From positions 1-64,000 of the forward strand of contig JALHMY010000041.1 of the NCBI GenBank assembly GCA_022843805.1: a stretch of 64,000 nucleotides of DNA, written 5' to 3'. A program made the position numbers and the translations under genes. The notes under the pieces were generated by a model that saw nothing but the letters and a program-made list of their open reading frames with translations, searched no databases and was not told the origin of the DNA. Shown here in pieces: positions 1 to 64,000 of the stretch. The DNA is from Fuerstiella sp. (GTDB lineage: Bacteria > Planctomycetota > Planctomycetia > Planctomycetales > Planctomycetaceae). How positions within the stretch are numbered: position 1 is the first letter of the stretch; every line of letters begins with the position of its first letter.

Positions 1-116
1 TCCTGCCGAGCCGATCACACCGGGAGGGCGAGGCTCCTGCCGAGCCGATCACACCGGGAGGGCGAGGCTCCTGCCGAGCCGATCACACCGGGAGGGCGAG
101 GCTCCTGCCGAGCCGA
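1..116. repeat. 34-bp tandem repeat, about 3.4 copies
   Basis: Units begin at 1, 35, 69 and 103 and the first three are identical. Each contains the short hairpin GGCTC-ctgcc-GAGCC. There are no spacers, so this is not a CRISPR array. The array runs off the left edge, so the true copy number is unknown. A single diverged unit occurs near 3952-3990, at the start of the second copy of the longer direct repeat. Confidence 0.95.
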
Positions 117-309
117 TCAATCGCCGCAAGTGATCCTCAGGAGACCTAAAACAACCAACAAAGCCAATAAAAACAGAGGCCAGCAGTCAACCGTTCAGAT
201 TTGAGAAGAATAATCCCCAGCTGGCCCTTTACAGAGCATTCATACTCGGGAAGCTGACGCATCCCGCTCGCCAAAACCGTTTGCGATTTGGCGAGCGGCC
301 CGGTGTCAA
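92..309 (+). repeat. Direct repeat copy 1 (about 218 bp), partner at 3952-4175
   Basis: From the last 34-bp unit to the shared end GGCCCGGTGTCAA, this stretch matches 3952-4175 in the same orientation with scattered differences. Its right end carries a strong hairpin (arms 264-275 and 287-298, CCGCTCGCCAAA / TTTGGCGAGCGG). The two copies bracket the IS66 remnant, the 363-aa gene and the RHS remnant. No coding sequence is visible here. Whether this is a mobile-element end or a dispersed repeat cannot be decided from one window. Confidence 0.85.
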
Positions 310-408
310 CCGGCCGGTACAACCACTCATCAACGTCATATCGCGCTCATCTGCAGCAAAGCTCAGCAAACACACCGCGCCCTCTCTGCTGAATGGCGGA
401 GGCCGTGA

Positions 409-987
409 ACCGTTACGATCTACCGCGACCAAATGTCCTGGCGTGCCGAACGCCTGCAATGGTGCTGGGCTCATTTGGCACGCGACTTCCAGGCGCTGGT
501 CGACCATCATGATAATCAGGTAAAACGGCTGGGATTCGATTTGAAACGACAAGTCAGAATCATGTTCAGCATTTGGCATCGGCATAAGTCGGGCGAAATT
601 TCCTGGGAAACGTTTCAGGCACAGATCCAGCCCGTTCGCAATAGGGTGAATCACTTGTTGCTGCGCGGAAGGTGCAGCGGAAAGAAACGCCTGAAGGGAA
701 CATGCAAAGAATTGTATAAACACCGCGCCTGGTTACGGACGTTTGCCGACATTCAGGGCATCGAACCGACCAACAATACGGCCGAACTCGCACTGCGTCC
801 TGCCGTGATCTACCGGAAGCTCTCATTCGGAACTCAGAGTGCAGCGGGAAGTCGCTTCATCGAACGAATGCTGGCGATGTCCGAAACCTGCCGCCTCCGG
901 AAACGACCGATCTATCAATGGCTTTGCGACGCCGTCAACGCCAGCCTGAATGGTCAATCTGCTCCGAAACTATTCACCGACCCGTGA
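409..987 (+). pseudogene. IS66-family transposase, C-terminal remnant
   Basis: The frame is open from 409, just after a TGA at 406-408, to 987, giving about 190 residues where IS66 transposases usually have about 500. Visible family features are the CWAHLARDF segment of the catalytic core, the late PTNNTAELALRP segment carrying the last acidic catalytic residue, and the C-terminal helix region SRFIERMLAMSETCRLR. The first half, with the DNA-binding region and first catalytic Asp, is missing. GTGAACGGTTACC at the stop codon resembles an IS66 terminal inverted repeat. The remnant cannot encode an active enzyme. The in-frame ATG at 433 could still make a short protein, but I see no reason to expect one. 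Confidence 0.8.
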
Positions 988-1018
988 ACGGTTACCCCGA
1001 ATCTCAACTCAACACCGT

Positions 1019-2110
1019 TCAAAACTCAGCATAAACACTGGGAATTTGATACGCAGAATGGAATTGCATCCTCCGGACAACTTCTGTTCCGCCGACCTGA
1101 TGTAGTAAAACCTTTGCGGACTCGCTTATATACAGACCGTTTACATTCTTCGGAGGCAGAGTAGCAAACAGTTCCAGAAGATCCCCTGATTCCTCGTCAA
1201 ACACTTCGATTGAAATCGTCCTCCCGAAACACGTAAACAGGAACAAGCGATTATCAAAAACTCGAGGCTGCGTTGCAATGACCTGCATGCCAGATCCAAA
1301 GGCCGAAGGCCCCCACGGCATCCTGGACAGTCGTCTCCATTTAACACGGTTGATTTCCTCACCAGCGATCCGTTCGAGACAGATTACCCAATTTTTCATC
1401 GACATATGGCGGTGAATGGGAAGAATCAGGAATATGTTTCGATCGTCAGCTATTGCAGATACTGAATTAATGGAATCTCTCAGAAATATCTCTGTCATGG
1501 AGTCCCTGATATCAGACGGCACAACACAGTCCGCCGGAACTCCACGGGGGCCACCAAACCCCGGGACTCGGAGCTGACCTGTCCAACTGCTGCTCCTGTT
1601 GTCTACAATCAACTCCGGGGTTACCTCTTGCTTTTCACTGCTAAATGCCATGCTCTCGCAGGCAAACCGCACCGTTCGATTGTCTCTTAGGTGCCCATTC
1701 CGAATTGTGGCCAACCAGTTCTCGGGGCATGGGAGTGCAAAGCGACTTTGGAAAAACTGACCGAAGTTTTGAGCAACAGTCTCAAGCTGTACGCGTCGAG
1801 CGGATTCCTCAGGCAGCGAATCAAGGTGATTCAGTATTCGATGCCAGTAGCAAATCATCGCAATCGAATCGTTTGAATGCGACCGGAGACGACCGTTCAT
1901 GTTGTCATCAAGACTAATGATTGCTTCAATGGTTGGAAGCAGCAGTTCATCGCGATCTGCATACAGCAGTGTGCGCAGATGCTTTTTGATGACCTGACTC
2001 TCTTTGACCGGCGAATCAGTCGACTTCCACACCAACGTACACACACACAACGCTAATGCTGAAAACGCGAAGCATATTACAAGTCCCCGATGCTTAACGT
2101 ATTGAATCAT
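1019..2110 (-). CDS. Membrane-anchored protein of unknown function, coupled to RHS tail
   Basis: 363 residues. I do not recognise the family. The N-terminus has one hydrophobic segment (about residues 9-28) after a short basic stretch, consistent with an inner-membrane anchor and a large external domain. The C-terminal half has strands ending in short turns (for example FDEESGDLLELF) that suggest a beta-propeller-like fold, but this is weak. Its ATG overlaps the stop of the upstream RHS tail frame by four bases (ATGA, 2107-2110), so the two were probably translated together. Genes directly after RHS tails are often immunity proteins, so immunity is possible but unproven. Confidence 0.6.
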   Translation of the reverse strand: MIQYVKHRGLVICFAFSALALCVCTLVWKSTDSPVKESQVIKKHLRTLLYADRDELLLPTIEAIISLDDNMNGRLRSHSNDSIAMICYWHRILNHLDSLPEESARRVQLETVAQNFGQFFQSRFALPCPENWLATIRNGHLRDNRTVRFACESMAFSSEKQEVTPELIVDNRSSSWTGQLRVPGFGGPRGVPADCVVPSDIRDSMTEIFLRDSINSVSAIADDRNIFLILPIHRHMSMKNWVICLERIAGEEINRVKWRRLSRMPWGPSAFGSGMQVIATQPRVFDNRLFLFTCFGRTISIEVFDEESGDLLELFATLPPKNVNGLYISESAKVLLHQVGGTEVVRRMQFHSAYQIPSVYAEF

Positions 2111-3275
2111 AAGCTTTCAACCTCTGCGTATTGTATGACATATCGCTTCTGCAAATCCGGGCAACAGCAATCAAAGTCAAACAGCCACCACGTTCTTACT
2201 GGCCTTTCTTTCCCCTTATCGTTGTCCCAGAAAGCAGGTCGGTGATTGGTTGTTGTCGGCATAAAGTCGAAGCCCTCCGGAAAGGATTCTCCACTGGGAA
2301 CATCTTCTTTAGTGATCTCGCCTGTCGATCTATTGGATCCACACTCGCCCACCTCGCCCCGGTCGGCAGATACATCCTTGCCCGGACATACACCAGTCCG
2401 GTGCTTTGATCCATATAATACCCATACCGTCCAACCCATCGAAACGGATTGACGGTGGTTCCGCTGCTGGTGATCAGATTGCCCCAGGCGTCGAACAGGT
2501 ACGTATCCGAGGATGCACCGGCACTGGCGGTCAGTAACCGGGTGGTTCCCAGAGCATCGGCATGCAGAACATGACTGGTCGATCCGCGGCGCTGGCTGAG
2601 GACCGCTCCGTAGTGCTGCGGTTCACTGGTGTAAACAGCCTGCACGACGTTCGAGCCGTCCAGTTCCTTCACATACGCATCAATCACCGAATCCCACACG
2701 AAGTTCGTGGTGGTGGCTCCCTGCTGCAGAGAAATTCTGCGGTTGTCTCCGTTGTATGCCATGGTCACCGGAGAACCAGCAGGCAGCAGATATTGAGTCG
2801 GCTGGTTCTCGTAGTTCCATGTGTTGGTCGTGCGATTGCCGGTCGGTGGCTGCTCAATCCGCTGATTTCCCGTCAGATCGTACTGGAACGTGGTGCGACC
2901 CGCCACCGCCTGTCCGTACCGCAGCTGATTGGCCGAGTCGTATCCGTACGTCGTGCGGGTCCCGTCCAGCGATCGTCTCGTTCCGATCCCGTCGTACGAA
3001 TACGTGTGCCGCTGACTGTTCGGACTGGCTGTCACCATCGTTTGCCCCGAGGGGCACGGCCCCTGACGCGAGCCCGTGCTTCCGCACGAATGCGATCTGT
3101 CGCTTCCGTTGGTCGCTCACCGCCCTGTGTGAAACAGACCGGGTTGACATCAAGCAGAAGTGTATCGTCCCGTGCTGTCCGCCATCAAGGTGCGATTGCC
3201 CACATTGTCATAACTGAACGTCGCCCGGCTGCCATCCGGATATTTCCGAATGGTCAGCTGACTGACCGCATCATC
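2107..3275 (-). pseudogene. RHS-repeat protein, broken core and C-terminal tail
   Basis: Read on the minus strand, 3275 to about 3155 encodes YD repeats (IRKYPDGSRATFSYDNVGNRT). A block of about 110 bp (3040-3150) then interrupts the frame. Another open frame (3038 downwards) resumes with YD repeats and the RHS-associated core: LFDAWGNLITSSG, GRYGYYMDQSTGLVYVRARMY, RWASVDPI. After DPI the core frame runs into an unrelated C-terminus. The next frame (ORF 2439-2107) instead gives a polar, Cys-containing tail that ends in an ATGA overlap with the following gene, so a one-base frameshift near 2320-2335 is likely. The N-terminus is cut off by the mosaic repeat starting at 3276. RHS proteins are large secreted or wall-associated toxin carriers. 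This copy is not functional as a whole. Confidence 0.8.
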
Positions 3276-3535
3276 ATGCGTCAGCGATGATCCATCGACG
3301 TGGCCCCTCCCGGCCTTGTGCCGGGAGAGCCAGGGTTTGGCAACTACGGACGAACGAAGTGAGGAACCGGCCCCCATCGGCTTCACGCCGATGGAACCCA
3401 GGTTTGGCAACTACTTTGCCCGCTGGAGTTTTTAAACGCGCGCTCAGGTGACGTAAAACGGGGCGGGGCTGGCGTGCTGCAGGCCTTAGGTTTGATCCTT
3501 GTAGTTTTCAAACCTGGGCTCGACCGGCACAAGGC
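3276..3535. repeat. Mosaic repeat copy A (260 bp)
   Basis: This matches 42900-43158 almost base for base in the same orientation, including the central hairpin-rich stretch CGGCTTCACGCCGATG and the block AAACGCGCGCTCAGGTGACG. Both copies abut a minus-strand RHS fragment. No coding signal is visible; the ORFs here are repeat-derived. Confidence 0.9.
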
Positions 3536-3951
3536 CGGTTGGGGCCGACCTGGGGTGAAGAGAGTCGTCGTGCTGTGATCTGCGGTGGAAGGCATCATGA
3601 CGAATCGTTACGCCACCAGTATTCGCAGCGGCTGGCCTCGACTTTTGTGAAGACATTGTAGGATGGGCATTCCTGCCCGTCCTTGCTCTGAATGAACGCA
3701 AAGGCGTGAAGTCTAAAGCCATTCTTCCCGGAGGCGGTCGCTCCGTTCGTTCACTCAATGGGGTCTTCCGGAACGAAGGTTTACCCATGCGATCGCCCCA
3801 CGTAGGCGAGTCTCTCCGAGACTCGCGAATCCCGACGTCTCGGAGAGACGCCGCTGCGTGACTGAGGTGCGTCACCTGAAAGATAGTAGTCATCACTCTC
3901 CGAGTGATGCTCTGCGATTCCAGGAACGCTGGAGTTCTCTGGTTGTTGAAT
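3536..3951. other. Short-repeat cluster, no gene
   Basis: This stretch is made of small dispersed repeats. The element around 3655-3690 (GGATGGGCATTCCTGCCCG) has relatives near 43345 and 58110, and a long hairpin lies at 3799-3860. The remaining bases show no credible coding frame. Confidence 0.7.
3799..3860. repeat. Long-hairpin dispersed repeat, copy A
   Basis: A near-perfect inverted repeat is built around GTCTCTCCGAGAC and GTCTCGGAGAGAC, bounded by CACGTAGGCG and CGCTGCGTG. A second copy in the same orientation lies at 42826-42887 beside the other RHS fragment. It is REP-like: short, non-coding and highly structured. Confidence 0.9.
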
Positions 3952-4175
3952 CACCGGGAAGGCGAGGCTCCTGCCGAGCAGATCACGCTCCACAAGTGAT
4001 GCCCTGGAGATCCAGAACTACCAACAAAGCCAATCAAAACAATGGCCAGCAGTCAACCGTTCAGATTTGAGAAGAATAACTCCCAGCTGGCCCTTTACAG
4101 AGTCTGCATACTCGGGAAGCTGACGCATCCCGCTCGCCAAATTGCTTTGTGATTTGGCGAGCGGCCCGGTGTCAA
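3952..4175 (+). repeat. Direct repeat copy 2, partner at 92-309
   Basis: It carries one diverged 34-bp unit followed by the same sequence as copy 1, ending at GGCCCGGTGTCAA. The hairpin CGCTCGCCAAA / TTTGGCGAGCG is kept although its loop differs. Together with copy 1 it brackets about 3.6 kb. Confidence 0.85.
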
Positions 4176-4629
4176 GATGTAAAAAGGGGTCAGGTCCAAT
4201 AGTGTTCGGCACTGCGATTGCGGTTGATTGACGGCAGCGTAAGTTATGAGAGGATCGGCAGCATTTTGCGAACCGCTGACAAGGATCCAGCCACATCGGG
4301 CAGAGGTGGCTTAAGGCACCGCGCAGGATCGAACGGCCCGGTGTGCTGAGCGCGCGGGTGCCTTACTCTTCAGCAGATCTTATTTTTGCGATGTGCCGTT
4401 CCAGTTCTTCGAGCGACGCCCATCCCGACATAGAGAGGCAGATCATTTCGAATGTCCAGCACATCTGTGGCAAGACGAAGCTTGCCGTCGCACGATGGGC
4501 ATGTGCTCGTGCCAGTGGCTGCACTCCCGCGACTGGTGTGTTCCGAAGCGGAATCAGTTACAAGGCGCACCGTGTGATCGGGTGAGGCGTCCGCTTTGTG
4601 GGATCCGAATTTCACGATCTGATCGCTGA
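4176..4629. other. Intergenic region with possible mobile-element debris
   Basis: AAAAAGGGGTCAGGTCC at 4181-4197 is a motif I have seen near transposon-type genes, but nothing confirms it here. A minus-strand frame (4633-4370) has a CPSCDGKLRL zinc-knuckle-like stretch reminiscent of transposase C-termini. This is too little to call a gene. Confidence 0.4.
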
Positions 4630-4845
4630 TCACACCGGTTTCAGCGTATCAAAATACTTCAGCCCCTGAACATCGGACGCCTCAATCGCAGGCCTCGCCC
4701 TGGGCTCACGGCGAGTCTGACCGGGTGCGTCATTCGACGGTACCGCATTCGCCGCGGATGCTGCTGACGATGCACTCTGGCAGGTTACAGATTCACTGCC
4801 AGGGCTAAGCGCAAAAAAGCATGCCAAAACAAATATGATTCTCAT
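4630..4845 (-). CDS. Small putative secreted protein
   Basis: 71 residues. The first 18-20 residues (MRIIFVLACFFALSPGSES) look like a signal peptide. The rest is Ala/Ser/Pro-rich and low in complexity, ending LKYFDTLKPV. There is no good ribosome binding site before the ATG and no recognised domain. It lies between debris and the HAD phosphatase on the same strand. It may be a real small exported protein or a chance frame. Confidence 0.35.
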   Translation of the reverse strand: MRIIFVLACFFALSPGSESVTCQSASSAASAANAVPSNDAPGQTRREPRARPAIEASDVQGLKYFDTLKPV

Positions 4846-4936
4846 GCGTGAGGCGGCGCAAATTTCGTGCCAAACACTATTGGTGCTGACCTGTTAATTG
4901 CAGGCAGTGTCTCAGAAAATTCGGGCCATGACTCAA

Positions 4937-5602
4937 TCAATGGCCAGACGAAAGCAGTGAATCGGCGATTTCCGACCAGACTTCAAAGTGTGTGAAGCTG
5001 AGGCCCTGTCCCTGCAGAACGGCCGCCAGATCTCTGCGGGCGAATCGCAGATCAGGGGAAACCAGTTGGGCTGGCTGGATGTCCGGATATCCGTCTCCCG
5101 CAAAAGCGACGGTCGCTCCTTCGGAAAGGAAATGCTGTACGATGGCCGATTTGTCGATACCCAGCAGGTCCGACGGAAACGGTGAGTCAACAGGCCTCTC
5201 CATCAGGAGCCCCTCACCTGGTTCAAATCGCCCGGGATTGGCGTGCACCTCTACCGAAACACCGGCCTGACTGAGCAGGCGACGGATATACCATTCGCAG
5301 CCCGCGGAAGCGACGACAACTTCCCACCCTGCCAGCTGAAGCTTCCTGACGGAACGAGCTAAATCCGGATCGAGCTGCATTCGAGCCAGAATCGCAATCA
5401 CATCTTGCTCAGTGCCTCTGATGGCTGCAAAGTACCGTCGGAGACCCTCGAAATGGGTGATTCTGCCAGCCCGGTAATCGGTCCAGTGATCAGGTTCGTT
5501 CGGTGAGATCAGACGCTCGATGGCAAGCTGATAAAAGTCGTGTTGAGTCATTGTCCCGTCGAAGTCACTGACAAGGACCTTTCGGGCTTTTTGCGAATTC
5601 AT
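4937..5602 (-). CDS. HAD-superfamily phosphatase, MtnX/SerB-like
   Basis: 221 residues. The N-terminal DFDGTMTQHDFY is HAD motif I with the nucleophilic Asp. VVASAGCEWYIRRLL corresponds to motif II, and VAFAGDGYPDIQPA supplies motif IV acidic residues. The size and the helical cap between motifs I and II fit the HAD-IB group that includes phosphoserine phosphatase and the methionine-salvage enzyme MtnX. The substrate cannot be fixed from sequence alone, and no methionine-salvage genes are nearby. GAGAGGA lies about 3 nt before the ATG and supports the start. It is divergent from the RND adaptor gene. Confidence 0.85.
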   Translation of the reverse strand: MNSQKARKVLVSDFDGTMTQHDFYQLAIERLISPNEPDHWTDYRAGRITHFEGLRRYFAAIRGTEQDVIAILARMQLDPDLARSVRKLQLAGWEVVVASAGCEWYIRRLLSQAGVSVEVHANPGRFEPGEGLLMERPVDSPFPSDLLGIDKSAIVQHFLSEGATVAFAGDGYPDIQPAQLVSPDLRFARRDLAAVLQGQGLSFTHFEVWSEIADSLLSSGH

Positions 5603-5895
5603 GGAGTCCTCTCGCAGGAGTGGAACTGAAAAGACGTGAGGAATTCACGACGCTGTTTCCCGGTATGTTGCTTTGTATGGGTAAAAGCCTGCAGGATGAG
5701 AATGACAGATGTCCATCCGGTCTCCTCTGGAGTGAGGTGAGTTTTTGTTTCACAGGTCGTGACAGGCCGAGCTCCGGGAGGTCCTGCCTGCTCTGGCAGA
5801 CCGCCCCACGCGGTTGTAAGCCGTTTTTCTTCAGGATACAAGACGTTCTGGCCTCCCTGAACAGACCGAAGTTGCAGACCAGGAATTCAAAGTCC

Positions 5896-7188
5896 ATGAA
5901 GAACATTGCCGAATCAAGGAACTGGGCGTTTCAGGAAGGTGTGGGCAATGCTCACCTGATGGGCATGTTGCTGACGATTTTTGGTACATGTGTTCTGGCT
6001 GGCTGTGGTGCCGAGGCCGAACGAGCCGCCGGCACTCAGGAAGCGGTTCCTGAGGTGACTGTTGCCGCTCCGACTGCATCTGCAATTACCGATTATGAGT
6101 ACTTCACGGGTCGGGTAGAACCCTCAAAACAGGTTGAAATCCGATCCCGAGTGACGGGATTTGTGGATAAGGTCGCCTTTCAGCCTGGGCAGGAGATTAA
6201 AGCGGGTGAGCTGCTGGTGGAGATTGATCCGCGACCGTTTAAGGCAGAGCTTGACAAAGCTGATGCGCAGGTTGCCTTTGCTGAAGCACAGTTTAACAGA
6301 ACAAAAACGGTACTGGACCAGCAGGAAAAGCTTCGGAAACAGAATGCGAATTCTGAGGACGATCTGCTGAAGGCCATCTCGGAGAATGCTGAAGCAAATG
6401 CCAGCCTTAAACTGGCCCTCGCACAGAAAGAGGCGGCCGAGATCAGTCTGTCATATTGTGTTGTCTCCGCACCTATGGCGGGTCGCACAGGTGATTCGCT
6501 TGTGGATGAGGGCAATCTGGTAACGGGCGGACCCAGCGGAGTTTTTTCGTCGACTCTTCTGACAACGATTGTGTCGGTGGACGATGTCAGGGTCTCCTTT
6601 GATATTGATGAAAATACCATGCAGAGGCTGCAGCAGCAGTTGCGCGATGGAAAACTTGAGGTCAGCGCGGACGGAAATTTCCCGGTCGATATCGGACTGG
6701 CTCTGCACGGTGATGACTATCCATTGTCCGGAAAAGTTCAATTCGTCAATAACGTGTTTAATGCTCAGACGGGCACGATCCAGCTCAAGGCTTTGTGTCC
6801 CAATCCCAAACCCGAACGAGGTCCGAGAGTACTGACTCCCGGGATGTACACTCGGATTCGACTGCCTCTGGGAAATCCGCGAAGTGTTCAGCTGGTTCCC
6901 GAGTCAAGTCTGATGGCATCCGGTGGCAGGCGGTTTCTTTACCTCGTTGGTGCGGATGGCAAAGCAGTACGCGTGATGGCAAATGTCGGATCCCGAAATG
7001 GTGCGTTTCGCGAGATCATTTCCGTAGCGGAAGAGGGACAAGCGGATCCGCGACCATTGAGTGCGGAGGATAAGGTGATTGTCAGAGGACTGCAGCGCGT
7101 TCGTGCAGGACAGCCGGTGGCGGTGGCTTCAGAGGATGCGAAGTCGACGAATCGTTCGGCACAAATCCGTGAGAGATCGGCTCATTAG
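5896..7188 (+). CDS. RND efflux periplasmic adaptor (membrane fusion lipoprotein)
   Basis: 430 residues from the ATG at 5896. The same frame is open back to 5620, but the extra residues lack signal features and overlap the upstream gene's leader. A lipobox LAGC near residue 36 predicts a lipid-anchored protein. The order is typical: first biotinyl-lipoyl half (EYFTGRVEPSKQVEIRSRVTG), an alpha-helical hairpin rich in Ala, Glu and Gln (about residues 110-185), second lipoyl half (VVSAPMAGRTGDSLVDEGNLV), then beta-barrel and membrane-proximal domains. It links the inner-membrane RND pump to an outer-membrane channel. The permease gene starts 57 nt downstream, so they form an operon. No TolC-type gene is in the window. 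Confidence 0.93.
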   Translation: MKNIAESRNWAFQEGVGNAHLMGMLLTIFGTCVLAGCGAEAERAAGTQEAVPEVTVAAPTASAITDYEYFTGRVEPSKQVEIRSRVTGFVDKVAFQPGQEIKAGELLVEIDPRPFKAELDKADAQVAFAEAQFNRTKTVLDQQEKLRKQNANSEDDLLKAISENAEANASLKLALAQKEAAEISLSYCVVSAPMAGRTGDSLVDEGNLVTGGPSGVFSSTLLTTIVSVDDVRVSFDIDENTMQRLQQQLRDGKLEVSADGNFPVDIGLALHGDDYPLSGKVQFVNNVFNAQTGTIQLKALCPNPKPERGPRVLTPGMYTRIRLPLGNPRSVQLVPESSLMASGGRRFLYLVGADGKAVRVMANVGSRNGAFREIISVAEEGQADPRPLSAEDKVIVRGLQRVRAGQPVAVASEDAKSTNRSAQIRERSAH

Positions 7189-7244
7189 TCAGTCTGTTCG
7201 CTGAATCCTTTAAGTCCTGGAACAAAAACCAAAGGAACACGTTT

Positions 7245-10200
7245 GTGTCCGGAATCTCAAAATTCTTCATCGATCGACCCGTTTTTGCGGGTGTTCTGTC
7301 GGTGGTTATTGTGCTGGTTGGCGGTATCGCGGTTACCACGCTTTCCATTGCACAGTATCCGGAGATTGCACCTCCAACGGTTCAGGTGACGTGTACATAT
7401 CCAGGGGCCAATGCTGCAGTCGTTGCCGATACGGTCGCAGCGCCGATTGAGCAGCAGGTTACCGGCGTTGAAAATATGCTGTACATGTCGTCTCAGTGTT
7501 CCAATGACGGCCAGTACAGTTTGACCGTCACGTTTGATGTGGGCGTGAACCTGGACATGGCGCAGGTACTGGTGCAAAACCGCGTCAATCTGGCAATTCC
7601 TTCCCTGCCGGATGTTGTTAAGCAGACTGGCGTGAGTGTAAAGAAAAAGTCGCCCAGCATTTTGCTGGTGGTCAATATTTTTTCGCCGGATAACTCAGCA
7701 GATCAGCTGGCGATCAGCAATTTTGCGACGATCAATTTGAAGGACGAACTTGCTCAGATCTCTGGTGTGGGCGATATCACGATGTTTGGACAGCAGGATT
7801 ACAGCATGCGAGTATGGCTGGATCCTGAAAAGATTGCCGCCAGAAGTCTGACCGTCTCCGATGTTGTTGCTTCGCTGAGAGAGCAGAATATCCAGGTAGC
7901 TGCCGGTTCTCTGGCTCGACCACCTGTGCCCACTGGTGAGGCGTTTCAGTATACGCTTAGTACATTGGGGCGACTGACGACAGCTGATCAGTTCAGTGAG
8001 ATTATTGTTCGTGCTGGCCGGGATGGTGATCTTGTTCGACTGAGGGATCTGGTTTCAGAAAAACGAACAAGTGAAAGTGGTGTCTCACTGGGGGGAGTGG
8101 AACTGGGGGCAAAAAATCAGGACACCCTCTGTTATTTGAATGGTCAGCCTTCCGTGGGATTGACCGTTTACCAGCTGCCTGGGTCCAACGCACTGGATAC
8201 TGCAAATCGCATCCGAGATAAGATGAAGGATTTGAGTCGCACTTTTCCGGCCGGGATTTCCTATGGAATCGTGTACGATACCACGCCATTTATTGAGGAA
8301 TCGATTCATGAAGTGTTTAAAGCACTGCGTGATGCAATTCTGCTTGTGGGTATTGTGGTGCTTGTGTTTCTGCAGTCCTGCCGAGCCACACTGATTCCGC
8401 TGATTGCCGTGCCTGTGGCGATCATTGGAACGTTTGCCCTGATGGCGGCCATGGGATTCAGCCTGAACAATCTGTCTTTGCTGGGGCTGGTGCTTGCAAT
8501 TGGTATTGTGGTGGACGATGCGATTGTGGTCGTCGAAGCTGTTGAGCACCACCTTGAGCATGGCTTATCACCACGGGATGCCGCAAGGAAAGCGATGGAT
8601 GAAGTTGCAGTGCCGGTTGTTGCAATTTCTCTTGTGCTGATGGCCGTTTTTATTCCCTGTGCTTTCATCAGTGGTATTACCGGACAGTTTTTTCGACAGT
8701 TTGCGGTCACCATTGCCGTGTCCACGTTTTTCTCTGCACTCAACTCATTGACCCTCAGTCCGGCACTGGCCGCACTGATGCTCAGGCCGAAGTCCGAACA
8801 GCGAGATCCGCTGACTCGAATCCTGAATCTGCTACTGGGATGGTTCTTTAAACTTTTCAATAAGTCGTTCGACACAGCGAGCAGCGTGTATGCGATGAGC
8901 GTCGGCTGGCTGCTGCGTCTGAGTGTGATTTCACTTCTGGTGTATGGGGGGCTTCTGGCAGCGACATGGTACGGATTCACTCATGTGCCGCTGGGTTTCG
9001 TTCCTGCGCAGGATAAGGGCTATCTGCTGGTCAATGTGCAATTACCCGATGCGGCTTCGCTGGAACGCACCAGCGAGACGATGAGGGAGATCGACCTGAT
9101 TGCCCGAGGTGACAAAGACAATCCCGAACAATATCCAGGGATTAAGGGGGTTACGGACGTGATCTCCATCCCGGGTATGTCGGTCGTGCAGAATGCGAAT
9201 GGTTCCAATTTCGGTTCGATGTTTGTGATCCTTGATGAATTCGAACACCGACACGGCAGTGATTTGTCATCGGACAATATTGCCGCACAGCTCAGGAAGA
9301 CCACCTTCAGCCGCATTCAGGATGGTGCGGTGGCTGTCTTTGGGCCACCCGCTGTGGACGGACTCGGAAATGCCGGGGGTTTCAAAATCATGATCCTGGA
9401 CCGAGCTGTCGCAGGCTTTAATGCATTGCAGGATGCCGCCGATTCTTTTTCGCAGGCTGGCAACAGTACGCCAGGGCTGGTTGGCATGTTCAACACGTTT
9501 CGTGCAAATACCCCACAGATGTATGTCGACGTGGATCGCACAAAATGCAAGTCGATGGGTGTGCCACTCAGCGAAGTATTTCTGACTCTGCAGGTGTATC
9601 TGGGAGGCTATTATACGAACGACTTTAACCAGTTCGGACGAACCTGGCAGGTCAATCTTCAGGCTGATCCGGCCTTTCGAATCTCGCCGGAGCATGTTCG
9701 TCAGCTGAAGGTGCGGAATCAGCTGGGTGAAATGGTTCCGCTGGGAAGTGTTGTCAGCGTCAGTGACATCGGCGGCCCTGGTCTTGTGACTCGCTATAAC
9801 GGCGTGAACGCGGCAACCGTCAATGGAGGAACGTCGCCGGGCGTGAGTTCCGGTCAGATGATCTCCCTGGTTGAAGAACTGGCGGAATCGGAGCTTGCTG
9901 AAGGAATGAGCTTTCTGTGGACGGAACTCACCTTTATGCAGATTCGAGCAGGCAATACGGCCATTATTGTGTTCGCACTCGCCGTGGTGCTCGTCTACCT
10001 GCTGCTTGCCGCACAGTATGAAAGTCTGCGGCTGCCTCTGGCCGTAATTCTGGTGGTACCAATGTGTCTGCTGTGTTCGATCGCGGGCGTGGCAATGGCC
10101 AAAATGGACCTGAACATTTTTGTGCAAATCGGGCTGGTGGTGCTGGTCGGTCTGGCCAGCAAAAATGCCATTCTGATCGTGGAATTTGCGAAGGAAAAAC

Positions 10201-10541
10201 GCGCTGCCGGAGCGACCGCCTTTGATGCCACTGTGACCGCCTGTCGGCTTCGTCTGCGTCCGATTCTGATGACTTCGTTCGCATTTATTCTGGGAGTTGT
10301 CCCGCTGGCAGTTGCAAAAGGAGCCGGTGCGGAAATGCGCAGAACTCTGGGTATTGGCGTGTTTGCAGGGATGCTGGGGGTCACCGTGTTCGGAATATTT
10401 CTTACCCCGGTTTTCTACTACGTTCTGGAAGCTGTTGGCTCGTTGTTTGGAAGGAAGCAGACATTGGCTGCCAATGCTGCGGAGCAGACGGCCGTTGTTT
10501 CAGCAGAGCAGATCCGCCTGACTGAGTTTCCGCCTGACTGA
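7245..10541 (+). CDS. RND multidrug efflux permease, HAE1/AcrB family
   Basis: 1098 residues, slightly longer than AcrB. The GTG start at 7245 follows AAAGGAAC at 7232-7239, and MSGISKFFIDRPVFAGVLS is the standard N-terminus. TM4 contains GIVVDDAIVVVEAVEHH with both proton-relay Asp residues, and GLASKNAILIVEFAKEKR in TM10 supplies the relay Lys. Two large periplasmic porter loops follow TM1 and TM7. It would export hydrophobic or amphiphilic compounds by proton antiport, partnered by the adaptor just upstream. The substrate is unknown. The following ECF sigma gene begins only 8 nt after the stop, so the regulator may be cotranscribed. Confidence 0.96.
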   Translation: MSGISKFFIDRPVFAGVLSVVIVLVGGIAVTTLSIAQYPEIAPPTVQVTCTYPGANAAVVADTVAAPIEQQVTGVENMLYMSSQCSNDGQYSLTVTFDVGVNLDMAQVLVQNRVNLAIPSLPDVVKQTGVSVKKKSPSILLVVNIFSPDNSADQLAISNFATINLKDELAQISGVGDITMFGQQDYSMRVWLDPEKIAARSLTVSDVVASLREQNIQVAAGSLARPPVPTGEAFQYTLSTLGRLTTADQFSEIIVRAGRDGDLVRLRDLVSEKRTSESGVSLGGVELGAKNQDTLCYLNGQPSVGLTVYQLPGSNALDTANRIRDKMKDLSRTFPAGISYGIVYDTTPFIEESIHEVFKALRDAILLVGIVVLVFLQSCRATLIPLIAVPVAIIGTFALMAAMGFSLNNLSLLGLVLAIGIVVDDAIVVVEAVEHHLEHGLSPRDAARKAMDEVAVPVVAISLVLMAVFIPCAFISGITGQFFRQFAVTIAVSTFFSALNSLTLSPALAALMLRPKSEQRDPLTRILNLLLGWFFKLFNKSFDTASSVYAMSVGWLLRLSVISLLVYGGLLAATWYGFTHVPLGFVPAQDKGYLLVNVQLPDAASLERTSETMREIDLIARGDKDNPEQYPGIKGVTDVISIPGMSVVQNANGSNFGSMFVILDEFEHRHGSDLSSDNIAAQLRKTTFSRIQDGAVAVFGPPAVDGLGNAGGFKIMILDRAVAGFNALQDAADSFSQAGNSTPGLVGMFNTFRANTPQMYVDVDRTKCKSMGVPLSEVFLTLQVYLGGYYTNDFNQFGRTWQVNLQADPAFRISPEHVRQLKVRNQLGEMVPLGSVVSVSDIGGPGLVTRYNGVNAATVNGGTSPGVSSGQMISLVEELAESELAEGMSFLWTELTFMQIRAGNTAIIVFALAVVLVYLLLAAQYESLRLPLAVILVVPMCLLCSIAGVAMAKMDLNIFVQIGLVVLVGLASKNAILIVEFAKEKRAAGATAFDATVTACRLRLRPILMTSFAFILGVVPLAVAKGAGAEMRRTLGIGVFAGMLGVTVFGIFLTPVFYYVLEAVGSLFGRKQTLAANAAEQTAVVSAEQIRLTEFPPD

Positions 10542-10549
10542 GTATTTGA

Positions 10550-11164
10550 ATGACAGTGCATACCACACCTTTAAGTCTGTTACAGAGAGTGCAGAACCCG
10601 GGTGACCAGGCATCCTGGCAAAGACTCGTGGATACCTACACGCCCTTTATTCGCCGTATTTTGCTGGCGCGAGGGATTCCTGTACAGGACGTCGACGACC
10701 TGGTTCAGGAGGTGTTGTCGGTCGTCGTCAAGGAAATTACGCAGTTCTCGCACAACGGGCGAAGCGGCGCATTTCGACTCTGGATCCGTAACATCCTGAC
10801 GAACCGACTTCGCAGATACCGTGAGATCAATGCCAGAAACGCTGTGGGAGTGGTAGCTACGGAGACCCTTGAGAATATCGAGGACCCGTGCAGCGACCTG
10901 TGCCGAATGTGGGATGAGGAGCATGATCACTGGATTACGCGACGGACGCTGGAGTTAATTCGATCGGAATTCTCTGTGTCGACCTGGGAAGCATTTTCTC
11001 AGCAGATTGTTTTCGGCCAATCTGCTGCACAGACTGCTGAGTTGCTTGGCATTTCCATCAATGCGGCCCTGATTTCGAAATCCCGGGTGCTTCGTCGATT
11101 GCGTGCCGAGGTTGCCGAACTGACTGAGGAGAGTGGCTTACCCCGACGCGAGAACGAAGCCTGA
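10550..11164 (+). CDS. ECF RNA polymerase sigma factor
   Basis: 204 residues. Region 2 has the YTPFIRRILLARGIPVQDVDDLVQ motif and the hydrophobic GAFRLWIRNILTNRLR segment. Region 4 is near the C-terminus (QSAAQTAELLGISINAALISKSRVLRRLR) and forms the -35-recognising helix-turn-helix. The length and the D-DLVQEVL motif fit planctomycete ECF groups that are paired with Ser/Thr kinases. It sits between the RND pump and a PEP-CTERM/kinase pair. No separate anti-sigma gene is present; the zinc-finger-bearing kinase two genes downstream is the obvious candidate partner. Confidence 0.93.
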   Translation: MTVHTTPLSLLQRVQNPGDQASWQRLVDTYTPFIRRILLARGIPVQDVDDLVQEVLSVVVKEITQFSHNGRSGAFRLWIRNILTNRLRRYREINARNAVGVVATETLENIEDPCSDLCRMWDEEHDHWITRRTLELIRSEFSVSTWEAFSQQIVFGQSAAQTAELLGISINAALISKSRVLRRLRAEVAELTEESGLPRRENEA

Positions 11165-11216
11165 CGAACGAAGCCTGAAATTTATCACTTGGGTATTGTC
11201 GAAAAGGTAAGCCTGA

Positions 11217-11288
11217 GCGACTCAAAACAAATATTGGAAATTTTTTGAGAAAACGTGCAGTTCTCTGACAGGATGGATAGCGATCACT
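11217..11288 (+). promoter_or_regulatory. AT-rich leader of the PEP-CTERM/kinase unit, possible ECF-dependent promoter
   Basis: The stretch has TTGGAAATTTTTTGAGAAAACG near 11235 and TCTGACAGG near 11263. A similar pairing (TTGAAAATTTTCGAAACG then CCTGTCAG) lies upstream of the second ECF/PEP-CTERM set at about 52701-52743. The similarity is loose, and the promoter role is inferred. Confidence 0.3.
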
Positions 11289-11369
11289 GCTTTGGGATTT
11301 GGGAGGTTTGGTCACGAACAGTGAACCTTGCCATTCAGAATTTCGAGAATTGTCCTGCAGGGGGTCCAA

Positions 11370-12086
11370 ATGTTTTTTCAACGATTTCGTAGTACCGCAG
11401 CGATGCTGCTGTTTGTTGGGTGCTGGATTGTAATTTCCAATGCAGCCAGTGCCGGTTTGGTTGTCACCGGAAGCCAGTATAGCATGGTGAATCAGAACTT
11501 CCCCATTAACTTCACAGAGCTGGAAACGCTGACGCTTGATGGCTCTGTAAAATCACTGGGTGGAACCGATCTTACGGTTCGGGAAGTAATTACGCCGACT
11601 GCGAACGGGGAATGGCTGGAGTTTGTGTTTGAACGACCGGCGGCGCCACTTGCGGGAAATCCCAATCGATTCTGGAGAACCGACATTTTTGATATCAAAG
11701 TTTCCGAGCCCATCATTTTCGATGGGTTCCAGGTCTATTGGACCATTGATGGTGTTGCGGTAGCGAACCCCGGAACAGATCCATTCGGACTTGGAGATCC
11801 GATCGATAATTTGATTAACCCGTCTCTCGGGAAAGTCTATGGTGCCAGTTTTCAGGGATCACTGTTCAATTCGCCTCTGAACTTCTTCACCAGCCTGTCA
11901 CGTTACCGCTTTATTCTTGAAAACGCCGGTATGGATTCAGACGCCATTAACGGTTTTCGGCTTGGAGCGCATCTGTCGCGAGTGCAGTCTTCGGTGGTTC
12001 CGGAGCCGAATTCTCTGGCACTGTTTGGAACTGGTATTCTCGGAATTCTGATTAGCCTGCGTCGTCGTCGGAAGGAAATTGTCTGA
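11370..12086 (+). CDS. PEP-CTERM sorting-domain protein
   Basis: 238 residues from ATG 11370, which follows AGGGGGT at 11359-11365; the frame also extends upstream without support. It has a signal peptide (about residues 1-28, ending SNAASA), a secreted beta-rich middle of unknown function, and a classic PEP-CTERM tail: VPEPNSLALFGTGILGI followed by SLRRRRKE. Such proteins are exported, cut and anchored by an exosortase, which is not in this window. It lies between an ECF sigma factor and a Ser/Thr kinase, with 26 nt to the kinase, so these are probably one operon. Confidence 0.92.
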   Translation: MFFQRFRSTAAMLLFVGCWIVISNAASAGLVVTGSQYSMVNQNFPINFTELETLTLDGSVKSLGGTDLTVREVITPTANGEWLEFVFERPAAPLAGNPNRFWRTDIFDIKVSEPIIFDGFQVYWTIDGVAVANPGTDPFGLGDPIDNLINPSLGKVYGASFQGSLFNSPLNFFTSLSRYRFILENAGMDSDAINGFRLGAHLSRVQSSVVPEPNSLALFGTGILGILISLRRRRKEIV

Positions 12087-12112
12087 TTCTGCTGAGGAGA
12101 ATTTCTCAGAAA

Positions 12113-15100
12113 ATGAACCGTGAGCCGACAGCCGCCGGAATTGATACGTCTGCCCATCCCGGACCGGCCGAGTTGATTGATTTTTCGCTCGGCCGACTGG
12201 ATGAGTATCAGTCTGCGCTGATCGAAAGGCATATTGAGAGCTGCGAAGTCTGCAGTCAGCAGATGGCACTGGCGGCCGCGCAGGAAGATACTCTGGTTGC
12301 CTGTATTCGTGAAGCTCCGTTCGGCGGATCAGACAATGTTCGCGAATCACTTCGATTGCATGCGGGATACGAATTGCGGGAGATTATCGGTCAGGGTGGT
12401 ATGGCGGTTGTATGGAGGGCATACCATCGCACTCTCGGTCGAAGCGTTGCTTTGAAACAGATTCGATCGGGAACGGCCGCGGGAGCTGACGAAGTCGTTC
12501 GATTTCATCGAGAAGTTACGGCAGCTGCGCAACTGAGTCATCCGGGAATTGTGCAGGTTTTTGACTCAGGCGAGCAGGATGGTCAGCCATACCTGGCAAT
12601 GGAGTTGCTGGAAGGAGGAACTCTGGCCGAACGACTCCAGATGACACCGCTCGACAGTCGCGAAGCTGCCCGTTTGCTCGTGCGACTTTCGGACGCAGTC
12701 CAGTATGCTCACACCCGTGGTATCGTTCACCGTGACCTGAAGCCTGCCAATGTGCTGTTCACATCCCGACCATTATCCGGCGGACCGTTATCGATTGTTG
12801 AATGTGAACCAAAGCTGGCGGATTTCGGGCTTGCACGGCGTGATCATGACCCGGCCTATACACTCAGCGGGATAGCCGTGGGTACCCCTGGATACATGGC
12901 TCCGGAACAAACTGGCGATGGTCGTATTGCCGGGAAATCGGCAGATATCTATGGGCTGGGCGCAATACTTTATCAATGCCTCACCGGACGTCCGCCATTT
13001 GGTGCACCCGATGTTCTGGAAACACTGCGACAGGTCAGGGAAGACACTCCCGTTGCTCCGGTTCGACTGCAGCCTAAGTGTGATCGGGATGTGGAGACGA
13101 TTTGTCTGAAGTGTCTGAATAAAGAACCAGCAGCACGCTATTCCGCTGCCGCTGATCTTCGCGATGACCTGCAGCGATTTCTTGACGGTCATTCAATCTC
13201 CGCGAGGCGAACATCGGTGAGGGAACGGCTGTGGAAATGGTGCCGTCGCCGACCCGCTCAGGCTGCCCTTATCGCGGTGTCAGCAATATTGCTGATCGGT
13301 CTTTCAGCAGCAGGGTGGGTGGTGAGCGGCATCCTGGAAAAGAGTCTCGCAGAACGCACCAAAGCACAGCAGGAGGCGGAGACGCGGCTGCAGCAGATTC
13401 GCGACACCTGGAACGTGAACTTGTGGAATGTCGCCGAAGAAGCTCTGCTTAACGTGCCGGAGTCTCTCGGTATCCGCCGGCGACTACTGGAACTGGCAGT
13501 ACGCCAGTACGAAGATCTGTATCGTGGTCAGGACGCTGCAGACGCGGAAACACAGCACGCTCTCACGATCCTGCTGATTTCTCTTGCGGATGTCATGTCT
13601 GCTCAGGAAGCGAAAACGGAAGGGGATCTGGTCTATACCAAAAGTATCCGACTGAACGATGAGCTACTGCGGAATTATCCTGAGGACAACGACATTCGAC
13701 AGCAGGCCGGAGTCGGCAGGACCCATTATGGACTGCATTTGATTCGAACTGGTCGTGGCTCCGATGCAGTCCGTGTTCTTGCGATCGCTCAGGATATTCT
13801 TGAATCGCTGGTACAGCGCGATGTGAGCCGAACAGAGTGGCGGGGAGCGTTGGCGCAAAACAGCGATGCTGCTGCATCGGCTTCATCGGCAGCAGGATTG
13901 CCGGACCATGCGGTCGCTTTCCATCGGCGGGCCGTTGAACTTGCAAGGGAACTCGACTCCACACAGAATCCGGATGTCGTCATAAAACGCATGCTGACCT
14001 CAATATTCCACAACGCCGGGTTGTTTGAAGCGGACCCTGCCGAAAAAATCAGTCTGCTGCGGAAATCAATGTCGCTGGCAGAACAAATCGTCGCGGAACA
14101 TCCGGAGTCTTGGCAGGGCCGCGATATGCTCGCCAATATTCTGGTTTCACTGGGAAGTTCCCTGAACCAAACCAGTCCGGAAGAAGCCACATCGCAAATC
14201 GACAGAGCGCGAGCCCTCTACGAGGTGCTTGCGATTCAGTTCCCACGGATCCGCTCGCATCGCAGCAATGTTGCCCGATGTGATTACATGTTTGCGGTGA
14301 TGTGCCTGAACACCAGTCGTGACGATCTTGTCCTTGAACGAGTGCAGCGGTCCGCTCGCGCCTACCGGCAATTGCTTGATGAAATCCCGAGCGACGCAGC
14401 GATGGCCGTTCTTTTCACCGACGCACAAAACCTGCTGGGCCTGAAGCTGTCCTCTCAGAGTGATCATGAAGGTGCTGAGACATGCTACAAACAGAATATT
14501 GAGATACTTGAAGCTATCCTCAGAGAGAACGAAACTGACCTTGCGTGTCAGCGGAGTCTTGCTGCAAGCTGCCAGAATTACTCTGAACTGTTACGACTTT
14601 CGGGGCGAACTGAACAGGCGCTAAATTTCGCAAATCGAGCGGTGGAGCTTGGGGAGAGCGTCACTCAGGCGACCGGAGGACGCGAAAGTCCTTTTTCGCA
14701 CCTGATTCCCGCTCATGGCAGTCGAGCGCTCATTCTGCAACAGCTGAACCGACATGGTGAAGCCGTGATTAGCTGGGATCGTATCCTTCAGGTTTCCGGC
14801 AATTCGGCGGTGGCTTCATGGAGAATGTCGCTTCTCTTCTGCCTTGCCGGAGCAGACGATTATCAGCGGGCTGCGAAAGAAGCGGCAGCATTAACTCAGC
14901 GTACGGATATCTCTGCCGATGACCGATACAATCTTGCCTGTATTCTTTCACTGGCCGCTGATCATCTGAGGAAATCGCAGGGTGCCTCCGAACCTGTACC
15001 GTCTCGCCAGGACAGTGTCGAAATCGAACTGGCAATTCAGCAGCTTCAGCAATTGCATCGTGAGGGTTATTTTGAGAATCCGGCTCGCAATGCACACGCC

Positions 15101-15184
15101 CGAACTGATAAGGATCTTGAGCCTCTGCGTGGAGATTCTCGCTTCCGGCAAATCTTTCCGGATGATGATCCTCCCAGGCTCTAA
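12113..15184 (+). CDS. Ser/Thr protein kinase with N-terminal zinc finger and TPR-like repeats
   Basis: 1023 residues. Residues 20-55 include H40-x3-C44-x2-C47, an anti-sigma-type zinc finger. The kinase domain spans about 85-370: Gly loop IIGQGGMAVVWRA, catalytic Lys in VALKQI, HRDLKPANVLF, DFGLAR and GTPGYMAPEQ are all intact. A transmembrane helix lies near 383-405. The remaining ~600 residues are helical TPR-like repeats ending with a segment common in planctomycete kinases (YNLACILSLA, DLEPLRGDSRF). The active kinase would face the cytoplasm with TPRs on the far side of the membrane. With the finger and the ECF gene upstream, a role in controlling that sigma factor is a reasonable inference. 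Confidence 0.94.
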   Translation: MNREPTAAGIDTSAHPGPAELIDFSLGRLDEYQSALIERHIESCEVCSQQMALAAAQEDTLVACIREAPFGGSDNVRESLRLHAGYELREIIGQGGMAVVWRAYHRTLGRSVALKQIRSGTAAGADEVVRFHREVTAAAQLSHPGIVQVFDSGEQDGQPYLAMELLEGGTLAERLQMTPLDSREAARLLVRLSDAVQYAHTRGIVHRDLKPANVLFTSRPLSGGPLSIVECEPKLADFGLARRDHDPAYTLSGIAVGTPGYMAPEQTGDGRIAGKSADIYGLGAILYQCLTGRPPFGAPDVLETLRQVREDTPVAPVRLQPKCDRDVETICLKCLNKEPAARYSAAADLRDDLQRFLDGHSISARRTSVRERLWKWCRRRPAQAALIAVSAILLIGLSAAGWVVSGILEKSLAERTKAQQEAETRLQQIRDTWNVNLWNVAEEALLNVPESLGIRRRLLELAVRQYEDLYRGQDAADAETQHALTILLISLADVMSAQEAKTEGDLVYTKSIRLNDELLRNYPEDNDIRQQAGVGRTHYGLHLIRTGRGSDAVRVLAIAQDILESLVQRDVSRTEWRGALAQNSDAAASASSAAGLPDHAVAFHRRAVELARELDSTQNPDVVIKRMLTSIFHNAGLFEADPAEKISLLRKSMSLAEQIVAEHPESWQGRDMLANILVSLGSSLNQTSPEEATSQIDRARALYEVLAIQFPRIRSHRSNVARCDYMFAVMCLNTSRDDLVLERVQRSARAYRQLLDEIPSDAAMAVLFTDAQNLLGLKLSSQSDHEGAETCYKQNIEILEAILRENETDLACQRSLAASCQNYSELLRLSGRTEQALNFANRAVELGESVTQATGGRESPFSHLIPAHGSRALILQQLNRHGEAVISWDRILQVSGNSAVASWRMSLLFCLAGADDYQRAAKEAAALTQRTDISADDRYNLACILSLAADHLRKSQGASEPVPSRQDSVEIELAIQQLQQLHREGYFENPARNAHARTDKDLEPLRGDSRFRQIFPDDDPPRL

Positions 15185-15280
15185 GCACTCACCGTATTCG
15201 AAGTGGAGTGAATCCTCGCAGATAGAATTTCTGTCCAAAGCAGAAATGGCAGACTGTTGTCTGCACGGATCTTCACATCT

Positions 15281-15928
15281 TCAGGTTGCTGAAAATCGTT
15301 GTACGCCATCCGGCAAATGTGATCGCTCGATTCGGCGTTCCTCGATTCGGCCCTCACCGAGTACACCAGCAGCCAGCCCGATTGTCCCACCAAGAAAATG
15401 GGCCAGCGGGACCGGCGTAAAGGACAAATCGCTGACAAATATGTTCGTCTGGGTGAATGCCTCAAAGAGGGTTTTTCCGGCGAGGCCCACAAGCAGGATG
15501 CTGTGGATCGCTGTGCCTGTCGAATCCCGTTCACGTACTTTCTCCAGAAGAAGGCTTGAAACGAGCAGGCCAAACAGCGCCGTATCAAGTCCGCTCAGTC
15601 CTCGGTAGGAATCAATTTGTGGCAGGCCGTAAATAATACAGAGCGGAATGACTAAGGCTGAGACGAGCAGCGTCCATGCCAGACGCTGTTGACAGCGGAG
15701 TTCACAGCAGGCTCCCAGGAAAGCGAAGACAGCCACGTCCCAGACCAGGTGGTCAGTGGACCAGTGAAGCAAATGGCAGGTCAGAATGCGGTAGGATCCG
15801 ACAAACGTCAGATCATCAAAATGAAGTGAGAATGCTGGCTGAAGTGTGGTGGCAGTATGCAGCAGCAGCACCGCACAAGTCAGAAACAGAGTGATTGGTA
15901 TCTGTTTCAGGTTACTGATGATTTGCAT
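15281..15928 (-). CDS. rrtA: Rhombosortase (rhomboid-type GlyGly-CTERM protease)
   Basis: 215 residues from the ATG at 15928, preceded by AGGAAA; the frame extends further upstream without support. Five or six hydrophobic segments are visible. The rhomboid serine motif is in YRGLSGLDTALFG (Ser about residue 110) and the catalytic His is in PLAHFLGGTIG (about residue 174). The short size and the compact GLSG/H pair fit the rhombosortase subfamily rather than GlpG-type rhomboids. Rhombosortases are proposed to cleave proteins bearing a GlyGly-CTERM tail. The gene directly upstream on the same strand encodes a protein with such a tail, 138 nt away. Note that GSG is the usual core and here it is reached through R-G-L-S-G. 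Confidence 0.82.
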   Translation of the reverse strand: MQIISNLKQIPITLFLTCAVLLLHTATTLQPAFSLHFDDLTFVGSYRILTCHLLHWSTDHLVWDVAVFAFLGACCELRCQQRLAWTLLVSALVIPLCIIYGLPQIDSYRGLSGLDTALFGLLVSSLLLEKVRERDSTGTAIHSILLVGLAGKTLFEAFTQTNIFVSDLSFTPVPLAHFLGGTIGLAAGVLGEGRIEERRIERSHLPDGVQRFSAT

Positions 15929-16066
15929 GGCCGAAGTTTTCCTGTCAGGGCTTGTCGATCCCGAAAAGGCTGGCGAATCGTGGTGGAAGTGGGGACTGTG
16001 AGAAACAGTCCCCCGTGACATGTCGAATGAGCTTCATCCGTGATGCGTAACTGTCGTCCCAGGCAA

Positions 16067-18280
16067 TCATTCGTGTCCTGCGGAGTTGCGACGTCGCCTT
16101 CGTTCTCGCATCGCGGCACCAAAGAGACCTGCTGCCAGAAGGCCCGTGACGGGATCGATCGCACCGCCACCGCCACCGCCGCCACCACCGCCACCGCTGA
16201 ATTCTCGAGTAGAGCTGTTTTCTGACGGGGAACCCCACTGCAGATCGGTGGGTGTTGCTGGTGCCTGAGAGCTTGGACTGGCAGTATTGATTGCCGGAGC
16301 AATGCTGTCGGGACCTGACTGCGGCTGAGGAGTCTCGGATTTTGACGTCAGCTGTGGTTCCTGCGGACCGAGCTTCGCAAGAGACTCATCACGAAGGGTC
16401 TGAAGCTGTTCCTGCAGGCGGGCACGAGCGGCCTCATCTCGCTTTACTCGAGTGACATTACGCCGTTCAATGGCCCATCGCTGAAACTCGGCATCGTTCT
16501 CCAGAACAATGAATGAAGCATACTCTCCGGCGATTGAGTATCCCTCACACAGACTGACGATCTTTTGAACGGATGCCGGGGATTCACCGTTCTGTCGAAT
16601 TTCTCCCATGAGCTCCTGGACCCGCTGAAATGCCCACATTCTTTCGATTTCAGAATTATTGGCTTCCTGCTCCGGCAATGTGACCTGAACCGTTTGAGTG
16701 GTGGGCTGGCCCATGACTTCGGCCTGAACTGTAATGCTGGCCGTGCCCGGTCTTTTGTAACGTCCGAAGAGCCGCAATGGTGAGCCGTAGAACAGATCGG
16801 GCATTGTTCCCGGCGTGATATCATATGTTTCCACGCCATCGACTGTGATACGGACGCTCGTGGCGACTGGTCGCATCAGCTTGCGTCGAAATGCCTGAGA
16901 CTGCCGATCGAAATCATCCTCCTGAGAAACAAAAGCGGCCAGCCCCCCTGCCCCTTCAGCAAGTTGTTTCAGGAGCGGCCGATTTACTTCGTTGCCGATG
17001 CCAATGCAGAAGACTCGTGTGCCTGAGGGTGCTGCTGAGATGAGCGTGAGCAGTTCCGATTGTTCTTTGTTTTCCGTCATGCCGTCCGACAGCAGGACAA
17101 CATTGAGCGGACGGTCGTCATTCTTATACTTGTAGGCGGTCACTACTGCGGGGCGAAGCACGGTACCCCCTCTGGCCTTCTGAGAAAGCAGAAACTCCTG
17201 AGCCGACGCTTTTGACTCGTCGCTGACTTCTGTGATCTGGCCGAAGTGCATCTGAGGCGTATTGTTGAACGTGATGACTTCAAAGCGATCTTCTTTACCA
17301 AGTGCGTTCACAAATGACCCGACTGTATTTCGGGATTGTGTCAGTTTGCCATCGTTGCTCATGCTGCCCGAGATGTCCACAACAAAAACATAGTCCATGC
17401 CGGCGCCATATTCTTCGAGTTCCCTGCCAGCGGTCATTGTCAGCATGAAGTAACCGTCTTCGCCTTTCTGCTTTGAGGCGATCAGGTCAATTCCCGTGCG
17501 AGCTCGCTGAGTATCAAATGCGATCACCAGATCTCGGCTCAGGTCGCCCGCCTCCACTTCCATGCTGGCTCGGGCGTAGTTCTCCGAATGATTCACGATC
17601 ACGAAGCTGTCTTCGTGTGACGGACTGAACATCCTGCTCAGCGGCACTTCACTCTTCACATCCAGTGTGAAGGCGAACTTTCCGGTTGTCGACTGATTGA
17701 TTCCGGTGCGAGTCGTTGTCGCAAGAGGATACACGTACGTTGCATTGTCGTGATCGAAATCCAGTTGCTGGTAATAGGTGATTTTAATGTGCTGCTCAGC
17801 GCCGGCCGGAATCGGAAAGATTCGCAGTTCAAAAGTCTTGTAGTCAACCTGTTCAAGCAGGCCGGGATCCCGTTTGACCACCTTGTAACTTTCGTAGATC
17901 TGACGAGCTCGTTTCTTCTCCACCACCTCACCAATCATTTCCTTCCCATTGATGATCATGCTGAAGTTGCTGACGCTTGCGCCGTTCGGGACAGGAAACG
18001 TGTACAGCGCCTCGACAATACGTTGCTCAGTGTTCCGAAAGACCTGACGAATCTCCGTCACGGCGATTCCATTGTTGATGATCACACTGACATCGTGTTC
18101 TCTGATCTCCAGCACACCGCCAAACCCTCCATCTGCAATCAATAATCCGGATGCCTCAGCGGCATTTTGCTGGAATGCTGCGGCAAGTCCCAGAAGTGCA
18201 ACCACAAACAGAAATGGACGATGGCCCAATCTGGGGACCTGCAGTCTTTTGTCGATTTGCAATGTCGCGATCTGATTCAT
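16067..18280 (-). CDS. VIT and VWA domain surface protein with GlyGly-CTERM-like tail
   Basis: 737 residues. The ATG at 18280 has an excellent AGGAGAT site 5-6 nt upstream. A signal peptide spans about 1-43 (LFVVALLGLAAAF...AEASG). The VIT domain spans about 46-175, and the VWA domain about 290-470 with a complete MIDAS start DISGSMS. A linker rich in Pro, Ser and Gln leads to a run of 11 Gly, then DPVTGLLAAGLFGAAM and an Arg cluster RERRRRR. That Gly-run, hydrophobic helix and basic end is the GlyGly-CTERM plan. VIT/VWA proteins are also known as dedicated sortase targets in marine proteobacteria; here a rhombosortase is the neighbour. Its role is probably surface adhesion or matrix interaction. 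Confidence 0.9.
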   Translation of the reverse strand: MNQIATLQIDKRLQVPRLGHRPFLFVVALLGLAAAFQQNAAEASGLLIADGGFGGVLEIREHDVSVIINNGIAVTEIRQVFRNTEQRIVEALYTFPVPNGASVSNFSMIINGKEMIGEVVEKKRARQIYESYKVVKRDPGLLEQVDYKTFELRIFPIPAGAEQHIKITYYQQLDFDHDNATYVYPLATTTRTGINQSTTGKFAFTLDVKSEVPLSRMFSPSHEDSFVIVNHSENYARASMEVEAGDLSRDLVIAFDTQRARTGIDLIASKQKGEDGYFMLTMTAGRELEEYGAGMDYVFVVDISGSMSNDGKLTQSRNTVGSFVNALGKEDRFEVITFNNTPQMHFGQITEVSDESKASAQEFLLSQKARGGTVLRPAVVTAYKYKNDDRPLNVVLLSDGMTENKEQSELLTLISAAPSGTRVFCIGIGNEVNRPLLKQLAEGAGGLAAFVSQEDDFDRQSQAFRRKLMRPVATSVRITVDGVETYDITPGTMPDLFYGSPLRLFGRYKRPGTASITVQAEVMGQPTTQTVQVTLPEQEANNSEIERMWAFQRVQELMGEIRQNGESPASVQKIVSLCEGYSIAGEYASFIVLENDAEFQRWAIERRNVTRVKRDEAARARLQEQLQTLRDESLAKLGPQEPQLTSKSETPQPQSGPDSIAPAINTASPSSQAPATPTDLQWGSPSENSSTREFSGGGGGGGGGGGAIDPVTGLLAAGLFGAAMRERRRRRNSAGHE

Positions 18281-18328
18281 TGTTATCTCCTGTCGGAAAG
18301 AATGGGGAAACCGAACCAGAAGGCCAAA

Positions 18329-18344
18329 AGCACATGTAGTGCCA
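18329..18344 (-). promoter_or_regulatory. Sigma-54 (-24/-12) promoter for the VIT/VWA-rhombosortase unit
   Basis: On the minus strand TGGCACTACATGTGCT fits the consensus TGGCAC-N5-TTGC with the invariant GG and GC exactly 10 nt apart. The expected start point is near 18318, leaving a ~38-nt leader that contains the AGGAGAT site of the VIT/VWA gene. The adjacent divergent gene is a sigma-54 activator. Confidence 0.75.
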
Positions 18345-18424
18345 AACTGAAGTGGTTGTTGTTAAGTCGTTTTATGTAAACGAGTTGTGGCGAATTAAGG
18401 AAATGTGCAAGCGTTGGTGGAGGA

Positions 18425-18475
18425 TTCCTAAAGTGCATTGGATGTGCATGTGATGTACACTGGATGTATGGCCTG
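18425..18475. promoter_or_regulatory. Possible activator-binding repeats between divergent genes
   Basis: Two TGGATGT elements about 22 bp apart sit inside small dyads: TGCA-N7-TGCA at 18434-18448 and TACA-N5-TGTA at 18456-18468. They lie roughly 100-135 bp upstream of the sigma-54 promoter, where enhancer sites for such activators usually lie. This is inference from position and symmetry only. Confidence 0.3.
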
Positions 18476-18518
18476 CGGTGCTGGGTGGAGGATGAGGATC
18501 ATTTTGGAGATCGGTGTT

Positions 18519-20084
18519 ATGGGAATGATCGCAGAATCGGAGATGGGGTTTGTGCAGGCGGTCAGCAGGCTGAGTGACGCGAATCCGTTCCTGCCGCAGC
18601 GAATCGAACTGGAACGTGCGGCATTGGGAGATGAGTTTGTCGCGGAGAAGGAGCCCTACTGGAGTCTCACGCCGGATCAGACCATTCAGCGACGCGGGAA
18701 CCTCATCAAAATTGTCGACAGGGCTCGGATCGTGGCAGAATCCCTTCGCCAAAAATTACATGACGGGCAGTCAGCAGCCGACAGGCAGCTGGAGTTGTAC
18801 GATGATCTGGTGCTCTACATTTTGTTCTATGAGCAGCTGGAAGTCTGGGGCCAGCGAGGAACCACTGCAGCAGAGAGTGAGTCGCGGGATTTGCAGGCAT
18901 GGAAACGCTATTCACACGAATTCGATTACTGGATGAATGTGCCGGAGAAGATTCTGCCTTCCGCTGATCAGAAGGTGCATCTGTTTGGGGTCTTCTTTCA
19001 GATTTATCGAGCCTTCTTTAATATCTTCGAGTGTGTGATCGGACAGTCGCTTCCGACTGCCAAACTTCGTGCCAGAATCTGGCAGTCAATTTTTACGCAT
19101 GATCTGAGACGGTACCGGCGAAGTCTGTATCAATCGCTTTCTCAGGTGACCACACTGATCAGCGGTCCCAGTGGAAGTGGCAAGGAGCTGGTTGCACAGG
19201 CGATTGGAATGTCGCGCTTTATTCCCTTTGAACCTCGGAAGGAAAAATTCGCCACTCATTTTGCCGACAGTTATTTTGCCATCAACATCTCGGCGTTCTC
19301 CAAAAATCTGATTGAGTCCGAATTGTTTGGCCATGCGAAAGGCGCGTTTACGGGAGCTTCGGGTGCAAGGACAGGCTGGCTGGAGACCTGCGGAATGTAT
19401 GGCTCAATACTTCTGGACGAAATCGGTGAGCTGGATATCACGACGCAGGTAAAGCTGCTTCGGGTTTTGCAGAATCGTCAGTATCAGAGAATTGGCGAGA
19501 GTCAGATTCGTGGCTTTCAGGGTAAGTTTATTGCCGCAACAAATCGGGACCTGCGAAGAGAAATTGAAGCAGGAAAGTTTCGAGAGGATTTGTATTACCG
19601 GCTTTGTTCGGATGTCATTGAAACGCCTTCACTCGTTTCACAGGTCCGGGACAATTCCGAGTTTCTGGGGAATCTGGTCGCTCATCTTGCCGGTCGTATT
19701 GCGCCGGAAGAACAGCAGACACTGACCGATGACGTCATGAAATGGCTGAAGCGGGGCTTACCGGCCGAGTATGCGTGGCCTGGGAATATCCGGGAACTTG
19801 AGCAGTGCATACGCAACATCATGATCTGCGGGGAGTATCGACCACCAGCCAGTGCTTCAGTCGGCCAGACGGCCAGCTATTCGGCTGATGCACTTGCGCT
19901 GCTTGACCAGATGCAGTCGTTCCGTCTGACCGCCAGCGAGGTGCTGAGTCATTACTGCAGAATGGCGTACCGAAAAACGAAGAGTTTTGAAAAGACCGCG
20001 AAACTCTTACAGCTTGATCGCCGCACCGTCCGGGCAAAAGTGGATCTGGCGGAGGGTGTTGATTCAGCGGACGATTCTGCGTAG
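18519..20084 (+). CDS. Sigma-54-dependent transcriptional activator without receiver domain
   Basis: 521 residues from ATG 18519 (GGAGA at 18506-18510); the frame is open from a TTG at 18438. The first ~200 residues are helical and not recognised; no receiver, GAF or PAS motif is seen. The AAA+ domain has Walker A SGPSGSGKELV, the sigma-54 contact loop GAFTGA in GHAKGAFTGASGAR, Walker B ILLDEIGELD, and the arginine region FREDLYYRL. The end has a Fis-type helix-turn-helix (FEKTAKLLQLDRRTVRAKVDL). It is divergent from the VIT/VWA gene, whose promoter is of the sigma-54 type. Its stop codon lies within the inverted-repeat element that follows. Confidence 0.93.
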   Translation: MGMIAESEMGFVQAVSRLSDANPFLPQRIELERAALGDEFVAEKEPYWSLTPDQTIQRRGNLIKIVDRARIVAESLRQKLHDGQSAADRQLELYDDLVLYILFYEQLEVWGQRGTTAAESESRDLQAWKRYSHEFDYWMNVPEKILPSADQKVHLFGVFFQIYRAFFNIFECVIGQSLPTAKLRARIWQSIFTHDLRRYRRSLYQSLSQVTTLISGPSGSGKELVAQAIGMSRFIPFEPRKEKFATHFADSYFAINISAFSKNLIESELFGHAKGAFTGASGARTGWLETCGMYGSILLDEIGELDITTQVKLLRVLQNRQYQRIGESQIRGFQGKFIAATNRDLRREIEAGKFREDLYYRLCSDVIETPSLVSQVRDNSEFLGNLVAHLAGRIAPEEQQTLTDDVMKWLKRGLPAEYAWPGNIRELEQCIRNIMICGEYRPPASASVGQTASYSADALALLDQMQSFRLTASEVLSHYCRMAYRKTKSFEKTAKLLQLDRRTVRAKVDLAEGVDSADDSA

Positions 20085-20236
20085 TGCTCTGTCAGGATAA
20101 ATAGTTCGGGCTGGAGGTAGTGGATCTTGCTAAAGATCCCCTGGCCGGAAGTAGTGGATCTTGCTAAAGATCCCCTGGCTGCAGGACCTTTGGCAAGGTC
20201 CACTACCCGAAATTCAAAGCACGACAGAGCAGTAGT
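20081..20236. repeat. Terminal-inverted-repeat element 1 with hairpin cargo
   Basis: Left end GTAGTGCTCTGTCA (20081-20094) and right end GACAGAGCAGTAGTC (20222-20236) are inverted copies. Inside are two 29-bp units at 20117-20145 and 20151-20179, each a hairpin GGATCTT-gcta-AAGATCC, and a third inverted relative, GGACCTTTGGCAAGGTCC. A second element with the same ends but different cargo lies at 58076-58186. The left end overlaps the stop of the sigma-54 activator. The hairpins may also terminate transcription from both sides. Confidence 0.85.
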
Positions 20237-20275
20237 CTGCGTTTCCGCAATACAATCGCTTCTTTTCGCGGTCCG

Positions 20276-21685
20276 TCAGCTCGCCGGGCGATTTTCAGTC
20301 GCTGTCATCTCTTTCAGTGTTGCCTCACTGTTCTCTCGTTCTGCAAACTCCCGATGCAGCAGCATCAGCAATGATTGCAGAAACGCAACGACGATTGGGC
20401 CAACGAACACGCCGGTTGGTCCCAGAGCCTGAACTCCGCCCAGAACCCCCACGAGTGCAGCAAGGGGATGAAGTGAGGCTTTCTCCAGCAGGATCCAGGG
20501 GCGGACGAGGTTATCGACGGTTGAAACAACTCCGGCGCCATACAGAGCGAGCATGAATCCGGCGACGGGTCGCACTTCCCCAAAGATCAGCCACAGGCTC
20601 ACTGGGATCCAGACGAGAGAAGCGCCAACAAACGGGACCATTGCCATCAGGGCAGTCAAAGCCGTCAGCAAAAAAATGGACTTTAGTCCGGCAAACCAGA
20701 ATCCGATCCCCGACAAGATGGCCTGTGCCATCGCCGAAGCGACTGCGCCTGCCACGACAGCACGCACCAGTACTTCAAACTCGGTCAGCAATTGTTGTTC
20801 ATACTTACCCTCGAGCGGAGAAAGCAGCAGAAGTGTGTCGATGATTTGAGGCCCATCGGCAAACCAGAAGAATAGAGCGACGACAAAGATCATTAATCCG
20901 AAAACGGCCCGCGCAAAGATCACGCTCGTCGCGCCGCTGAAGGTGGCAACCCAGCCCGGTGTTGCTGCGAAAAACTGTCCGGTGAGCGTTCTCAGATCCT
21001 GTGCTGTGGGATTAGCCAGTTCTCTGAGAGGAAACCACCATGGGCCACCGAGCATATCCTGTCTGTAATCGAGGAAACTGTGGATGGCTGCTTCAACAGA
21101 TTTCTGATAGGCCAGTGTGCCGGGAATCCCTGTCATGGCCTCCTGAAGCGACTTTCGCACTCTGTCGGCATCAGGAGCTGGTAGTTCCCGCGGTACTGCG
21201 GAGACGCCCTCATGCAGCCGTTCGAATTCCGTGCTGATGTGTTCCAGAGCAGCCAGGTTCCCGCTCGCAGTCGCTCCCTGACTGGCGTCCGAACGGAGCT
21301 GGCTGAGCGACGATTCGATAAAGCGAAACTCTTCAGCAAACGGGTAGTCGAGTCCCAGACTCTGGCGAGCCTGATTCAGCTGGCTTCGCAGCGTTCCATT
21401 GTCCAGATCTTCCACGATCTGTCCTGCCTCATGTCCAGCAAGCATCAGTGCTGCAGTAAACGGGATCAGAACAGCGAGCAGTACGGAGATCGTCATAATG
21501 GACGCTGCCAGATAACGTCGACCTCTGCACCACTGCGTCATCCGAAGATGAACGGGCCGCAGCATGATGACCGTTACGGCCGCCAGAAACAACGGGAGCA
21601 GGAAGACTGAGATGACCTGATAGAACAGGACGAGCAGGATACTGGTGATAACCACCAGCACCACAAACGACACAATTCGCGCCAT
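20276..21685 (-). CDS. AI-2E family transporter (PerM-like membrane protein)
   Basis: 469 residues from the ATG at 21685, chosen because AGAGGAAC lies just upstream; the frame extends to 21763. About eight membrane helices are visible: two hairpins at the N-terminus (IVSFVVLVVITSILLVLFY), a long soluble insert, then the conserved C-terminal block with FVGASLVWIPVSLWLI and LGGVQALGPTGVFVGPIVVAF. The family is named for AI-2 export but includes Na+/H+ antiporters and uncharacterised members, so the substrate is unknown. It is convergent with the sigma-54 activator across the inverted-repeat element. Confidence 0.88.
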   Translation of the reverse strand: MARIVSFVVLVVITSILLVLFYQVISVFLLPLFLAAVTVIMLRPVHLRMTQWCRGRRYLAASIMTISVLLAVLIPFTAALMLAGHEAGQIVEDLDNGTLRSQLNQARQSLGLDYPFAEEFRFIESSLSQLRSDASQGATASGNLAALEHISTEFERLHEGVSAVPRELPAPDADRVRKSLQEAMTGIPGTLAYQKSVEAAIHSFLDYRQDMLGGPWWFPLRELANPTAQDLRTLTGQFFAATPGWVATFSGATSVIFARAVFGLMIFVVALFFWFADGPQIIDTLLLLSPLEGKYEQQLLTEFEVLVRAVVAGAVASAMAQAILSGIGFWFAGLKSIFLLTALTALMAMVPFVGASLVWIPVSLWLIFGEVRPVAGFMLALYGAGVVSTVDNLVRPWILLEKASLHPLAALVGVLGGVQALGPTGVFVGPIVVAFLQSLLMLLHREFAERENSEATLKEMTATENRPAS

Positions 21686-21913
21686 GATCTGTTCCTCTGC
21701 CGCCCGATGATCCGTTGAGACTCTCTGCTGAAAAAGTGGACCTTCTTTCTTCGGCCTGTCCACCGCTGATCAGTTTGACAAGGTTCAAGTTTGACCAGTT
21801 TCAGAGAGATCTTACATTGTTGTAAACAATCCATGAACTCGACAGGTGCTTCCGACCAGCAAACAGATTCCTGCTCAGCAGCAATACCCTCCGGAAAGGC
21901 GGCAATACGGGCG

Positions 21914-22453
21914 ATGCGAATCAATGTGATTGGTGCCTCAGGAAGTGGCGCATCCACGATTGGACGTCTGTTGTCAGAAAAGCTGTTGGTGCCCCATTTT
22001 GACTGCGACGATTACTTTCATGCTCCATCCGACCCGCCATTTCAGTCGCCGCGGCCTCCTGAAGAACGTACGTCTCTGTTACTGCGAGACCTGTCACCCA
22101 TCGAATGCTGGATCCTCAGCGGTGGCATTTGCGGATGGGTGCCGTATCCTGAACTTTCATTTACCGGTATTGTATTTCTTTATGTTCCGCCCGACATCCG
22201 TCTGGCCCGTCTGAGGCAGCGCGAGCAGGAAAGATTTGGCAGTCGAGTACTGCCGGGAGGAGACATGCATGCGTCTCATCTGGAATTTCTTCACTGGGCA
22301 TCTCGTTATGACGCCGGTGATGTGGATGGTAAAACACTGACCCGTCATGAAGCGTGGCTGGGCCAGCAGTGCTGCCCGGTGCTGCGAATCGACGGCACAA
22401 TGCCATTATCGGAATCCGTCGAAGTCATTTTGAAGACTCTGGGTGATCGATGA
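21914..22453 (+). CDS. P-loop nucleotide kinase-like protein
   Basis: 179 residues from ATG 21914, which puts the P-loop (INVIGASGSGAST) at the very N-terminus as is usual for small nucleotide kinases; upstream starts (for example 21833) lack ribosome binding sites. HFDCDDYFH follows as in shikimate/adenylate-kinase-like folds, and LARLRQREQERFG is an arginine-rich lid-like segment. The phosphate acceptor is unknown. The NYN-domain gene follows after 117 nt on the same strand. Confidence 0.75.
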   Translation: MRINVIGASGSGASTIGRLLSEKLLVPHFDCDDYFHAPSDPPFQSPRPPEERTSLLLRDLSPIECWILSGGICGWVPYPELSFTGIVFLYVPPDIRLARLRQREQERFGSRVLPGGDMHASHLEFLHWASRYDAGDVDGKTLTRHEAWLGQQCCPVLRIDGTMPLSESVEVILKTLGDR

Positions 22454-22570
22454 GCTTCCCTCGGGGCAAAGTTGTGGCTGAGCATGGTCGAAACTCGCAA
22501 TCCTGGTATCATTCTCAAGCTGGCTTGCTCGCGAACAGTCATCAGGAAAAATATCACCGGAAAGTGAAAA

Positions 22571-23365
22571 ATGAGTACGACTGGCCACAGAAACGCTGTT
22601 TCAGAAGAGCCCCTGATCGCCGTGTTCATCGACTTTGAAAATCTGGCGATTGGCGTTCGCGAAATGAAGGTCGGAAAATTTCAGATCCAGCTGATACTGA
22701 AACGCCTGCTGGAGAAAGGTCGGCTTGTCTACAAGCGCGCCTACTGCGACTGGTACCACTATGAAGACGCTGTTCGTGAATTTCATATGCAGGGAGTGGA
22801 ACTGATTGATATTCCACAGAGCAAAATGAGTGGCAAGAACAGTGCGGACATACGGATGGTGGTTGATGCTCTTGACCTTTGTTATTCGAAACAGCACATC
22901 GACGTGTTTGCCCTCATCTCAGGCGACAGCGATTTTTCTCCCCTCGTTTCCAAGCTGAAGGAAAACAATAAACGGGTGATTGGCTGTGGTGTGAAGCGTT
23001 CAACTTCGGATCTGCTGATCAGTAACTGCGACGAGTTTATCTACTACGACGATCTGATTCGTGTGGCAGAGAAGACTCAGGCCCGGGAGAAAAAACCGGC
23101 CGGGCGAAAAACGGATGAAGACCGGCAGCAGGAGGCATTCGACAGAGTTCTGGAAGTGGTTCATTCCATCGAACAGGACTATGACCCGCTGTGGGGATCA
23201 AATCTGAAACAGGCCATTCGCCGGGTCTATCCTGGATTCAATGAAGGCTACTATGGCTATCACTGCTTTTCAGACCTTCTGGAGGCGTTGAGTGACCGGG
23301 GGCTGATTGAGCTGGATTACGATGAAGCGCGGGGCAACTACAAAATTCATCTGACCAAAACCTGA
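22571..23365 (+). CDS. NYN-domain protein with C-terminal OST-HTH (LOTUS)-like domain
   Basis: 264 residues. The NYN nuclease fold covers about 15-160: AVFIDFENLA supplies the first acidic residue, SADIRMVVDALDL and ALISGDSDFSPLV supply the others, and STSDLLISNCDEFIYYDDL closes the domain. A charged linker (AREKKPAGRKTDEDRQQ) leads to about 70 residues that fit an OST-HTH/LOTUS RNA-binding module. This LabA-like arrangement is widespread in bacteria and is thought to act on RNA; the catalytic Asp residues appear intact. GGAAAG precedes the ATG. A large inverted-repeat element follows the gene. Confidence 0.88.
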   Translation: MSTTGHRNAVSEEPLIAVFIDFENLAIGVREMKVGKFQIQLILKRLLEKGRLVYKRAYCDWYHYEDAVREFHMQGVELIDIPQSKMSGKNSADIRMVVDALDLCYSKQHIDVFALISGDSDFSPLVSKLKENNKRVIGCGVKRSTSDLLISNCDEFIYYDDLIRVAEKTQAREKKPAGRKTDEDRQQEAFDRVLEVVHSIEQDYDPLWGSNLKQAIRRVYPGFNEGYYGYHCFSDLLEALSDRGLIELDYDEARGNYKIHLTKT

Positions 23366-23487
23366 ATGGTGTGATTCGATCGGTTCTCTGCAGGGCCGCA
23401 GTTCCGTACCCGGTGGCATGTGCCGGGAAAAGGGTTCGACCTATTGAAATGTTCGTGAAAAGGGTCAGCAGGAGCAGTTGTGTTTTC

Positions 23488-23690
23488 GGCCCAACGGGCC
23501 ATCCGTTTCCATAGCCTGGTCCATCGGCCCAGGACCGGGAAACCACAGAGCCAAAGGCCTAACGGGCCGACCGTTTGATGTTTTTTTTGTCGCTCCCAAA
23601 ACGGCCGGCCCGTTGGGCCTGAATGATCATCAGGGGGCTGTTTTCCAGGGCCGCTGGCCCTGGCTATGAAAACGGCTGGCCTATTGGGCC
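23488..23690. repeat. Large imperfect inverted repeat, four copies of a 21-bp element
   Basis: The element is GGCCyAACGGGCC followed by rnCCGTTT. Copies 1 and 2 (23488-23508, 23556-23576) are on the plus strand. Copies 3 and 4 (23599-23619, 23670-23690) are on the minus strand, copy 4 as GGCCCAATAGGCC. The spacer after copy 1 (CATAGCCTGG..CGGCCCAGGA) matches the spacer after copy 4 read in reverse (CATAGCCAGG..CGGCCCTGG), so the whole folds as a ~90-bp-arm hairpin around 23577-23598. Confidence 0.85.
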
Positions 23691-23730
23691 GGAATCGCAT
23701 GGGCCGGAATCGCATGGGCCGGAATCGCAT
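23686..23730. repeat. 15-bp tandem repeat, three perfect copies
   Basis: GGGCCGGAATCGCAT is repeated at 23686, 23701 and 23716 with no mismatch. The first copy overlaps the end of the large inverted repeat. Confidence 0.97.
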
Positions 23731-24036
23731 GCTGTCGGACCCGGGGCCTGATCTGCCGCTCATTTTCTTTCACACAAGAGATGTGTGGTACGATGAGTGG
23801 GCCGGGGGAGTGGGCCGGGGGAGGGTATTCATTTCACCCGGATTGATATTGATCGCGTCCTGCATCCATTCATGTTCCACAAGATCAGATCATGAAGAAA
23901 TCTCCATTTTTCGCAATTTCGATTAACTGCGAGACGTTTTCATCATCAGCGTTTCGAGTGCATCTCTCAATGGGTAAAATTTCCTGCACGTCGCAGAATG
24001 TGCTGTGACATTTTTTGAGCTCATGGAGGTTGGCTA

Positions 24037-24462
24037 ATGGTTCGGTCCTGGATGATGGTGTTTTTGTCTGCTGCCCTTTTTGCTGGCGTAGCGGAAGCTC
24101 GTGGCAGAAATCGCGTGGTTCGATATCAGACAAATTCTTTTCAGTCGCAGGCTCCTTTACGTTACTCGGGCGGAGTAACTCGGATTGCTTCAACACAGAC
24201 TTACGGAAATCGTCCGTTGCAGGTAACACCGGCTGGTTATCAGAATTCCGGTGGTCAGTCTTTCTCCGGTGGAAACTCGATGCAGGCCTGGGCTGAGGAA
24301 GAAGCCCGGATGATGGCCAGTCGAGGAACATGTGGTCATATCCGACCGGCTCCTCCAGGTTATTTTGTGGGGGTCGGCTGTGGTGCGACATGCATGGGAA
24401 CAGGAACGCTTGTGGGCGAAGCGTCCTTCCAGGGGAAAATGGTACGAGTCTGGAAACGCTAA
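24037..24462 (+). CDS. Small secreted protein of unknown function
   Basis: 141 residues with a clear signal peptide (about 1-21, MVRSWMMVFLSAALFAGVAEA) and a strong GGAGG site 7-8 nt before the ATG. The middle is Ser/Gly/Gln-rich. The C-terminal third has QAWAEEEARMMASRGTCGH and YFVGVGCGATC. I recall related small planctomycete secreted proteins with an EGVGxG-type motif after a helical segment, but their function is unknown. The four Cys residues could form disulfides outside the cell. Confidence 0.75.
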   Translation: MVRSWMMVFLSAALFAGVAEARGRNRVVRYQTNSFQSQAPLRYSGGVTRIASTQTYGNRPLQVTPAGYQNSGGQSFSGGNSMQAWAEEEARMMASRGTCGHIRPAPPGYFVGVGCGATCMGTGTLVGEASFQGKMVRVWKR

Positions 24463-24721
24463 GAACCGCTGATTGCGTTGTGAGTTCAGAGTTCCGGCAG
24501 GATCAGGAATGGTCGGTCGCCTGAACTGCCGGAGCCGTTAAGCGGCCGGTTCTGAACTTTATCGGCGGATGAATTACCAGGCGCAGATGAGCCTTCTTCC
24601 CCAAAATATGCGTGATCGAGAATCTCGCGTTTCCCCGGGAGGAAGGCCGTTTGTCGTTGAACCAGTTTTTTGCTGACGCCAGCCGCTCACATATCAATCA
24701 ACTGTCGCATGGGTCGCCCGC

Positions 24722-25735
24722 TTAGAGGATGTGTGCGATGTCCCATATTCTGACGACCCCATCGGCATGTCCGGTCGCAACTTTGTTGTTACCCATCCAT
24801 CCCACACATTGACAGTTCGTCGAGGCCGCGCTGCTCCTGGAAAACAGGCAGGTCGCAAGACTCTTAAGAGAACTTGCTTCAAAGACTTCGATTCGACCCG
24901 GCAGCAGGAGAGTCCCGCGAGGCCACACACTGGCGATATACCCTCCGTCGGGAGAGCAGCAAATCAGTGTTGGCGGCGGACCCCATCGCGAGGTCGTGGT
25001 TCGTGCCGTACACTTTCGTGTCGAGACGTCCCATACGAATATCTCATGCCTCCACGAACCAATCACACACATTTCCCGGCCTGAGTCGCATGCGAGAGAG
25101 CAGGCAGCAGGAATTATTCCAGCCTGAGTGAATGAGGAAGCCTTCCTCGACTTTATGTCCAGCCAATAGGGTTCCTCAAAATGTCCGGAAAAAATCAACT
25201 GATTTTCGTTGGGACCGAACCGCACGCCAGATATACCAGAACCAGTTTTCAACGGCGAAGAAAAGTGTTCGAAACCTGACGCTGCTTCACTAATTCGCAC
25301 ATTGCCCTCAATAGATTCGCTGAGAACCAGCCCACCGGTTCTGTCGAATTCGACTGTTATGATGGCCTGTGTATCCAGAGGCGATTCCCATCGAACACCT
25401 CGTTCTGAAACCTCCCACATCATTAGGTCCCCGGAAGAAAAACCTATCGCAATGTTGCTGCCATCCGGTGACCAGGCGACGGCGGTGGGATATCTGTCAG
25501 AAAAACTGTCCTGGCTCTGAATGGATTTACGATCTGTGTCCAGAATAGCGAGTGAACCATCGGCACCACCCGTCACAATTCGATTTCCATCGTGAGAAAC
25601 GGCCAGGCAAACAGCAGACCCGCGATGCATCGCGTAGGACTCACTGGCACGCCACCCGGAGAAAAACTGAAAGAGAATCGCAGACAATATCGCAAGCGAC
25701 AACATGAGGATCGTGCGTTTCCGGCGTTGCTTCAT
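24722..25735 (-). CDS. Membrane-anchored WD40 beta-propeller protein
   Basis: 337 residues from ATG 25735; a GTG at 25774 is an alternative. A basic start then a hydrophobic anchor (RKRTILMLSLAILSAILFQFF) precede a single seven-blade-like propeller. WD40 blades are visible as CLAVSHDGNRIVTGGADGSL, AVAWSPDGSNIAIGFSSGDL, HEIFVWDVSTRKC and GHADGVVRIWDIA. It is likely a scaffold for protein contacts outside or at the membrane; no enzyme domain is present. It is divergent from the large kinase/WD40 gene. Confidence 0.82.
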   Translation of the reverse strand: MKQRRKRTILMLSLAILSAILFQFFSGWRASESYAMHRGSAVCLAVSHDGNRIVTGGADGSLAILDTDRKSIQSQDSFSDRYPTAVAWSPDGSNIAIGFSSGDLMMWEVSERGVRWESPLDTQAIITVEFDRTGGLVLSESIEGNVRISEAASGFEHFSSPLKTGSGISGVRFGPNENQLIFSGHFEEPYWLDIKSRKASSFTQAGIIPAACSLACDSGREMCVIGSWRHEIFVWDVSTRKCTARTTTSRWGPPPTLICCSPDGGYIASVWPRGTLLLPGRIEVFEASSLKSLATCLFSRSSAASTNCQCVGWMGNNKVATGHADGVVRIWDIAHIL

Positions 25736-25902
25736 TGCTACACGCTCAATCCTGATAACGGAAAACCGGCACACACTCTGTGACAGCAGGAGAATTCAGG
25801 TTCAATTGAGTATGGACTTACGCCCTGATACGCTCATGCGGAAGGTAATACTACCTGAAACCCTGTCCGCAGTCTCCACATTTCTGCACTCAACTCTTAT
25901 AT

Positions 25903-28900
25903 ATGTCCGCCTTGAATTCAGCCGATCGAAATCTGTTGTTTGGAATTCTTTCGTTGCAGTCCGGGATCATTACGGAATCCCAGCTTCTCATCGCCATGAA
26001 TCGCTGGACGATTCAGAAGCAAAAGTCGCTGGCCGAAATTCTGTGTGATTCCGGCGCGCTGACATCTGAGCAAATGCGGTTGATGGAACCAATGGCAGAC
26101 GCACATATCCGACTCCATCAGGGCAGTTCGGAAGCGGCGCTGAGGTCGTTAACTTTTGTGCCGGACATTGCCGAGTCATTGCGAGGCGGAATTCCGGACG
26201 CGGATGTTCAGGTCAGCCTTGATCGATTCGGATCGACATTTCAGAGCAGGACGCTTCCGAAATCTTCATCGGCGGCATTGGCCGACATCAGAGGCAATTC
26301 GGACTCCCGATATACTCCCAGGCACCTTCATGCTCAGGGCGGACTTGGGGCAGTCTATTCAGCGATCGATTCGGAGCTGAATCGCGAAGTCGCACTCAAG
26401 GAGATCCGTCCGGAGTTTGCCGGACACCTCGAAAGCCGCGCAAGATTTGTACTGGAAGCCGAAATCACCGGTGGCCTGGAACATCCGGGCATCGTGCCGG
26501 TGTATGGACTGGGACATTACGCGGACGGGCGACCGTTCTATGCTATGCGATTCATCAGAGGAAAGAGTCTGAAGGATGCAATCGACGAGTTCCACGGCGG
26601 AAAGGGAGTCGATGCGACGAAACTTCAGCCCGGGACTGATCGCAGTTACGACACAGACGGTGGGACGGAATCCGGGCCGGGATTTGACGGGCTGGCATTC
26701 CGCAAATTGCTGGGTCGCTTTGTCGACGTTTGTCAGGCAATCAGTTATGCGCACTCGCGAGGAGTACTGCACCGCGATCTGAAACCGGGTAATATTATGC
26801 TCGGCAAGTACGGTGAAACACTGGTCGTCGACTGGGGGTTGGCCAAAGTGCAGGACCGTGCCGACGCATCCGTTCAGCCGGGCGAACGGACGTGACAACC
26901 ATCGTCAGGCAGTGGTGTCACGCCCACCGTTGCCGGGCAGGCCATGGGAACTCCCGCGTACATGCCGCCGGAGCAGGCAACCGGTCAGCTCGATCAGCTG
27001 GGACCAGCGAGTGATGTCTACAGTCTCGGGGCAACGCTGTATCACCTGCTGACGGGCCAGACAGCGTTTGGCACCGGGGATGTCGCTCAGCAGCTTGCGA
27101 ATGTCGCGGCTGGCACGTTCCCGATGCCACGGTCCATTCGAGCCGACATACCGAAGGCACTGCAGGCGATGTGCCTGAAGGCAATGGCCCTGCGCCCGGC
27201 GGATCGCTATTCCTCGCCTCAGGATCTGTCCGATGAGGTTGAGCGATGGCTTGCGGATGATCCGGTATTCGCGCATCACGAAGCGATTGGCGAACGTATG
27301 GTGCGATTTGCGAGGAAGCATCGTGCGAGAGCTTTCTCGGCCGTCATCGCCGTATTGTCCACTGCCCTCATTGCCATGCTTGCAGCGTTCCTGATCAATC
27401 GATCCCGCGAGGCAGCGGAAGTCGCGCTGAAACAGGAAAAAGATGCACTCGTGCGGGAATCAGAACAGCGACTGGAGGCCGAAAAGCAAACGGCGGAGGC
27501 TCAGAAGAAGGCCTACGTTGCCAACATTCGGCTGGCAAATTCCGCGTGGAACGAAAACGTCATACGCACCAGCCGTCAGGCACTCAGTAGCTGCACACCG
27601 GCCGGCTCGTCGCTGGACTTCCGGAACTGGGAGTGGCACTACCTGAAGAATCGCAACAATCATGCGCTGCTGAGTTTTGATCTGGGACCTTTTGCCGGTC
27701 TCGACCGCGCCCAGTGGACTCAGTTTGGCATCTTTGGCTCAGCAATCAGCTCAGACGGGCAGTTGATTGCTGTTACGAAGGGAGACGTGGTTCATCTTCT
27801 CGACGGAGTGTCCGGACAGAGTCTCAGGGTACTGACGGCAGCGCCCGCGATCGAATTGCCGCAGTCCGCGAAGCCAGTGCTGCAGAGAGTTGTCTTCAGT
27901 CCGGATGGGCAGTTTGTGTATTCCGCGGGAGGAAACTCCGTGTTTTGCTGGAACACTGAGACCGGAGTACAGATTCGTGAGTTCTCTGGCCTGACAGACA
28001 GTGGCTACGGTGATCTGGCACACTCCGCCGACGGGCAGAGGATCGCAGTAACGGCGTTTGACGGGGCGGTTCATCAATGGGACCCTGCGACCGGCGAACA
28101 ATTTGCGGCGATCAGTTCGCCGAACGTCAGTGCTATGTGTGTCTGTTACAGCACGGATTGTGGTCTGCTGGCGTGTGGGTACAACGACGGTTCGATCCGG
28201 GTCTGGAATTCCAGTGATGGCACGAACGTGCATACCTTCGGTCTCAGAGGAAAGGAGATCCATCGGGGCCAGCAGCTGAAGGTGCTGGCGGTTGCCCTGC
28301 ATCCCGATGGCAGGCGGTTATATGCCGGATTGAGCGATCGCACGATTGAAGTCTGGGACCTGTCAACACAATTGCGAGTTGACAAGTGGGAGCCACATAA
28401 AGACTTTATAACGTGCCTGAAGATCACCAAAGATGGTCGCATGCTTATCAGCGGCAGCATTGATCAGACGCTGGCGCTGATTGAAACCGAAAATGGCCGA
28501 GTCGTGCGGCATATCCGCGGTCATGAAGACCGGATCACGTCATTGGCGCTGTCGGCGGATGACCGACGTATTGTCAGTGTCAGCCTCGACGGAAACGTTC
28601 GGGTTTGGGACAAGGACAGTGATCCGGCATGCAGAACGACGAATTCCCATCTGGGCGGCGGGAACCTGAATTACCGGATTCGAAGTTCCATGGATGGCCG
28701 TTTTGTTGCCTGTGCATCACACATGTATACTGCCATTTGCGATGGCCAAAGCCTGGGACCTGTATTTTTCATCGATTGTCCTCAGGGCAGGATCAGCTTC
28801 AGCGACGACGGCGACCGAGCACTGATCGGCGGAGCAGTGTGGTATCTGCCTGGCAGGTCCGTGTTGCACCGTTTGTATCCGATACCGAAATCCTTTTTGG

Positions 28901-30324
28901 ATGCCACAGTCGCGGATCTGAGTCCTGACGGGTCGCGGGTCGTGATTGTTGAAGATCGCAACCTGGTATGCCGTAATGCAGTGACTGGAGCAATTTTAGC
29001 CCGTTCACCAGAGCTTGAATTCCCGATCAAAGAAGTGTTGTTTGATCGAACGGGTGAGAAAGTGTTTTGCTGCGGTAATGAGATCCTGCAGTGGCATCTG
29101 GAAACAGGTTTGCTCACTTTTCTGTCCGATGCACCTGATTACGCCATTGGTTTTTCCCTGTGTGAGGCCAAACCGCTGTTGGCAGGATTTCAGCCGAATG
29201 GTGCAATCCTGGTCTGGAATCGCGAATCAGGTGCACTCACAGGCCAGTGCGAAGGCCACCGGCAGCAGGTTTACGATGTCATGTTCAGCCCTGACGGGAC
29301 CCGCATGGTCAGCTGCAGTATGGATGCGATGATCAAAGTCTGGGACACGACAACGCTGGAAGAAGTCTGTACGCTCAGCGGGCATTCCGCCCCTGTGTTC
29401 GGCGTCTGCTTCACCAGCGATGGCAAACGGATCATGAGTTCGGGATGGGATTCCAGTATCCGGACATGGTTCGGAGATTCCGATCCCGCAGAAATGCGTC
29501 AGCTTTGCAAAGCGTCATCCACTGCCAGGGTTGCCAGCCGATGGGTCGACGGTCGGTCGCCCACACTCGAAGAGCAGACTGCAATCATTGAAGGAGATCG
29601 GTTTCTGTCACCAGCCGAGAAGGAGTTGGCGTTTAGATCCCTGGGACGCCGCCGAGTTGCTGGGGTACGTGAAGGCTCAGTTCCAGTCCCGGTCAATGAC
29701 GTTTTCAATGATCCGGGACGCGCACTGCAGGATCAGGCAGTGGCAGCGTATGTGGCCAGGGATCCTGATCAGCTGGCGAAGATTCTGAGGGTTGCGGATT
29801 CGGAATATTCCCGCGACCTCGTGCTGCGGAGGAAGATTGGTCATCTTCAAACATTGCTCAATCCACCAGTCATTCAGGATCCGGCGACAATTCCAATAGC
29901 CACCACGATGGCAAGAATCTCAGATCTCAGGTTTGAGACAGAGCTGGTCGGCTGGGCTGCTCCGATGCGAAATCAGTCACTGATGGAAGCAGGGTATTCT
30001 CCGTTTATTGAGGTCGGCAGCGAGTTCTCTGAATCGGGGCTCTGGGCACATGCCCCATCATTGTACACCCTCAGGCTCAATCGATCCTGGAAGACATTAA
30101 CAACTGGATATGGACTCCGAATCCCTGGACAGGGACGCGTGGACTTTGTGCTGAGAGGTGACGGCAGGGAGTTATTTCGTTCCGGGCCGCTTGCGTGGAC
30201 CAGAGCGAGTACAGTCAGTGTCAGCGTCGAAGAAGTTGACATCCTTGAAATGGTTGTGGAGGACGGAGGAAATGGGCCGGATCGTGACTGGGCCGTCTGG
30301 ATGGATCCGCAGCTGCACAGGTGA
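25903..30324 (+). pseudogene. Ser/Thr kinase-WD40-NPCBM protein interrupted by one in-frame TGA
   Basis: A single frame of 1473 codons carries one stop, TGA at 26893-26895. Before it: an ~140-residue N-terminal region, then a kinase domain with glycine loop QGGLGAVYSA, Lys in VALKEI, HRDLKPGNIM and the DWG metal motif. After it, in the same frame: GTPAYMPPEQATG (activation-segment end), the rest of the C-lobe, a transmembrane helix near 27330-27400, a long WD40 propeller region and a C-terminal NPCBM-like beta-sandwich (about 29920-30300). The stop therefore lies inside the activation segment. The remainder has no other disruption, so the lesion is recent, a sequencing error, or read through. 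As translated, the first product (330 aa) lacks half the C-lobe and should be inactive. Confidence 0.85.
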
Positions 30325-30707
30325 ATCGAAGTGAAAATCTTTAAAAGAATCCTGTCTACATTGAGCATCAACCGTTGATCTCCACACTGGATGCTTCTCG
30401 CATTGAGTTCCAGTCAACCCTGGAGATCTCGATGTGGAATGAGGATGACAGAGCTGCTTAGGCAGCGAACCAGCCACCGCAGGAGATGCAACGACAGCGA
30501 GTGCAGCGGGAAGTGCTGCCCGGGGAAAGTCTTTGCGCTGTTTACGACCTGCTGTCTGACTACGGCCTGTCGCAATCCCGAATGAAGCAAAAACGTCGCT
30601 CACCCGTTACTGAGTCCTGATCACGAAGGCTGATCGGAATTCAGAGCGTTTCTTCGACAGGGCTCTTTGACTTCAATCTCTAACACTGGCATTGAAAGAT
30701 CTGCAGA
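30325..30707. other. Intergenic region, nothing recognised
   Basis: 383 bases without a credible gene, repeat or clear promoter. Short frames on both strands lack start sites and family features. Confidence 0.6.
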
Positions 30708-33626
30708 ATGATTCATACATCCAGCGTCTGGCATAGATTTTTAACACTGACGCGCAAGGAGCGGAATCGTCGTTCGATTGCCATGAATCGTCAGGATACA
30801 GGCATCACAGCCTTTGAAAATCTGGAATCTCGACAGCTGCTGACATCCACGATCGGCCTTGTGAAGGACATTAATACGTCAGGGGATTCAAATCCTGGCT
30901 GGCTGCCGACATTCGGGATCAATGTCTCGTTCAGGGGAACGCCAGCTTCTGCGCAGATCGGAACCATCTTTTATTATGCCGCGGCTGCATCAGTTTCAGG
31001 TCAGGAATTATGGCGGTCGGATGGTACGCCAGGTGGCACATGGCTGGTTCGGGATATCTCTGCCGGAAGCAGGAGTTCAGCGCCCGCTGATCTGACCAGC
31101 GTCAACGGCACGTTGTACTTTTCCGCCATCACTAACGGCGCGAAGAGGGGGCTCTGGCAGAGCGATGGGACTTCCGTGGGAACGCAGCAGGTGCCGTTGC
31201 TTTCAGGGAACTCGATGTGGAATCCGACAAATTTTGCCAGTTTTGATGGGCGACTCTTTTTTACTGCCGATTCCTCCGCCGGGCGAGAGCTCTGGCAAAG
31301 CGATGGCACGGCTGCGGGAACTTTCATGGTTCAGGATATGAGCGCTGGACCGAGTTCATCTTCTCCTGCAAATCTGACAGTGGCTGGAGGAAAGTTGTTC
31401 TTTACCGCAAATGATCCCGAGCATGGGGGTGCGATCTGGAAGATCTCGTCGGCCGACAGTCAGCCCGAGATGGTAGTGCCGCACCTCACTGGACCAGAAA
31501 GCCTGACGGCTGCCGGCAACCAACTCTATTTTGTGAGTCGAATAATGGGGGGCAAAAAACTTTATGTCACTGACGGGACAGAGAGCGGAACCGTTCAGCT
31601 CACTGTCAATGACGTGGGGTCGGACTGGAGCAACCCGCGACTGGCGTATATGAATGGATTTCTGTACTTCCTCGGTTCAGGTGATCTGGGATACGAACTG
31701 TGGAGAACCAGTGGAACCCTGCCGGGCACAACAATTGTGAAAGATATTAATCCTGGGGCCGGGCACTCCGGGATTGATGGAATGGCGGTTGTCAGTGACA
31801 CACTGTACTTCTCCGCATCAAGCGCCGGCGACGGTCAGCAGGAACTTTGGAAGAGTGATGGCACGGAGAGCGGTACACGACTGGTGCGAGATATACGACC
31901 AGGCCCGGCAAGTTCTCAGCTACACAGTTTCCTTGCCGGGGACGGAGTCATGTACTTTATTGCGAATGATGGCGTGCATGGTTTCGAACTCTGGGAAACT
32001 GATGGTACTGAAAATGGAACGTCTCTCGTTGCAGATCTCTTGCCCGGGCAGGGTTCAACGGATCTCAGAACAATAAGCTGGCAGGAGCCACGGCTCCTGA
32101 TGCGAGCAGAAAATGCTGTCTTCCTTAGTGCGACGAACGGAGTCACGGGACATGAGTTGTACGTTGTTTTCGCCCGGCTTCGCTTAACGATCGCCGATGA
32201 AACGACGATCGACATGACCCCTGATCTTTCCTGGTCACCGATCACTGGTGCTGCATCTTATGAGTTATGGATCGAAAATATCTCCACCGGGGCTTCGTCT
32301 CTGAGTCCGGTAGTGACGACCACATCCTTTCGTCCAGCGGAACCACTGGGCATTGGAACGTTCCGAATCCGGGTGCGTGGCCGATTGACCGACGGTCGAT
32401 ACACCGCCTGGTCTTCGCCAGTCAGTCTAACCATTCGCACCCCCGCAACCTTTGAAGGTGTCAATCCGAGGCAACCGACATCGAAACCAGCACTTAGCTG
32501 GAACAGTCTGGCTGGTGCAGTCAGATATGACCTGTGGATCGACAACCGATCAACGCAACAATCTCAGGTTGTTCGCACAGCGGAACTTACCTCAAACGCC
32601 TGGGTCAGCGATTTCGATCTGCCGATGGGGCAGTATCGAGCATGGGTCCGCGGCATTGATGCGGGTGGAATTGCAGCTCAATGGTCATCACCCATGAACT
32701 TTGATGTTGTGCCTGCTCCTGCTCTGATCGCTCCACTGTATGCCACGTTCAGTCGCCAGCCGACATTTGTCTGGACGGCGGTCACTGGGGCGACAAAATA
32801 CCAGGTTTTTGTGCGGAATATGAACAATGGTGCCACTACCAGCGATGTGAAGAGCATTACGACAACCAGCTGGACTCCTCCTACGAACCTGGCCGATGGA
32901 CCTTATCGATGGTGGGTACAGGCGACCAGTGCCAGCAATCTGACCAGTCTGTGGTCTGCCCCCGGCGATGTTTATGTCGGAGGACTCGCGACGGTCACGG
33001 GACCAGTGGGATCCACCAGCGATGCGACTCCGACATTCACATGGCGACCGGTTCAGGACGCAGTTCGTTATGAACTGTGGGTTTCCAATGCAAGTACACA
33101 GGCTCGCGTCATCCATCAGACCGCATTGACCGGTACCAGCTATACTCCGACAGCTAACCTTGCGAAAGGTATGTATCGAGTCTGGGTTCGGGCGGTCAGC
33201 GCGAGCGGAGAAAATGCAGTCTGGAGTGCTGCCCTGACGTTTTCCCTGGTGCACAGCGGTGAAACACAGGCCGAATTTGATCAGTTGCTGCTGACGGGTT
33301 TTACGATCGAGTCTTCTCGTCCAGTTCAGAAGCTCGTGGTCACAGAACGGCCTTTCGAACAGACTCACCAGAAAAATGGAGTGACGTCCGAAGGATCGCA
33401 CAGCGATCGCTCTGAAATCCGAAAGAATGGCCTCGCCGAGGCTGAACAGTGGAGAGCAGGAGGTCAGTCTGCCCTTCAGGGCGAAGAGGTGTCATACAAA
33501 CTGGTTGAATATCCGGATTTAAATGTTGATGGAGCCTCACGGAGACCACTGAAACACGATGGCGAGTTGCCCGGACTTCTGACCGAAATTGATCGCCTGA
33601 TGGAGGGCTATGAACCTGTTGTCTGA
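30708..33626 (+). CDS. Large secreted ELWxxDGT-repeat protein with Fn3-like domains
   Basis: 972 residues. The N-terminus carries the FENLESRQLLT motif typical of large exported planctomycete proteins. Residues about 50-490 contain at least eight units of the form ELWxSDGTxxGTxxVxDI with LYFSA strands, expected to form a beta-propeller. From about 490 to 855 come four repeats of about 95 residues with P-x-SW, YELWI and YRxWVRA signatures, like fibronectin type III modules. The last ~100 residues are charged and unstructured. There is no visible sorting tail. It is probably an extracellular adhesion or matrix protein. An internal ATG at 30783 is an alternative start. Confidence 0.85.
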   Translation: MIHTSSVWHRFLTLTRKERNRRSIAMNRQDTGITAFENLESRQLLTSTIGLVKDINTSGDSNPGWLPTFGINVSFRGTPASAQIGTIFYYAAAASVSGQELWRSDGTPGGTWLVRDISAGSRSSAPADLTSVNGTLYFSAITNGAKRGLWQSDGTSVGTQQVPLLSGNSMWNPTNFASFDGRLFFTADSSAGRELWQSDGTAAGTFMVQDMSAGPSSSSPANLTVAGGKLFFTANDPEHGGAIWKISSADSQPEMVVPHLTGPESLTAAGNQLYFVSRIMGGKKLYVTDGTESGTVQLTVNDVGSDWSNPRLAYMNGFLYFLGSGDLGYELWRTSGTLPGTTIVKDINPGAGHSGIDGMAVVSDTLYFSASSAGDGQQELWKSDGTESGTRLVRDIRPGPASSQLHSFLAGDGVMYFIANDGVHGFELWETDGTENGTSLVADLLPGQGSTDLRTISWQEPRLLMRAENAVFLSATNGVTGHELYVVFARLRLTIADETTIDMTPDLSWSPITGAASYELWIENISTGASSLSPVVTTTSFRPAEPLGIGTFRIRVRGRLTDGRYTAWSSPVSLTIRTPATFEGVNPRQPTSKPALSWNSLAGAVRYDLWIDNRSTQQSQVVRTAELTSNAWVSDFDLPMGQYRAWVRGIDAGGIAAQWSSPMNFDVVPAPALIAPLYATFSRQPTFVWTAVTGATKYQVFVRNMNNGATTSDVKSITTTSWTPPTNLADGPYRWWVQATSASNLTSLWSAPGDVYVGGLATVTGPVGSTSDATPTFTWRPVQDAVRYELWVSNASTQARVIHQTALTGTSYTPTANLAKGMYRVWVRAVSASGENAVWSAALTFSLVHSGETQAEFDQLLLTGFTIESSRPVQKLVVTERPFEQTHQKNGVTSEGSHSDRSEIRKNGLAEAEQWRAGGQSALQGEEVSYKLVEYPDLNVDGASRRPLKHDGELPGLLTEIDRLMEGYEPVV

Positions 33627-34142
33627 ATCCGGACGTGACGGCCTCGCGACTTAGCGGTAAACCAGCGGATTGTAAGAAGCTGCCTGACTCAGCATGGGAT
33701 GAATCGACGCTTCGTAGGGTGATGTGAGATGTGGGACAGGATAAATAGTGTATATTATGACCACAGGTGTGTGCATTATTGACCCATGGTGCCGCCGGTT
33801 CGGTGCTGTGCCGATGCGAACCTGACGGAAGCAAAGGGCCGCAGGCATGTCATCCATTGCCATTGAGACCGTGCTGTGCAGACCGTATCAGCGGGATCAC
33901 AACCGGGCGGCTATTTTCTCGCTGCACCCACTCACTTGCGAAGATTGAGCCCCAGGACCCTGACTGGGCGCTAATTCAGTTGAGATGCCGGTCACCAAAG
34001 TGGTATAATTTTGTGGAAATGCATCTTGCGCCATTGTTAACGCCGATTGTCTGCTCGTGTCGATGTGCTGAGCCTGCGTGAAGTTCAGTCTGGACAGAGT
34101 GAATGTACACTGGATTGTCTCAGTGCCTGAAAAGAGAGTTCC
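33627..34142. other. Intergenic region with one good promoter
   Basis: The only recognisable element is the sigma-70-like promoter at 33980-34009. Upstream of it I see no gene; the short frames on both strands have no family features. Confidence 0.6.
33980..34009 (+). promoter_or_regulatory. Sigma-70-type promoter for DUF1592/DUF1552 operon
   Basis: TTGAGA (33980-33985) and a perfect TATAAT (34004-34009) are 18 nt apart. Transcription would start near 34016, leaving a leader of about 127 nt before the ATG at 34143. Confidence 0.6.
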
Positions 34143-36170
34143 ATGTCCGGTTTTTCCGTTCAAAAGACGATCCTGACGGGGTTTGCGTCGCTGGTGGTCT
34201 GTCTGCCGGGCCTGACGATCCAGGTGTTTGCAGATGAGCTGGCGCGTGACGAGTCGTTTTTCGTGCAGCGACTTTATCCCGTGATGCATGCCGCACAGTG
34301 TAATCTGTGTCACAGCGATAACGGAGTGGGTTCAGATACGGGGCTGGAGTTTCCTGGAGAGGCAGCCAGCCCTGAGCAGATTGAAGCATTTGGATTAAAG
34401 CTGATGGATCTTGTGGACCGCAATGATCCGAAAAAGTCCACACTTTTCCTGAAGCCCACGAATCGTGAAGAGCATACCGGCGGCGAGCGGATCAGGCCTG
34501 ACAGCCCGGAAGAAAAACTGCTCCTCGGATGGGTCGAATATCTGGCCGGTCTGTCTGACGATCAGCGATCGCAGGCACAGGTGAAGATCGCTAAAGCCGG
34601 ACAGTTTAAGCTGCAGCCACTGACAATTCGTCGTCTGACTCACAACCAGTACAATCACACTGTCCGGGATCTGCTCGGCGACAGGACTCTGCCGGCCAGC
34701 AGTTTCCCCAAAGAAGATTTTATCAACGGCTTTCAGAATCAGCTTGAAGCGCAGGGGATTTCACCCCTTCAGGCAGAAGCTTATGGCAAAGTTGCAGAGC
34801 GTCTTGCGGTGGCCGCCTTCCGGGGTGGAGATCATCGAAAGCTGATCCCTGTTTCAGCAGACGTGGCGGAAGAAGGCGATTCACCTGACAACGTTCGGAC
34901 AGCGACGGCATTTGTTAAGTCTTTCGGAGTGAAAGCCTTTCGTCGTCCTCTGACGGAATCCGAGATCAATGCATACGTTCAGCTGTTCCAGAGGGATGCC
35001 CGGGTTGCCGGGGACCGGCTGGCGGGGGCTCGCATTGTCGTGGAAACCATGTTGCAATCGCCCCATTTTCTGTTTCGCGTGGAACATGGTGCTGAAGGGG
35101 CGTTTGAGCAGTATGAGATTGCCAGTCGGCTGTCTTATCTGTTGTGGGAGACCATGCCGGATGATGCATTGTTTCAAATGGCTGAAGCTGGTGAGTTTTC
35201 CTCGGTTGAAAAGATTGAAACGATTGCCCGGAGAATGCTGGAGGATCCCCGTGCTCGCGGATCGCTCGACGAGTTTCTGGCTCAGTGGATGCGATTTGAT
35301 CGCGTTCTGACGGCAACTCGTGACAGACGCCGATTCCGGGAATTCAGTCCGGAACTCGCGACGGCAATGGTTGAGGAGACTCGTCTGCTGTTCAATCACC
35401 TCGTGTGGGGTGACCAGAATTTTATGGAATTCTTCACTGCGGACTACACGTTTCTGAGTTCGGATCTTGCGCGCATCTACGGGATGCCGGCACCCCCTTC
35501 CGAATACACAAGGGTGTCTTATCCTGCTGATTCCGGGCGCGGGGGCGTGCTTGGTCACGCATCGTTTCTTGCGGTGACGAGTAAGCCGGCTGAAACATCC
35601 CCTACAGAACGAGGGTTATTTGTCAGAAGTCATTTCCTGAGTCAGGAAGTGCCCGCTCCGCCTCCAGGCGTGAATACCAATCTGCCGACCGTGACGGAGA
35701 ATACTCCAATGACAAACCGGCAGCGGCTTGATCTGCATTTGAACAGTGAGGCATGTGCCAGTTGTCATCGACTGATCGATCCGATTGGTCTTGGGCTGGA
35801 ACAGTACAATGCCATCGGCGGATTTTCTGAGAAAATGCCGTTGCTGTTTGGCGAAGAATATGGGGAACGCCGAAGAGACACAGTGGTTGAACTCGACGTG
35901 GACACAACTGCCTACATTCAGGGGATTGAAAATTCCGAATTTAACAGCCCAAAAGAGCTGGGGCGGATTCTGGCGCAGAGTGAAACCTGTCAAAGGTGTA
36001 TTGTAAAGCAATACTTCCGGTATGCATTTGGTCGACATGAAACTGCGGCCGATCAGTCTGTGATTGATAACGCTCTGCAGCGATTTCGTGATTCCGGTTT
36101 TAAATTCCGGGAAATGGTCGTTTCGATAGTTACTTCAGACCTGTTTCTTCAGAAAGGTTCTGACCAATGA
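34143..36170 (+). CDS. DUF1592-family secreted c-type cytochrome-like protein
   Basis: 675 residues with a signal peptide (about 1-31). CNLCH near residue 55 is a heme c CXXCH site, and CASCH (near residue 539) is a second. The order of the planctomycete DUF1587, DUF1592, DUF1588 and DUF1585 block is recognisable: [57 protein letters not shown], and the [16 protein letters not shown] end. These proteins occur widely in planctomycetes next to DUF1552 proteins; their reaction is not established. The next gene overlaps its stop by four bases (ATGA), so translation is coupled. Confidence 0.93.
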
Positions 36171-37477
36171 TTTTGTCACGCAAAGACCTTACTCGTCGTA
36201 CCTTTCTGAGGGGCGTTGGGCTTTCAGGAGCAGCAATCAGCGTCGGACTCCCGGCCTTTGAAGCGCTTTTCAATGAAAGCGGCACTGCATACGCGGCCGC
36301 TGGTGCTGCGCCAGAACCAATTGAGACGCGATTCATCCTGTGGTTTAACGGAAATGGAATCATCGAAAAGTACTGGATTCCACCCCAGTATGGCGATGGC
36401 TTTGAGATTACTCCCTGCCTGCAGCCTCTGGCCCGTTTTCGCGACGATATTCATGTGCTCAGTGGTGTGGATAATTCCGCGGCCCGACTGCCGGGGCCCG
36501 GAAACGGACATCATAAATCGATGAGCGGTCTGGTGGCATGCGAAGCGTTTTCAGGGCGTGGTGCCGGAGGTGCTTCCATCGATCAGGTTATTGCCGATAA
36601 AATTGGTTCCGAAAGTCGATTTCGATCGCTGCAGGTCGGGGTTTGTCAGGAGTCGTTTGGGGAAAGCGTTCAGCGAAATATGAGCTGGGCGGGACGTGAT
36701 CGTCCGCTGCCACCCGAGATGATTCCACACCGATTGTTTGACAGCCTGTTCGGCTCTCGGGAGCAGTATTGGGTTGAACGCAAAAAGAGTATTCTTGATG
36801 CTGTACGTGACGATGCCACATCGCTGAAGAATAAACTGGGCTACAGTGATCAGCACCGGCTGGACGAATATCTGGCGTCGGTTCGAAGTCTTGAGCGGTC
36901 CGTTGCCAGTTTGCCACCGGAGTACTCTCAGGTGGTTGAGCGGCCGTCTGAGGGAGGTGACCTGAAAGACTGGCCTCGAATTGCAAAACTGCAGACGGAT
37001 CTGCTGGTTCATGCCCTGGCTTCCCGTCAGACCCGCGTTGCCTCATATATGCTGACCAAATGTCAGGGTCTCTCTCGCTTTCCATGGCTCGGCCATACTT
37101 ACGATCGCCATCACGATTATACTCATGGACGAGTGGAAACCCCGGAAGGACAGCGAATCATGAGGGATATCTGTCGCTGGCACGTCGAAGAATTTGCTTA
37201 TCTGCTGGCGAAACTGAAATCGATCCCTGAAGGAAACGGAACTCTTCTTGACAACACGTGTGCTCTGTTCGTGCATGAACATGCCGAAGCAAATCCCCAC
37301 AAAAACGCGGGGCTTGCTATGATTGCAGCTGGTCACGCCGGAGGCATGAAAACGGGCCTGCATTCACGTGTTACCGGGACAGTCGGTGACCTCTACCTGA
37401 CTCTGGCCGAGGAAGTACTGGGTGCTCAGATCGGCAAGTTTCCCACAGCAGACAAAAAACTGAATACCATTATTTGA
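36167..37477 (+). CDS. DUF1552-family Tat-exported protein
   Basis: 436 residues. The N-terminus has a twin-arginine signal ([20 protein letters not shown]). The body has the family hallmarks [58 protein letters not shown] and the C-terminal [11 protein letters not shown]. The fold resembles alkaline-phosphatase/sulfatase-like proteins, but the activity is unknown. Tat export implies folding, probably with a cofactor, before secretion. It is coupled to the DUF1592 gene and the pair presumably acts together in the periplasm or outer space. Confidence 0.93.
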
Positions 37478-37548
37478 TGGCGAGGTCGGATATGAAGTGT
37501 TTGGTTGCTGGTCATGTTCTGATTTGGGCATGACCTGCAACCGGCATT

Positions 37549-37622
37549 CTCTGTGAGCGACGGTCTCTGTGAGCGACGGTCTCTGTGAGCGACGGTCTCT
37601 GTGACGGGCAGTCTCTGCAACC
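37549..37622. repeat. 16-bp tandem repeat, about 4.5 copies
   Basis: CTCTGTGAGCGACGGT begins at 37549, 37565 and 37581; diverged copies start at 37597 and 37613. It fills the gap between convergent genes. There are no spacers. Confidence 0.9.
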
Positions 37623-37627
37623 TGCAC

Positions 37628-38734
37628 TCAGCGGCGTCTGGTTCGTTCCGGATAGGTAATCTCCGGTTTCTGCCACCAGCTGATCAGACAGTCGGGGCGA
37701 GCTGCCCGCACGGTTTCAACCTGCTTTTCGGTCACTGTTGTTCCGCCCAGGAGCAGGTGTGTCAGGCTGGTTTTGTGCGACAGTTGAACAAGTCCAGCGT
37801 CGCTGATACCGGTTTCCTGCAATTCGAGAATCTGAAGGTTGTTCATTTTCAGAATCGCAGGAACTACATTGTCATCAATGCCTTTGGTTTTCCAGAGTTT
37901 CAGGTGACGCAGTCGTGGAAGATCCTGAAGGGCCGACAGTCCAGTGCCCGTAACGGCCGTGTCACTCAGGTCGAGCACTTCCAGATCTTTCAGACGTGCC
38001 AGTTTCGAGATTCCCCGATCGGTCAGTGCCGTCTGACTGACGTTCAGGAATTGCAGCTGTTCAAGATCGGCAATTGCGTCAACGTTAAAGTCCGTCAGGG
38101 AGAGGCTCCACAGTCCGGAGTCAGTTCTTTGCTGCCCCGCGATATCCAGTTTCTTCAGAGAAGGCAGCAGCTTCAGTAACGGCAGCGATACGCCGCTCAT
38201 CTTGTTGCCTCCGAATGAAAGATGTTCGAGGTTTTCGAGGTTTGAAAGGCTTTCGAACAATTCATCACTCACTCGACTATGCGCTACATCCAGAAAACGC
38301 AATGTCTTCATTCCGGCAATGTGCTCAAAGACTGTGCTTGTCACCTTTGTTCCGCGGGCGTTGAGCGATTCGAGGTGAGGCCAGTTCCTGATATGAGCGA
38401 TGCCAACATCGGTAATATATTCTGCATAGTAGAGATTCAGCACTCGAACATGCTGAAGCGGCTTGAGATGTTCGAGTCCCGGGTCAGTAATTTTTGTATA
38501 GGAGAGATTGATTTCTTCCAGCATGGGGAACTGCAGCAGCTTTTTCAGGTCTGCATCTGTCACCCATGCGTTTTGAAGATTCACGGTGACAACGTCACCA
38601 GCGTCGTTTTGCGTCCAGCTTCCCCGCAAATCACGAAGCCACTCGACGTCGGCTTTGAGGTCTGCGGCAACGCCTGTTGCCGACATGATGCCAATGCTCA
38701 GCACCAGCAAAAGAAGCCTTGAATAAAGCATCAT
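37628..38734 (-). CDS. Secreted leucine-rich-repeat protein
   Basis: 368 residues from ATG 38734, which follows GAGGAGAG; the frame extends upstream to 38794. A signal peptide ends near GVAA. About a dozen LRR units follow with the pattern LxxLxxLxLSxTxITDxGLxxL (for example YTKITDPGLEHLKPL, DTAVTGTGLSALQDL). These cysteine-subtype-like repeats form a curved protein-binding surface. It is the second gene of a pair with the larger LRR protein upstream; the gap is about 85 nt from stop to start. Confidence 0.9.
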   Translation of the reverse strand: MMLYSRLLLLVLSIGIMSATGVAADLKADVEWLRDLRGSWTQNDAGDVVTVNLQNAWVTDADLKKLLQFPMLEEINLSYTKITDPGLEHLKPLQHVRVLNLYYAEYITDVGIAHIRNWPHLESLNARGTKVTSTVFEHIAGMKTLRFLDVAHSRVSDELFESLSNLENLEHLSFGGNKMSGVSLPLLKLLPSLKKLDIAGQQRTDSGLWSLSLTDFNVDAIADLEQLQFLNVSQTALTDRGISKLARLKDLEVLDLSDTAVTGTGLSALQDLPRLRHLKLWKTKGIDDNVVPAILKMNNLQILELQETGISDAGLVQLSHKTSLTHLLLGGTTVTEKQVETVRAARPDCLISWWQKPEITYPERTRRR

Positions 38735-38819
38735 TAAACTCTCCTCACGATGACTGATCAGCCTCAAAGCAGGCTGCGAACAGCGGATTCCCACGGACCC
38801 TTGCCGAACGTTAAATTAT

Positions 38820-40823
38820 TCAGCTGCGGCGGCGTTTCGGATCCCCGGACAACGGATCCCAGATGATCTGGCATTCCGGCAATGCAGTATGAATCTGCTG
38901 GTAAGCCTGTGGCGTCAGGACTGTGTGATAAAGGTTCAGCAGTCTGAGTTTGTTGAATTTTGACAAAAGCGATGCACTGGCATCAGTGATGTTTGCACTG
39001 TCGAGACTCAGGCTCTGCAATTCCGTCAGCGGGCTCAGCGATTCAAGTCCCTTATCACCGACGTCCGTGTAATCCAGATTCAAGTCTTTCAGTTCTGTAA
39101 AGCCGCTGACAACCATCATGCAGGTATCCGTAATTCGGGTACGAATCAAACCCAGCACCTTTAACCCGGTGAGAGGTTTCAAATGGTCGGCTCCTTCGTC
39201 CGTGATTCGGGTATAATTCAGCTGCAGTTCAGTTAACTTCGTCAGGCGGCCGACATGCGTCATGCCTCTGTCGCCAACGTCAGTTCCGGAAAGGTCCAGG
39301 TGTACCAGATCAGGAAGAGTTCCCAGCCGTTCCAGTCCGGCGTCTGTGATATCGGTAAACGCCAGCGAAAGGCGACGCACGGATTTCAGTTCTGTCAGGT
39401 GGTTCAAACCATCAGTGGTGACTGGAGAACCGGCGACATTCATTTCTTCGAGAGAAAGACCCTTCAGATGGTGAAATCCCGGGCCACTGACCGATGTGTG
39501 CGTCAATGTCAGCAGCTTCAGATTCGTGAGTCCGGAAAGGTTAGACAGGCCATCGTCGGAAATCGTTGTTCCGCTTAAGTTGAGATCGGTGAGGCTTGTG
39601 AGTTCTGCAAGATGCTTTACACCCAGATTACTGATTTCAGTGAACTGCAGGTCCAGCTTTTCAAGTTTGGCGAGTCCTCTGAGATTTGCCAGCAGCTCGT
39701 CGGTCACGCTGGTGCTGGCCAGGGATATGGCCGTCAATTTTCCGTCCTGCACAACGGCCTTTCCGCCGATGGCGTGTACCCATTGTGCGACTTCCGCTTC
39801 GTCCTTCCCGGAAACCATTTTGTCCGCGTCTTCCGGAATTGCAGGTCGCACGACGAGATCCACGAAGACGACTTCACATGTCGGCATCGCGGCTGAAAGT
39901 GCTTCGATCGCACCGCGGGAGGCTCGGGTATAACGCAGATCGACCGTTTGAAGTTTGCCCAGGCTTTTTAGCGAGGACACTCCAACGTTGCTGATTCGGG
40001 TGCCATACAAATCGAGTTCTTCCAGTTCCGTCATGCCCATCAGGTGCTGTATACCGGCATCTGTGAGTCCGGTGCCCTGCAGGCTTAGCTTTCTCAGCTT
40101 CTTCATACCGCTCAGATGGGCGAGGCCGTCGTCGCTGATTTTGGTTCCGCCGAGGTCCAGATGCTCGATGTTCTGAAGTCCGCTGATCGATGCAAGACCA
40201 TCATTGGTGATCACGGCGTCTCGCAGCAGCAGTCGCCGCAGTTTCGTCATCTGCTGCATTTGCTGAAGTCCCTTGTTGTCGACAGGACAATAGACGAGGT
40301 CGAGATACTCCATATTGACAAACGGCGCGAGCTCATGCCCTTTCGCGTCTGTGTTCTCAAGGCTGAGCAGCCTGAGAGTGGGGCCCAGTGGAGCGATCGC
40401 CTTAATGCCCTCGTCCCCAAACTTGATCCCTTCAAGATAGGTGTAGCTGAAAGTGAGTTCTTCCAGTGTCGGCAGGCCTGCCAGCTTTCCCAGATCTTTA
40501 CTGTAATTCAAATCGGCACCGGAACTGGGATTCCACATGGGACCGGGAAGGTTCAGAACCCTGAGTGACTGCAGGCCGTCCAGCCACTTCAATTCAGGCG
40601 GCAGAATATTAGCGCCCACAAGATCGACGAGCTCCAGCCGGAAATCGTTCTGCGGCAGCTCGCTGACGTTGCGGATACGCTGGGTCTCACCTTCAATGCG
40701 AACGGATCCTCCCAGCAGGAGCACCCATTCCGCGACTCGCCGATCGCCTGGATCAGCGAACGCTGTCGGGGCCTGACTGAGGACAGCCAGACCGATGAAT
40801 GTGCAGGCGATGATGGATTGCAT
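38820..40823 (-). CDS. Large secreted leucine-rich-repeat protein
   Basis: 667 residues from ATG 40823 (GCAGGATC just upstream); longer frames reach 40865. The signal peptide MQSIIACTFIGLAVL..AFA is clear. Two LRR arrays are separated by a short non-LRR segment near residues 325-370 (RPAIPEDADKMVSGKDEAEVAQW). That segment resembles the domain just after the signal peptide (RRVAEWVLLLGGSV), so the protein looks like an internal duplication: cap, LRRs, cap, LRRs. It is likely an extracellular binding protein. Divergent from the PQQ-propeller gene. Confidence 0.9.
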   Translation of the reverse strand: MQSIIACTFIGLAVLSQAPTAFADPGDRRVAEWVLLLGGSVRIEGETQRIRNVSELPQNDFRLELVDLVGANILPPELKWLDGLQSLRVLNLPGPMWNPSSGADLNYSKDLGKLAGLPTLEELTFSYTYLEGIKFGDEGIKAIAPLGPTLRLLSLENTDAKGHELAPFVNMEYLDLVYCPVDNKGLQQMQQMTKLRRLLLRDAVITNDGLASISGLQNIEHLDLGGTKISDDGLAHLSGMKKLRKLSLQGTGLTDAGIQHLMGMTELEELDLYGTRISNVGVSSLKSLGKLQTVDLRYTRASRGAIEALSAAMPTCEVVFVDLVVRPAIPEDADKMVSGKDEAEVAQWVHAIGGKAVVQDGKLTAISLASTSVTDELLANLRGLAKLEKLDLQFTEISNLGVKHLAELTSLTDLNLSGTTISDDGLSNLSGLTNLKLLTLTHTSVSGPGFHHLKGLSLEEMNVAGSPVTTDGLNHLTELKSVRRLSLAFTDITDAGLERLGTLPDLVHLDLSGTDVGDRGMTHVGRLTKLTELQLNYTRITDEGADHLKPLTGLKVLGLIRTRITDTCMMVVSGFTELKDLNLDYTDVGDKGLESLSPLTELQSLSLDSANITDASASLLSKFNKLRLLNLYHTVLTPQAYQQIHTALPECQIIWDPLSGDPKRRRS

Positions 40824-41171
40824 CGGGATCCTGCAATGCAACATACGGAAGGCAGATTGATACATGGCGGTTGCCTCAACGTGCGAAATTCTGAAAGCAG
40901 GTGGCGAGACAGCGATTGTATTCTTTCTGAATGCCGCCTGCCACTCCCTGTGTTCCCGCCCTCAGGGCAAAGCGAGAATTTGAACATGGAAGTCGGGACA
41001 GGCCGGATGGCAAAGAGAATTAGTTCCCGCTCCGGCCGGAACTACCGTTCAGGATTGGCCGCTGTCTCCACGCATTCCCGGTATTCGGTTGACGCCCGGC
41101 AGACCGCTCGACACACTGAAGAGTCTCCTGCCTTCCGTCCTGCCTTTGTGAGGATCTGTTCCGTGGCCTCA

Positions 41172-42485
41172 ATGATTTCAGTTTTCCATAGTTTCGCGAT
41201 TTCGTTTGTTTCCGTTGGTATTTGTGTGTGCATCTGTCTGCCTTCGAAGGCATTAAGTGAGAACTGGCCATCATGGAGAGGACCGGGTGGTAATGGGCTA
41301 AGTTCGGAAAAGAATTTGCCCACCGAGTGGAGCCCGACAAAGAATGTGGCGTGGAAAGTTGCCCTGCCAGGCGCTGCTGGTGCTTCGCCGGTTGTCTGGG
41401 GCGAACGGATTTTCCTGACTTCGGTAAACGACGCTGGTGAATTGCTTCTGATGGCCATCGATACCGGCGGAAGGCAGTTGTGGCAGCAGGTTGTCGCTTC
41501 AGGTAATAAAGTCGCACGCGTGGATGAAGGCAATTCTGCGTCGCCTTCCCCGGTGACCGATGGGATCCATGTTTGGACATTCATGGGAGAAGGCACTCTC
41601 GCATGTTACACGGTTGATGGCATGGAGACCTGGAAGTTCAATCTGCAGGACCGTTACGGCAAACTGAATATTCAGTTTGGAATGAGCTCAACGCCAGTAC
41701 TGGAGGACGGCGTTCTTTACCTGCAGCTAATCCACGGTGAAGGCGATCCAAAGACACGGGAAGCCTGCGTGGTCGCTCTGGACGGTGCTACAGGGAAGCA
41801 GATCTGGCATGTTGACCGACCCAGTGACGCGGAGGCGGAGAACGAGCATTCCTATGCGTCACCCATCCTTTACCGCGATTCCACAACAAAGCTTCTGCTG
41901 TCTCACGGAGCCGATTTTATTGTGGCTCATGATCTGAAAGACGGCCACGAAGTCTGGCGATGTGGCGGGCTGAATCGACGGGATGATAATGTTCTGCCCT
42001 ACGACAGGACCCTGCGTTTTGTGGCTTCCCCCGTCGCTGCACCTGGTCTGGTCGTGGTTCCGTCTGCAAAGCAGCATCCGCTTCTGGCAATTCGTCCTGA
42101 TGGTCAGGGTGACATTACAGGCGTTGCCGAAAAACAATTGTGGATGTGGAAACGAACGCCTGACGTTCCAACCCCCGTGATTGTCGAGGATCTGGTTTAT
42201 CTCTGCATGGAGAATGGCAATCTGACTGTTCTTGAGGCAGCCACAGGTAAGGAAGTTTATTCACAGGCAACTCACCGTCAGCGACATCGGGCGTCTCCGG
42301 TCTTCGGTGATGGCAAACTCTATCTGACAGCCCGCGACGGTCGAATTACGGTCGTTCAGGCGGGCCGACAATTCAAAGAACTTGCAGTCAATGAATTGGG
42401 AGAAGATCAGTCCGCCTCCCCTGCCATCTCAAACGGGACGATTTATCTTCGGACCTTCCAGCATCTTTGGGCCATCCGCGAGTAA
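41172..42485 (+). CDS. Secreted PQQ-type beta-propeller protein
   Basis: 437 residues from ATG 41172, chosen because it gives a good signal peptide (FHSFAISFVSVGICVCICL) directly before NWPSWRGPGGNGLS, a motif that begins the mature form in many planctomycete members. The frame is open to 40818, and no start has a strong ribosome binding site. Propeller blades recur as GxxxxAxDxxTGxxxW (for example VVALDGATGKQIWHV, LTVLEAATGKEVY). The family resembles BamB and quinoprotein propellers; without PQQ ligands mapped, enzyme activity is uncertain. Confidence 0.85.
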   Translation: MISVFHSFAISFVSVGICVCICLPSKALSENWPSWRGPGGNGLSSEKNLPTEWSPTKNVAWKVALPGAAGASPVVWGERIFLTSVNDAGELLLMAIDTGGRQLWQQVVASGNKVARVDEGNSASPSPVTDGIHVWTFMGEGTLACYTVDGMETWKFNLQDRYGKLNIQFGMSSTPVLEDGVLYLQLIHGEGDPKTREACVVALDGATGKQIWHVDRPSDAEAENEHSYASPILYRDSTTKLLLSHGADFIVAHDLKDGHEVWRCGGLNRRDDNVLPYDRTLRFVASPVAAPGLVVVPSAKQHPLLAIRPDGQGDITGVAEKQLWMWKRTPDVPTPVIVEDLVYLCMENGNLTVLEAATGKEVYSQATHRQRHRASPVFGDGKLYLTARDGRITVVQAGRQFKELAVNELGEDQSASPAISNGTIYLRTFQHLWAIRE

Positions 42486-42648
42486 AAGTCCCTGGCGGCC
42501 CATGCTTCGAAGCCACAGAGATCCTGGCTGCGGGGACATCGGGGACCGGTGTGAGCAACTGCCGCTCCGTCAATGCTGGAAAGTTGGTATTGATCTTTGA
42601 AAGATCAATTCCGGCACCCAGGCCGTTCTCAATGGTGAAGGCAGGACT

Positions 42649-42825
42649 TCAGGCAATTCGTCGGAAGAGTTGTTCGTTCGGAGTTCGCCAATCCAACAAC
42701 TTGCCCCACGCATCGAAGCTGTAATCATCCGTCACGACCTGAGCGTCATCCGTGAGCTGCCTCACTTTATGAATCCCGTCGAACAGGTAGAAACTGGATT
42801 CCAGACCGCGATGCTGGCTGATTTC
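42649..42825 (-). pseudogene. RHS-core fragment
   Basis: 58 residues in one minus-strand frame to a TGA at 42649-42651. It contains SSFYLFDGIHKVRQLTDDA followed by YSFDAWGKLLDW, which is the RHS-associated core. Both ends are missing: upstream it is cut by the long-hairpin repeat at 42826, and downstream it ends without the conserved RWxSxDP block. It is a relic and too short for automated gene calling. Confidence 0.85.
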
Positions 42826-42887
42826 CACGTAGGCGAGTCTCTCCGAGACTCGCGAATCCCGGCGTCTCGGAGAGACGCCGCTACGTG
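42826..42887. repeat. Long-hairpin dispersed repeat, copy B
   Basis: Matches 3799-3860 with few changes. The arms GTCTCTCCGAGAC and GTCTCGGAGAGAC pair fully. It abuts the RHS fragment. Confidence 0.92.
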
Positions 42888-42899
42888 GCTTTTGAGGTA

Positions 42900-43158
42900 A
42901 TGCGTCAGCGATGATCCATCGACGGGGCCCCTCCCGGCCTTGTGCCGGGAGAGCCAGGGTTTGACAACTACGGACGAACGAAGTGAGGAATCGGCCCCAT
43001 CGGCTTCACGCCGATGTTGCCCAGGTTTGGCAACTATTTTGCTCACTGGAGTTTGTAAACGCGCGCTCAGGTGACGTAAAACGGGGCGGGGCTGGCGTGA
43101 TGCAGGCTTTAGGTTTTGTCCCTGTAGTCTCCAAACCTGGGCTCGACCGGCATAAGGC
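42900..43158. repeat. Mosaic repeat copy B (259 bp)
   Basis: Nearly identical to 3276-3535, same orientation, and again next to a minus-strand RHS fragment. Homology to the first locus resumes patchily after 43268 (TGGCCTCGG) and near 43342 (GGATGGGAATTCCTGCCCG). Confidence 0.92.
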
Positions 43159-43166
43159 TCAATGGC

Positions 43167-43266
43167 GTGGACTTAAGCATCGTGCGGATTTCCATAGTCG
43201 TTTTTCGCTCCGCGAAAACACGCGAAAACGCTACTTTCGCGGAGCGAAAGGCGACAATAAGTCCAC
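43167..43266. repeat. 100-bp MITE-like palindrome
   Basis: The ends GTGGACTTA and TAAGTCCAC are perfect inverted copies, and an inner pair of perfect 15-bp arms, TTTCGCTCCGCGAAA (43203-43217) and TTTCGCGGAGCGAAA (43235-43249), forms a strong hairpin. It interrupts homology between mosaic copies A and B, as an insertion would. Confidence 0.85.
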
Positions 43267-43578
43267 GGATTCGCAACTCCTGGCCTCGGATGTTGTCAGG
43301 ATGCCTTGCATTGCAGCAGCCCTCATCTCTTTAAAAGATTTTGCAGGATGGGAATTCCTGCCCGTCCTTGCTCTGCCAGAACGCACAGTTGAGCCACGGT
43401 TGCGGCGGTAAGTTGCCGAGTCCTGTGTGACCTCCGGTCAGTACCGGCAGCCATCCGATGGCTTGACGAAATTATGTGATCGTTGGGGGCGTAGCGTGGT
43501 TGGGGACTCGTGGCCTCGTCCACTACGGAGCTCTTGTGGCGGCTTGATCGGTTTGCATCTGTGTTCTCGGGCAGAGTT

Positions 43579-43770
43579 CTATTTGCGATTGGTGTCGATA
43601 TCGATATCAACTTTTCCCGTATCAGTTGATCGTTCTACTTCGATGTCACCGGCAGGCGTTTTGATATCGAGGATTTTTTCCTTTCTCTCGCAGCCGGTGA
43701 GTGTGATGGCCATTCCTGCGCACGCTGCCATTGTGAAAACAAATCTGGCGGCGATTCTCGTTACCTGCAT
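43579..43770 (-). CDS. Small lipoprotein
   Basis: 63 residues from ATG 43770 (MQVTRIAARF); an upstream ATG at 43812 is weaker. A hydrophobic segment ends in the lipobox LTGC near residue 27, so the mature part has about 37 residues: ERKEKILDIKTPAGDIEV then an acidic end VDIDIDTNRK. I recall similar short lipoproteins (ILDVxTPxGxxEV) in planctomycetes, with no known role. Confidence 0.7.
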   Translation of the reverse strand: MQVTRIAARFVFTMAACAGMAITLTGCERKEKILDIKTPAGDIEVERSTDTGKVDIDIDTNRK

Positions 43771-43812
43771 TTCCGGAATACTCCTGAGTCTGACACTTAA
43801 GTTGAAGCCCAA

Positions 43813-44357
43813 CGCAACGCTTTCTTCCGACGTGAACCGAGTGCACGTTCCGTACCAATCCGCTCAGCACTGCCTTGTCGTCAGCATTGTTGGTTCCTGA
43901 ATGAACATTGCCGTAATTTCGGGAGCTACAGTGAACCGGCACTGGTCGATTCAACCTCACTCCGCCTGAGTTTCGGGCAGGGGTTCCGGGATTCCCTGAG
44001 AATCGGCACTCTTTATGCTTACGGTTCTTTTTATGCTTACGGTTCTTTACGCTTACCTTGTCGAGTGTCCGCTCGGTTGCATCTGGAAGATGTTGGAATT
44101 GCTTTGGATATGAAGAAGGACGATGATCCGTCCGTCAACTACGGTTATGTCATCGCCACCTGTCCGCTGAGCCAGTCGGGGTGGGTGGGCTTTAATCCAG
44201 GGCAGTTAATCGTGCAGACGGGAAGTATGCTCTGCTTTTCAAGTCAGCAGGCCTTGCAGCCTCAGCAGTCTGATGTCGGCGAGCGTTCAAATCTGCAGCT
44301 GAGATGACGCACGCTGATCAGGGTTTCGACAACCGGATGCACTGCATACTGTGGAGA
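43813..44357. other. Intergenic region with an 18-bp repeat
   Basis: Two perfect copies of TTTATGCTTACGGTTCTT lie at 44012-44029 and 44030-44047, followed by a partial third to 44059. The frame 44065-44307 on the plus strand has no family features and I do not call it. Nothing else is recognised. Confidence 0.7.
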
Positions 44358-44702
44358 CTATTCTGCGGAGTCGAGAGCACTCAGCAGAGCCACGGCATTG
44401 TCGACACTGCCTGTTGCTTTCAGCAGTTGCTGTGCCAATTTAATGGCCTCGATCCACTGAGCGGCACCGACGGGGTGCCCGGTATTCCACTGAACATTGG
44501 TTTTATTGCGAGCGGCCACCATGTTCTTTTTGGTTTTCACCATGACAATACGATCAGAGTTCACAGTGTGGCCAAACTCATCCTTAACGGCTGCCGCGAC
44601 GACAGCTGCGTTAGCATCCGGCATTTTCTTAATCACTCGGCGAATGGCTGAGCTCTTATTTTTTCTGGGATCCGGATTCCTTTGTTTTTTTCCTGCGGCC
44701 AT
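44358..44702 (-). CDS. Small conserved basic protein, possible nucleic-acid binding
   Basis: 114 residues from ATG 44702 (AGGAAGTC upstream; an ATG at 44723 is possible). The basic N-terminus KKQRNPDPRKNKSSAIRRVIKK continues into a winged-helix-like region (DANAAVVAAAVKDEFGHTVNSDRIVMVK). The C-terminal helix (IEAIKLAQQLLKATGSVDNAVALLSAL) resembles the end of a planctomycete family that starts NKSQAIRDYL. DNA binding is suggested by charge and shape only. Confidence 0.75.
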   Translation of the reverse strand: MAAGKKQRNPDPRKNKSSAIRRVIKKMPDANAAVVAAAVKDEFGHTVNSDRIVMVKTKKNMVAARNKTNVQWNTGHPVGAAQWIEAIKLAQQLLKATGSVDNAVALLSALDSAE

Positions 44703-44723
44703 ACTACTGACTTCCTGTTCCAT

Positions 44724-45557
44724 AAATAAAGTTCGGCCAGGTGGACACCGTTAAGCTCAACTTAGCGAGCTTGCAACGGTTCCTATGCATCAGATCTTAC
44801 CAGCATAGTTAACGTTTAACAATCAGCATTGTTCTCGCCGACAGGAAATCCGGTTCAGCGACAATTGAAGTTAATCGTTCACAGGTCTGATACTGGCTCA
44901 CATTCCCGCTGAAAACGAATGGGGCGTGGGTGACTGCCTGCAACCTGATCGAGATTGCCCCAGGGGAAAACTTTGGCTGTCCGCATGGCTTTGCCAAATG
45001 ATGAATGCCTGACTCGCAGGGTCCCGGCAGCAGGAATACGTGTGCGAAACAGCCAATGGCTGTGCTGTTCGGCACATGTTTGGTGGTCCTCTATGGTGAG
45101 CATGTCGTAAGTCCCATGCTTTGGCGGGAGATGCCTCAATTGTTGAAACACTGGTGCAGCATGACGTTAGGAGTCAGTCGAGATCGAAAGTGCGGAGTCG
45201 ATGTCTGAAATTGGCACGACGTCTGCCATCACTGCCGATGTCAGAAGATGTGTGCCAGTCGAAGATGATTTGCACATGTCCGGATTTTTTCGATTCAAAC
45301 CGCTGTATTGCAGAGGGAATTCGGGGGAGAACCTTCAGATGCAAACGATGAGGTCGTTCCTTCTGGCAACCGATTTCAATCAGAGTTACCAGGACCTGCG
45401 GGATGAATGAGTGCTTTTAGGGACACTCGATGATTCGGCGTACCGATCGGAAATTTTTGAGTTTGGTCGAATGATTCGCGGCAAATGTTTGTCCGAATCT
45501 CTTTGTTGCCGCGATGTCACCGTTACCGCAATTTCACCTCATCAAAAGAGCTCATTC
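44724..45557. other. Long intergenic region, nothing recognised
   Basis: More than 800 bases between the small basic protein and the pyrophosphatase gene with no clear gene, repeat or RNA structure. Frames here, including the upstream extension of the pyrophosphatase frame to 45411, lack coding character. Confidence 0.6.
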
Positions 45558-48077
45558 ATGCTGGAACTTCCCTGGTGGTGGTGGCTGGCTCCTGGTGGTG
45601 CCGGGTTTTCACTCCTGTTTGCTGCCATGTTCTACCGTCAGATCATGTCTGCGGCGCCTGGTGATGAGGACATGCAGCGGATTTCCGGGTACGTCCGGGA
45701 GGGGGCTTTCGCCTATCTGAAGCAACAGTATCGAGTTGTTGCAATTGTCTTCGCAGTTCTGACACTGGTACTGATCTGGCAGTCTTTTGGGCTGAAGCAG
45801 CAGCACTTTTTGGTACCTTTCGCCTTCCTTACCGGCGGTTTCTTCAGTGGTCTGGCTGGCTTTATTGGTATGAATACTGCGACGTTTGCAGCCAGTCGCA
45901 CTGCTGAGGCTGCGAAGGAGTCGCTCAACCGAGCATTGCAGGTGGCTTTCCGTGCCGGGGCGGTGATGGGATTGGTGGTGGTTGGCCTTGGGCTTTTGGA
46001 CGTCAGCCTGTGGTTCTGGCTGCTGGCCTGGCTGCTGCCTCGCATAATCGACGGCTTTGTGATGTCGATTGAGCAGATCACAGTGGTGATGCTGTGCTTT
46101 GGTATGGGAGCCAGCACTCAGGCATTGTTTGCTCGTGTTGGCGGCGGGATTTTCACGAAGTCGGCAGATGTGGGAGCTGATCTGGTTGGAAAGATTGAGG
46201 CGGGGATTCCGGAAGATGATGCTCGTAACCCTGCTGTGATTGCCGACAATGTGGGAGATAACGTAGGCGACATTGCGGGTATGGGCGCTGATCTGTATGA
46301 AAGCTATTGCGGCTCGATCCTTGCCACGGCAGCGCTGGGAACTGCCGCTGCGTCAGCACTTCGATACGAGGAACCTGCTGCGAAACTTTCGTTCGTTCTG
46401 GCTCCGATGGTGCTTGCTGGTGTCGGTATCGTGGTATCGGTGCTCAGCATTTTCCTGGTAAAAACGAGGGAAGGTACTTCACAGGCGAATCTGCTGTACG
46501 CGCTTCGTCGAGGTGTCTGGGGAGCGAGTGGACTGATTTTTGTCCTTGCTGCCCTTGTCTGTTATCTGGTACTTCCGGCAGACATTTGGCGTGGCGTCTT
46601 TGGTGCTATAGCAACCGGACTGCTTGCCGGAGTGGCGATTGGCTGGTCCAGTGAATTCCATACTTCGTCCGACTATCGGCCCACTCGTTCGATTGCTGAA
46701 CAGACACAAAGCGGGCCGGGAACGACGGTCATCGCCGGACTTGCTGAAGGAATGCTGAGTTCCTGGCCAGCGCTGGCGATCGTGGGAGTTGCCACTCTGC
46801 TGGCTTACGTTTTTGCCGGGGGAACACAGATTCCCGAAACGGGGTTGTACGGTATCGGAATGGCTGCCGTAGGAATGCTGGCCACTCTGGGAATAACGCT
46901 GGCCAGCGACGCATATGGCCCAATTGCTGACAATGCGGGGGGCAATGCCGAGATGACACATCAGCCCGACTATGTGCGGGAACGAACGGATGCTCTGGAT
47001 GTACTCGGCAATACGACAGCGGCAACCGGAAAAGGTTTTGCCATTGGCTCAGCGGCTCTCACCGGTCTCGCTTTGCTGGCCGCATTTGTTGAAGAGGTCC
47101 GGGTTGGAATTCAGCGCGAAGCATCGGCTTTTGTGCAGGCCCATTTGAACACTGATTCTTCCGTGCCCGGAAAACTGGTCGCACTCGGCCGAGGAAAATT
47201 CGCAGTACTGGCGGACCGACCTGATCCTGAAACAGGATTCTTTCCGGCGATGATCGTGGCCAGTAGCGGATCCCCATATATCGTACTCGATGGCGAAGCC
47301 CGGTCGGCCACGGACGAGGAATTGCTGGTTTATGGGCGGCAGGGGCGTTCTCGAAAGAAGTGGGCTGAATCCATCGTTGATGATGTGCAGAATCCGAATT
47401 CCGCAAACCCAGGGACTGTGGACCTCGTTCATCTTGTGCCAGTCCAAAAAGCGAGGTTCAGTGATTTTATGGAGTTATACGAGGTTCACCTGATGAATCC
47501 TCGCGTACTTGTTGGAATGTTTTTCGGCGTCATGATGGTCTATGTTTTTTGTGGCCTGACCATGAAAGCTGTTGGACGTGCGGCCGGTCTGATTATGGCG
47601 GAGGCGCGTCGGCAGTTCCGCGAACTCAGTTTGCTGACTAATCCCGGTGCGAAGGCGGATTATGCCAGATGTATTGTAATCGCGACTTCAGCAGCCCAGA
47701 AGGAAATGATCGTGCCATCCCTGCTGGCCGTGGTTGTTCCCCTGGCTGTCGGAATGTTGCTCGATGTCAGTGGCATCATGGGACTGCTGGCAGGCAGTCT
47801 GACGTCCGGATTCGCCATGGCCGTGTTTATGTCCAATTCCGGCGGGGCATGGGACAATGCGAAGAAATATATCGAAGCCGGTCATCTCGGCGGTAAGGGG
47901 TCAGAAGCACACAAAGCAGGAATCGTTGGTGATACCGTGGGTGACCCGTTCAAAGATACTTCCGGGCCCTCGCTCAATATTCTGATTAAGCTGATGAGCA
48001 TGGTCGCGATTGTGTTCGCCGGAGTGATCGTGAAATATTCTCCTGTGATCGCTGTGATACTGGGAATTGATCAGTGA
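45558..48077 (+). CDS. hppA: Membrane-bound ion-pumping pyrophosphatase, K+-dependent type
   Basis: 839 residues from ATG 45558, where the typical hydrophobic start (LPWWWWLAPGGAGFSLLF) begins. The catalytic set is complete: KSADVGADLVGKIEAGIPEDD, NPAVIADNVGDNVGDIAGMGADLYESY, and late loops NSGGAWDNAKKYIEAG and HKAGIVGDTVGDPFKDTSGPSLNIL. GNTTAATGKGFAIGSA has Ala and Gly at the two positions that mark K+-dependent enzymes, which pump Na+ or H+. About 100 extra hydrophilic residues (about 514-625) lie before LMNPRVLVGMFFG. It hydrolyses pyrophosphate to build an ion gradient. Convergent with the response regulator. Confidence 0.95.
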   Translation: MLELPWWWWLAPGGAGFSLLFAAMFYRQIMSAAPGDEDMQRISGYVREGAFAYLKQQYRVVAIVFAVLTLVLIWQSFGLKQQHFLVPFAFLTGGFFSGLAGFIGMNTATFAASRTAEAAKESLNRALQVAFRAGAVMGLVVVGLGLLDVSLWFWLLAWLLPRIIDGFVMSIEQITVVMLCFGMGASTQALFARVGGGIFTKSADVGADLVGKIEAGIPEDDARNPAVIADNVGDNVGDIAGMGADLYESYCGSILATAALGTAAASALRYEEPAAKLSFVLAPMVLAGVGIVVSVLSIFLVKTREGTSQANLLYALRRGVWGASGLIFVLAALVCYLVLPADIWRGVFGAIATGLLAGVAIGWSSEFHTSSDYRPTRSIAEQTQSGPGTTVIAGLAEGMLSSWPALAIVGVATLLAYVFAGGTQIPETGLYGIGMAAVGMLATLGITLASDAYGPIADNAGGNAEMTHQPDYVRERTDALDVLGNTTAATGKGFAIGSAALTGLALLAAFVEEVRVGIQREASAFVQAHLNTDSSVPGKLVALGRGKFAVLADRPDPETGFFPAMIVASSGSPYIVLDGEARSATDEELLVYGRQGRSRKKWAESIVDDVQNPNSANPGTVDLVHLVPVQKARFSDFMELYEVHLMNPRVLVGMFFGVMMVYVFCGLTMKAVGRAAGLIMAEARRQFRELSLLTNPGAKADYARCIVIATSAAQKEMIVPSLLAVVVPLAVGMLLDVSGIMGLLAGSLTSGFAMAVFMSNSGGAWDNAKKYIEAGHLGGKGSEAHKAGIVGDTVGDPFKDTSGPSLNILIKLMSMVAIVFAGVIVKYSPVIAVILGIDQ

Positions 48078-48108
48078 ACCCGGGTAGGAGCCCGCGTGAA
48101 AATTTCTC

Positions 48109-49515
48109 TTACGATTGTTCAGGATCGATCCGTCGAAGTTTTTCCCGCAGCGTTTCACGGTGGATTCCCAGCAGTCTTGACGCTTCTCCTCGCTGTTCGC
48201 CGACATGACTGAGTGTTGCACGCAGCAGCGGACGCTCAGCAGTTTTCAGGAATCGCTCATAAAGGTCATCCAGTCCGGATTCTATGTCGTTCAACTGCGA
48301 AGTGGTCCAGTCGCAGACAGCCTGCTGAAGCCGAGCTGTCGGATCCTGCCCGACTCGATGATCAGCCTTTATCAGAGACGGCACAGGATTCGGCAAATGC
48401 TCCACCGAGATTGTATCGCCCCGACATACCACAGTTGCTGCCTCAATCGCATTTCGGAGTTCACGCACGTTTCCATACCACGATCGCGACTGAAGTTCCT
48501 TCATCGCTTCAGCGGAAAGTCGCATTTGCTGTCCGCTTCGGGATGCATTCTGCAGAAATCGATCAGCCAGGGCGGGAATATCTTCAATTCTGTCTCTCAA
48601 TGCCGGCATTTCAATGCGAAAGACATTCAGGCGGTAATACAGATCACTTCGAAATTCGCCTCCTGAGACGCGTTCTTCGAGATTTCGATTGGTCGCAGCA
48701 ACCAGACGAAAAGTGGCCGTTCTGCAATCACTGCCACCCACGGGACGAAGTTCCCCGGTTTCAAGTACTCTGAGAAGTTTGGCCTGAAGGTTCATCGACA
48801 CTTCACCAATTTCGTCAATGAATGCTGTTCCTCCGTTTGCCATTTCCAGCAGGCCCCGGCGCTCCTGGTCGGCTCCTGTGAATGCGCCTCGGGAATGGCC
48901 GAAAAGCTCACTTTCCACAACCGATTCGCTCAGGGCCGGAATGCAGATCGGTACGAAGCGGCCCGTGCGGTGGCTGTGCTGATGAATGGCTCGTGCAACC
49001 AGGTCTTTTCCGGTACCGCTTTCACCAGTAATCAGGACCGGTACGCTGCGTTCGGCGACAAGCGCAATTCTGCGGAACACTTCCTGCATTGCTGGTGAAC
49101 TGCCCACGATCAGTTCATCGTCAGGCTTTGTCTGTTGTGAATCGCCATGCTTCTGTGAAACGGATATTGCCTGTCTGACAACGGCCACAGCCCTGTCCAG
49201 ATCAATCGGCTTTGTGAGATAATCAAAGGCGCCGCCATCGATTGCGCCGACCGCGGTCCCCAGATTTCCAAATGCCGTCATCATGATGACCGGGACGCCA
49301 GCGGATTTGCCCCGAAACTGCTTCAGGGCCTGCAGCCCGTCCATCCCAGGAAGCCTCACATCCATGACAATGACATCCGGTTTCACGCGATCTGCCATCG
49401 TCATCGCCTGTTCGGCGGTTCCCGCGACGTCAACAGTAAATCCCTCGTCCGTGAGACATTCTCGAAATGCCCAGCAAATCGCAGGTTCGTCATCCACAAT
49501 CAGCACGTGTGACAT
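48109..49515 (-). CDS. NtrC-family response regulator
   Basis: 468 residues from ATG 49515 (GGAAT upstream). Receiver domain 1-120 has VLIVDDEP, phospho-acceptor Asp in [13 protein letters not shown] and Lys in LTKPIDL. The AAA+ domain has Walker [17 protein letters not shown] in [13 protein letters not shown] and DEIGEVS. A Fis-type helix-turn-helix ([20 protein letters not shown]) closes it. It would activate sigma-54 promoters when phosphorylated. The sensor kinase gene ends 47 nt upstream on the same strand, so they form a two-component pair. Its targets are not apparent. Confidence 0.95.
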
Positions 49516-49561
49516 TTTGCATATTCCATTTTTGTCAGGCTTCCGAATGAGCTGTATTGTA

Positions 49562-50938
49562 TCAGACATCAGCAGCAATTCGTTCGATCAGAAAGCGAAA
49601 CCGAGTTCGGTTGTCAGTTCGCTCGCATGTCAGCGAACCCTTACCTGAATCCGCCACCTGTGCGGCGAGAGTCAGACCGAGGCCCACTCCATCCGGTTTG
49701 CCCGTTACAAAAGGTTCGAAGATTCTGCCCTGAACGGCTTCAGCGATTCCGAGCCCGTTGTCAGACACATCGACCTGAACGTGAGTGTCGGTGATCGAAA
49801 CCGTGACCTGCACATGGCCACCGGGGCGACATGCTTCCAGGGCATTCTGTATCAGGTTCAGCAATGCTGCCTGAACGAGTTCTGCATCCGCAACGACAAT
49901 CTGATCTCGAAGATGCTCGGCGGGAAGATCGATCGTCAGCAACGTGTCTGCATGCTGAAACTGAGGCTGAAGAAGATCCCGAATCGTGGTCAGGATTTCA
50001 TCGATTCGCCCGGCCACTGAGGCTCGCTGTACGTCACGTGTCAGACTGAGCAGACCGCGAATCTGGTTTTCCGTGAGGTTCAGCTGCCGTATTGCCACCT
50101 GAAGGCTTTCAGGATCAGTGTCAGGTGTTCGTCTCATATGCAGCTGAATGGCCATCCGAGCTCCGGTGATGGAATTTCGAAGCTGATGAGCCAGACCTCC
50201 GGCGACCTGAGCTATCAGAGTGTTGCGCTCCGTCAGGCGAATCTGATGTGTCGCCTCCTGCAGCCCCTGCGCCATTCGATTGATGGACGATGCAAGGCTG
50301 GTCAGTTCGTCGTCACCTGAGACCGGCAGCAGATTGTCAAACTGCAGAGTTGCCAGTTTACCCACCTGATGCTGCATTCGATCCAGTCGGGCACCGAGCC
50401 TGGCGGCAATGAGATAGGAAAGAATGGCCATCATCAGCATCGTGCATGCTCCGATCAGCAGAGGTGGCAGAATGACATCTCTGCGGACCGCCTGCCATTG
50501 ACGCTCAGGGATCAGTACCAGCAACTGCCGCAGCTCCCGGGAACGCTGTACCTGAACGCCCCCGACCAGCCATTTTTCTCCGTCAACTACAAGCGGTCGG
50601 AACTCTCCCAGCTGTCCTGCATCTGACGAAGGAGCCTGCGGCACCGCAATCACTTGTCGAGCAACTGGCTGTGGAAGCGTTGTGGCAGTGATCGTGCCCG
50701 TCGAATCAGCAGCAATAAAATCGGCTCCGGAAAGCCCTTTCATCTGATCCAACACAGCACTTCGTACCGGAAACGTGCTTCCGCTCAGCGTCGCAACAAT
50801 CTGATTGAGCCGTGAAATCGACTCGTGTTCCACATGACTGGCCGCATTCCATGCGGCACTGATGGAAATAATGCCGATCGCTAGGCCCTGCAGTAAGGCG
50901 AATGGCATCAGAATCTGATTGCGAATAGGCCAGCGCAT
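49562..50938 (-). CDS. Sensor histidine kinase
   Basis: 458 residues. Two membrane segments (about 8-30 and 155-180) flank a periplasmic sensor of about 120 residues. A HAMP domain follows (RLDRMQHQVGKLATLQFDNLLPVSGDDELTSLASSINRMAQGL). The phospho-acceptor His is in AGGLAHQLRNSITGARMA. The ATPase part has N box LNLIQNALEAC, DNGLGI and GVGLGLTLAAQV. It pairs with the NtrC-type regulator. The sensed signal cannot be read from the sensor domain. Confidence 0.94.
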   Translation of the reverse strand: MRWPIRNQILMPFALLQGLAIGIISISAAWNAASHVEHESISRLNQIVATLSGSTFPVRSAVLDQMKGLSGADFIAADSTGTITATTLPQPVARQVIAVPQAPSSDAGQLGEFRPLVVDGEKWLVGGVQVQRSRELRQLLVLIPERQWQAVRRDVILPPLLIGACTMLMMAILSYLIAARLGARLDRMQHQVGKLATLQFDNLLPVSGDDELTSLASSINRMAQGLQEATHQIRLTERNTLIAQVAGGLAHQLRNSITGARMAIQLHMRRTPDTDPESLQVAIRQLNLTENQIRGLLSLTRDVQRASVAGRIDEILTTIRDLLQPQFQHADTLLTIDLPAEHLRDQIVVADAELVQAALLNLIQNALEACRPGGHVQVTVSITDTHVQVDVSDNGLGIAEAVQGRIFEPFVTGKPDGVGLGLTLAAQVADSGKGSLTCERTDNRTRFRFLIERIAADV

Positions 50939-51275
50939 GAGCTTTGTGTGGACATGGATTTAGGGGACGTGGCAGGCAACTGACGTTTTCGGAAACATGA
51001 CGAGTCTGCCCTTACCTGTCACGCAAGTGGACTCAATTTTGCAGCGACCGACAATGGACTTTGTGATTCCGATTCTTCAGAAGCCCTGAATTCCATGTCC
51101 GACAAGTGGTCACAGTGTCTGCAGCGAGAATGTTTTCGAAAGACCGCTCTCATGAGAATGCTGCTGAGTGGTTCTGAGCCAATACGGGCGGAAGTCAAGC
51201 CGTCCCCATTGAAGCACGAGTGTGGGAGGGATCTGCGAACTTTACGGAATTCCCTGCCGCAATGAAAACAGCCAC
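50939..51275. other. Intergenic region, nothing recognised
   Basis: 337 bases with no credible gene. The minus-strand frame 51279-51019 has no ribosome binding site or family feature. Confidence 0.6.
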
Positions 51276-52007
51276 TCACTGATCCATGAGCATTTTGATT
51301 TGTGGAGGCACATCCATTTGTTCCGGCAGAATCCGCTCAGTGATTTGCTTTTCTGCAAGGGCGGCGTCAAAGCGTTTCTCAGACTTAAGGTGCGATAGCC
51401 AGTGCCGTACCTGTTCGTCGGCTTTCGATTTCTCTGCCGCGGAGTCAAACTGATCGAGGGCCTGATAAGCGCGAATAACGCACCAGATGCGACAATTGTA
51501 AGCCCAGTCGGCCGCTTCAGGATCCATCATCACAAGTCGACAGTCCTGACCGGCCGTGTAAAAGCCTCGGTATGCACCCCGATAGTCCTGCGGGTGATCC
51601 AGTTTCGCCACCGCTCGCACTTCGGCCGCAAAGCGGGCACTGGAATCGCTGCTATGCTGGTTTGTCAGTATCTTGACTGCGACAGCGCGTCCCAGACTTG
51701 TGTCGAACCCGCGAAAAACGATTGACATGCCACCTGTTTCAATCACATGTTCGATGGCAAATTCGTCGATGGCTCCGAGGTCACCCGGACGCAGCGGCGC
51801 CGAAAGAAATTCGGGTCCTTTCCGTTGTCCGGAAACAGCATTTCGATATTCGCTCAGAAACTCCGATTCTGTCAGTTGTTCGATCCTGCTCTGACAGGAC
51901 TGACAGTGCTGCAGATGATCGGCGTCCACCTGGTCGATTTCTCTGTCCACGATCAGGCAGTTCTGAAGCTGTTCGTCCGAAAGACATTTTCGTGCTGCCG
52001 CTGCCAT
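51276..52007 (-). CDS. Truncated Ser/Thr kinase: N-lobe only, after a zinc finger
   Basis: 243 residues. The start has a zinc finger like that of the 12.1-kb kinase (DHLQHCQSCQSR). The kinase N-lobe follows: a degraded glycine loop (ETGGMSIVFRGF), Lys in VAVKIL, Glu in FAAEVRAVAKLDHP. It then jumps at once to QDYRGAYRGFYTAGQDC and a helical end typical of the far C-terminus of such proteins. HRDLKP, DFG and APE are absent. An in-frame deletion of the C-lobe is the simplest explanation; the frame is kept. It overlaps the ECF gene by one base (TGATG). It cannot be a kinase but could still bind the sigma factor through the finger. Confidence 0.85.
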   Translation of the reverse strand: MAAAARKCLSDEQLQNCLIVDREIDQVDADHLQHCQSCQSRIEQLTESEFLSEYRNAVSGQRKGPEFLSAPLRPGDLGAIDEFAIEHVIETGGMSIVFRGFDTSLGRAVAVKILTNQHSSDSSARFAAEVRAVAKLDHPQDYRGAYRGFYTAGQDCRLVMMDPEAADWAYNCRIWCVIRAYQALDQFDSAAEKSKADEQVRHWLSHLKSEKRFDAALAEKQITERILPEQMDVPPQIKMLMDQ

Positions 52008-52654
52008 CAGGAGTTCGCATCACTGCTGCTGAGACGGGTGTCCCCGGAATCCATAACTGGAAACTCATCGGCCAGCAGGCGAACCTCTGCTTCGAGCAGC
52101 TTCAGTACCCGTGATTTGTTGACGTAGACGGTGTGTACCGGGATCGCCAGCTTAGCGGCTGCTTCAGCCGCTGGAATGTTGTGAAGCCATGTCAGTTCAA
52201 AACTCGACCAGGTGATCGATTCGACTCGCAGTCGTATTCTTTGGCAGGCTGCATTAAGAACCTGCTGGCAGAAGACTGAATCCCACAGGGAGTCCGAGTC
52301 TGATCCGACGAAGTGCTCATTCCCGCCAACTTCTTCAAGCGATACTTCCTTTGCTCGCAGCGATCGCTGACTAAACCAGGAATTGACCCGATTTGCAGTC
52401 ACCGTTCCAAACCATGCGCGGAATCTGCCGCGTGCAGGGTCGTATTCGAAACTTCTGATCGCTCGTGTCAGTGTTGTCATAACGTCCTGAACCAGATCGT
52501 CGATATCTGCTTCCTGGATACCCCTGCGTCGGCAATATGTTCGAACCACCGGTGAATAGATTGTCGCGAAGATCTCCCACGATCCCGAATCGTCGGCATC
52601 GCGGATCCTGAGTATGAGGCTGGGAGACGTGACGGGTTCGTACCTGTTACTCAT
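52007..52654 (-). CDS. ECF RNA polymerase sigma factor
   Basis: 215 residues. Region 2 motifs are IYSPVVRTYCRRRGIQEADIDDLVQDVMTTL and the following GRFRAWFGTVTANRVNSW. Region 4 is the C-terminal helix-turn-helix (AEAAAKLAIPVHTVYVNKSRVLKLLEAEVR). It is the same general type as the 10.5-kb ECF. The kinase remnant is translationally coupled downstream, and a PEP-CTERM gene is divergent 290 bp away. Confidence 0.93.
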   Translation of the reverse strand: MSNRYEPVTSPSLILRIRDADDSGSWEIFATIYSPVVRTYCRRRGIQEADIDDLVQDVMTTLTRAIRSFEYDPARGRFRAWFGTVTANRVNSWFSQRSLRAKEVSLEEVGGNEHFVGSDSDSLWDSVFCQQVLNAACQRIRLRVESITWSSFELTWLHNIPAAEAAAKLAIPVHTVYVNKSRVLKLLEAEVRLLADEFPVMDSGDTRLSSSDANS

Positions 52655-52943
52655 TGACTACTTTCAAAACAACAGGTTCTCTCAGCATTTGCAGCGAGTA
52701 TTTTGAAAATTTTCGAAACGCTCAAAATATTTGACCCTGTCAGCAGCACGGCATTCTTTGCGGACCAATTTTTTCGTGCAACGGATGGGACGTTACCAGT
52801 GAAAACTCCGGGATTTTCCCGGTGAACCAGAAAATTGAAAAACTCTGTAAATCCGGTGAGAGAACCACCAGCCTCAGCTGTAGAGACTGGCAGACGAAAA
52901 TGATTCGTTGCAGTAATTCATGTTTTCATCCGGAGACCACATT

Positions 52944-53696
52944 GTGCTGAAACCTATGCTGAGATTTTCTTTTGCTGCGCTGGCGGTCGTGTCGTTCTGC
53001 ACGGCAGAATCACAGGCGGCAGTTCTGTTGGGGCCGACCCCCTATCTTGCGTTTGATAATACGCTTCCAGGAGCGGGAACTTCAATCAGTCCGTTTAGCG
53101 GTCTGACGTTCAGCTATTTCCACAATGAGACGTTTGAAGATCGGCTATTGAATTCCCCGGGACTCTCCACGAGTCCCGGTTTTGGTGGTAATGTCACTTT
53201 GCCGGGGCAGTCCATTCGGGACTCCGTCGATGCTGATGACGGCCAGATCGATGGCAGTGGCTCCGCAGGCTATTCGTATTTCACGAGCCAGGGGTCTCGG
53301 GGGCTGAGTTTTCGCTTCGATGCAGGCATACTTGGAATGCTGCCAACGCACGCCGGGCTCGTGTGGACCGACGGACTGTTCAACCGTGTGATCGAGTTCG
53401 AGGCGTTTGGTGCGAATGATGAATCACTTGGAGTGATCTCAGCAAATGGCATCCCCGACAATTCCATCACCGGAACGACAGCTGAAGATCGATTCTTTGG
53501 CGTGATCCATGCCGGTGGAATCTCCCGAATTTTCATCAGGAACCCGGGCGGAGGGATTGAGGTTGACCATATCCAGTACGGTTACATGGGCAATCAGAAT
53601 CAGGCGGTACCCGAGCCTGCTTCACTTTGTCTGTGGGGGGTGGCCGGAATGCTGGCAGTATGCATGACTCGCCGTCATCGATCCACTATGGTTTGA
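52944..53696 (+). CDS. PEP-CTERM sorting-domain protein
   Basis: 250 residues from GTG 52944, chosen for the GGAGA site at 52932-52936; an ATG at 52920 is possible. The signal peptide LRFSFAALAVVSFCTAESQA precedes a beta-rich domain. The tail is VPEPASLCLWGVAGMLAVCM followed by TRRHRS. The body shows no recognised enzyme motif. It is divergent from the second ECF gene and probably under its control, as in the first set. Two terminators follow. Confidence 0.9.
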   Translation: MLKPMLRFSFAALAVVSFCTAESQAAVLLGPTPYLAFDNTLPGAGTSISPFSGLTFSYFHNETFEDRLLNSPGLSTSPGFGGNVTLPGQSIRDSVDADDGQIDGSGSAGYSYFTSQGSRGLSFRFDAGILGMLPTHAGLVWTDGLFNRVIEFEAFGANDESLGVISANGIPDNSITGTTAEDRFFGVIHAGGISRIFIRNPGGGIEVDHIQYGYMGNQNQAVPEPASLCLWGVAGMLAVCMTRRHRSTMV

Positions 53697-53844
53697 CGAG
53701 ATACTCCTTGACATCGTCTTCTCTCCGGCAATGATAGTGCAGGTGATTGAGGCGTTCGAAGGGACGTTCCGACCGCCATCAGAATTCTCGGAAGATAAGA
53801 TTGAGCACACGCCTGCGAACAGCCGGGCAGGTGCAATTTCAGAT

Positions 53845-53893
53845 AAGCCGACGTTGTGAATTCCAACAGGGTTCACTTGCGTCGGCTTTTTTT
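53845..53893 (+). terminator. Rho-independent terminator 1
   Basis: Stem AAGCCGACG (53845-53853) and CGTCGGCTT (53880-53888), followed by a run of T to 53893. It lies after the PEP-CTERM gene. Confidence 0.85.
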
Positions 53894-53917
53894 GCCTCCG
53901 ACGGAGGTCATGAGAAG

Positions 53918-53962
53918 AGCCGATGCAGGTTCCCCGACGGGATGCGCTGCGTCGGCTTTTTT
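53918..53962 (+). terminator. Rho-independent terminator 2
   Basis: Stem AGCCGATGCAG (53918-53928) and CTGCGTCGGCT (53947-53957), one T-G mismatch, then T to 53962. It shares its right arm core with terminator 1, so the two look like a duplication. Confidence 0.8.
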
Positions 53963-54035
53963 CTGTGAATCTCTGCAGAAAACGGCTTCGATCGAAGTCG
54001 GCAATACCACTATGGCAACAGAGAAAAGGATTGGA

Positions 54036-54500
54036 ATGATGTCTGCATCAGTACGAACGACCGGGTCAGCCCCAAACGCAAGAGCCGAATCAGGGTCGGC
54101 GTTGAATCCTGGTGAATGGGCTCAGGCAGCGGAAAAGGGCCGTGAAGCGATGGAAGCTGCCAGCGCCATGGCAGGTCATGCCGGACAGGCAATGGGTAAC
54201 ATGGCCAGTGATGCTGCGAGCGATGTTGGCCGTCGAGCCGACAATCTTGCCTCGGACGCCGGAGCTGGAATCAGAGAATTCGGTGATCGTCTCAGTAAGG
54301 GTGGTCCTCAGGCGGGAATGCTTGGCTCTGCGTCGCAAGCGCTGGGGCAAACAGTGCAGGACAGCGGCCAGTATCTTGAAAACGCGAAACTGAGTGGAAT
54401 GAGTCGGGATCTTGCTCAGGTAGTGCGACAAAATCCCCTGCCAGCAATCGGTATCGCGTTTGGTCTGGGATGGCTTCTGTCAAGCCGGGTGAGGAACTAA
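54036..54500 (+). CDS. DUF883/ElaB-like membrane-anchored protein
   Basis: 154 residues from ATG 54036 (AAAAGGA six nt upstream); an ATG at 54012 is possible. The body is a long amphipathic, Ala/Gly-rich helix. The C-terminus has VRQNPLPAIGIAFGLGWLLSS, the anchor seen in the ElaB/YqjD (DUF883) group, which tethers ribosomes or stress factors to the membrane in other bacteria. Two further genes follow within a few bases, so it starts an operon with an AI-2E transporter. Confidence 0.75.
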   Translation: MMSASVRTTGSAPNARAESGSALNPGEWAQAAEKGREAMEAASAMAGHAGQAMGNMASDAASDVGRRADNLASDAGAGIREFGDRLSKGGPQAGMLGSASQALGQTVQDSGQYLENAKLSGMSRDLAQVVRQNPLPAIGIAFGLGWLLSSRVRN

Positions 54501-54503
54501 CCC

Positions 54504-54752
54504 ATGTCGACGGATGTCACGATGCCCCCTGACCTCAATGCTGCAGCGTTGCTGAGCGGAATGGCCGACAACCTGCAGTATCAGGTTGCTGAAACAGTGA
54601 AATCGACCGGCAGAGCGGTCACCGCCAGTGCTGAGGCCATGCAGGAATCCGTTGAAACCATTACTGAGAACTCCGTCGCATGGCAAAATCTCGCATCGTT
54701 CCGACGTGGCAAAATGCAATTGTTGTACTGTCCGGAACCGTTGTCAGTCTGA
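54504..54752 (+). CDS. Small helical protein overlapping the AI-2E gene
   Basis: 82 residues, ATG at 54504 with GAGGAAC upstream and only 3 nt after the preceding stop. It has an Ala/Met-rich amphipathic helix (NAAALLSGMADNLQYQVAETVK, TASAEAMQESVE). Its last 73 bases lie inside the AI-2E frame. It may be a translational-coupling partner or a helical adaptor similar to the preceding gene. The last 25 residues are probably not conserved. Confidence 0.5.
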   Translation: MSTDVTMPPDLNAAALLSGMADNLQYQVAETVKSTGRAVTASAEAMQESVETITENSVAWQNLASFRRGKMQLLYCPEPLSV

Positions 54753-56653
54753 TTATTATCGCAGGCCTGCAATGGGGGCGGCCTGTTCTTATTCCGATTG
54801 CACTCGCGATTCTGCTGACGTTTCTGCTGAACCCGATCGTAAAAAAACTGCAGATCCTTGGTCCTGGCAGGATTCCCGCAGTGATGCTGGCTGTCGCTGC
54901 CGTGGGCCTGGTGATCCTTCTGATTGGAGGACTGGTTGTGCAGCAGGTCTCCGGCCTCGTTGCTGAACTGCCGCAGAATACTGCCAATATCAAAGCGAAA
55001 GTCAGAACTCTGCGGCAATTAAGCTCGAGTCCTCTGGCAAAACAGTTCGAACGAATGGTCGCGGAGATCAGTAGTGATACTGTCCTGCCATTCTCCGCAA
55101 CGGGTTTGCCGCAGGCTGAGGTGCAGAAACAAAATTTGCCGGTTGAAACAGATGCTCCCTCGTCGGGGAGTGTCGGATCTGAATCAACGCTCTGGCTGGG
55201 TCTTACCGGCTATCTCAGTTCCGCACTCGAGGTTGTGGCAACACTTGCGTTCTCCCTGATCCTGCTTGTCATTTTTCTCATCAGCCGTGACGATCTTCGA
55301 GATCGAGTGGTGGTGCTCGCCGGAAGAGCCAGAGTGGCGGTCACAAGCAAAGCTCTTGAGGACGTTACAGAGCGAATCAGCCGTTATCTGGTCGTGGTTG
55401 CTCTTTTGAATGGTGGCTTTGGGCTTATCCTGACCGCTGGCTTATTCGCCCTGCAGGTGCCATACGCTTTTCTCTGGGGATTCATTGCTGGTTCCCTGCG
55501 GTTTATTCCCTATCTCGGCCCCTGGATTGGTGCAGTGTGTCCGATCGCGATGTCCCTCGCAACGTCCGATGGATGGTTCCAGCCACTTGCGGTATTTGGG
55601 TTCATTGTGGTCGTGGAACTGGTTAGTAACAACATTCTTGAACCGTGGGTCTTTGGTCGAAGCACGGGAGTATCGTCAACCGCTCTGATCATTTCAGCTG
55701 CGTTCTGGCTTTACCTCTGGGGGCCGCTGGGGCTGGCTTTGTCAACTCCGATCGCAGTCTGCCTTATGGTGCTCGGGCGGAACATCCCGCAGCTTTCGTT
55801 TCTATACCTGCTGATGGGCAGCGAGCCGGCACTCAATGCTGATATGGGGCTCTATCAGCGATTCATGCTGGGCGATGAACATGAAGCAACACGACTGATC
55901 ATTCAGAGATTGAAGACGTCGTCTGCCGAGGAAGTCTTCGATGAAATGCTGATTCCAACCCTGAATTTCGCGAAACGTGATGTCCTGCGGGATCAGCTGT
56001 CGGAGGAAGATCACAAACTGATTCTGGATGGCGTTGAGCAGTCATTGCGCCACACCGATGAATTTCGAGCGACGAAAACGCCCATCAATGAGAAACCGGA
56101 AACTATCACACCTGCCGATGAAATCGGCCCGACGCCTGTCACAAACAGGCCCGTGAATCTGCTGATCTGCCCTGCATCTGATGCGTCCGACTTTTTAGCG
56201 ACGGAGGCACTGCGGCAATCCCTGAGTCCGACGCACTGGAGTGTTGAACGGACCGCGGTTGAAACGTTGACTTCTGAGCTGGTGGCTCGCGTTGCGCTGG
56301 ATCCTCCGTCGATTCTCGTCGTCGTGGCACTGACGCCACGAGGACTGGCCCAGGCTCGCTATCTGTGCAAACGGCTTCGTGAAGCCTCGCCCCAGCTGCA
56401 AATCATCGCCGGGCGTTGGAGACTGAAACGGAATGAGAAGATGGAACGGGAACAACTGGAACAGGCCGGGGCCAGTTTTGTCACCACATCGCTGGTCGAA
56501 ACATGCCGTTTGCTGAATTCTCGCCTGCCCCTGTTAATACAGGAACGGTCGATCTCCTCACAGACCAGGCCAGCTCCACTGGAGCGGAGTTCTGAGCCGC
56601 AGGTGGCAGATATTCCAGCTGGCGGGTGCGGGGTCACACGGCTGGAGTCCTGA
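54680..56653 (+). CDS. AI-2E family transporter with C-terminal B12-binding-like Rossmann domain
   Basis: 657 residues. The transporter part (about 1-385) has TM hairpins (IVVLSGTVVSLIIIAGLQWGRPVLIPIALAILLTF), a soluble insert near 85-160, and the conserved SLRFIPYLGPWIGAV and WGPLGLALSTPIAVCLMVLG blocks. The extra ~270 residues start with a helical region (HEATRLIIQRLKTSSAEEVFDEML), then VNLLICPASDASDFLATEALRQSL and VVVALTPRGLAQARYLCKRL, which resemble the helical bundle and Rossmann halves of cobalamin-binding regulators. The DxHxxG cobalamin-ligand motif is not seen, so binding to B12 itself is doubtful. Confidence 0.85.
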   Translation: MAKSRIVPTWQNAIVVLSGTVVSLIIIAGLQWGRPVLIPIALAILLTFLLNPIVKKLQILGPGRIPAVMLAVAAVGLVILLIGGLVVQQVSGLVAELPQNTANIKAKVRTLRQLSSSPLAKQFERMVAEISSDTVLPFSATGLPQAEVQKQNLPVETDAPSSGSVGSESTLWLGLTGYLSSALEVVATLAFSLILLVIFLISRDDLRDRVVVLAGRARVAVTSKALEDVTERISRYLVVVALLNGGFGLILTAGLFALQVPYAFLWGFIAGSLRFIPYLGPWIGAVCPIAMSLATSDGWFQPLAVFGFIVVVELVSNNILEPWVFGRSTGVSSTALIISAAFWLYLWGPLGLALSTPIAVCLMVLGRNIPQLSFLYLLMGSEPALNADMGLYQRFMLGDEHEATRLIIQRLKTSSAEEVFDEMLIPTLNFAKRDVLRDQLSEEDHKLILDGVEQSLRHTDEFRATKTPINEKPETITPADEIGPTPVTNRPVNLLICPASDASDFLATEALRQSLSPTHWSVERTAVETLTSELVARVALDPPSILVVVALTPRGLAQARYLCKRLREASPQLQIIAGRWRLKRNEKMEREQLEQAGASFVTTSLVETCRLLNSRLPLLIQERSISSQTRPAPLERSSEPQVADIPAGGCGVTRLES

Positions 56654-56872
56654 TGTTATCGTCAGTGATGTCGGAATGCCGGGGATGATGGTATCGCGTT
56701 GATGAGACGATGTCGTGATTACGGCTTGAAAACACCGGTAATCGCACTGAAGGCCTTCGCACGTGCAGATGACCGTATACGGTCCCTGCAGGCTGGTTTT
56801 CAGTCACATTTGTCAAAGCCTGTTGAACCAGCCGAACTGCTGAACATGATCATTCGGCTGCATGAGAGCTGA
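56640..56872 (+). pseudogene. Receiver-domain relic with a one-base frameshift
   Basis: From about 56640, one frame gives WSPDVIVSDVGMPGM, with the phospho-acceptor-type Asp in SDVGMPG. Dropping to the next frame after the ATG near 56683 gives DGIALMRRCRDYG then TPVIALKAFARADDRI and LSKPVEPAELLNMI, ending at 56870-56872. The parts join with a single-base deletion (ATG instead of ATGG). The conserved Lys is in SKPVEP. The first third of the domain is missing, probably replaced by the AI-2E gene end. It looks like the C-terminal receiver of a former hybrid kinase. Confidence 0.85.
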
Positions 56873-56927
56873 CAACCACCGCAAGTCGCAGGCAGGCGGT
56901 CGCTAACCAAATTTTCTGGCGATTAGC

Positions 56928-56961
56928 AAAAAAAAGAAGCCGTTCAATGACGAACGGCTTC
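56928..56961 (-). terminator. Rho-independent terminator of the third PEP-CTERM gene
   Basis: Arms GAAGCCGTTC (56936-56945) and GAACGGCTTC (56952-56961) pair perfectly with a 6-nt loop; on the minus strand a run of T (56935-56928) follows. Confidence 0.92.
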
Positions 56962-57015
56962 CGTGCTTCAATGTGGAGTCAGCCGACACAGCAAAGGCGC
57001 CTCAATCCAAAAGAA

Positions 57016-57585
57016 TCAGACTGCATTTGAGCGGCGTCGGCGATAGCTGATAACACAACATCCGATCGCACCAGCGCCAAACAGAAGAAGAGAGCCGGGT
57101 TCTGGAACAGCGGTCTGTTCAAGACGGAACGCATAGTTAACCAATACGCCAACTCCATAGAATGGGCCATGATCGGTGACCAGAGCCGAATAGGCCGAGC
57201 CGAACCCTGATGGGTCATTGTATCCAGGGGCACCCAAATCAAGCGAGAACGTTTCAGATGTTGGATTATCGAGGTATTGAGTGTCTGCCCAGCCGTCTAC
57301 ATATGCAAGGTGATTGATGTTAGCCGGGTCAGTTCCCAGAGTGGAAATCGCATAGTCAGACGCGTTTCCACCAAACAGGTGAGCCGCTGCTTCGACTGCA
57401 GAAAATACCCGAGGATTCTTTGTCCAGATATAGGGGTTATCCGGGTTATCGTAATTACCTTCCAGATTACCCAGATCCCAGCTACCGACATACACGTATC
57501 CGGCTTCAAGCTTTTGGCTCAAGCCAGCAAGAAGCGTAACCACAGCCACGCTTTTTAAAACGATGTTCATCACAGAGTTCTTCAT
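57016..57585 (-). CDS. PEP-CTERM sorting-domain protein
   Basis: 189 residues from ATG 57585, supported by AGGAAC about 10 nt upstream; the frame reaches 57624. The signal peptide VAVVTLLAGLSQKLEAG is clear. The tail is VPEPGSLLLFGAGAIGCC followed by SYRRRRS. The middle has GSWDLGN and DYAISTLGTD with no recognised enzyme motif. It is a monocistronic unit with its own terminator; the gene upstream is far away. No ECF or kinase is adjacent, unlike the other two PEP-CTERM genes. Confidence 0.9.
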   Translation of the reverse strand: MKNSVMNIVLKSVAVVTLLAGLSQKLEAGYVYVGSWDLGNLEGNYDNPDNPYIWTKNPRVFSAVEAAAHLFGGNASDYAISTLGTDPANINHLAYVDGWADTQYLDNPTSETFSLDLGAPGYNDPSGFGSAYSALVTDHGPFYGVGVLVNYAFRLEQTAVPEPGSLLLFGAGAIGCCVISYRRRRSNAV

Positions 57586-57624
57586 CAATGCTGTTCCTGG
57601 AAAACGATCTAAAGGGAGAGCCAC

Positions 57625-58225
57625 CTGTTACAATGCATACCGATTCGGATCTGCGATTCCGTTGAACCGAAGCTAATGGATTTTCGCCACCGAATAAACA
57701 TCTTCGGATCAGATATGCAGGAATTGCGCCAATGAAGGAAGGCAGAGACAGAAATGCGTTTCAACGCACTGCATCTTCACTCTGCCGAGGCCTAAATGGC
57801 CTTGTTTTGAGTACACTTTCATGGAAAGTGATTTAGTAGAGTTGCGATTCTGAAAATTGGCGATGAGCCTTAACCCTGAGTTTGCAGGAATGAGTGTGTT
57901 GAACTTTTTTAGCAAAAGGAGAAACCGCGATTCAAATTGATGCAGTTTCCCTCCCGCGCGGTGGCGTTACTGCTGAAATGTAAAATGCCGGGAAAGAACC
58001 CGGTTTCCAGCGAATGACAGTTTCCAGCGGAACAAAATGGCCACCTTTTTTGCGCATGTCATCTGACCTGGGACTCTACTGCTCTGTCAATACTTCGTTT
58101 TTAGGTACGATGGGCATTCTTGCCCTTCAAAGTGCAGTCGGACAGGAATGTCCAACCTACATTTTAAGACTTGACAGAGCACTACTCGCATAGCGGGACT
58201 TTCCCGGAAGTTCCCCGCTGTCCGA
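57625..58225. other. Intergenic region with leader and inverted-repeat element
   Basis: The part near 57625-57910 is the probable leader of the PEP-CTERM gene, with the small hairpin AGGCC-taaat-GGCCT at 57790-57805. The rest holds the terminal-inverted-repeat element at 58076-58186. No gene is seen. Confidence 0.6.
58076..58186. repeat. Terminal-inverted-repeat element 2
   Basis: Left end CTACTGCTCTGTCAA and right end TTGACAGAGCACTACT are inverted copies with one mismatch in 14. The inside carries inverted GGGCATTCTTGCCC and GGACAGGAATGTCC blocks, different from the cargo of the element at 20081-20236 but related to the repeat near 3660. Confidence 0.85.
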
Positions 58226-58633
58226 TCAGCTTTTTGATTCGAACGATTCTTGCATTGAGGTAACCTGCTGAGGGTCCCGTTGTGGTTCCGTCGCCGCCAT
58301 TGGGAGTCGCTCGTCTGCCTCGATCGGTTCCTGAAATCGGCACAGTGCCCCGACAATCGTTCCCAGAGGAAGCAGCTCGGTAAACGGGATCGTACAGTAA
58401 ATGCCCGCGGCCAGAGCGCAGATCAGACGGCCCGGTTTGTCGAGCCCCATACTTTGGCCGAGCCAGTAACCGGCTGCCGCACCAAGAGGCAATCCGAGGA
58501 CCAGCCCAACGGGACCAAATGTGATCAGATCAAGACCGTCAATCAGCATGCCTGCCATAACAGGACCCATAGCGTGATTCAGACGACTCAGGGTTTGTGT
58601 GTCGACTCTGGTTTCCGGGACGATGTTGTCCAT
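58226..58633 (-). CDS. Small conserved membrane protein
   Basis: 135 residues with three or four hydrophobic segments: MAGMLIDGLDLITFGPVGLVLGLPLGAAAGYWLG and LICALAAGIYCTIPFTELLPLGTIVGAL. The N- and C-terminal ends are hydrophilic; the C-terminus is Gln/Pro/Glu-rich. It resembles a family of short planctomycete membrane proteins with the FGPxGLVLGLPLGA block. The function is unknown. The gene is separated from the upstream HExxH gene by 161 nt. Confidence 0.75.
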   Translation of the reverse strand: MDNIVPETRVDTQTLSRLNHAMGPVMAGMLIDGLDLITFGPVGLVLGLPLGAAAGYWLGQSMGLDKPGRLICALAAGIYCTIPFTELLPLGTIVGALCRFQEPIEADERLPMAATEPQRDPQQVTSMQESFESKS

Positions 58634-58794
58634 GGAATGCCCTCTGCTTCGTTGTGTGCCATCCCGTACTGATCATTGTCAGCGTGCTGCTTCTCAATGT
58701 CAGCGTGCCGTTTCGCATACTTCCAGGGACGTTTTTTGTCCGGAAACGACAGGATGCAGGAGGAGGATCAGAGAATTCGGAAAAAAGGGAGTTT

Positions 58795-59604
58795 CTACGA
58801 ACAGTGCTCCAGAATCCGACGCCAGCCGTTTCGACTGGCGACTGCATTCCTTAAGAGATCGTAGTATTCGCTGGCATTGACCCGTTCGTCAGGCGGAGAA
58901 AATGACTTCACCAGTTCGGCATATCTCTGTTGTCGTTCTGCAACTGACCCGCTCAACAGCAGGATGCGGCTGAAGGCTTCACACGCATAGGCAAACGTCT
59001 CCCGCTTCTGATATTGAATGGGTAGTAGCCATTCTCTTGTGCGGGTCGACGGGAGTCCCACCGTTTCGCGTTTCACGTTATGGAAAATGTGGGCAGCTTC
59101 GTGAACAACGAAATCAGCGAAGGGGTCTTCTTCCTCAAAGTACTTCATCGATATGTAGCAGCGATTCCCAACTGACAGTCCGACGAGGGAGGGTGTCAGG
59201 TCGGAGAGTGACGCTAAGTTAAGACCGCTTAAAAACAGGTTTGCAATGTCCCACGCAGTCTGTGGAGTTTCGCTGCGCAGCAATTCTTCGAAAGTTAATG
59301 GCGTGACGAAATGCACAGAGCGTTTAAGAAGATCGATGATGACGGGAACTTCTTTGCGGCTGAATATTCCCTTAACCATGGGTGTGACGAGTGCGCTCGT
59401 AAAACCTTCCAGGTCGGAGGGGATTCGTTTTTCATGCACAAACGGACAATTTGCCGAACGAGCGTGTACTTCTGCGACGAGCGCCTCCACGATCGCTCTG
59501 CTTCCTCGCTGGATTCGGTCCAGTGTGCCTGCTCCATCGAACGATTGGAACAACAGGTCGTATTTGCCCGTACTGAGGTAATGTTCAATTTCTGCGCAAG
59601 CCAC
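58795..59604 (-). CDS. HExxH protein, putative zinc metallopeptidase
   Basis: 269 residues without a signal peptide. The key motif is FVVHEAAHIFHN (HEAAH) near residue 168, and ETFAYACEAFSRILLL follows 34 residues later with a Glu that could be the third zinc ligand. The N-terminal 150 residues are helical and not recognised. Such a layout fits a gluzincin-like fold, but no known family is matched. It could equally be a non-catalytic HExxH protein. Confidence 0.65.
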   Translation of the reverse strand: MACAEIEHYLSTGKYDLLFQSFDGAGTLDRIQRGSRAIVEALVAEVHARSANCPFVHEKRIPSDLEGFTSALVTPMVKGIFSRKEVPVIIDLLKRSVHFVTPLTFEELLRSETPQTAWDIANLFLSGLNLASLSDLTPSLVGLSVGNRCYISMKYFEEEDPFADFVVHEAAHIFHNVKRETVGLPSTRTREWLLPIQYQKRETFAYACEAFSRILLLSGSVAERQQRYAELVKSFSPPDERVNASEYYDLLRNAVASRNGWRRILEHCS

Positions 59605-59775
59605 TGATCAACTCCGGATTCAGGCGCGATACGACCACTGTTTTTTACTGCTCGTTCGCCTCCCAGGCAACGCACCTCAGCATCATTGAGTCTGGCGATG
59701 CAAACGAATTCAACCACAGATGCCACAGATTTTGACAGGAGCGTTTGCGTTTTTATCTGTGTCCATCTGTGTAAT

Positions 59776-59802
59776 CTGACTGATCTGACTGATCTGACTG
59801 AT
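59776..59802. repeat. 9-bp tandem repeat CTGACTGAT, three copies
   Basis: Copies at 59776, 59785 and 59794 (the last ending ATCTG). The neighbouring bases (TGTCCATCTGTGTAAT) are the kind of low-complexity sequence seen between genes in this phylum. It is non-coding. Confidence 0.85.
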
Positions 59803-59840
59803 CTGTGGGCAAAAAAAAGCGGCTCAACAACAGCTGTACT

Positions 59841-60083
59841 TTATCGCAGCAGCGAGGGACGCAGCAGACGGAGTTCTTCTGTCAGCTGATGCTGCCTGGC
59901 AAAATCGCTGTCCAGGCGGGCCTGCTGCAGCGCGACGAACAGTTGTGCGGCGCGCTGATGAGCTCTGACGACGAGAGACAGGTCAGCATTACAGCGACGA
60001 CAGACCGGTTGCAGAGGCTGCTGAGCACGGCAGACCGGGCAGCGAAATTCCGTCGTCTTCTTTTCGGAATTACTACTGGACAT
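59841..60083 (-). CDS. Zinc-ribbon protein of the Hsp70 operon
   Basis: 80 residues from ATG 60083, overlapping the end of the Hsp70 gene by 11 bases. CPVCRAQQPLQPVCRRC gives a two-CxxC zinc ribbon at the N-terminus; the rest is a helical segment (HQRAAQLFVALQQARLDSDFARQHQL). Its position suggests a co-chaperone or accessory subunit. It is too short for most family matches, and the longer frame to 60134 is not needed. Confidence 0.75.
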   Translation of the reverse strand: MSSSNSEKKTTEFRCPVCRAQQPLQPVCRRCNADLSLVVRAHQRAAQLFVALQQARLDSDFARQHQLTEELRLLRPSLLR

Positions 60084-61878
60084 AGAACAGGATGTCGTCA
60101 AGTTCTGCAGAAAGGCTGGAGACTTCCACAGCATTGTCCTCGCTCATTGCCTTTTTCAGTTTCTCTGACAGCGCCTGGATTTCTTCTGCGTCCGAATCCG
60201 GAATACCTGCTCCGAGGTCGCTGATTTTCTGCAGAAGCGAAACGGCTTCGGGGTAGCGAGACTCCATGTCGCTGCTGTCGGAGGAGTCTTGTGACGGACC
60301 ATTTCTCCATTCAGACTTCGACGGCAGATCCGCATCGTCAAGAAGTTCGTCTGACGCATCAAACATCGCTCCCAGACGACTCTTCGCCCGGTCACGATCT
60401 TCTGCCTGAAACTGGCTGAGCGCGTTTTGAATGAGCACCTCGCTGGACTTGCCGGATGCCGGTTGTGTGGCGGTCACTTTCAGCGTGCCGTCCAGAGTCA
60501 GGTCAAAACGAACAAGGATTTTATTATTGCCGCCGCCACCGGTGGCCAGCTTCAGCGTTAGCCCGCCGATTTCACGATTCTTCGACAAATCGGAATGCTC
60601 ACCCTGAAAAACCCTGATTTCGACCCGTTCCTGTTCGTCAAACATTTTGGAATAACGTTCTTCGAATCGGGCTGGCAGGGGGCTGTTGCGATGGATAATC
60701 GGACAGAAGATCATTTTCGGTCCTGAGAACGTCATTTCTTCAACCGCCTCAATTCCGAGAGTATGTCCGGTAACATCAACCAGCACCGGGCCAATTCTCT
60801 GACCGGCCAGCATCGCGGCCTGAACCGCAGCCCCCAGAGCTACTGCAAGATCGGGATCCACCGAGCGACTGGGCTCCCGGAGGAATTCTTCACGAAGCCG
60901 ACGGGCGACGAGTGGTGTTCGGGTTGATCCGCCGACGAGCGCAAGATCATCGATTTGGGTGGCCGTCATTCTGACATCACGCAGGGCCTCGTCGAGGCAG
61001 CGGATCGTGCGATCCACAAGCGGGGCAATCATTTCCTCGTACTCTTCACGCGAAACGGAAGTCTGCAGATGCAGCGGGCGACCGTCCTTTTCCGCGATGA
61101 ACTCTTCGGTAATGTCAACGGTTTCCTCGATCGAGAGTTTCTGTTTTGCCTGTTCACACGAAATCAGCAGCCGGTATTTCGTGGACAAGTCGGCTCGCAG
61201 GTCGATTCCATGAGTCTCCTGAAACTGGTCAGCCACATGATTCATCAGCAAAATGTCGAAGTCATCACCGCCAAGATGCGTGTCGCCCTTACTGCTGAGA
61301 ACTTCAATTACGCCGCCTTCCATCCTGACGATTGAAACATCGAATGTTCCGCCACCCAGGTCATAGACAACAATGTGTTTGCAGTCCTGTGTACCAGCGT
61401 GATAGACGAGTGTTGCCGCTGTGGGTTCGTTAATGATTCGTTCGACCTTCAGACCGGCCAGTTCGCCCGCTTCCCGTGTTGCCTGACGCTGATTTTCGTC
61501 GAAGAAAGCCGGTACTGTGATGACCGCCCGGGAGACAGGTTGTCCCAGCACACGGCTGGCACGATCACGAAGGCGACGCAGAATCATGGCACTGATTTCG
61601 GGAGGAGTGAAGGACTGTTCGCCCAGTTGCACCGGCTCCATTGTGCCCATTTTGCGTTTGATTGACGCGATCGTGCGGTCGGGAAATGCGGCCAGCTGAT
61701 TGCGCGCCACTGTGCCCGTGATCAGAGTGCCATCCTGCTTCAGTCCCACAATTGAAGGCAAAAGCTGTTCGCCATCTTCTGTAAGGACGATCGGCTTGCC
61801 ATTCACAACTGCAGCCACCACGCTGTTGGTGGTTCCCAGGTCAATACCCACAATCGGTCCGTCAATAGTATTCGCCAT
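60073..61878 (-). CDS. Hsp70 (DnaK-like) chaperone, divergent
   Basis: 601 residues, a little shorter than DnaK. The ATPase domain has [67 protein letters not shown] and [13 protein letters not shown]. The substrate-binding part has [10 protein letters not shown] and NSPLPA, and a lid follows that ends without the usual EEVD-like tail. It lies in an operon with GrpE-like and J-like genes, so it is a second, specialised Hsp70 rather than the housekeeping copy. Clients are unknown. Confidence 0.93.
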
Positions 61879-61971
61879 TGTTCTTAATCCTTACAGGGTT
61901 TCCAGAAAATCAGTAAATATCGAAGCTGCGGACCTGCCATTCCGATCCAGGCGAGCCGAATTGCGGTTCCT

Positions 61972-62715
61972 TTATTTTGATACTCGAACGTCAGCGAATC
62001 GCAGCAGCTGTCCTCGCCAGCGATACGCCGGAGAAAGTTCTTCGACAACATGGCCTGGCGGATGCTGTGAGGATTCCACAACGGATACCGCATTCATCAG
62101 CTCTGCATCAAAGGGTTTGCCAGTGACTTCAAGACGCCTGATGTCCTGTTCTGCCATCATTCGTCGGAAGCGTGCAACAACCAGCTGCAGGCCTTCAGTC
62201 TCCGGACTGACAGGCGACTGCGAACGATCATTCGCAGTCAGTGTTTCCAGCGTTTTCTGAAGAAATGAACGCGAGAACCAGCGAGCGAGAAAACTCTGCC
62301 TTTCAAATCGCTCGTGCACTGCGGCGATACGGTCAGACTGCTGCCGCGTTCGATCCGTATCATATTTCACGCACGCATCAACCGCTCGCGAAATGTGGGC
62401 CTCAATGTCGATGATCAGATATACCAGGCTGCTGATTTTGCTGTCTGCAGTTGCAGCGGCAAGCTTCGTTTCCAGTCGATTCTCAAGTTGCTGAAGTCGT
62501 TCCACGGATGCAACCACTGAAGCCGAAAGTTCACGGCCCTCACGGGCCTGATTTCGCCACTCATGTCTCATCGCCGTGAAGGCCTCAATCACGTCGGCGA
62601 GTCCAAATTCCGGGATGTCGTTTTCACCCTGCAGCCTGGTCGAATCTGATTGATCAGACGGCTCCGGTGGATCGGGCAATGAAGATGGACCAGAGCGGAA
62701 CAATGGGCTGCTCAT
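61972..62715 (-). CDS. GrpE-like nucleotide-exchange factor
   Basis: 247 residues. A long helix spans about 60-160 (RLQQLENRLETKLAAA). The C-terminal beta domain has GKPFDAELMNAVSVVESSQHPPGHVVEELSPAYRWRGQLLRFADVRV, with the GrpE pattern of PFDxxxHxAV and P-G-x-V. The ATGA overlap with the J-protein stop (62712-62715) couples the two genes. It would release ADP from the adjacent Hsp70. The N-terminus is longer and more disordered than in E. coli GrpE. Confidence 0.85.
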   Translation of the reverse strand: MSSPLFRSGPSSLPDPPEPSDQSDSTRLQGENDIPEFGLADVIEAFTAMRHEWRNQAREGRELSASVVASVERLQQLENRLETKLAAATADSKISSLVYLIIDIEAHISRAVDACVKYDTDRTRQQSDRIAAVHERFERQSFLARWFSRSFLQKTLETLTANDRSQSPVSPETEGLQLVVARFRRMMAEQDIRRLEVTGKPFDAELMNAVSVVESSQHPPGHVVEELSPAYRWRGQLLRFADVRVSK

Positions 62716-63056
62716 AGAGTTTTTCCTGACGTATTCGGCTGCCTGACGTCATCCCTGTTTCCAAGGCTCAGAAGGAAATCGACGCTCAGATTCGGTGCGT
62801 GTTTCTTCTGTTCCTGAATCACGCTGGACCATTCCGGAGGATCGTCATCAGGAGGCCGCAGCAATACCCGGGCGATCACCAGCGGATCTTTTGCGGCCTC
62901 ATACGCTGCTCGAATTTCACGAAAACGATCCGCATCACGTTCCGGAGGAAATTCCTTCACGAGTTCCAGATAGCGAACGCGAATTTCTTCGGCCGAAGCA
63001 TTCTGAGGCAGACCGAGCACACGATGCGGATCCGCAATGACATTTGAATCAGACAT
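62712..63056 (-). CDS. J-domain protein with degenerate HPD
   Basis: 114 residues from ATG 63056 (MSDSNVIADPHRVLG). The J-domain pattern is plain: DPHRVLGLPQNASAEEIRVRYLELVKEF, then FREIRAAYEAAKDP. The HPD triad is replaced by FPP in EFPPERD, the residues that normally stimulate the Hsp70 ATPase. The C-terminus lacks Gly/Phe and zinc regions. It is probably a targeting subunit for the adjacent Hsp70 and may not stimulate it in the usual way. Confidence 0.85.
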   Translation of the reverse strand: MSDSNVIADPHRVLGLPQNASAEEIRVRYLELVKEFPPERDADRFREIRAAYEAAKDPLVIARVLLRPPDDDPPEWSSVIQEQKKHAPNLSVDFLLSLGNRDDVRQPNTSGKTL

Positions 63057-63123
63057 AGAAAACTGTCCCACTTAAACTGCACGCTGGAATTTCCATGACT
63101 TCCGCTGATGTCCGTCAGGTCTG

Positions 63124-64000
<877 letters not shown>

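Follow-up and report, generated by a model that had tools for sequence, protein, structure and literature searches.

A rhombosortase-like rhomboid paired with a tailed VIT/VWA protein and a candidate sigma-54 switch in a planctomycete

The locus described here lies in a 64,000-nucleotide stretch of a Fuerstiella sp. contig (JALHMY010000041.1), the whole of which is called the window below. A gene for a secreted VIT/VWA protein is followed downstream by a rhomboid gene and is divergent from the gene of a receiver-less sigma-54 activator; a GG-N10-GC site is located between the two divergent genes (Table 1). All of these parts are where an earlier note made from the sequence alone had placed them. 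An enzyme, a single substrate and a candidate switch thereby fit inside 5 kb. For the rhomboid, the ATG at 15928 is a likelier start than that of the listed frame, and its product carries YRGLSGLD and PLAHF, the GLSG and PLAHF motifs having already been recognized in the note. The labels rhombosortase and GlyGly-CTERM, when given to proteins of the window, are interpretations.

Table 1 Features of the locus, with positions in the window.
Feature	Position	Strand	Basis and remarks
Rhombosortase-like rhomboid protease	15281..16021	-	ORF, probably starting at 15928; 216 aa core with a Ser113/His178 dyad
VIT/VWA secreted protein	16067..18280	-	ORF, 737 aa, N-terminal signal-like segment; alignment
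C-terminal sorting tail of VIT/VWA protein (putative)	16067..16195	-	11 Gly, AIDP, short hydrophobic segment, cluster of Arg
-24/-12 sigma-54 promoter (predicted) TGGCACTACATGTGCT	18329..18344	-	GG-N10-GC; pattern scan and similar distance in relatives
Candidate enhancer (activator-binding) site	18433..18467	.	Repeat search; 13-nt copies GTGCATTGGATGT / GTGCATGTGATGT / GTACACTGGATGT
Receiver-less sigma-54 activator	18519..20084	+	ORF listed from TTG 18438; likely start ATG 18519

The VIT/VWA protein matches the Pfam families VIT (1.9e-30) and VWA_3 (3.5e-20). A reading of it as a marine sortase target (TIGR03788) was rejected, as it reaches 245.6 bits where 551.65 are needed and has no LPXTG. 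Rhomboids of the type found next to it are present in 33 of 397 genomes of the class, in 35 copies, three of which have loci cut by contig ends. In all of the 32 testable loci, a VIT/VWA gene lies directly upstream on the same strand, overlapping the rhomboid gene or separated from it by at most 156 bp, so that the comparison across planctomycetes proposed in the earlier note bears out the pairing. A set of named loci, which shares genomes with the 33-genome class set, gives the same picture: the VIT/VWA gene is upstream in 72 of the 72 uncut loci among the 80 kept, being adjacent in 68 and separated by 435-624 bp in 4. The locus type recurs across planctomycetes, Verrucomicrobia and relatives (taxa by record titles), and a locus of Rhodopirellula rubra belongs to the family.

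A Gly-rich motif, a transmembrane segment and a basic cluster are found at the extreme C-terminus of the VIT/VWA protein, co-occurring with the rhombosortase-like gene, and the tail's 11 Gly, hydrophobic segment and Arg cluster are as the note had described them. The consensus of the family is GGG-A-[IVLF]-D-P-x-[TS], with a conserved DP helix-breaker. The GlyGly-CTERM label did not hold against its own model, TIGR03501, which matched neither the window protein nor any of the 41 tails compared (0/41), in a search whose HMMER filters drop most weak matches. The GlyGly-CTERM variant TIGR03867 (MprA_tail) matches 28 of the 41 tails at E<=10, with 4.3e-7 as the best value, and the tail of the window protein is not among them; MYXO-CTERM (TIGR03901) is matched by 19 of 41 sister tails (best 4.5e-4) and PEP-CTERM by 7. 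A MYXO-CTERM identity of the window tail was discarded, given no TIGR03901 match and no Cys in the tail, and so was exosortase processing: the genome encodes PEP-CTERM proteins, yet the window tail is unmatched by TIGR02595.

The window tail appears to be the only one of its kind in its genome. When its own genome was searched for further such tails, as the note had suggested, the tail profile returned the window tail at 1.3e-19 and the next best at 0.35, with 150 of 195 candidates scored. Two sub-threshold TIGR03501 matches elsewhere in the genome were dismissed because their ORFs, on visual inspection, have PEP-CTERM-like ends, and one other place with the DNA pattern is internal (residue 500) to a 560-aa ORF, with no membrane segment after it. 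Across the class, with a maximum of 16 candidates scored per genome, the GGGA[IVLF]DP profile is matched at E<=2.2e-8 in 31 of 33 genomes with the enzyme and in none of the 364 that lack it. The matches in enzyme loci are partly by construction, because 27 of the 41 profile rows come from these loci; the negatives of the 364 genomes are unaffected by it. Both genomes with two enzymes (G347 and G382) have two tails, and weaker matches (3.1e-5 to 7.0e-4) occur in 9 genomes without the enzyme. In the two enzyme genomes without a tail match, a contig end lies no more than about 200 bases from the start of the enzyme. With tail and enzyme co-occurring and one tail in its own genome, the one-enzyme, one-substrate pair put forward in the note is supported at the level of sequence.

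The rhomboid is best described, on sequence grounds, as a sister variant of rhombosortases and not as a plain member. It scores 77.5-78.5 bits against TIGR03902, under the curated cut-off of 84, which relatives pass in 3 of 59 genomes; all 35 rhomboids of the set match this model at E<=1e-5, and 22 of the 35 also give a weak match to the GlpG model. In all 35, Thr or Ser takes the place of the diagnostic His at Ser+4 (SGMLH), the window protein having Thr, and Asp occupies Ser+3 in 34 of them. A Cupriavidus protein that exceeds the TIGR03902 cut-off has Tyr at Ser+4. S113 and H178 are invariant across the 35, and a predicted structure (pLDDT 92.5; GlpG match E 5.2e-5) is consistent with a rhomboid fold with a Ser/His dyad. 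In the tree, the 35 form one clade (98/98) that is sister to the proteobacterial rhombosortases and not nested within them, and together with four proteobacterial references they split from 15 other planctomycete rhomboids (100/97). One of these references is annotated rrtA, two pass TIGR03902 and the Variovorax one is unscored. No match was returned when E. coli was searched with the rhomboid gene of a relative. The note's call of a rhombosortase therefore stands as to grouping, and falls short on the curated score and the missing His. These natural active-site variants offer a route to asking what sets rhombosortase specificity.

The sub-threshold score, the absent His, the tail unmatched by TIGR03501 and the weak GlpG matches could also be those of an ordinary housekeeping rhomboid beside a protein with a plain membrane-anchor tail, the two genes forming a conserved but functionally loose pair. 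We regard this as very improbable, since the enzymes form a clade apart from ordinary rhomboids and all match TIGR03902 at the weaker threshold, the VIT/VWA gene keeps its place in 32/32 and 72/72 loci, tail and enzyme co-occur, the DP helix-breaker is conserved in the tail and the majority of the tails (28/41) resemble TIGR03867. On the preferred reading, that of a dedicated pair, the VIT/VWA protein would be exported by its signal peptide, and its tail would keep it in the inner membrane. The rhomboid would cleave it at the Gly/AIDP junction or close by, the Asp-Pro being expected to break the helix at that point. By analogy with VesB of Vibrio cholerae, the newly formed C-terminus would probably be modified and the protein delivered to the cell surface. 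Tail cleavage and surface retention have a precedent in published accounts of that system (PMC6219818, PMC11389362).

Cleavage of the tail might instead shed the VIT/VWA protein, releasing it in soluble form into the medium or periplasm with no anchoring. The long Gly linker would suit such a release, the genome holds no type II secretin above the cut-off (a match at 275 of 351 bits lies below it), and VesB cleaved by GlpG is described as becoming soluble (PMC11389362). The enzyme, on the other hand, clades with rhombosortases, whose studied member is reported to cause surface retention (PMC6219818), and shedding appears to us unlikely. The pairing of enzyme and cargo cannot by itself separate shedding from anchoring.

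The divergent gene encodes a protein with a Sigma54_activat domain (PF00158, 1e-45), and a receiver domain is absent among its Pfam matches. Its AAA+ sigma-54 interaction domain contains the GAFTGA motif expected of a sigma-54 activator, and a putative helix-turn-helix lies at the C-terminus. The N-terminal domain of about 200 aa is predicted to be helical (model pLDDT 89.8). It has no Pfam match at E<=0.1 and its fold no significant match in the PDB (best E 0.66); 14-3-3 proteins top a further fold ranking with Z about 6, the chance level for helical models. One copy of rpoN is present in the genome (3.2e-61). The activator is found anywhere in the genome in 18 of 33 genomes with the enzyme versus 31 of 364 without, and is linked to the locus in 12 of the 33. 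No linked activator was found in the other 21, among which a contig end comes first in G255 and at one of the two G382 copies, and 335-418 bp were visible for the search in G330 and G215; 15 of the 33 have none anywhere. The switch thus lies outside the core of the system.

Taken alone, the site TGGCACTACATGTGCT is only moderately unusual: it scores 10/12, as one of 43 sites of at least 9/12 in the window versus about 30 expected in shuffles, and the strict GG-N10-GC pattern occurs 4 times versus 0.7 expected. Its significance comes from its position and conservation. Sites of at least 9/12 are found in 13 of 19 VIT/VWA loci from genomes with the activator versus 1 of 14 without it (Fisher 9e-4; random windows 8.8%), a count that omits four pieces, three without a VIT/VWA gene because of contig ends and one without the anchor motif. 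Across families, the site keeps a similar distance from the VIT/VWA start. The linked loci G079, G170 and G159 have no site of at least 8/12, and G188 reaches only 8/12. In the named loci, a site of at least 10/12 occurs in 14 of 25 linked versus 3 of 16 unlinked loci (p 0.025; random windows 1.8%), and at 9/12 or more there is no significant contrast (17/25 versus 6/16, p 0.11); these counts omit 27 of 68 loci in which the anchor or 300 bp upstream is missing, and several of the unlinked loci belong to genomes with an activator elsewhere. Terminator and sigma-70 scans returned about chance numbers.

The three 13-nt copies close to the activator gene lie at 11-bp spacing, and an ATGTAC/GTACAT element, present in the window at 18453, recurs in the relatives. 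It is found in 12 of 12 linked learning loci and in 17 of 31 held-out loci, which share no 20-mer with the learning loci, versus 61 of 1640 (background 2.5-3.7%). This is the fair test, as an earlier motif had been picked by eye from the same loci; that motif scores at least 10 in 27 of 33 linked loci, 1 of 7 with the activator in trans, 0 of 13 without activator and 3 of 13 of undetermined status (background 2.5%). With the element in only 1 of 7 unlinked activator-bearing genomes, control in trans is doubtful there. The associations of promoter and element with the activator are uncorrected for kinship; the 4 (promoter) and 2 (element) independent pairs on starred branches agree wherever their members differ, and are too few for a statistical test. 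The own on-switch of the earlier note is supported where an activator is linked, promoter and enhancer-like element being conserved there; the linked activator itself is common without being universal.

The closeness of the element to the activator gene raises the possibility that the activator controls only its own gene or a remote regulon, in which case the -24/-12 site and the repeats would belong to its own promoter region. Among 48 activators, a site of at least 9/12 is on the opposite strand to the divergent gene in 4, but faces that gene in 34. Together with the similar distance to the VIT/VWA start and the rarity of site (1/14) and element (0/13) in genomes without the activator, this makes such a reading improbable in our view. 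We favour activation by this protein at the neighbouring -24/-12 promoter: its helical N-domain would sense a signal, it would bind the repeated TGTACAT-type candidate site, and its AAA+ ATPase would open sigma-54 polymerase at the promoter, so that the operon of VIT/VWA protein and rhombosortase-like enzyme would be switched on, with transcription from about 18318.

The genomes show directly which parts are present and that their order is conserved, that tail and enzyme occur together, to which clade the enzymes belong, and that promoter and element co-occur with the activator. From this we infer operon transcription, its activation and induction, the cleavage and modification of the VIT/VWA protein, its anchoring or surface location, and its function. 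Taken together, the observations point to a locus that is probably a self-contained, inducible, single-cargo surface display module. A wider proposal, to which we give even chances, is that a family of local sigma-54 activators of the PVC group has a helical sensor domain of a new kind and makes up portable switch cassettes, each consisting of activator, TGTACAT enhancer and -24/-12 site. One branch would have been joined to a strictly one-to-one display module, in which a rhomboid with an active-site neighbourhood unlike that of rhombosortases (Asp at Ser+3, Thr/Ser at Ser+4) reads GGGA[IVLF]DP. If true, the result would be inducible intramembrane sorting of a single substrate. The activator family points to signals widely used in these phyla. 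As enzyme, substrate and candidate switch recur within 5 kb, a single cargo without redundancy would suffice to examine induction, cleavage and localisation side by side.

The pairing of protein and protease has been known since 2011, when Haft and Varghese listed one GlyGly-CTERM gene adjoining a rhombosortase in both Rhodopirellula baltica SH1 and Opitutus terrae (PMC3237569, Table 3); the earlier note, which knew of no description in planctomycetes, had missed this dedicated pair. The same paper describes VIT/VWA homologues with a GlyGly-CTERM tail (legend of Figure 3C) and suggests in its discussion that rhombosortase expression may be regulated, and the word sigma is absent from its main text. 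A literature search found no paper joining rhombosortase with sigma-54. What is apparently new is the sigma-54 switch, the family of activators whose helical N-domain is unmatched, and the variant forms of enzyme and tail, the R. baltica pair being compared by its published description.

Like the systems of 2011, as described in PMC3237569, the present one joins one rhomboid to one adjoining protein with a tripartite tail. It differs from them in an enzyme of a separate clade with its own residues at Ser+3 and Ser+4, in a tail with GGGA[IVLF]DP in place of SGGS, and in having a VIT/VWA cargo in every testable locus and often a sigma-54 activator. With VesB and RssP of Vibrio cholerae, as these are presented in PMC6219818, PMC11389362 and PMC13393428, it would share tail cleavage, here predicted, the need for a helix-breaking Pro and surface retention; RssP is one enzyme with six cargoes, whereas one cargo is found here, and those accounts mention no neighbouring regulator where the present locus has an activator. 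The marine proteobacterial sortase target (TIGR03788) and its sortase (TIGR03784) likewise combine a VIT/VWA protein with a sorting enzyme that is encoded nearby and dedicated to it, but neither LPXTG nor an adjoining sortase is present here. Sigma-54-controlled sorting, with an upstream activator motif and a -24/-12 site, is paralleled by the PEP-CTERM/exosortase system with PrsK/PrsR, which, as described in PMC1569441, relies on a two-component response regulator and serves many cargoes, in contrast to the receiver-less local activator and single cargo of the present locus.

The arrangement in the window is real, conserved and beyond chance. A profile built from five rhomboids, searched against the 397 genomes of the class set, recovered 35 rhombosortase-like genes in 33 genomes (all E<=6e-42), and in all 32 loci uncut by contig ends a VIT/VWA gene with a Gly-rich tail lies directly upstream on the same strand, at a gap of at most 156 bp. 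A scan of named genomes with the pattern YRGLSG[ILV]D[TS][AG], which thus cannot show variation at the positions of that pattern, yielded 146 relatives. The best 80 of the 146 were kept and belong by record titles to Planctomycetes, Phycisphaerae, Verrucomicrobia and others, some metagenome titles looking unreliable. In this set, which overlaps the class set (some genomes being identical), the VIT/VWA gene is upstream in 72/72 uncut loci, directly next to the rhomboid gene in 68 and 435-624 bp away in the other 4.

Features of the locus in the window
Feature	Position	Strand	Context
VIT/VWA gene	16067-18280	minus	upstream of rhomboid gene
Small rhomboid gene	15281-16021, likely start 15928	minus	downstream of VIT/VWA gene
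Sigma-54 activator gene	start near 18519	plus	divergent from VIT/VWA gene
-24/-12 site TGGCACTACATGTGCT	18329-18344	minus	between divergent VIT/VWA and activator genes
Repeat array, three 13-nt copies, 11-bp spacing	18433-18467		intergenic, closer to activator

Around these genes, the rhomboid gene is convergent with one for a large Ser/Thr protein kinase that matches TPR weakly (12113-15184); this kinase gene stands behind an ORF (10550-11164) that reads as sigma-factor-like. A PEP-CTERM protein gene (11328-12086) lies 3 kb from the rhomboid, placing two different C-terminal sorting signals inside 7 kb. Directly past the activator gene lies a small repeat element (20109-20207): two 34-bp units in tandem and, behind them, a 24-bp copy in inverted orientation (88%).

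The cargo tails share the consensus GGG-A-[ILVF]-D-P-x-[TS], with Asp in 87 and Pro in 90 of 105. A tail profile matched 31/33 enzyme genomes and 0/364 genomes without the enzyme (E<=2.2e-8); the positives, not the negatives, are partly by construction, since 27 of its 41 rows come from the loci later scored. Two genomes carrying two enzymes each have two tails. The two enzyme genomes lacking a match are G255 and G366, in which about 200 bases or fewer separate the enzyme start from a contig end. In the window's own genome the tail scores 1.3e-19 and the next match 0.35, in keeping with the one-enzyme, one-substrate pair proposed in the earlier note. Its GlyGly-CTERM label was not borne out by the model, as TIGR03501 does not match the window tail. 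The GlyGly-CTERM variant TIGR03867 is resembled by 28/41 tails and MYXO-CTERM by 19/41; the window tail matches neither.

The label of rhombosortase held in part. The window protein reaches 77.5 bits against the 84 required by TIGR03902, a cut-off that a relative passes in 3/59 genomes; all 35 family rhomboids match this model at E<=1e-5. A tree was built of these 35, 15 other planctomycete rhomboids and four proteobacterial sequences that are rhombosortases or close relatives. The family makes up a single clade (98/98) next to the proteobacterial four (98/91), and these two groups are split from the other 15 at 100/97. The Ser/His dyad is invariant in the family alignment, and the predicted structure of the window rhomboid matches GlpG. 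Four residues after the catalytic Ser, virtually all rhombosortases have His (PMC3237569), whereas all 35 family members have Thr or Ser; we therefore call the window enzyme a sister variant of rhombosortases. A rhombosortase above the cut-off on the Cupriavidus metallidurans CH34 megaplasmid (L256 3-3043) has Tyr there; it directly follows an ExeM/NucH nuclease whose tail, GSMDPFTWLT...RRR, closely resembles the window's GGGAIDP tail.

The sigma-54 switch is less uniform. Among Pfam matches the window activator has no receiver domain, and its first 200 residues match no Pfam family; the N-domain model is all helical and of high confidence (pLDDT 89.8), with no significant PDB match. Searched with this domain, the activator family occurs in 49/397 class genomes: 18/33 with the enzyme against 31/364 others. 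The linkage described earlier is found in 12/33 enzyme genomes, where the activator lies within the locus and is divergent from the VIT/VWA gene; in two of the 12 the contig ends before the rhomboid and in one another gene intervenes. Among the best 80 of 146 named relatives, partly the same genomes, 41/72 uncut loci are linked. In the class set, -24/-12 sites scoring >=9/12, placed 141-196 nt ahead of the conserved mature-protein start of the VIT/VWA protein, occur in 13/19 loci of activator genomes versus 1/14 of other genomes (8.8% of random windows; Fisher 9e-4); the exception is G356, whose assembly is 88% complete. Three of the linked loci in this set lack any site that reaches 8/12. In the named set 14/25 linked loci reach >=10/12, several a perfect 12/12, versus 1.8% at random. 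A candidate enhancer-like ATGTAC element, learned on the 12 linked loci, is present in 12/12 (background 2.5%) and in 17/31 other linked loci (3.7%); kinship among loci limits these promoter and element statistics. Control in trans is only weakly suggested for unlinked activator-bearing genomes. The window's genome has one rpoN copy.

Of 48 activators fetched, 36 are divergent from other genes; six of these neighbours, scanned with Pfam, comprised two M20 peptidases, a radical-SAM/HemN-like protein, a ceramidase-like protein, a P450 and one large protein without a match. Sites >=9/12 face the divergent gene in 34/48, including 26/36 with non-VIT/VWA neighbours, and lie on the opposite strand in 4/48; the ATGTAC element is found in 12/12 VIT/VWA-linked versus 13/36 other loci. 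This pattern supports the activator family as a putative general design of local switches, and strengthens the switch reading at the window locus. The window's genome holds a second member (G000:C78:357-2003, L044; 43% identity); an M20 peptidase gene is transcribed divergently from it and is faced by a 10/12 site.

The earlier statement that planctomycetes lacked any such description does not stand: Table 3 of PMC3237569 includes Rhodopirellula baltica and Opitutus terrae, and its Figure 3C has VIT/VWA homologues with GlyGly-CTERM, PEP-CTERM or LPXTG tails. Since a Rhodopirellula rubra locus belongs to our family, the R. baltica pair very likely represents this system too. The enzyme-cargo pair is already known in kind, its enzyme and tail being a distinct variant. 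The sigma-54 switch and its activator family appear undescribed in the literature searched; no open-licence paper found joins rhombosortase and sigma-54. Tail cleavage and induction at this locus are predictions. PEP-CTERM/PrsR provides an earlier case of a sorting system controlled by sigma-54 (PMC1569441). In V. cholerae, VesB is cut by rhombosortase, its end modified and the protein retained at the surface (PMC6219818); its tail requires a helix-breaking Pro (PMC11389362), which fits the conserved DP of the tails described here.
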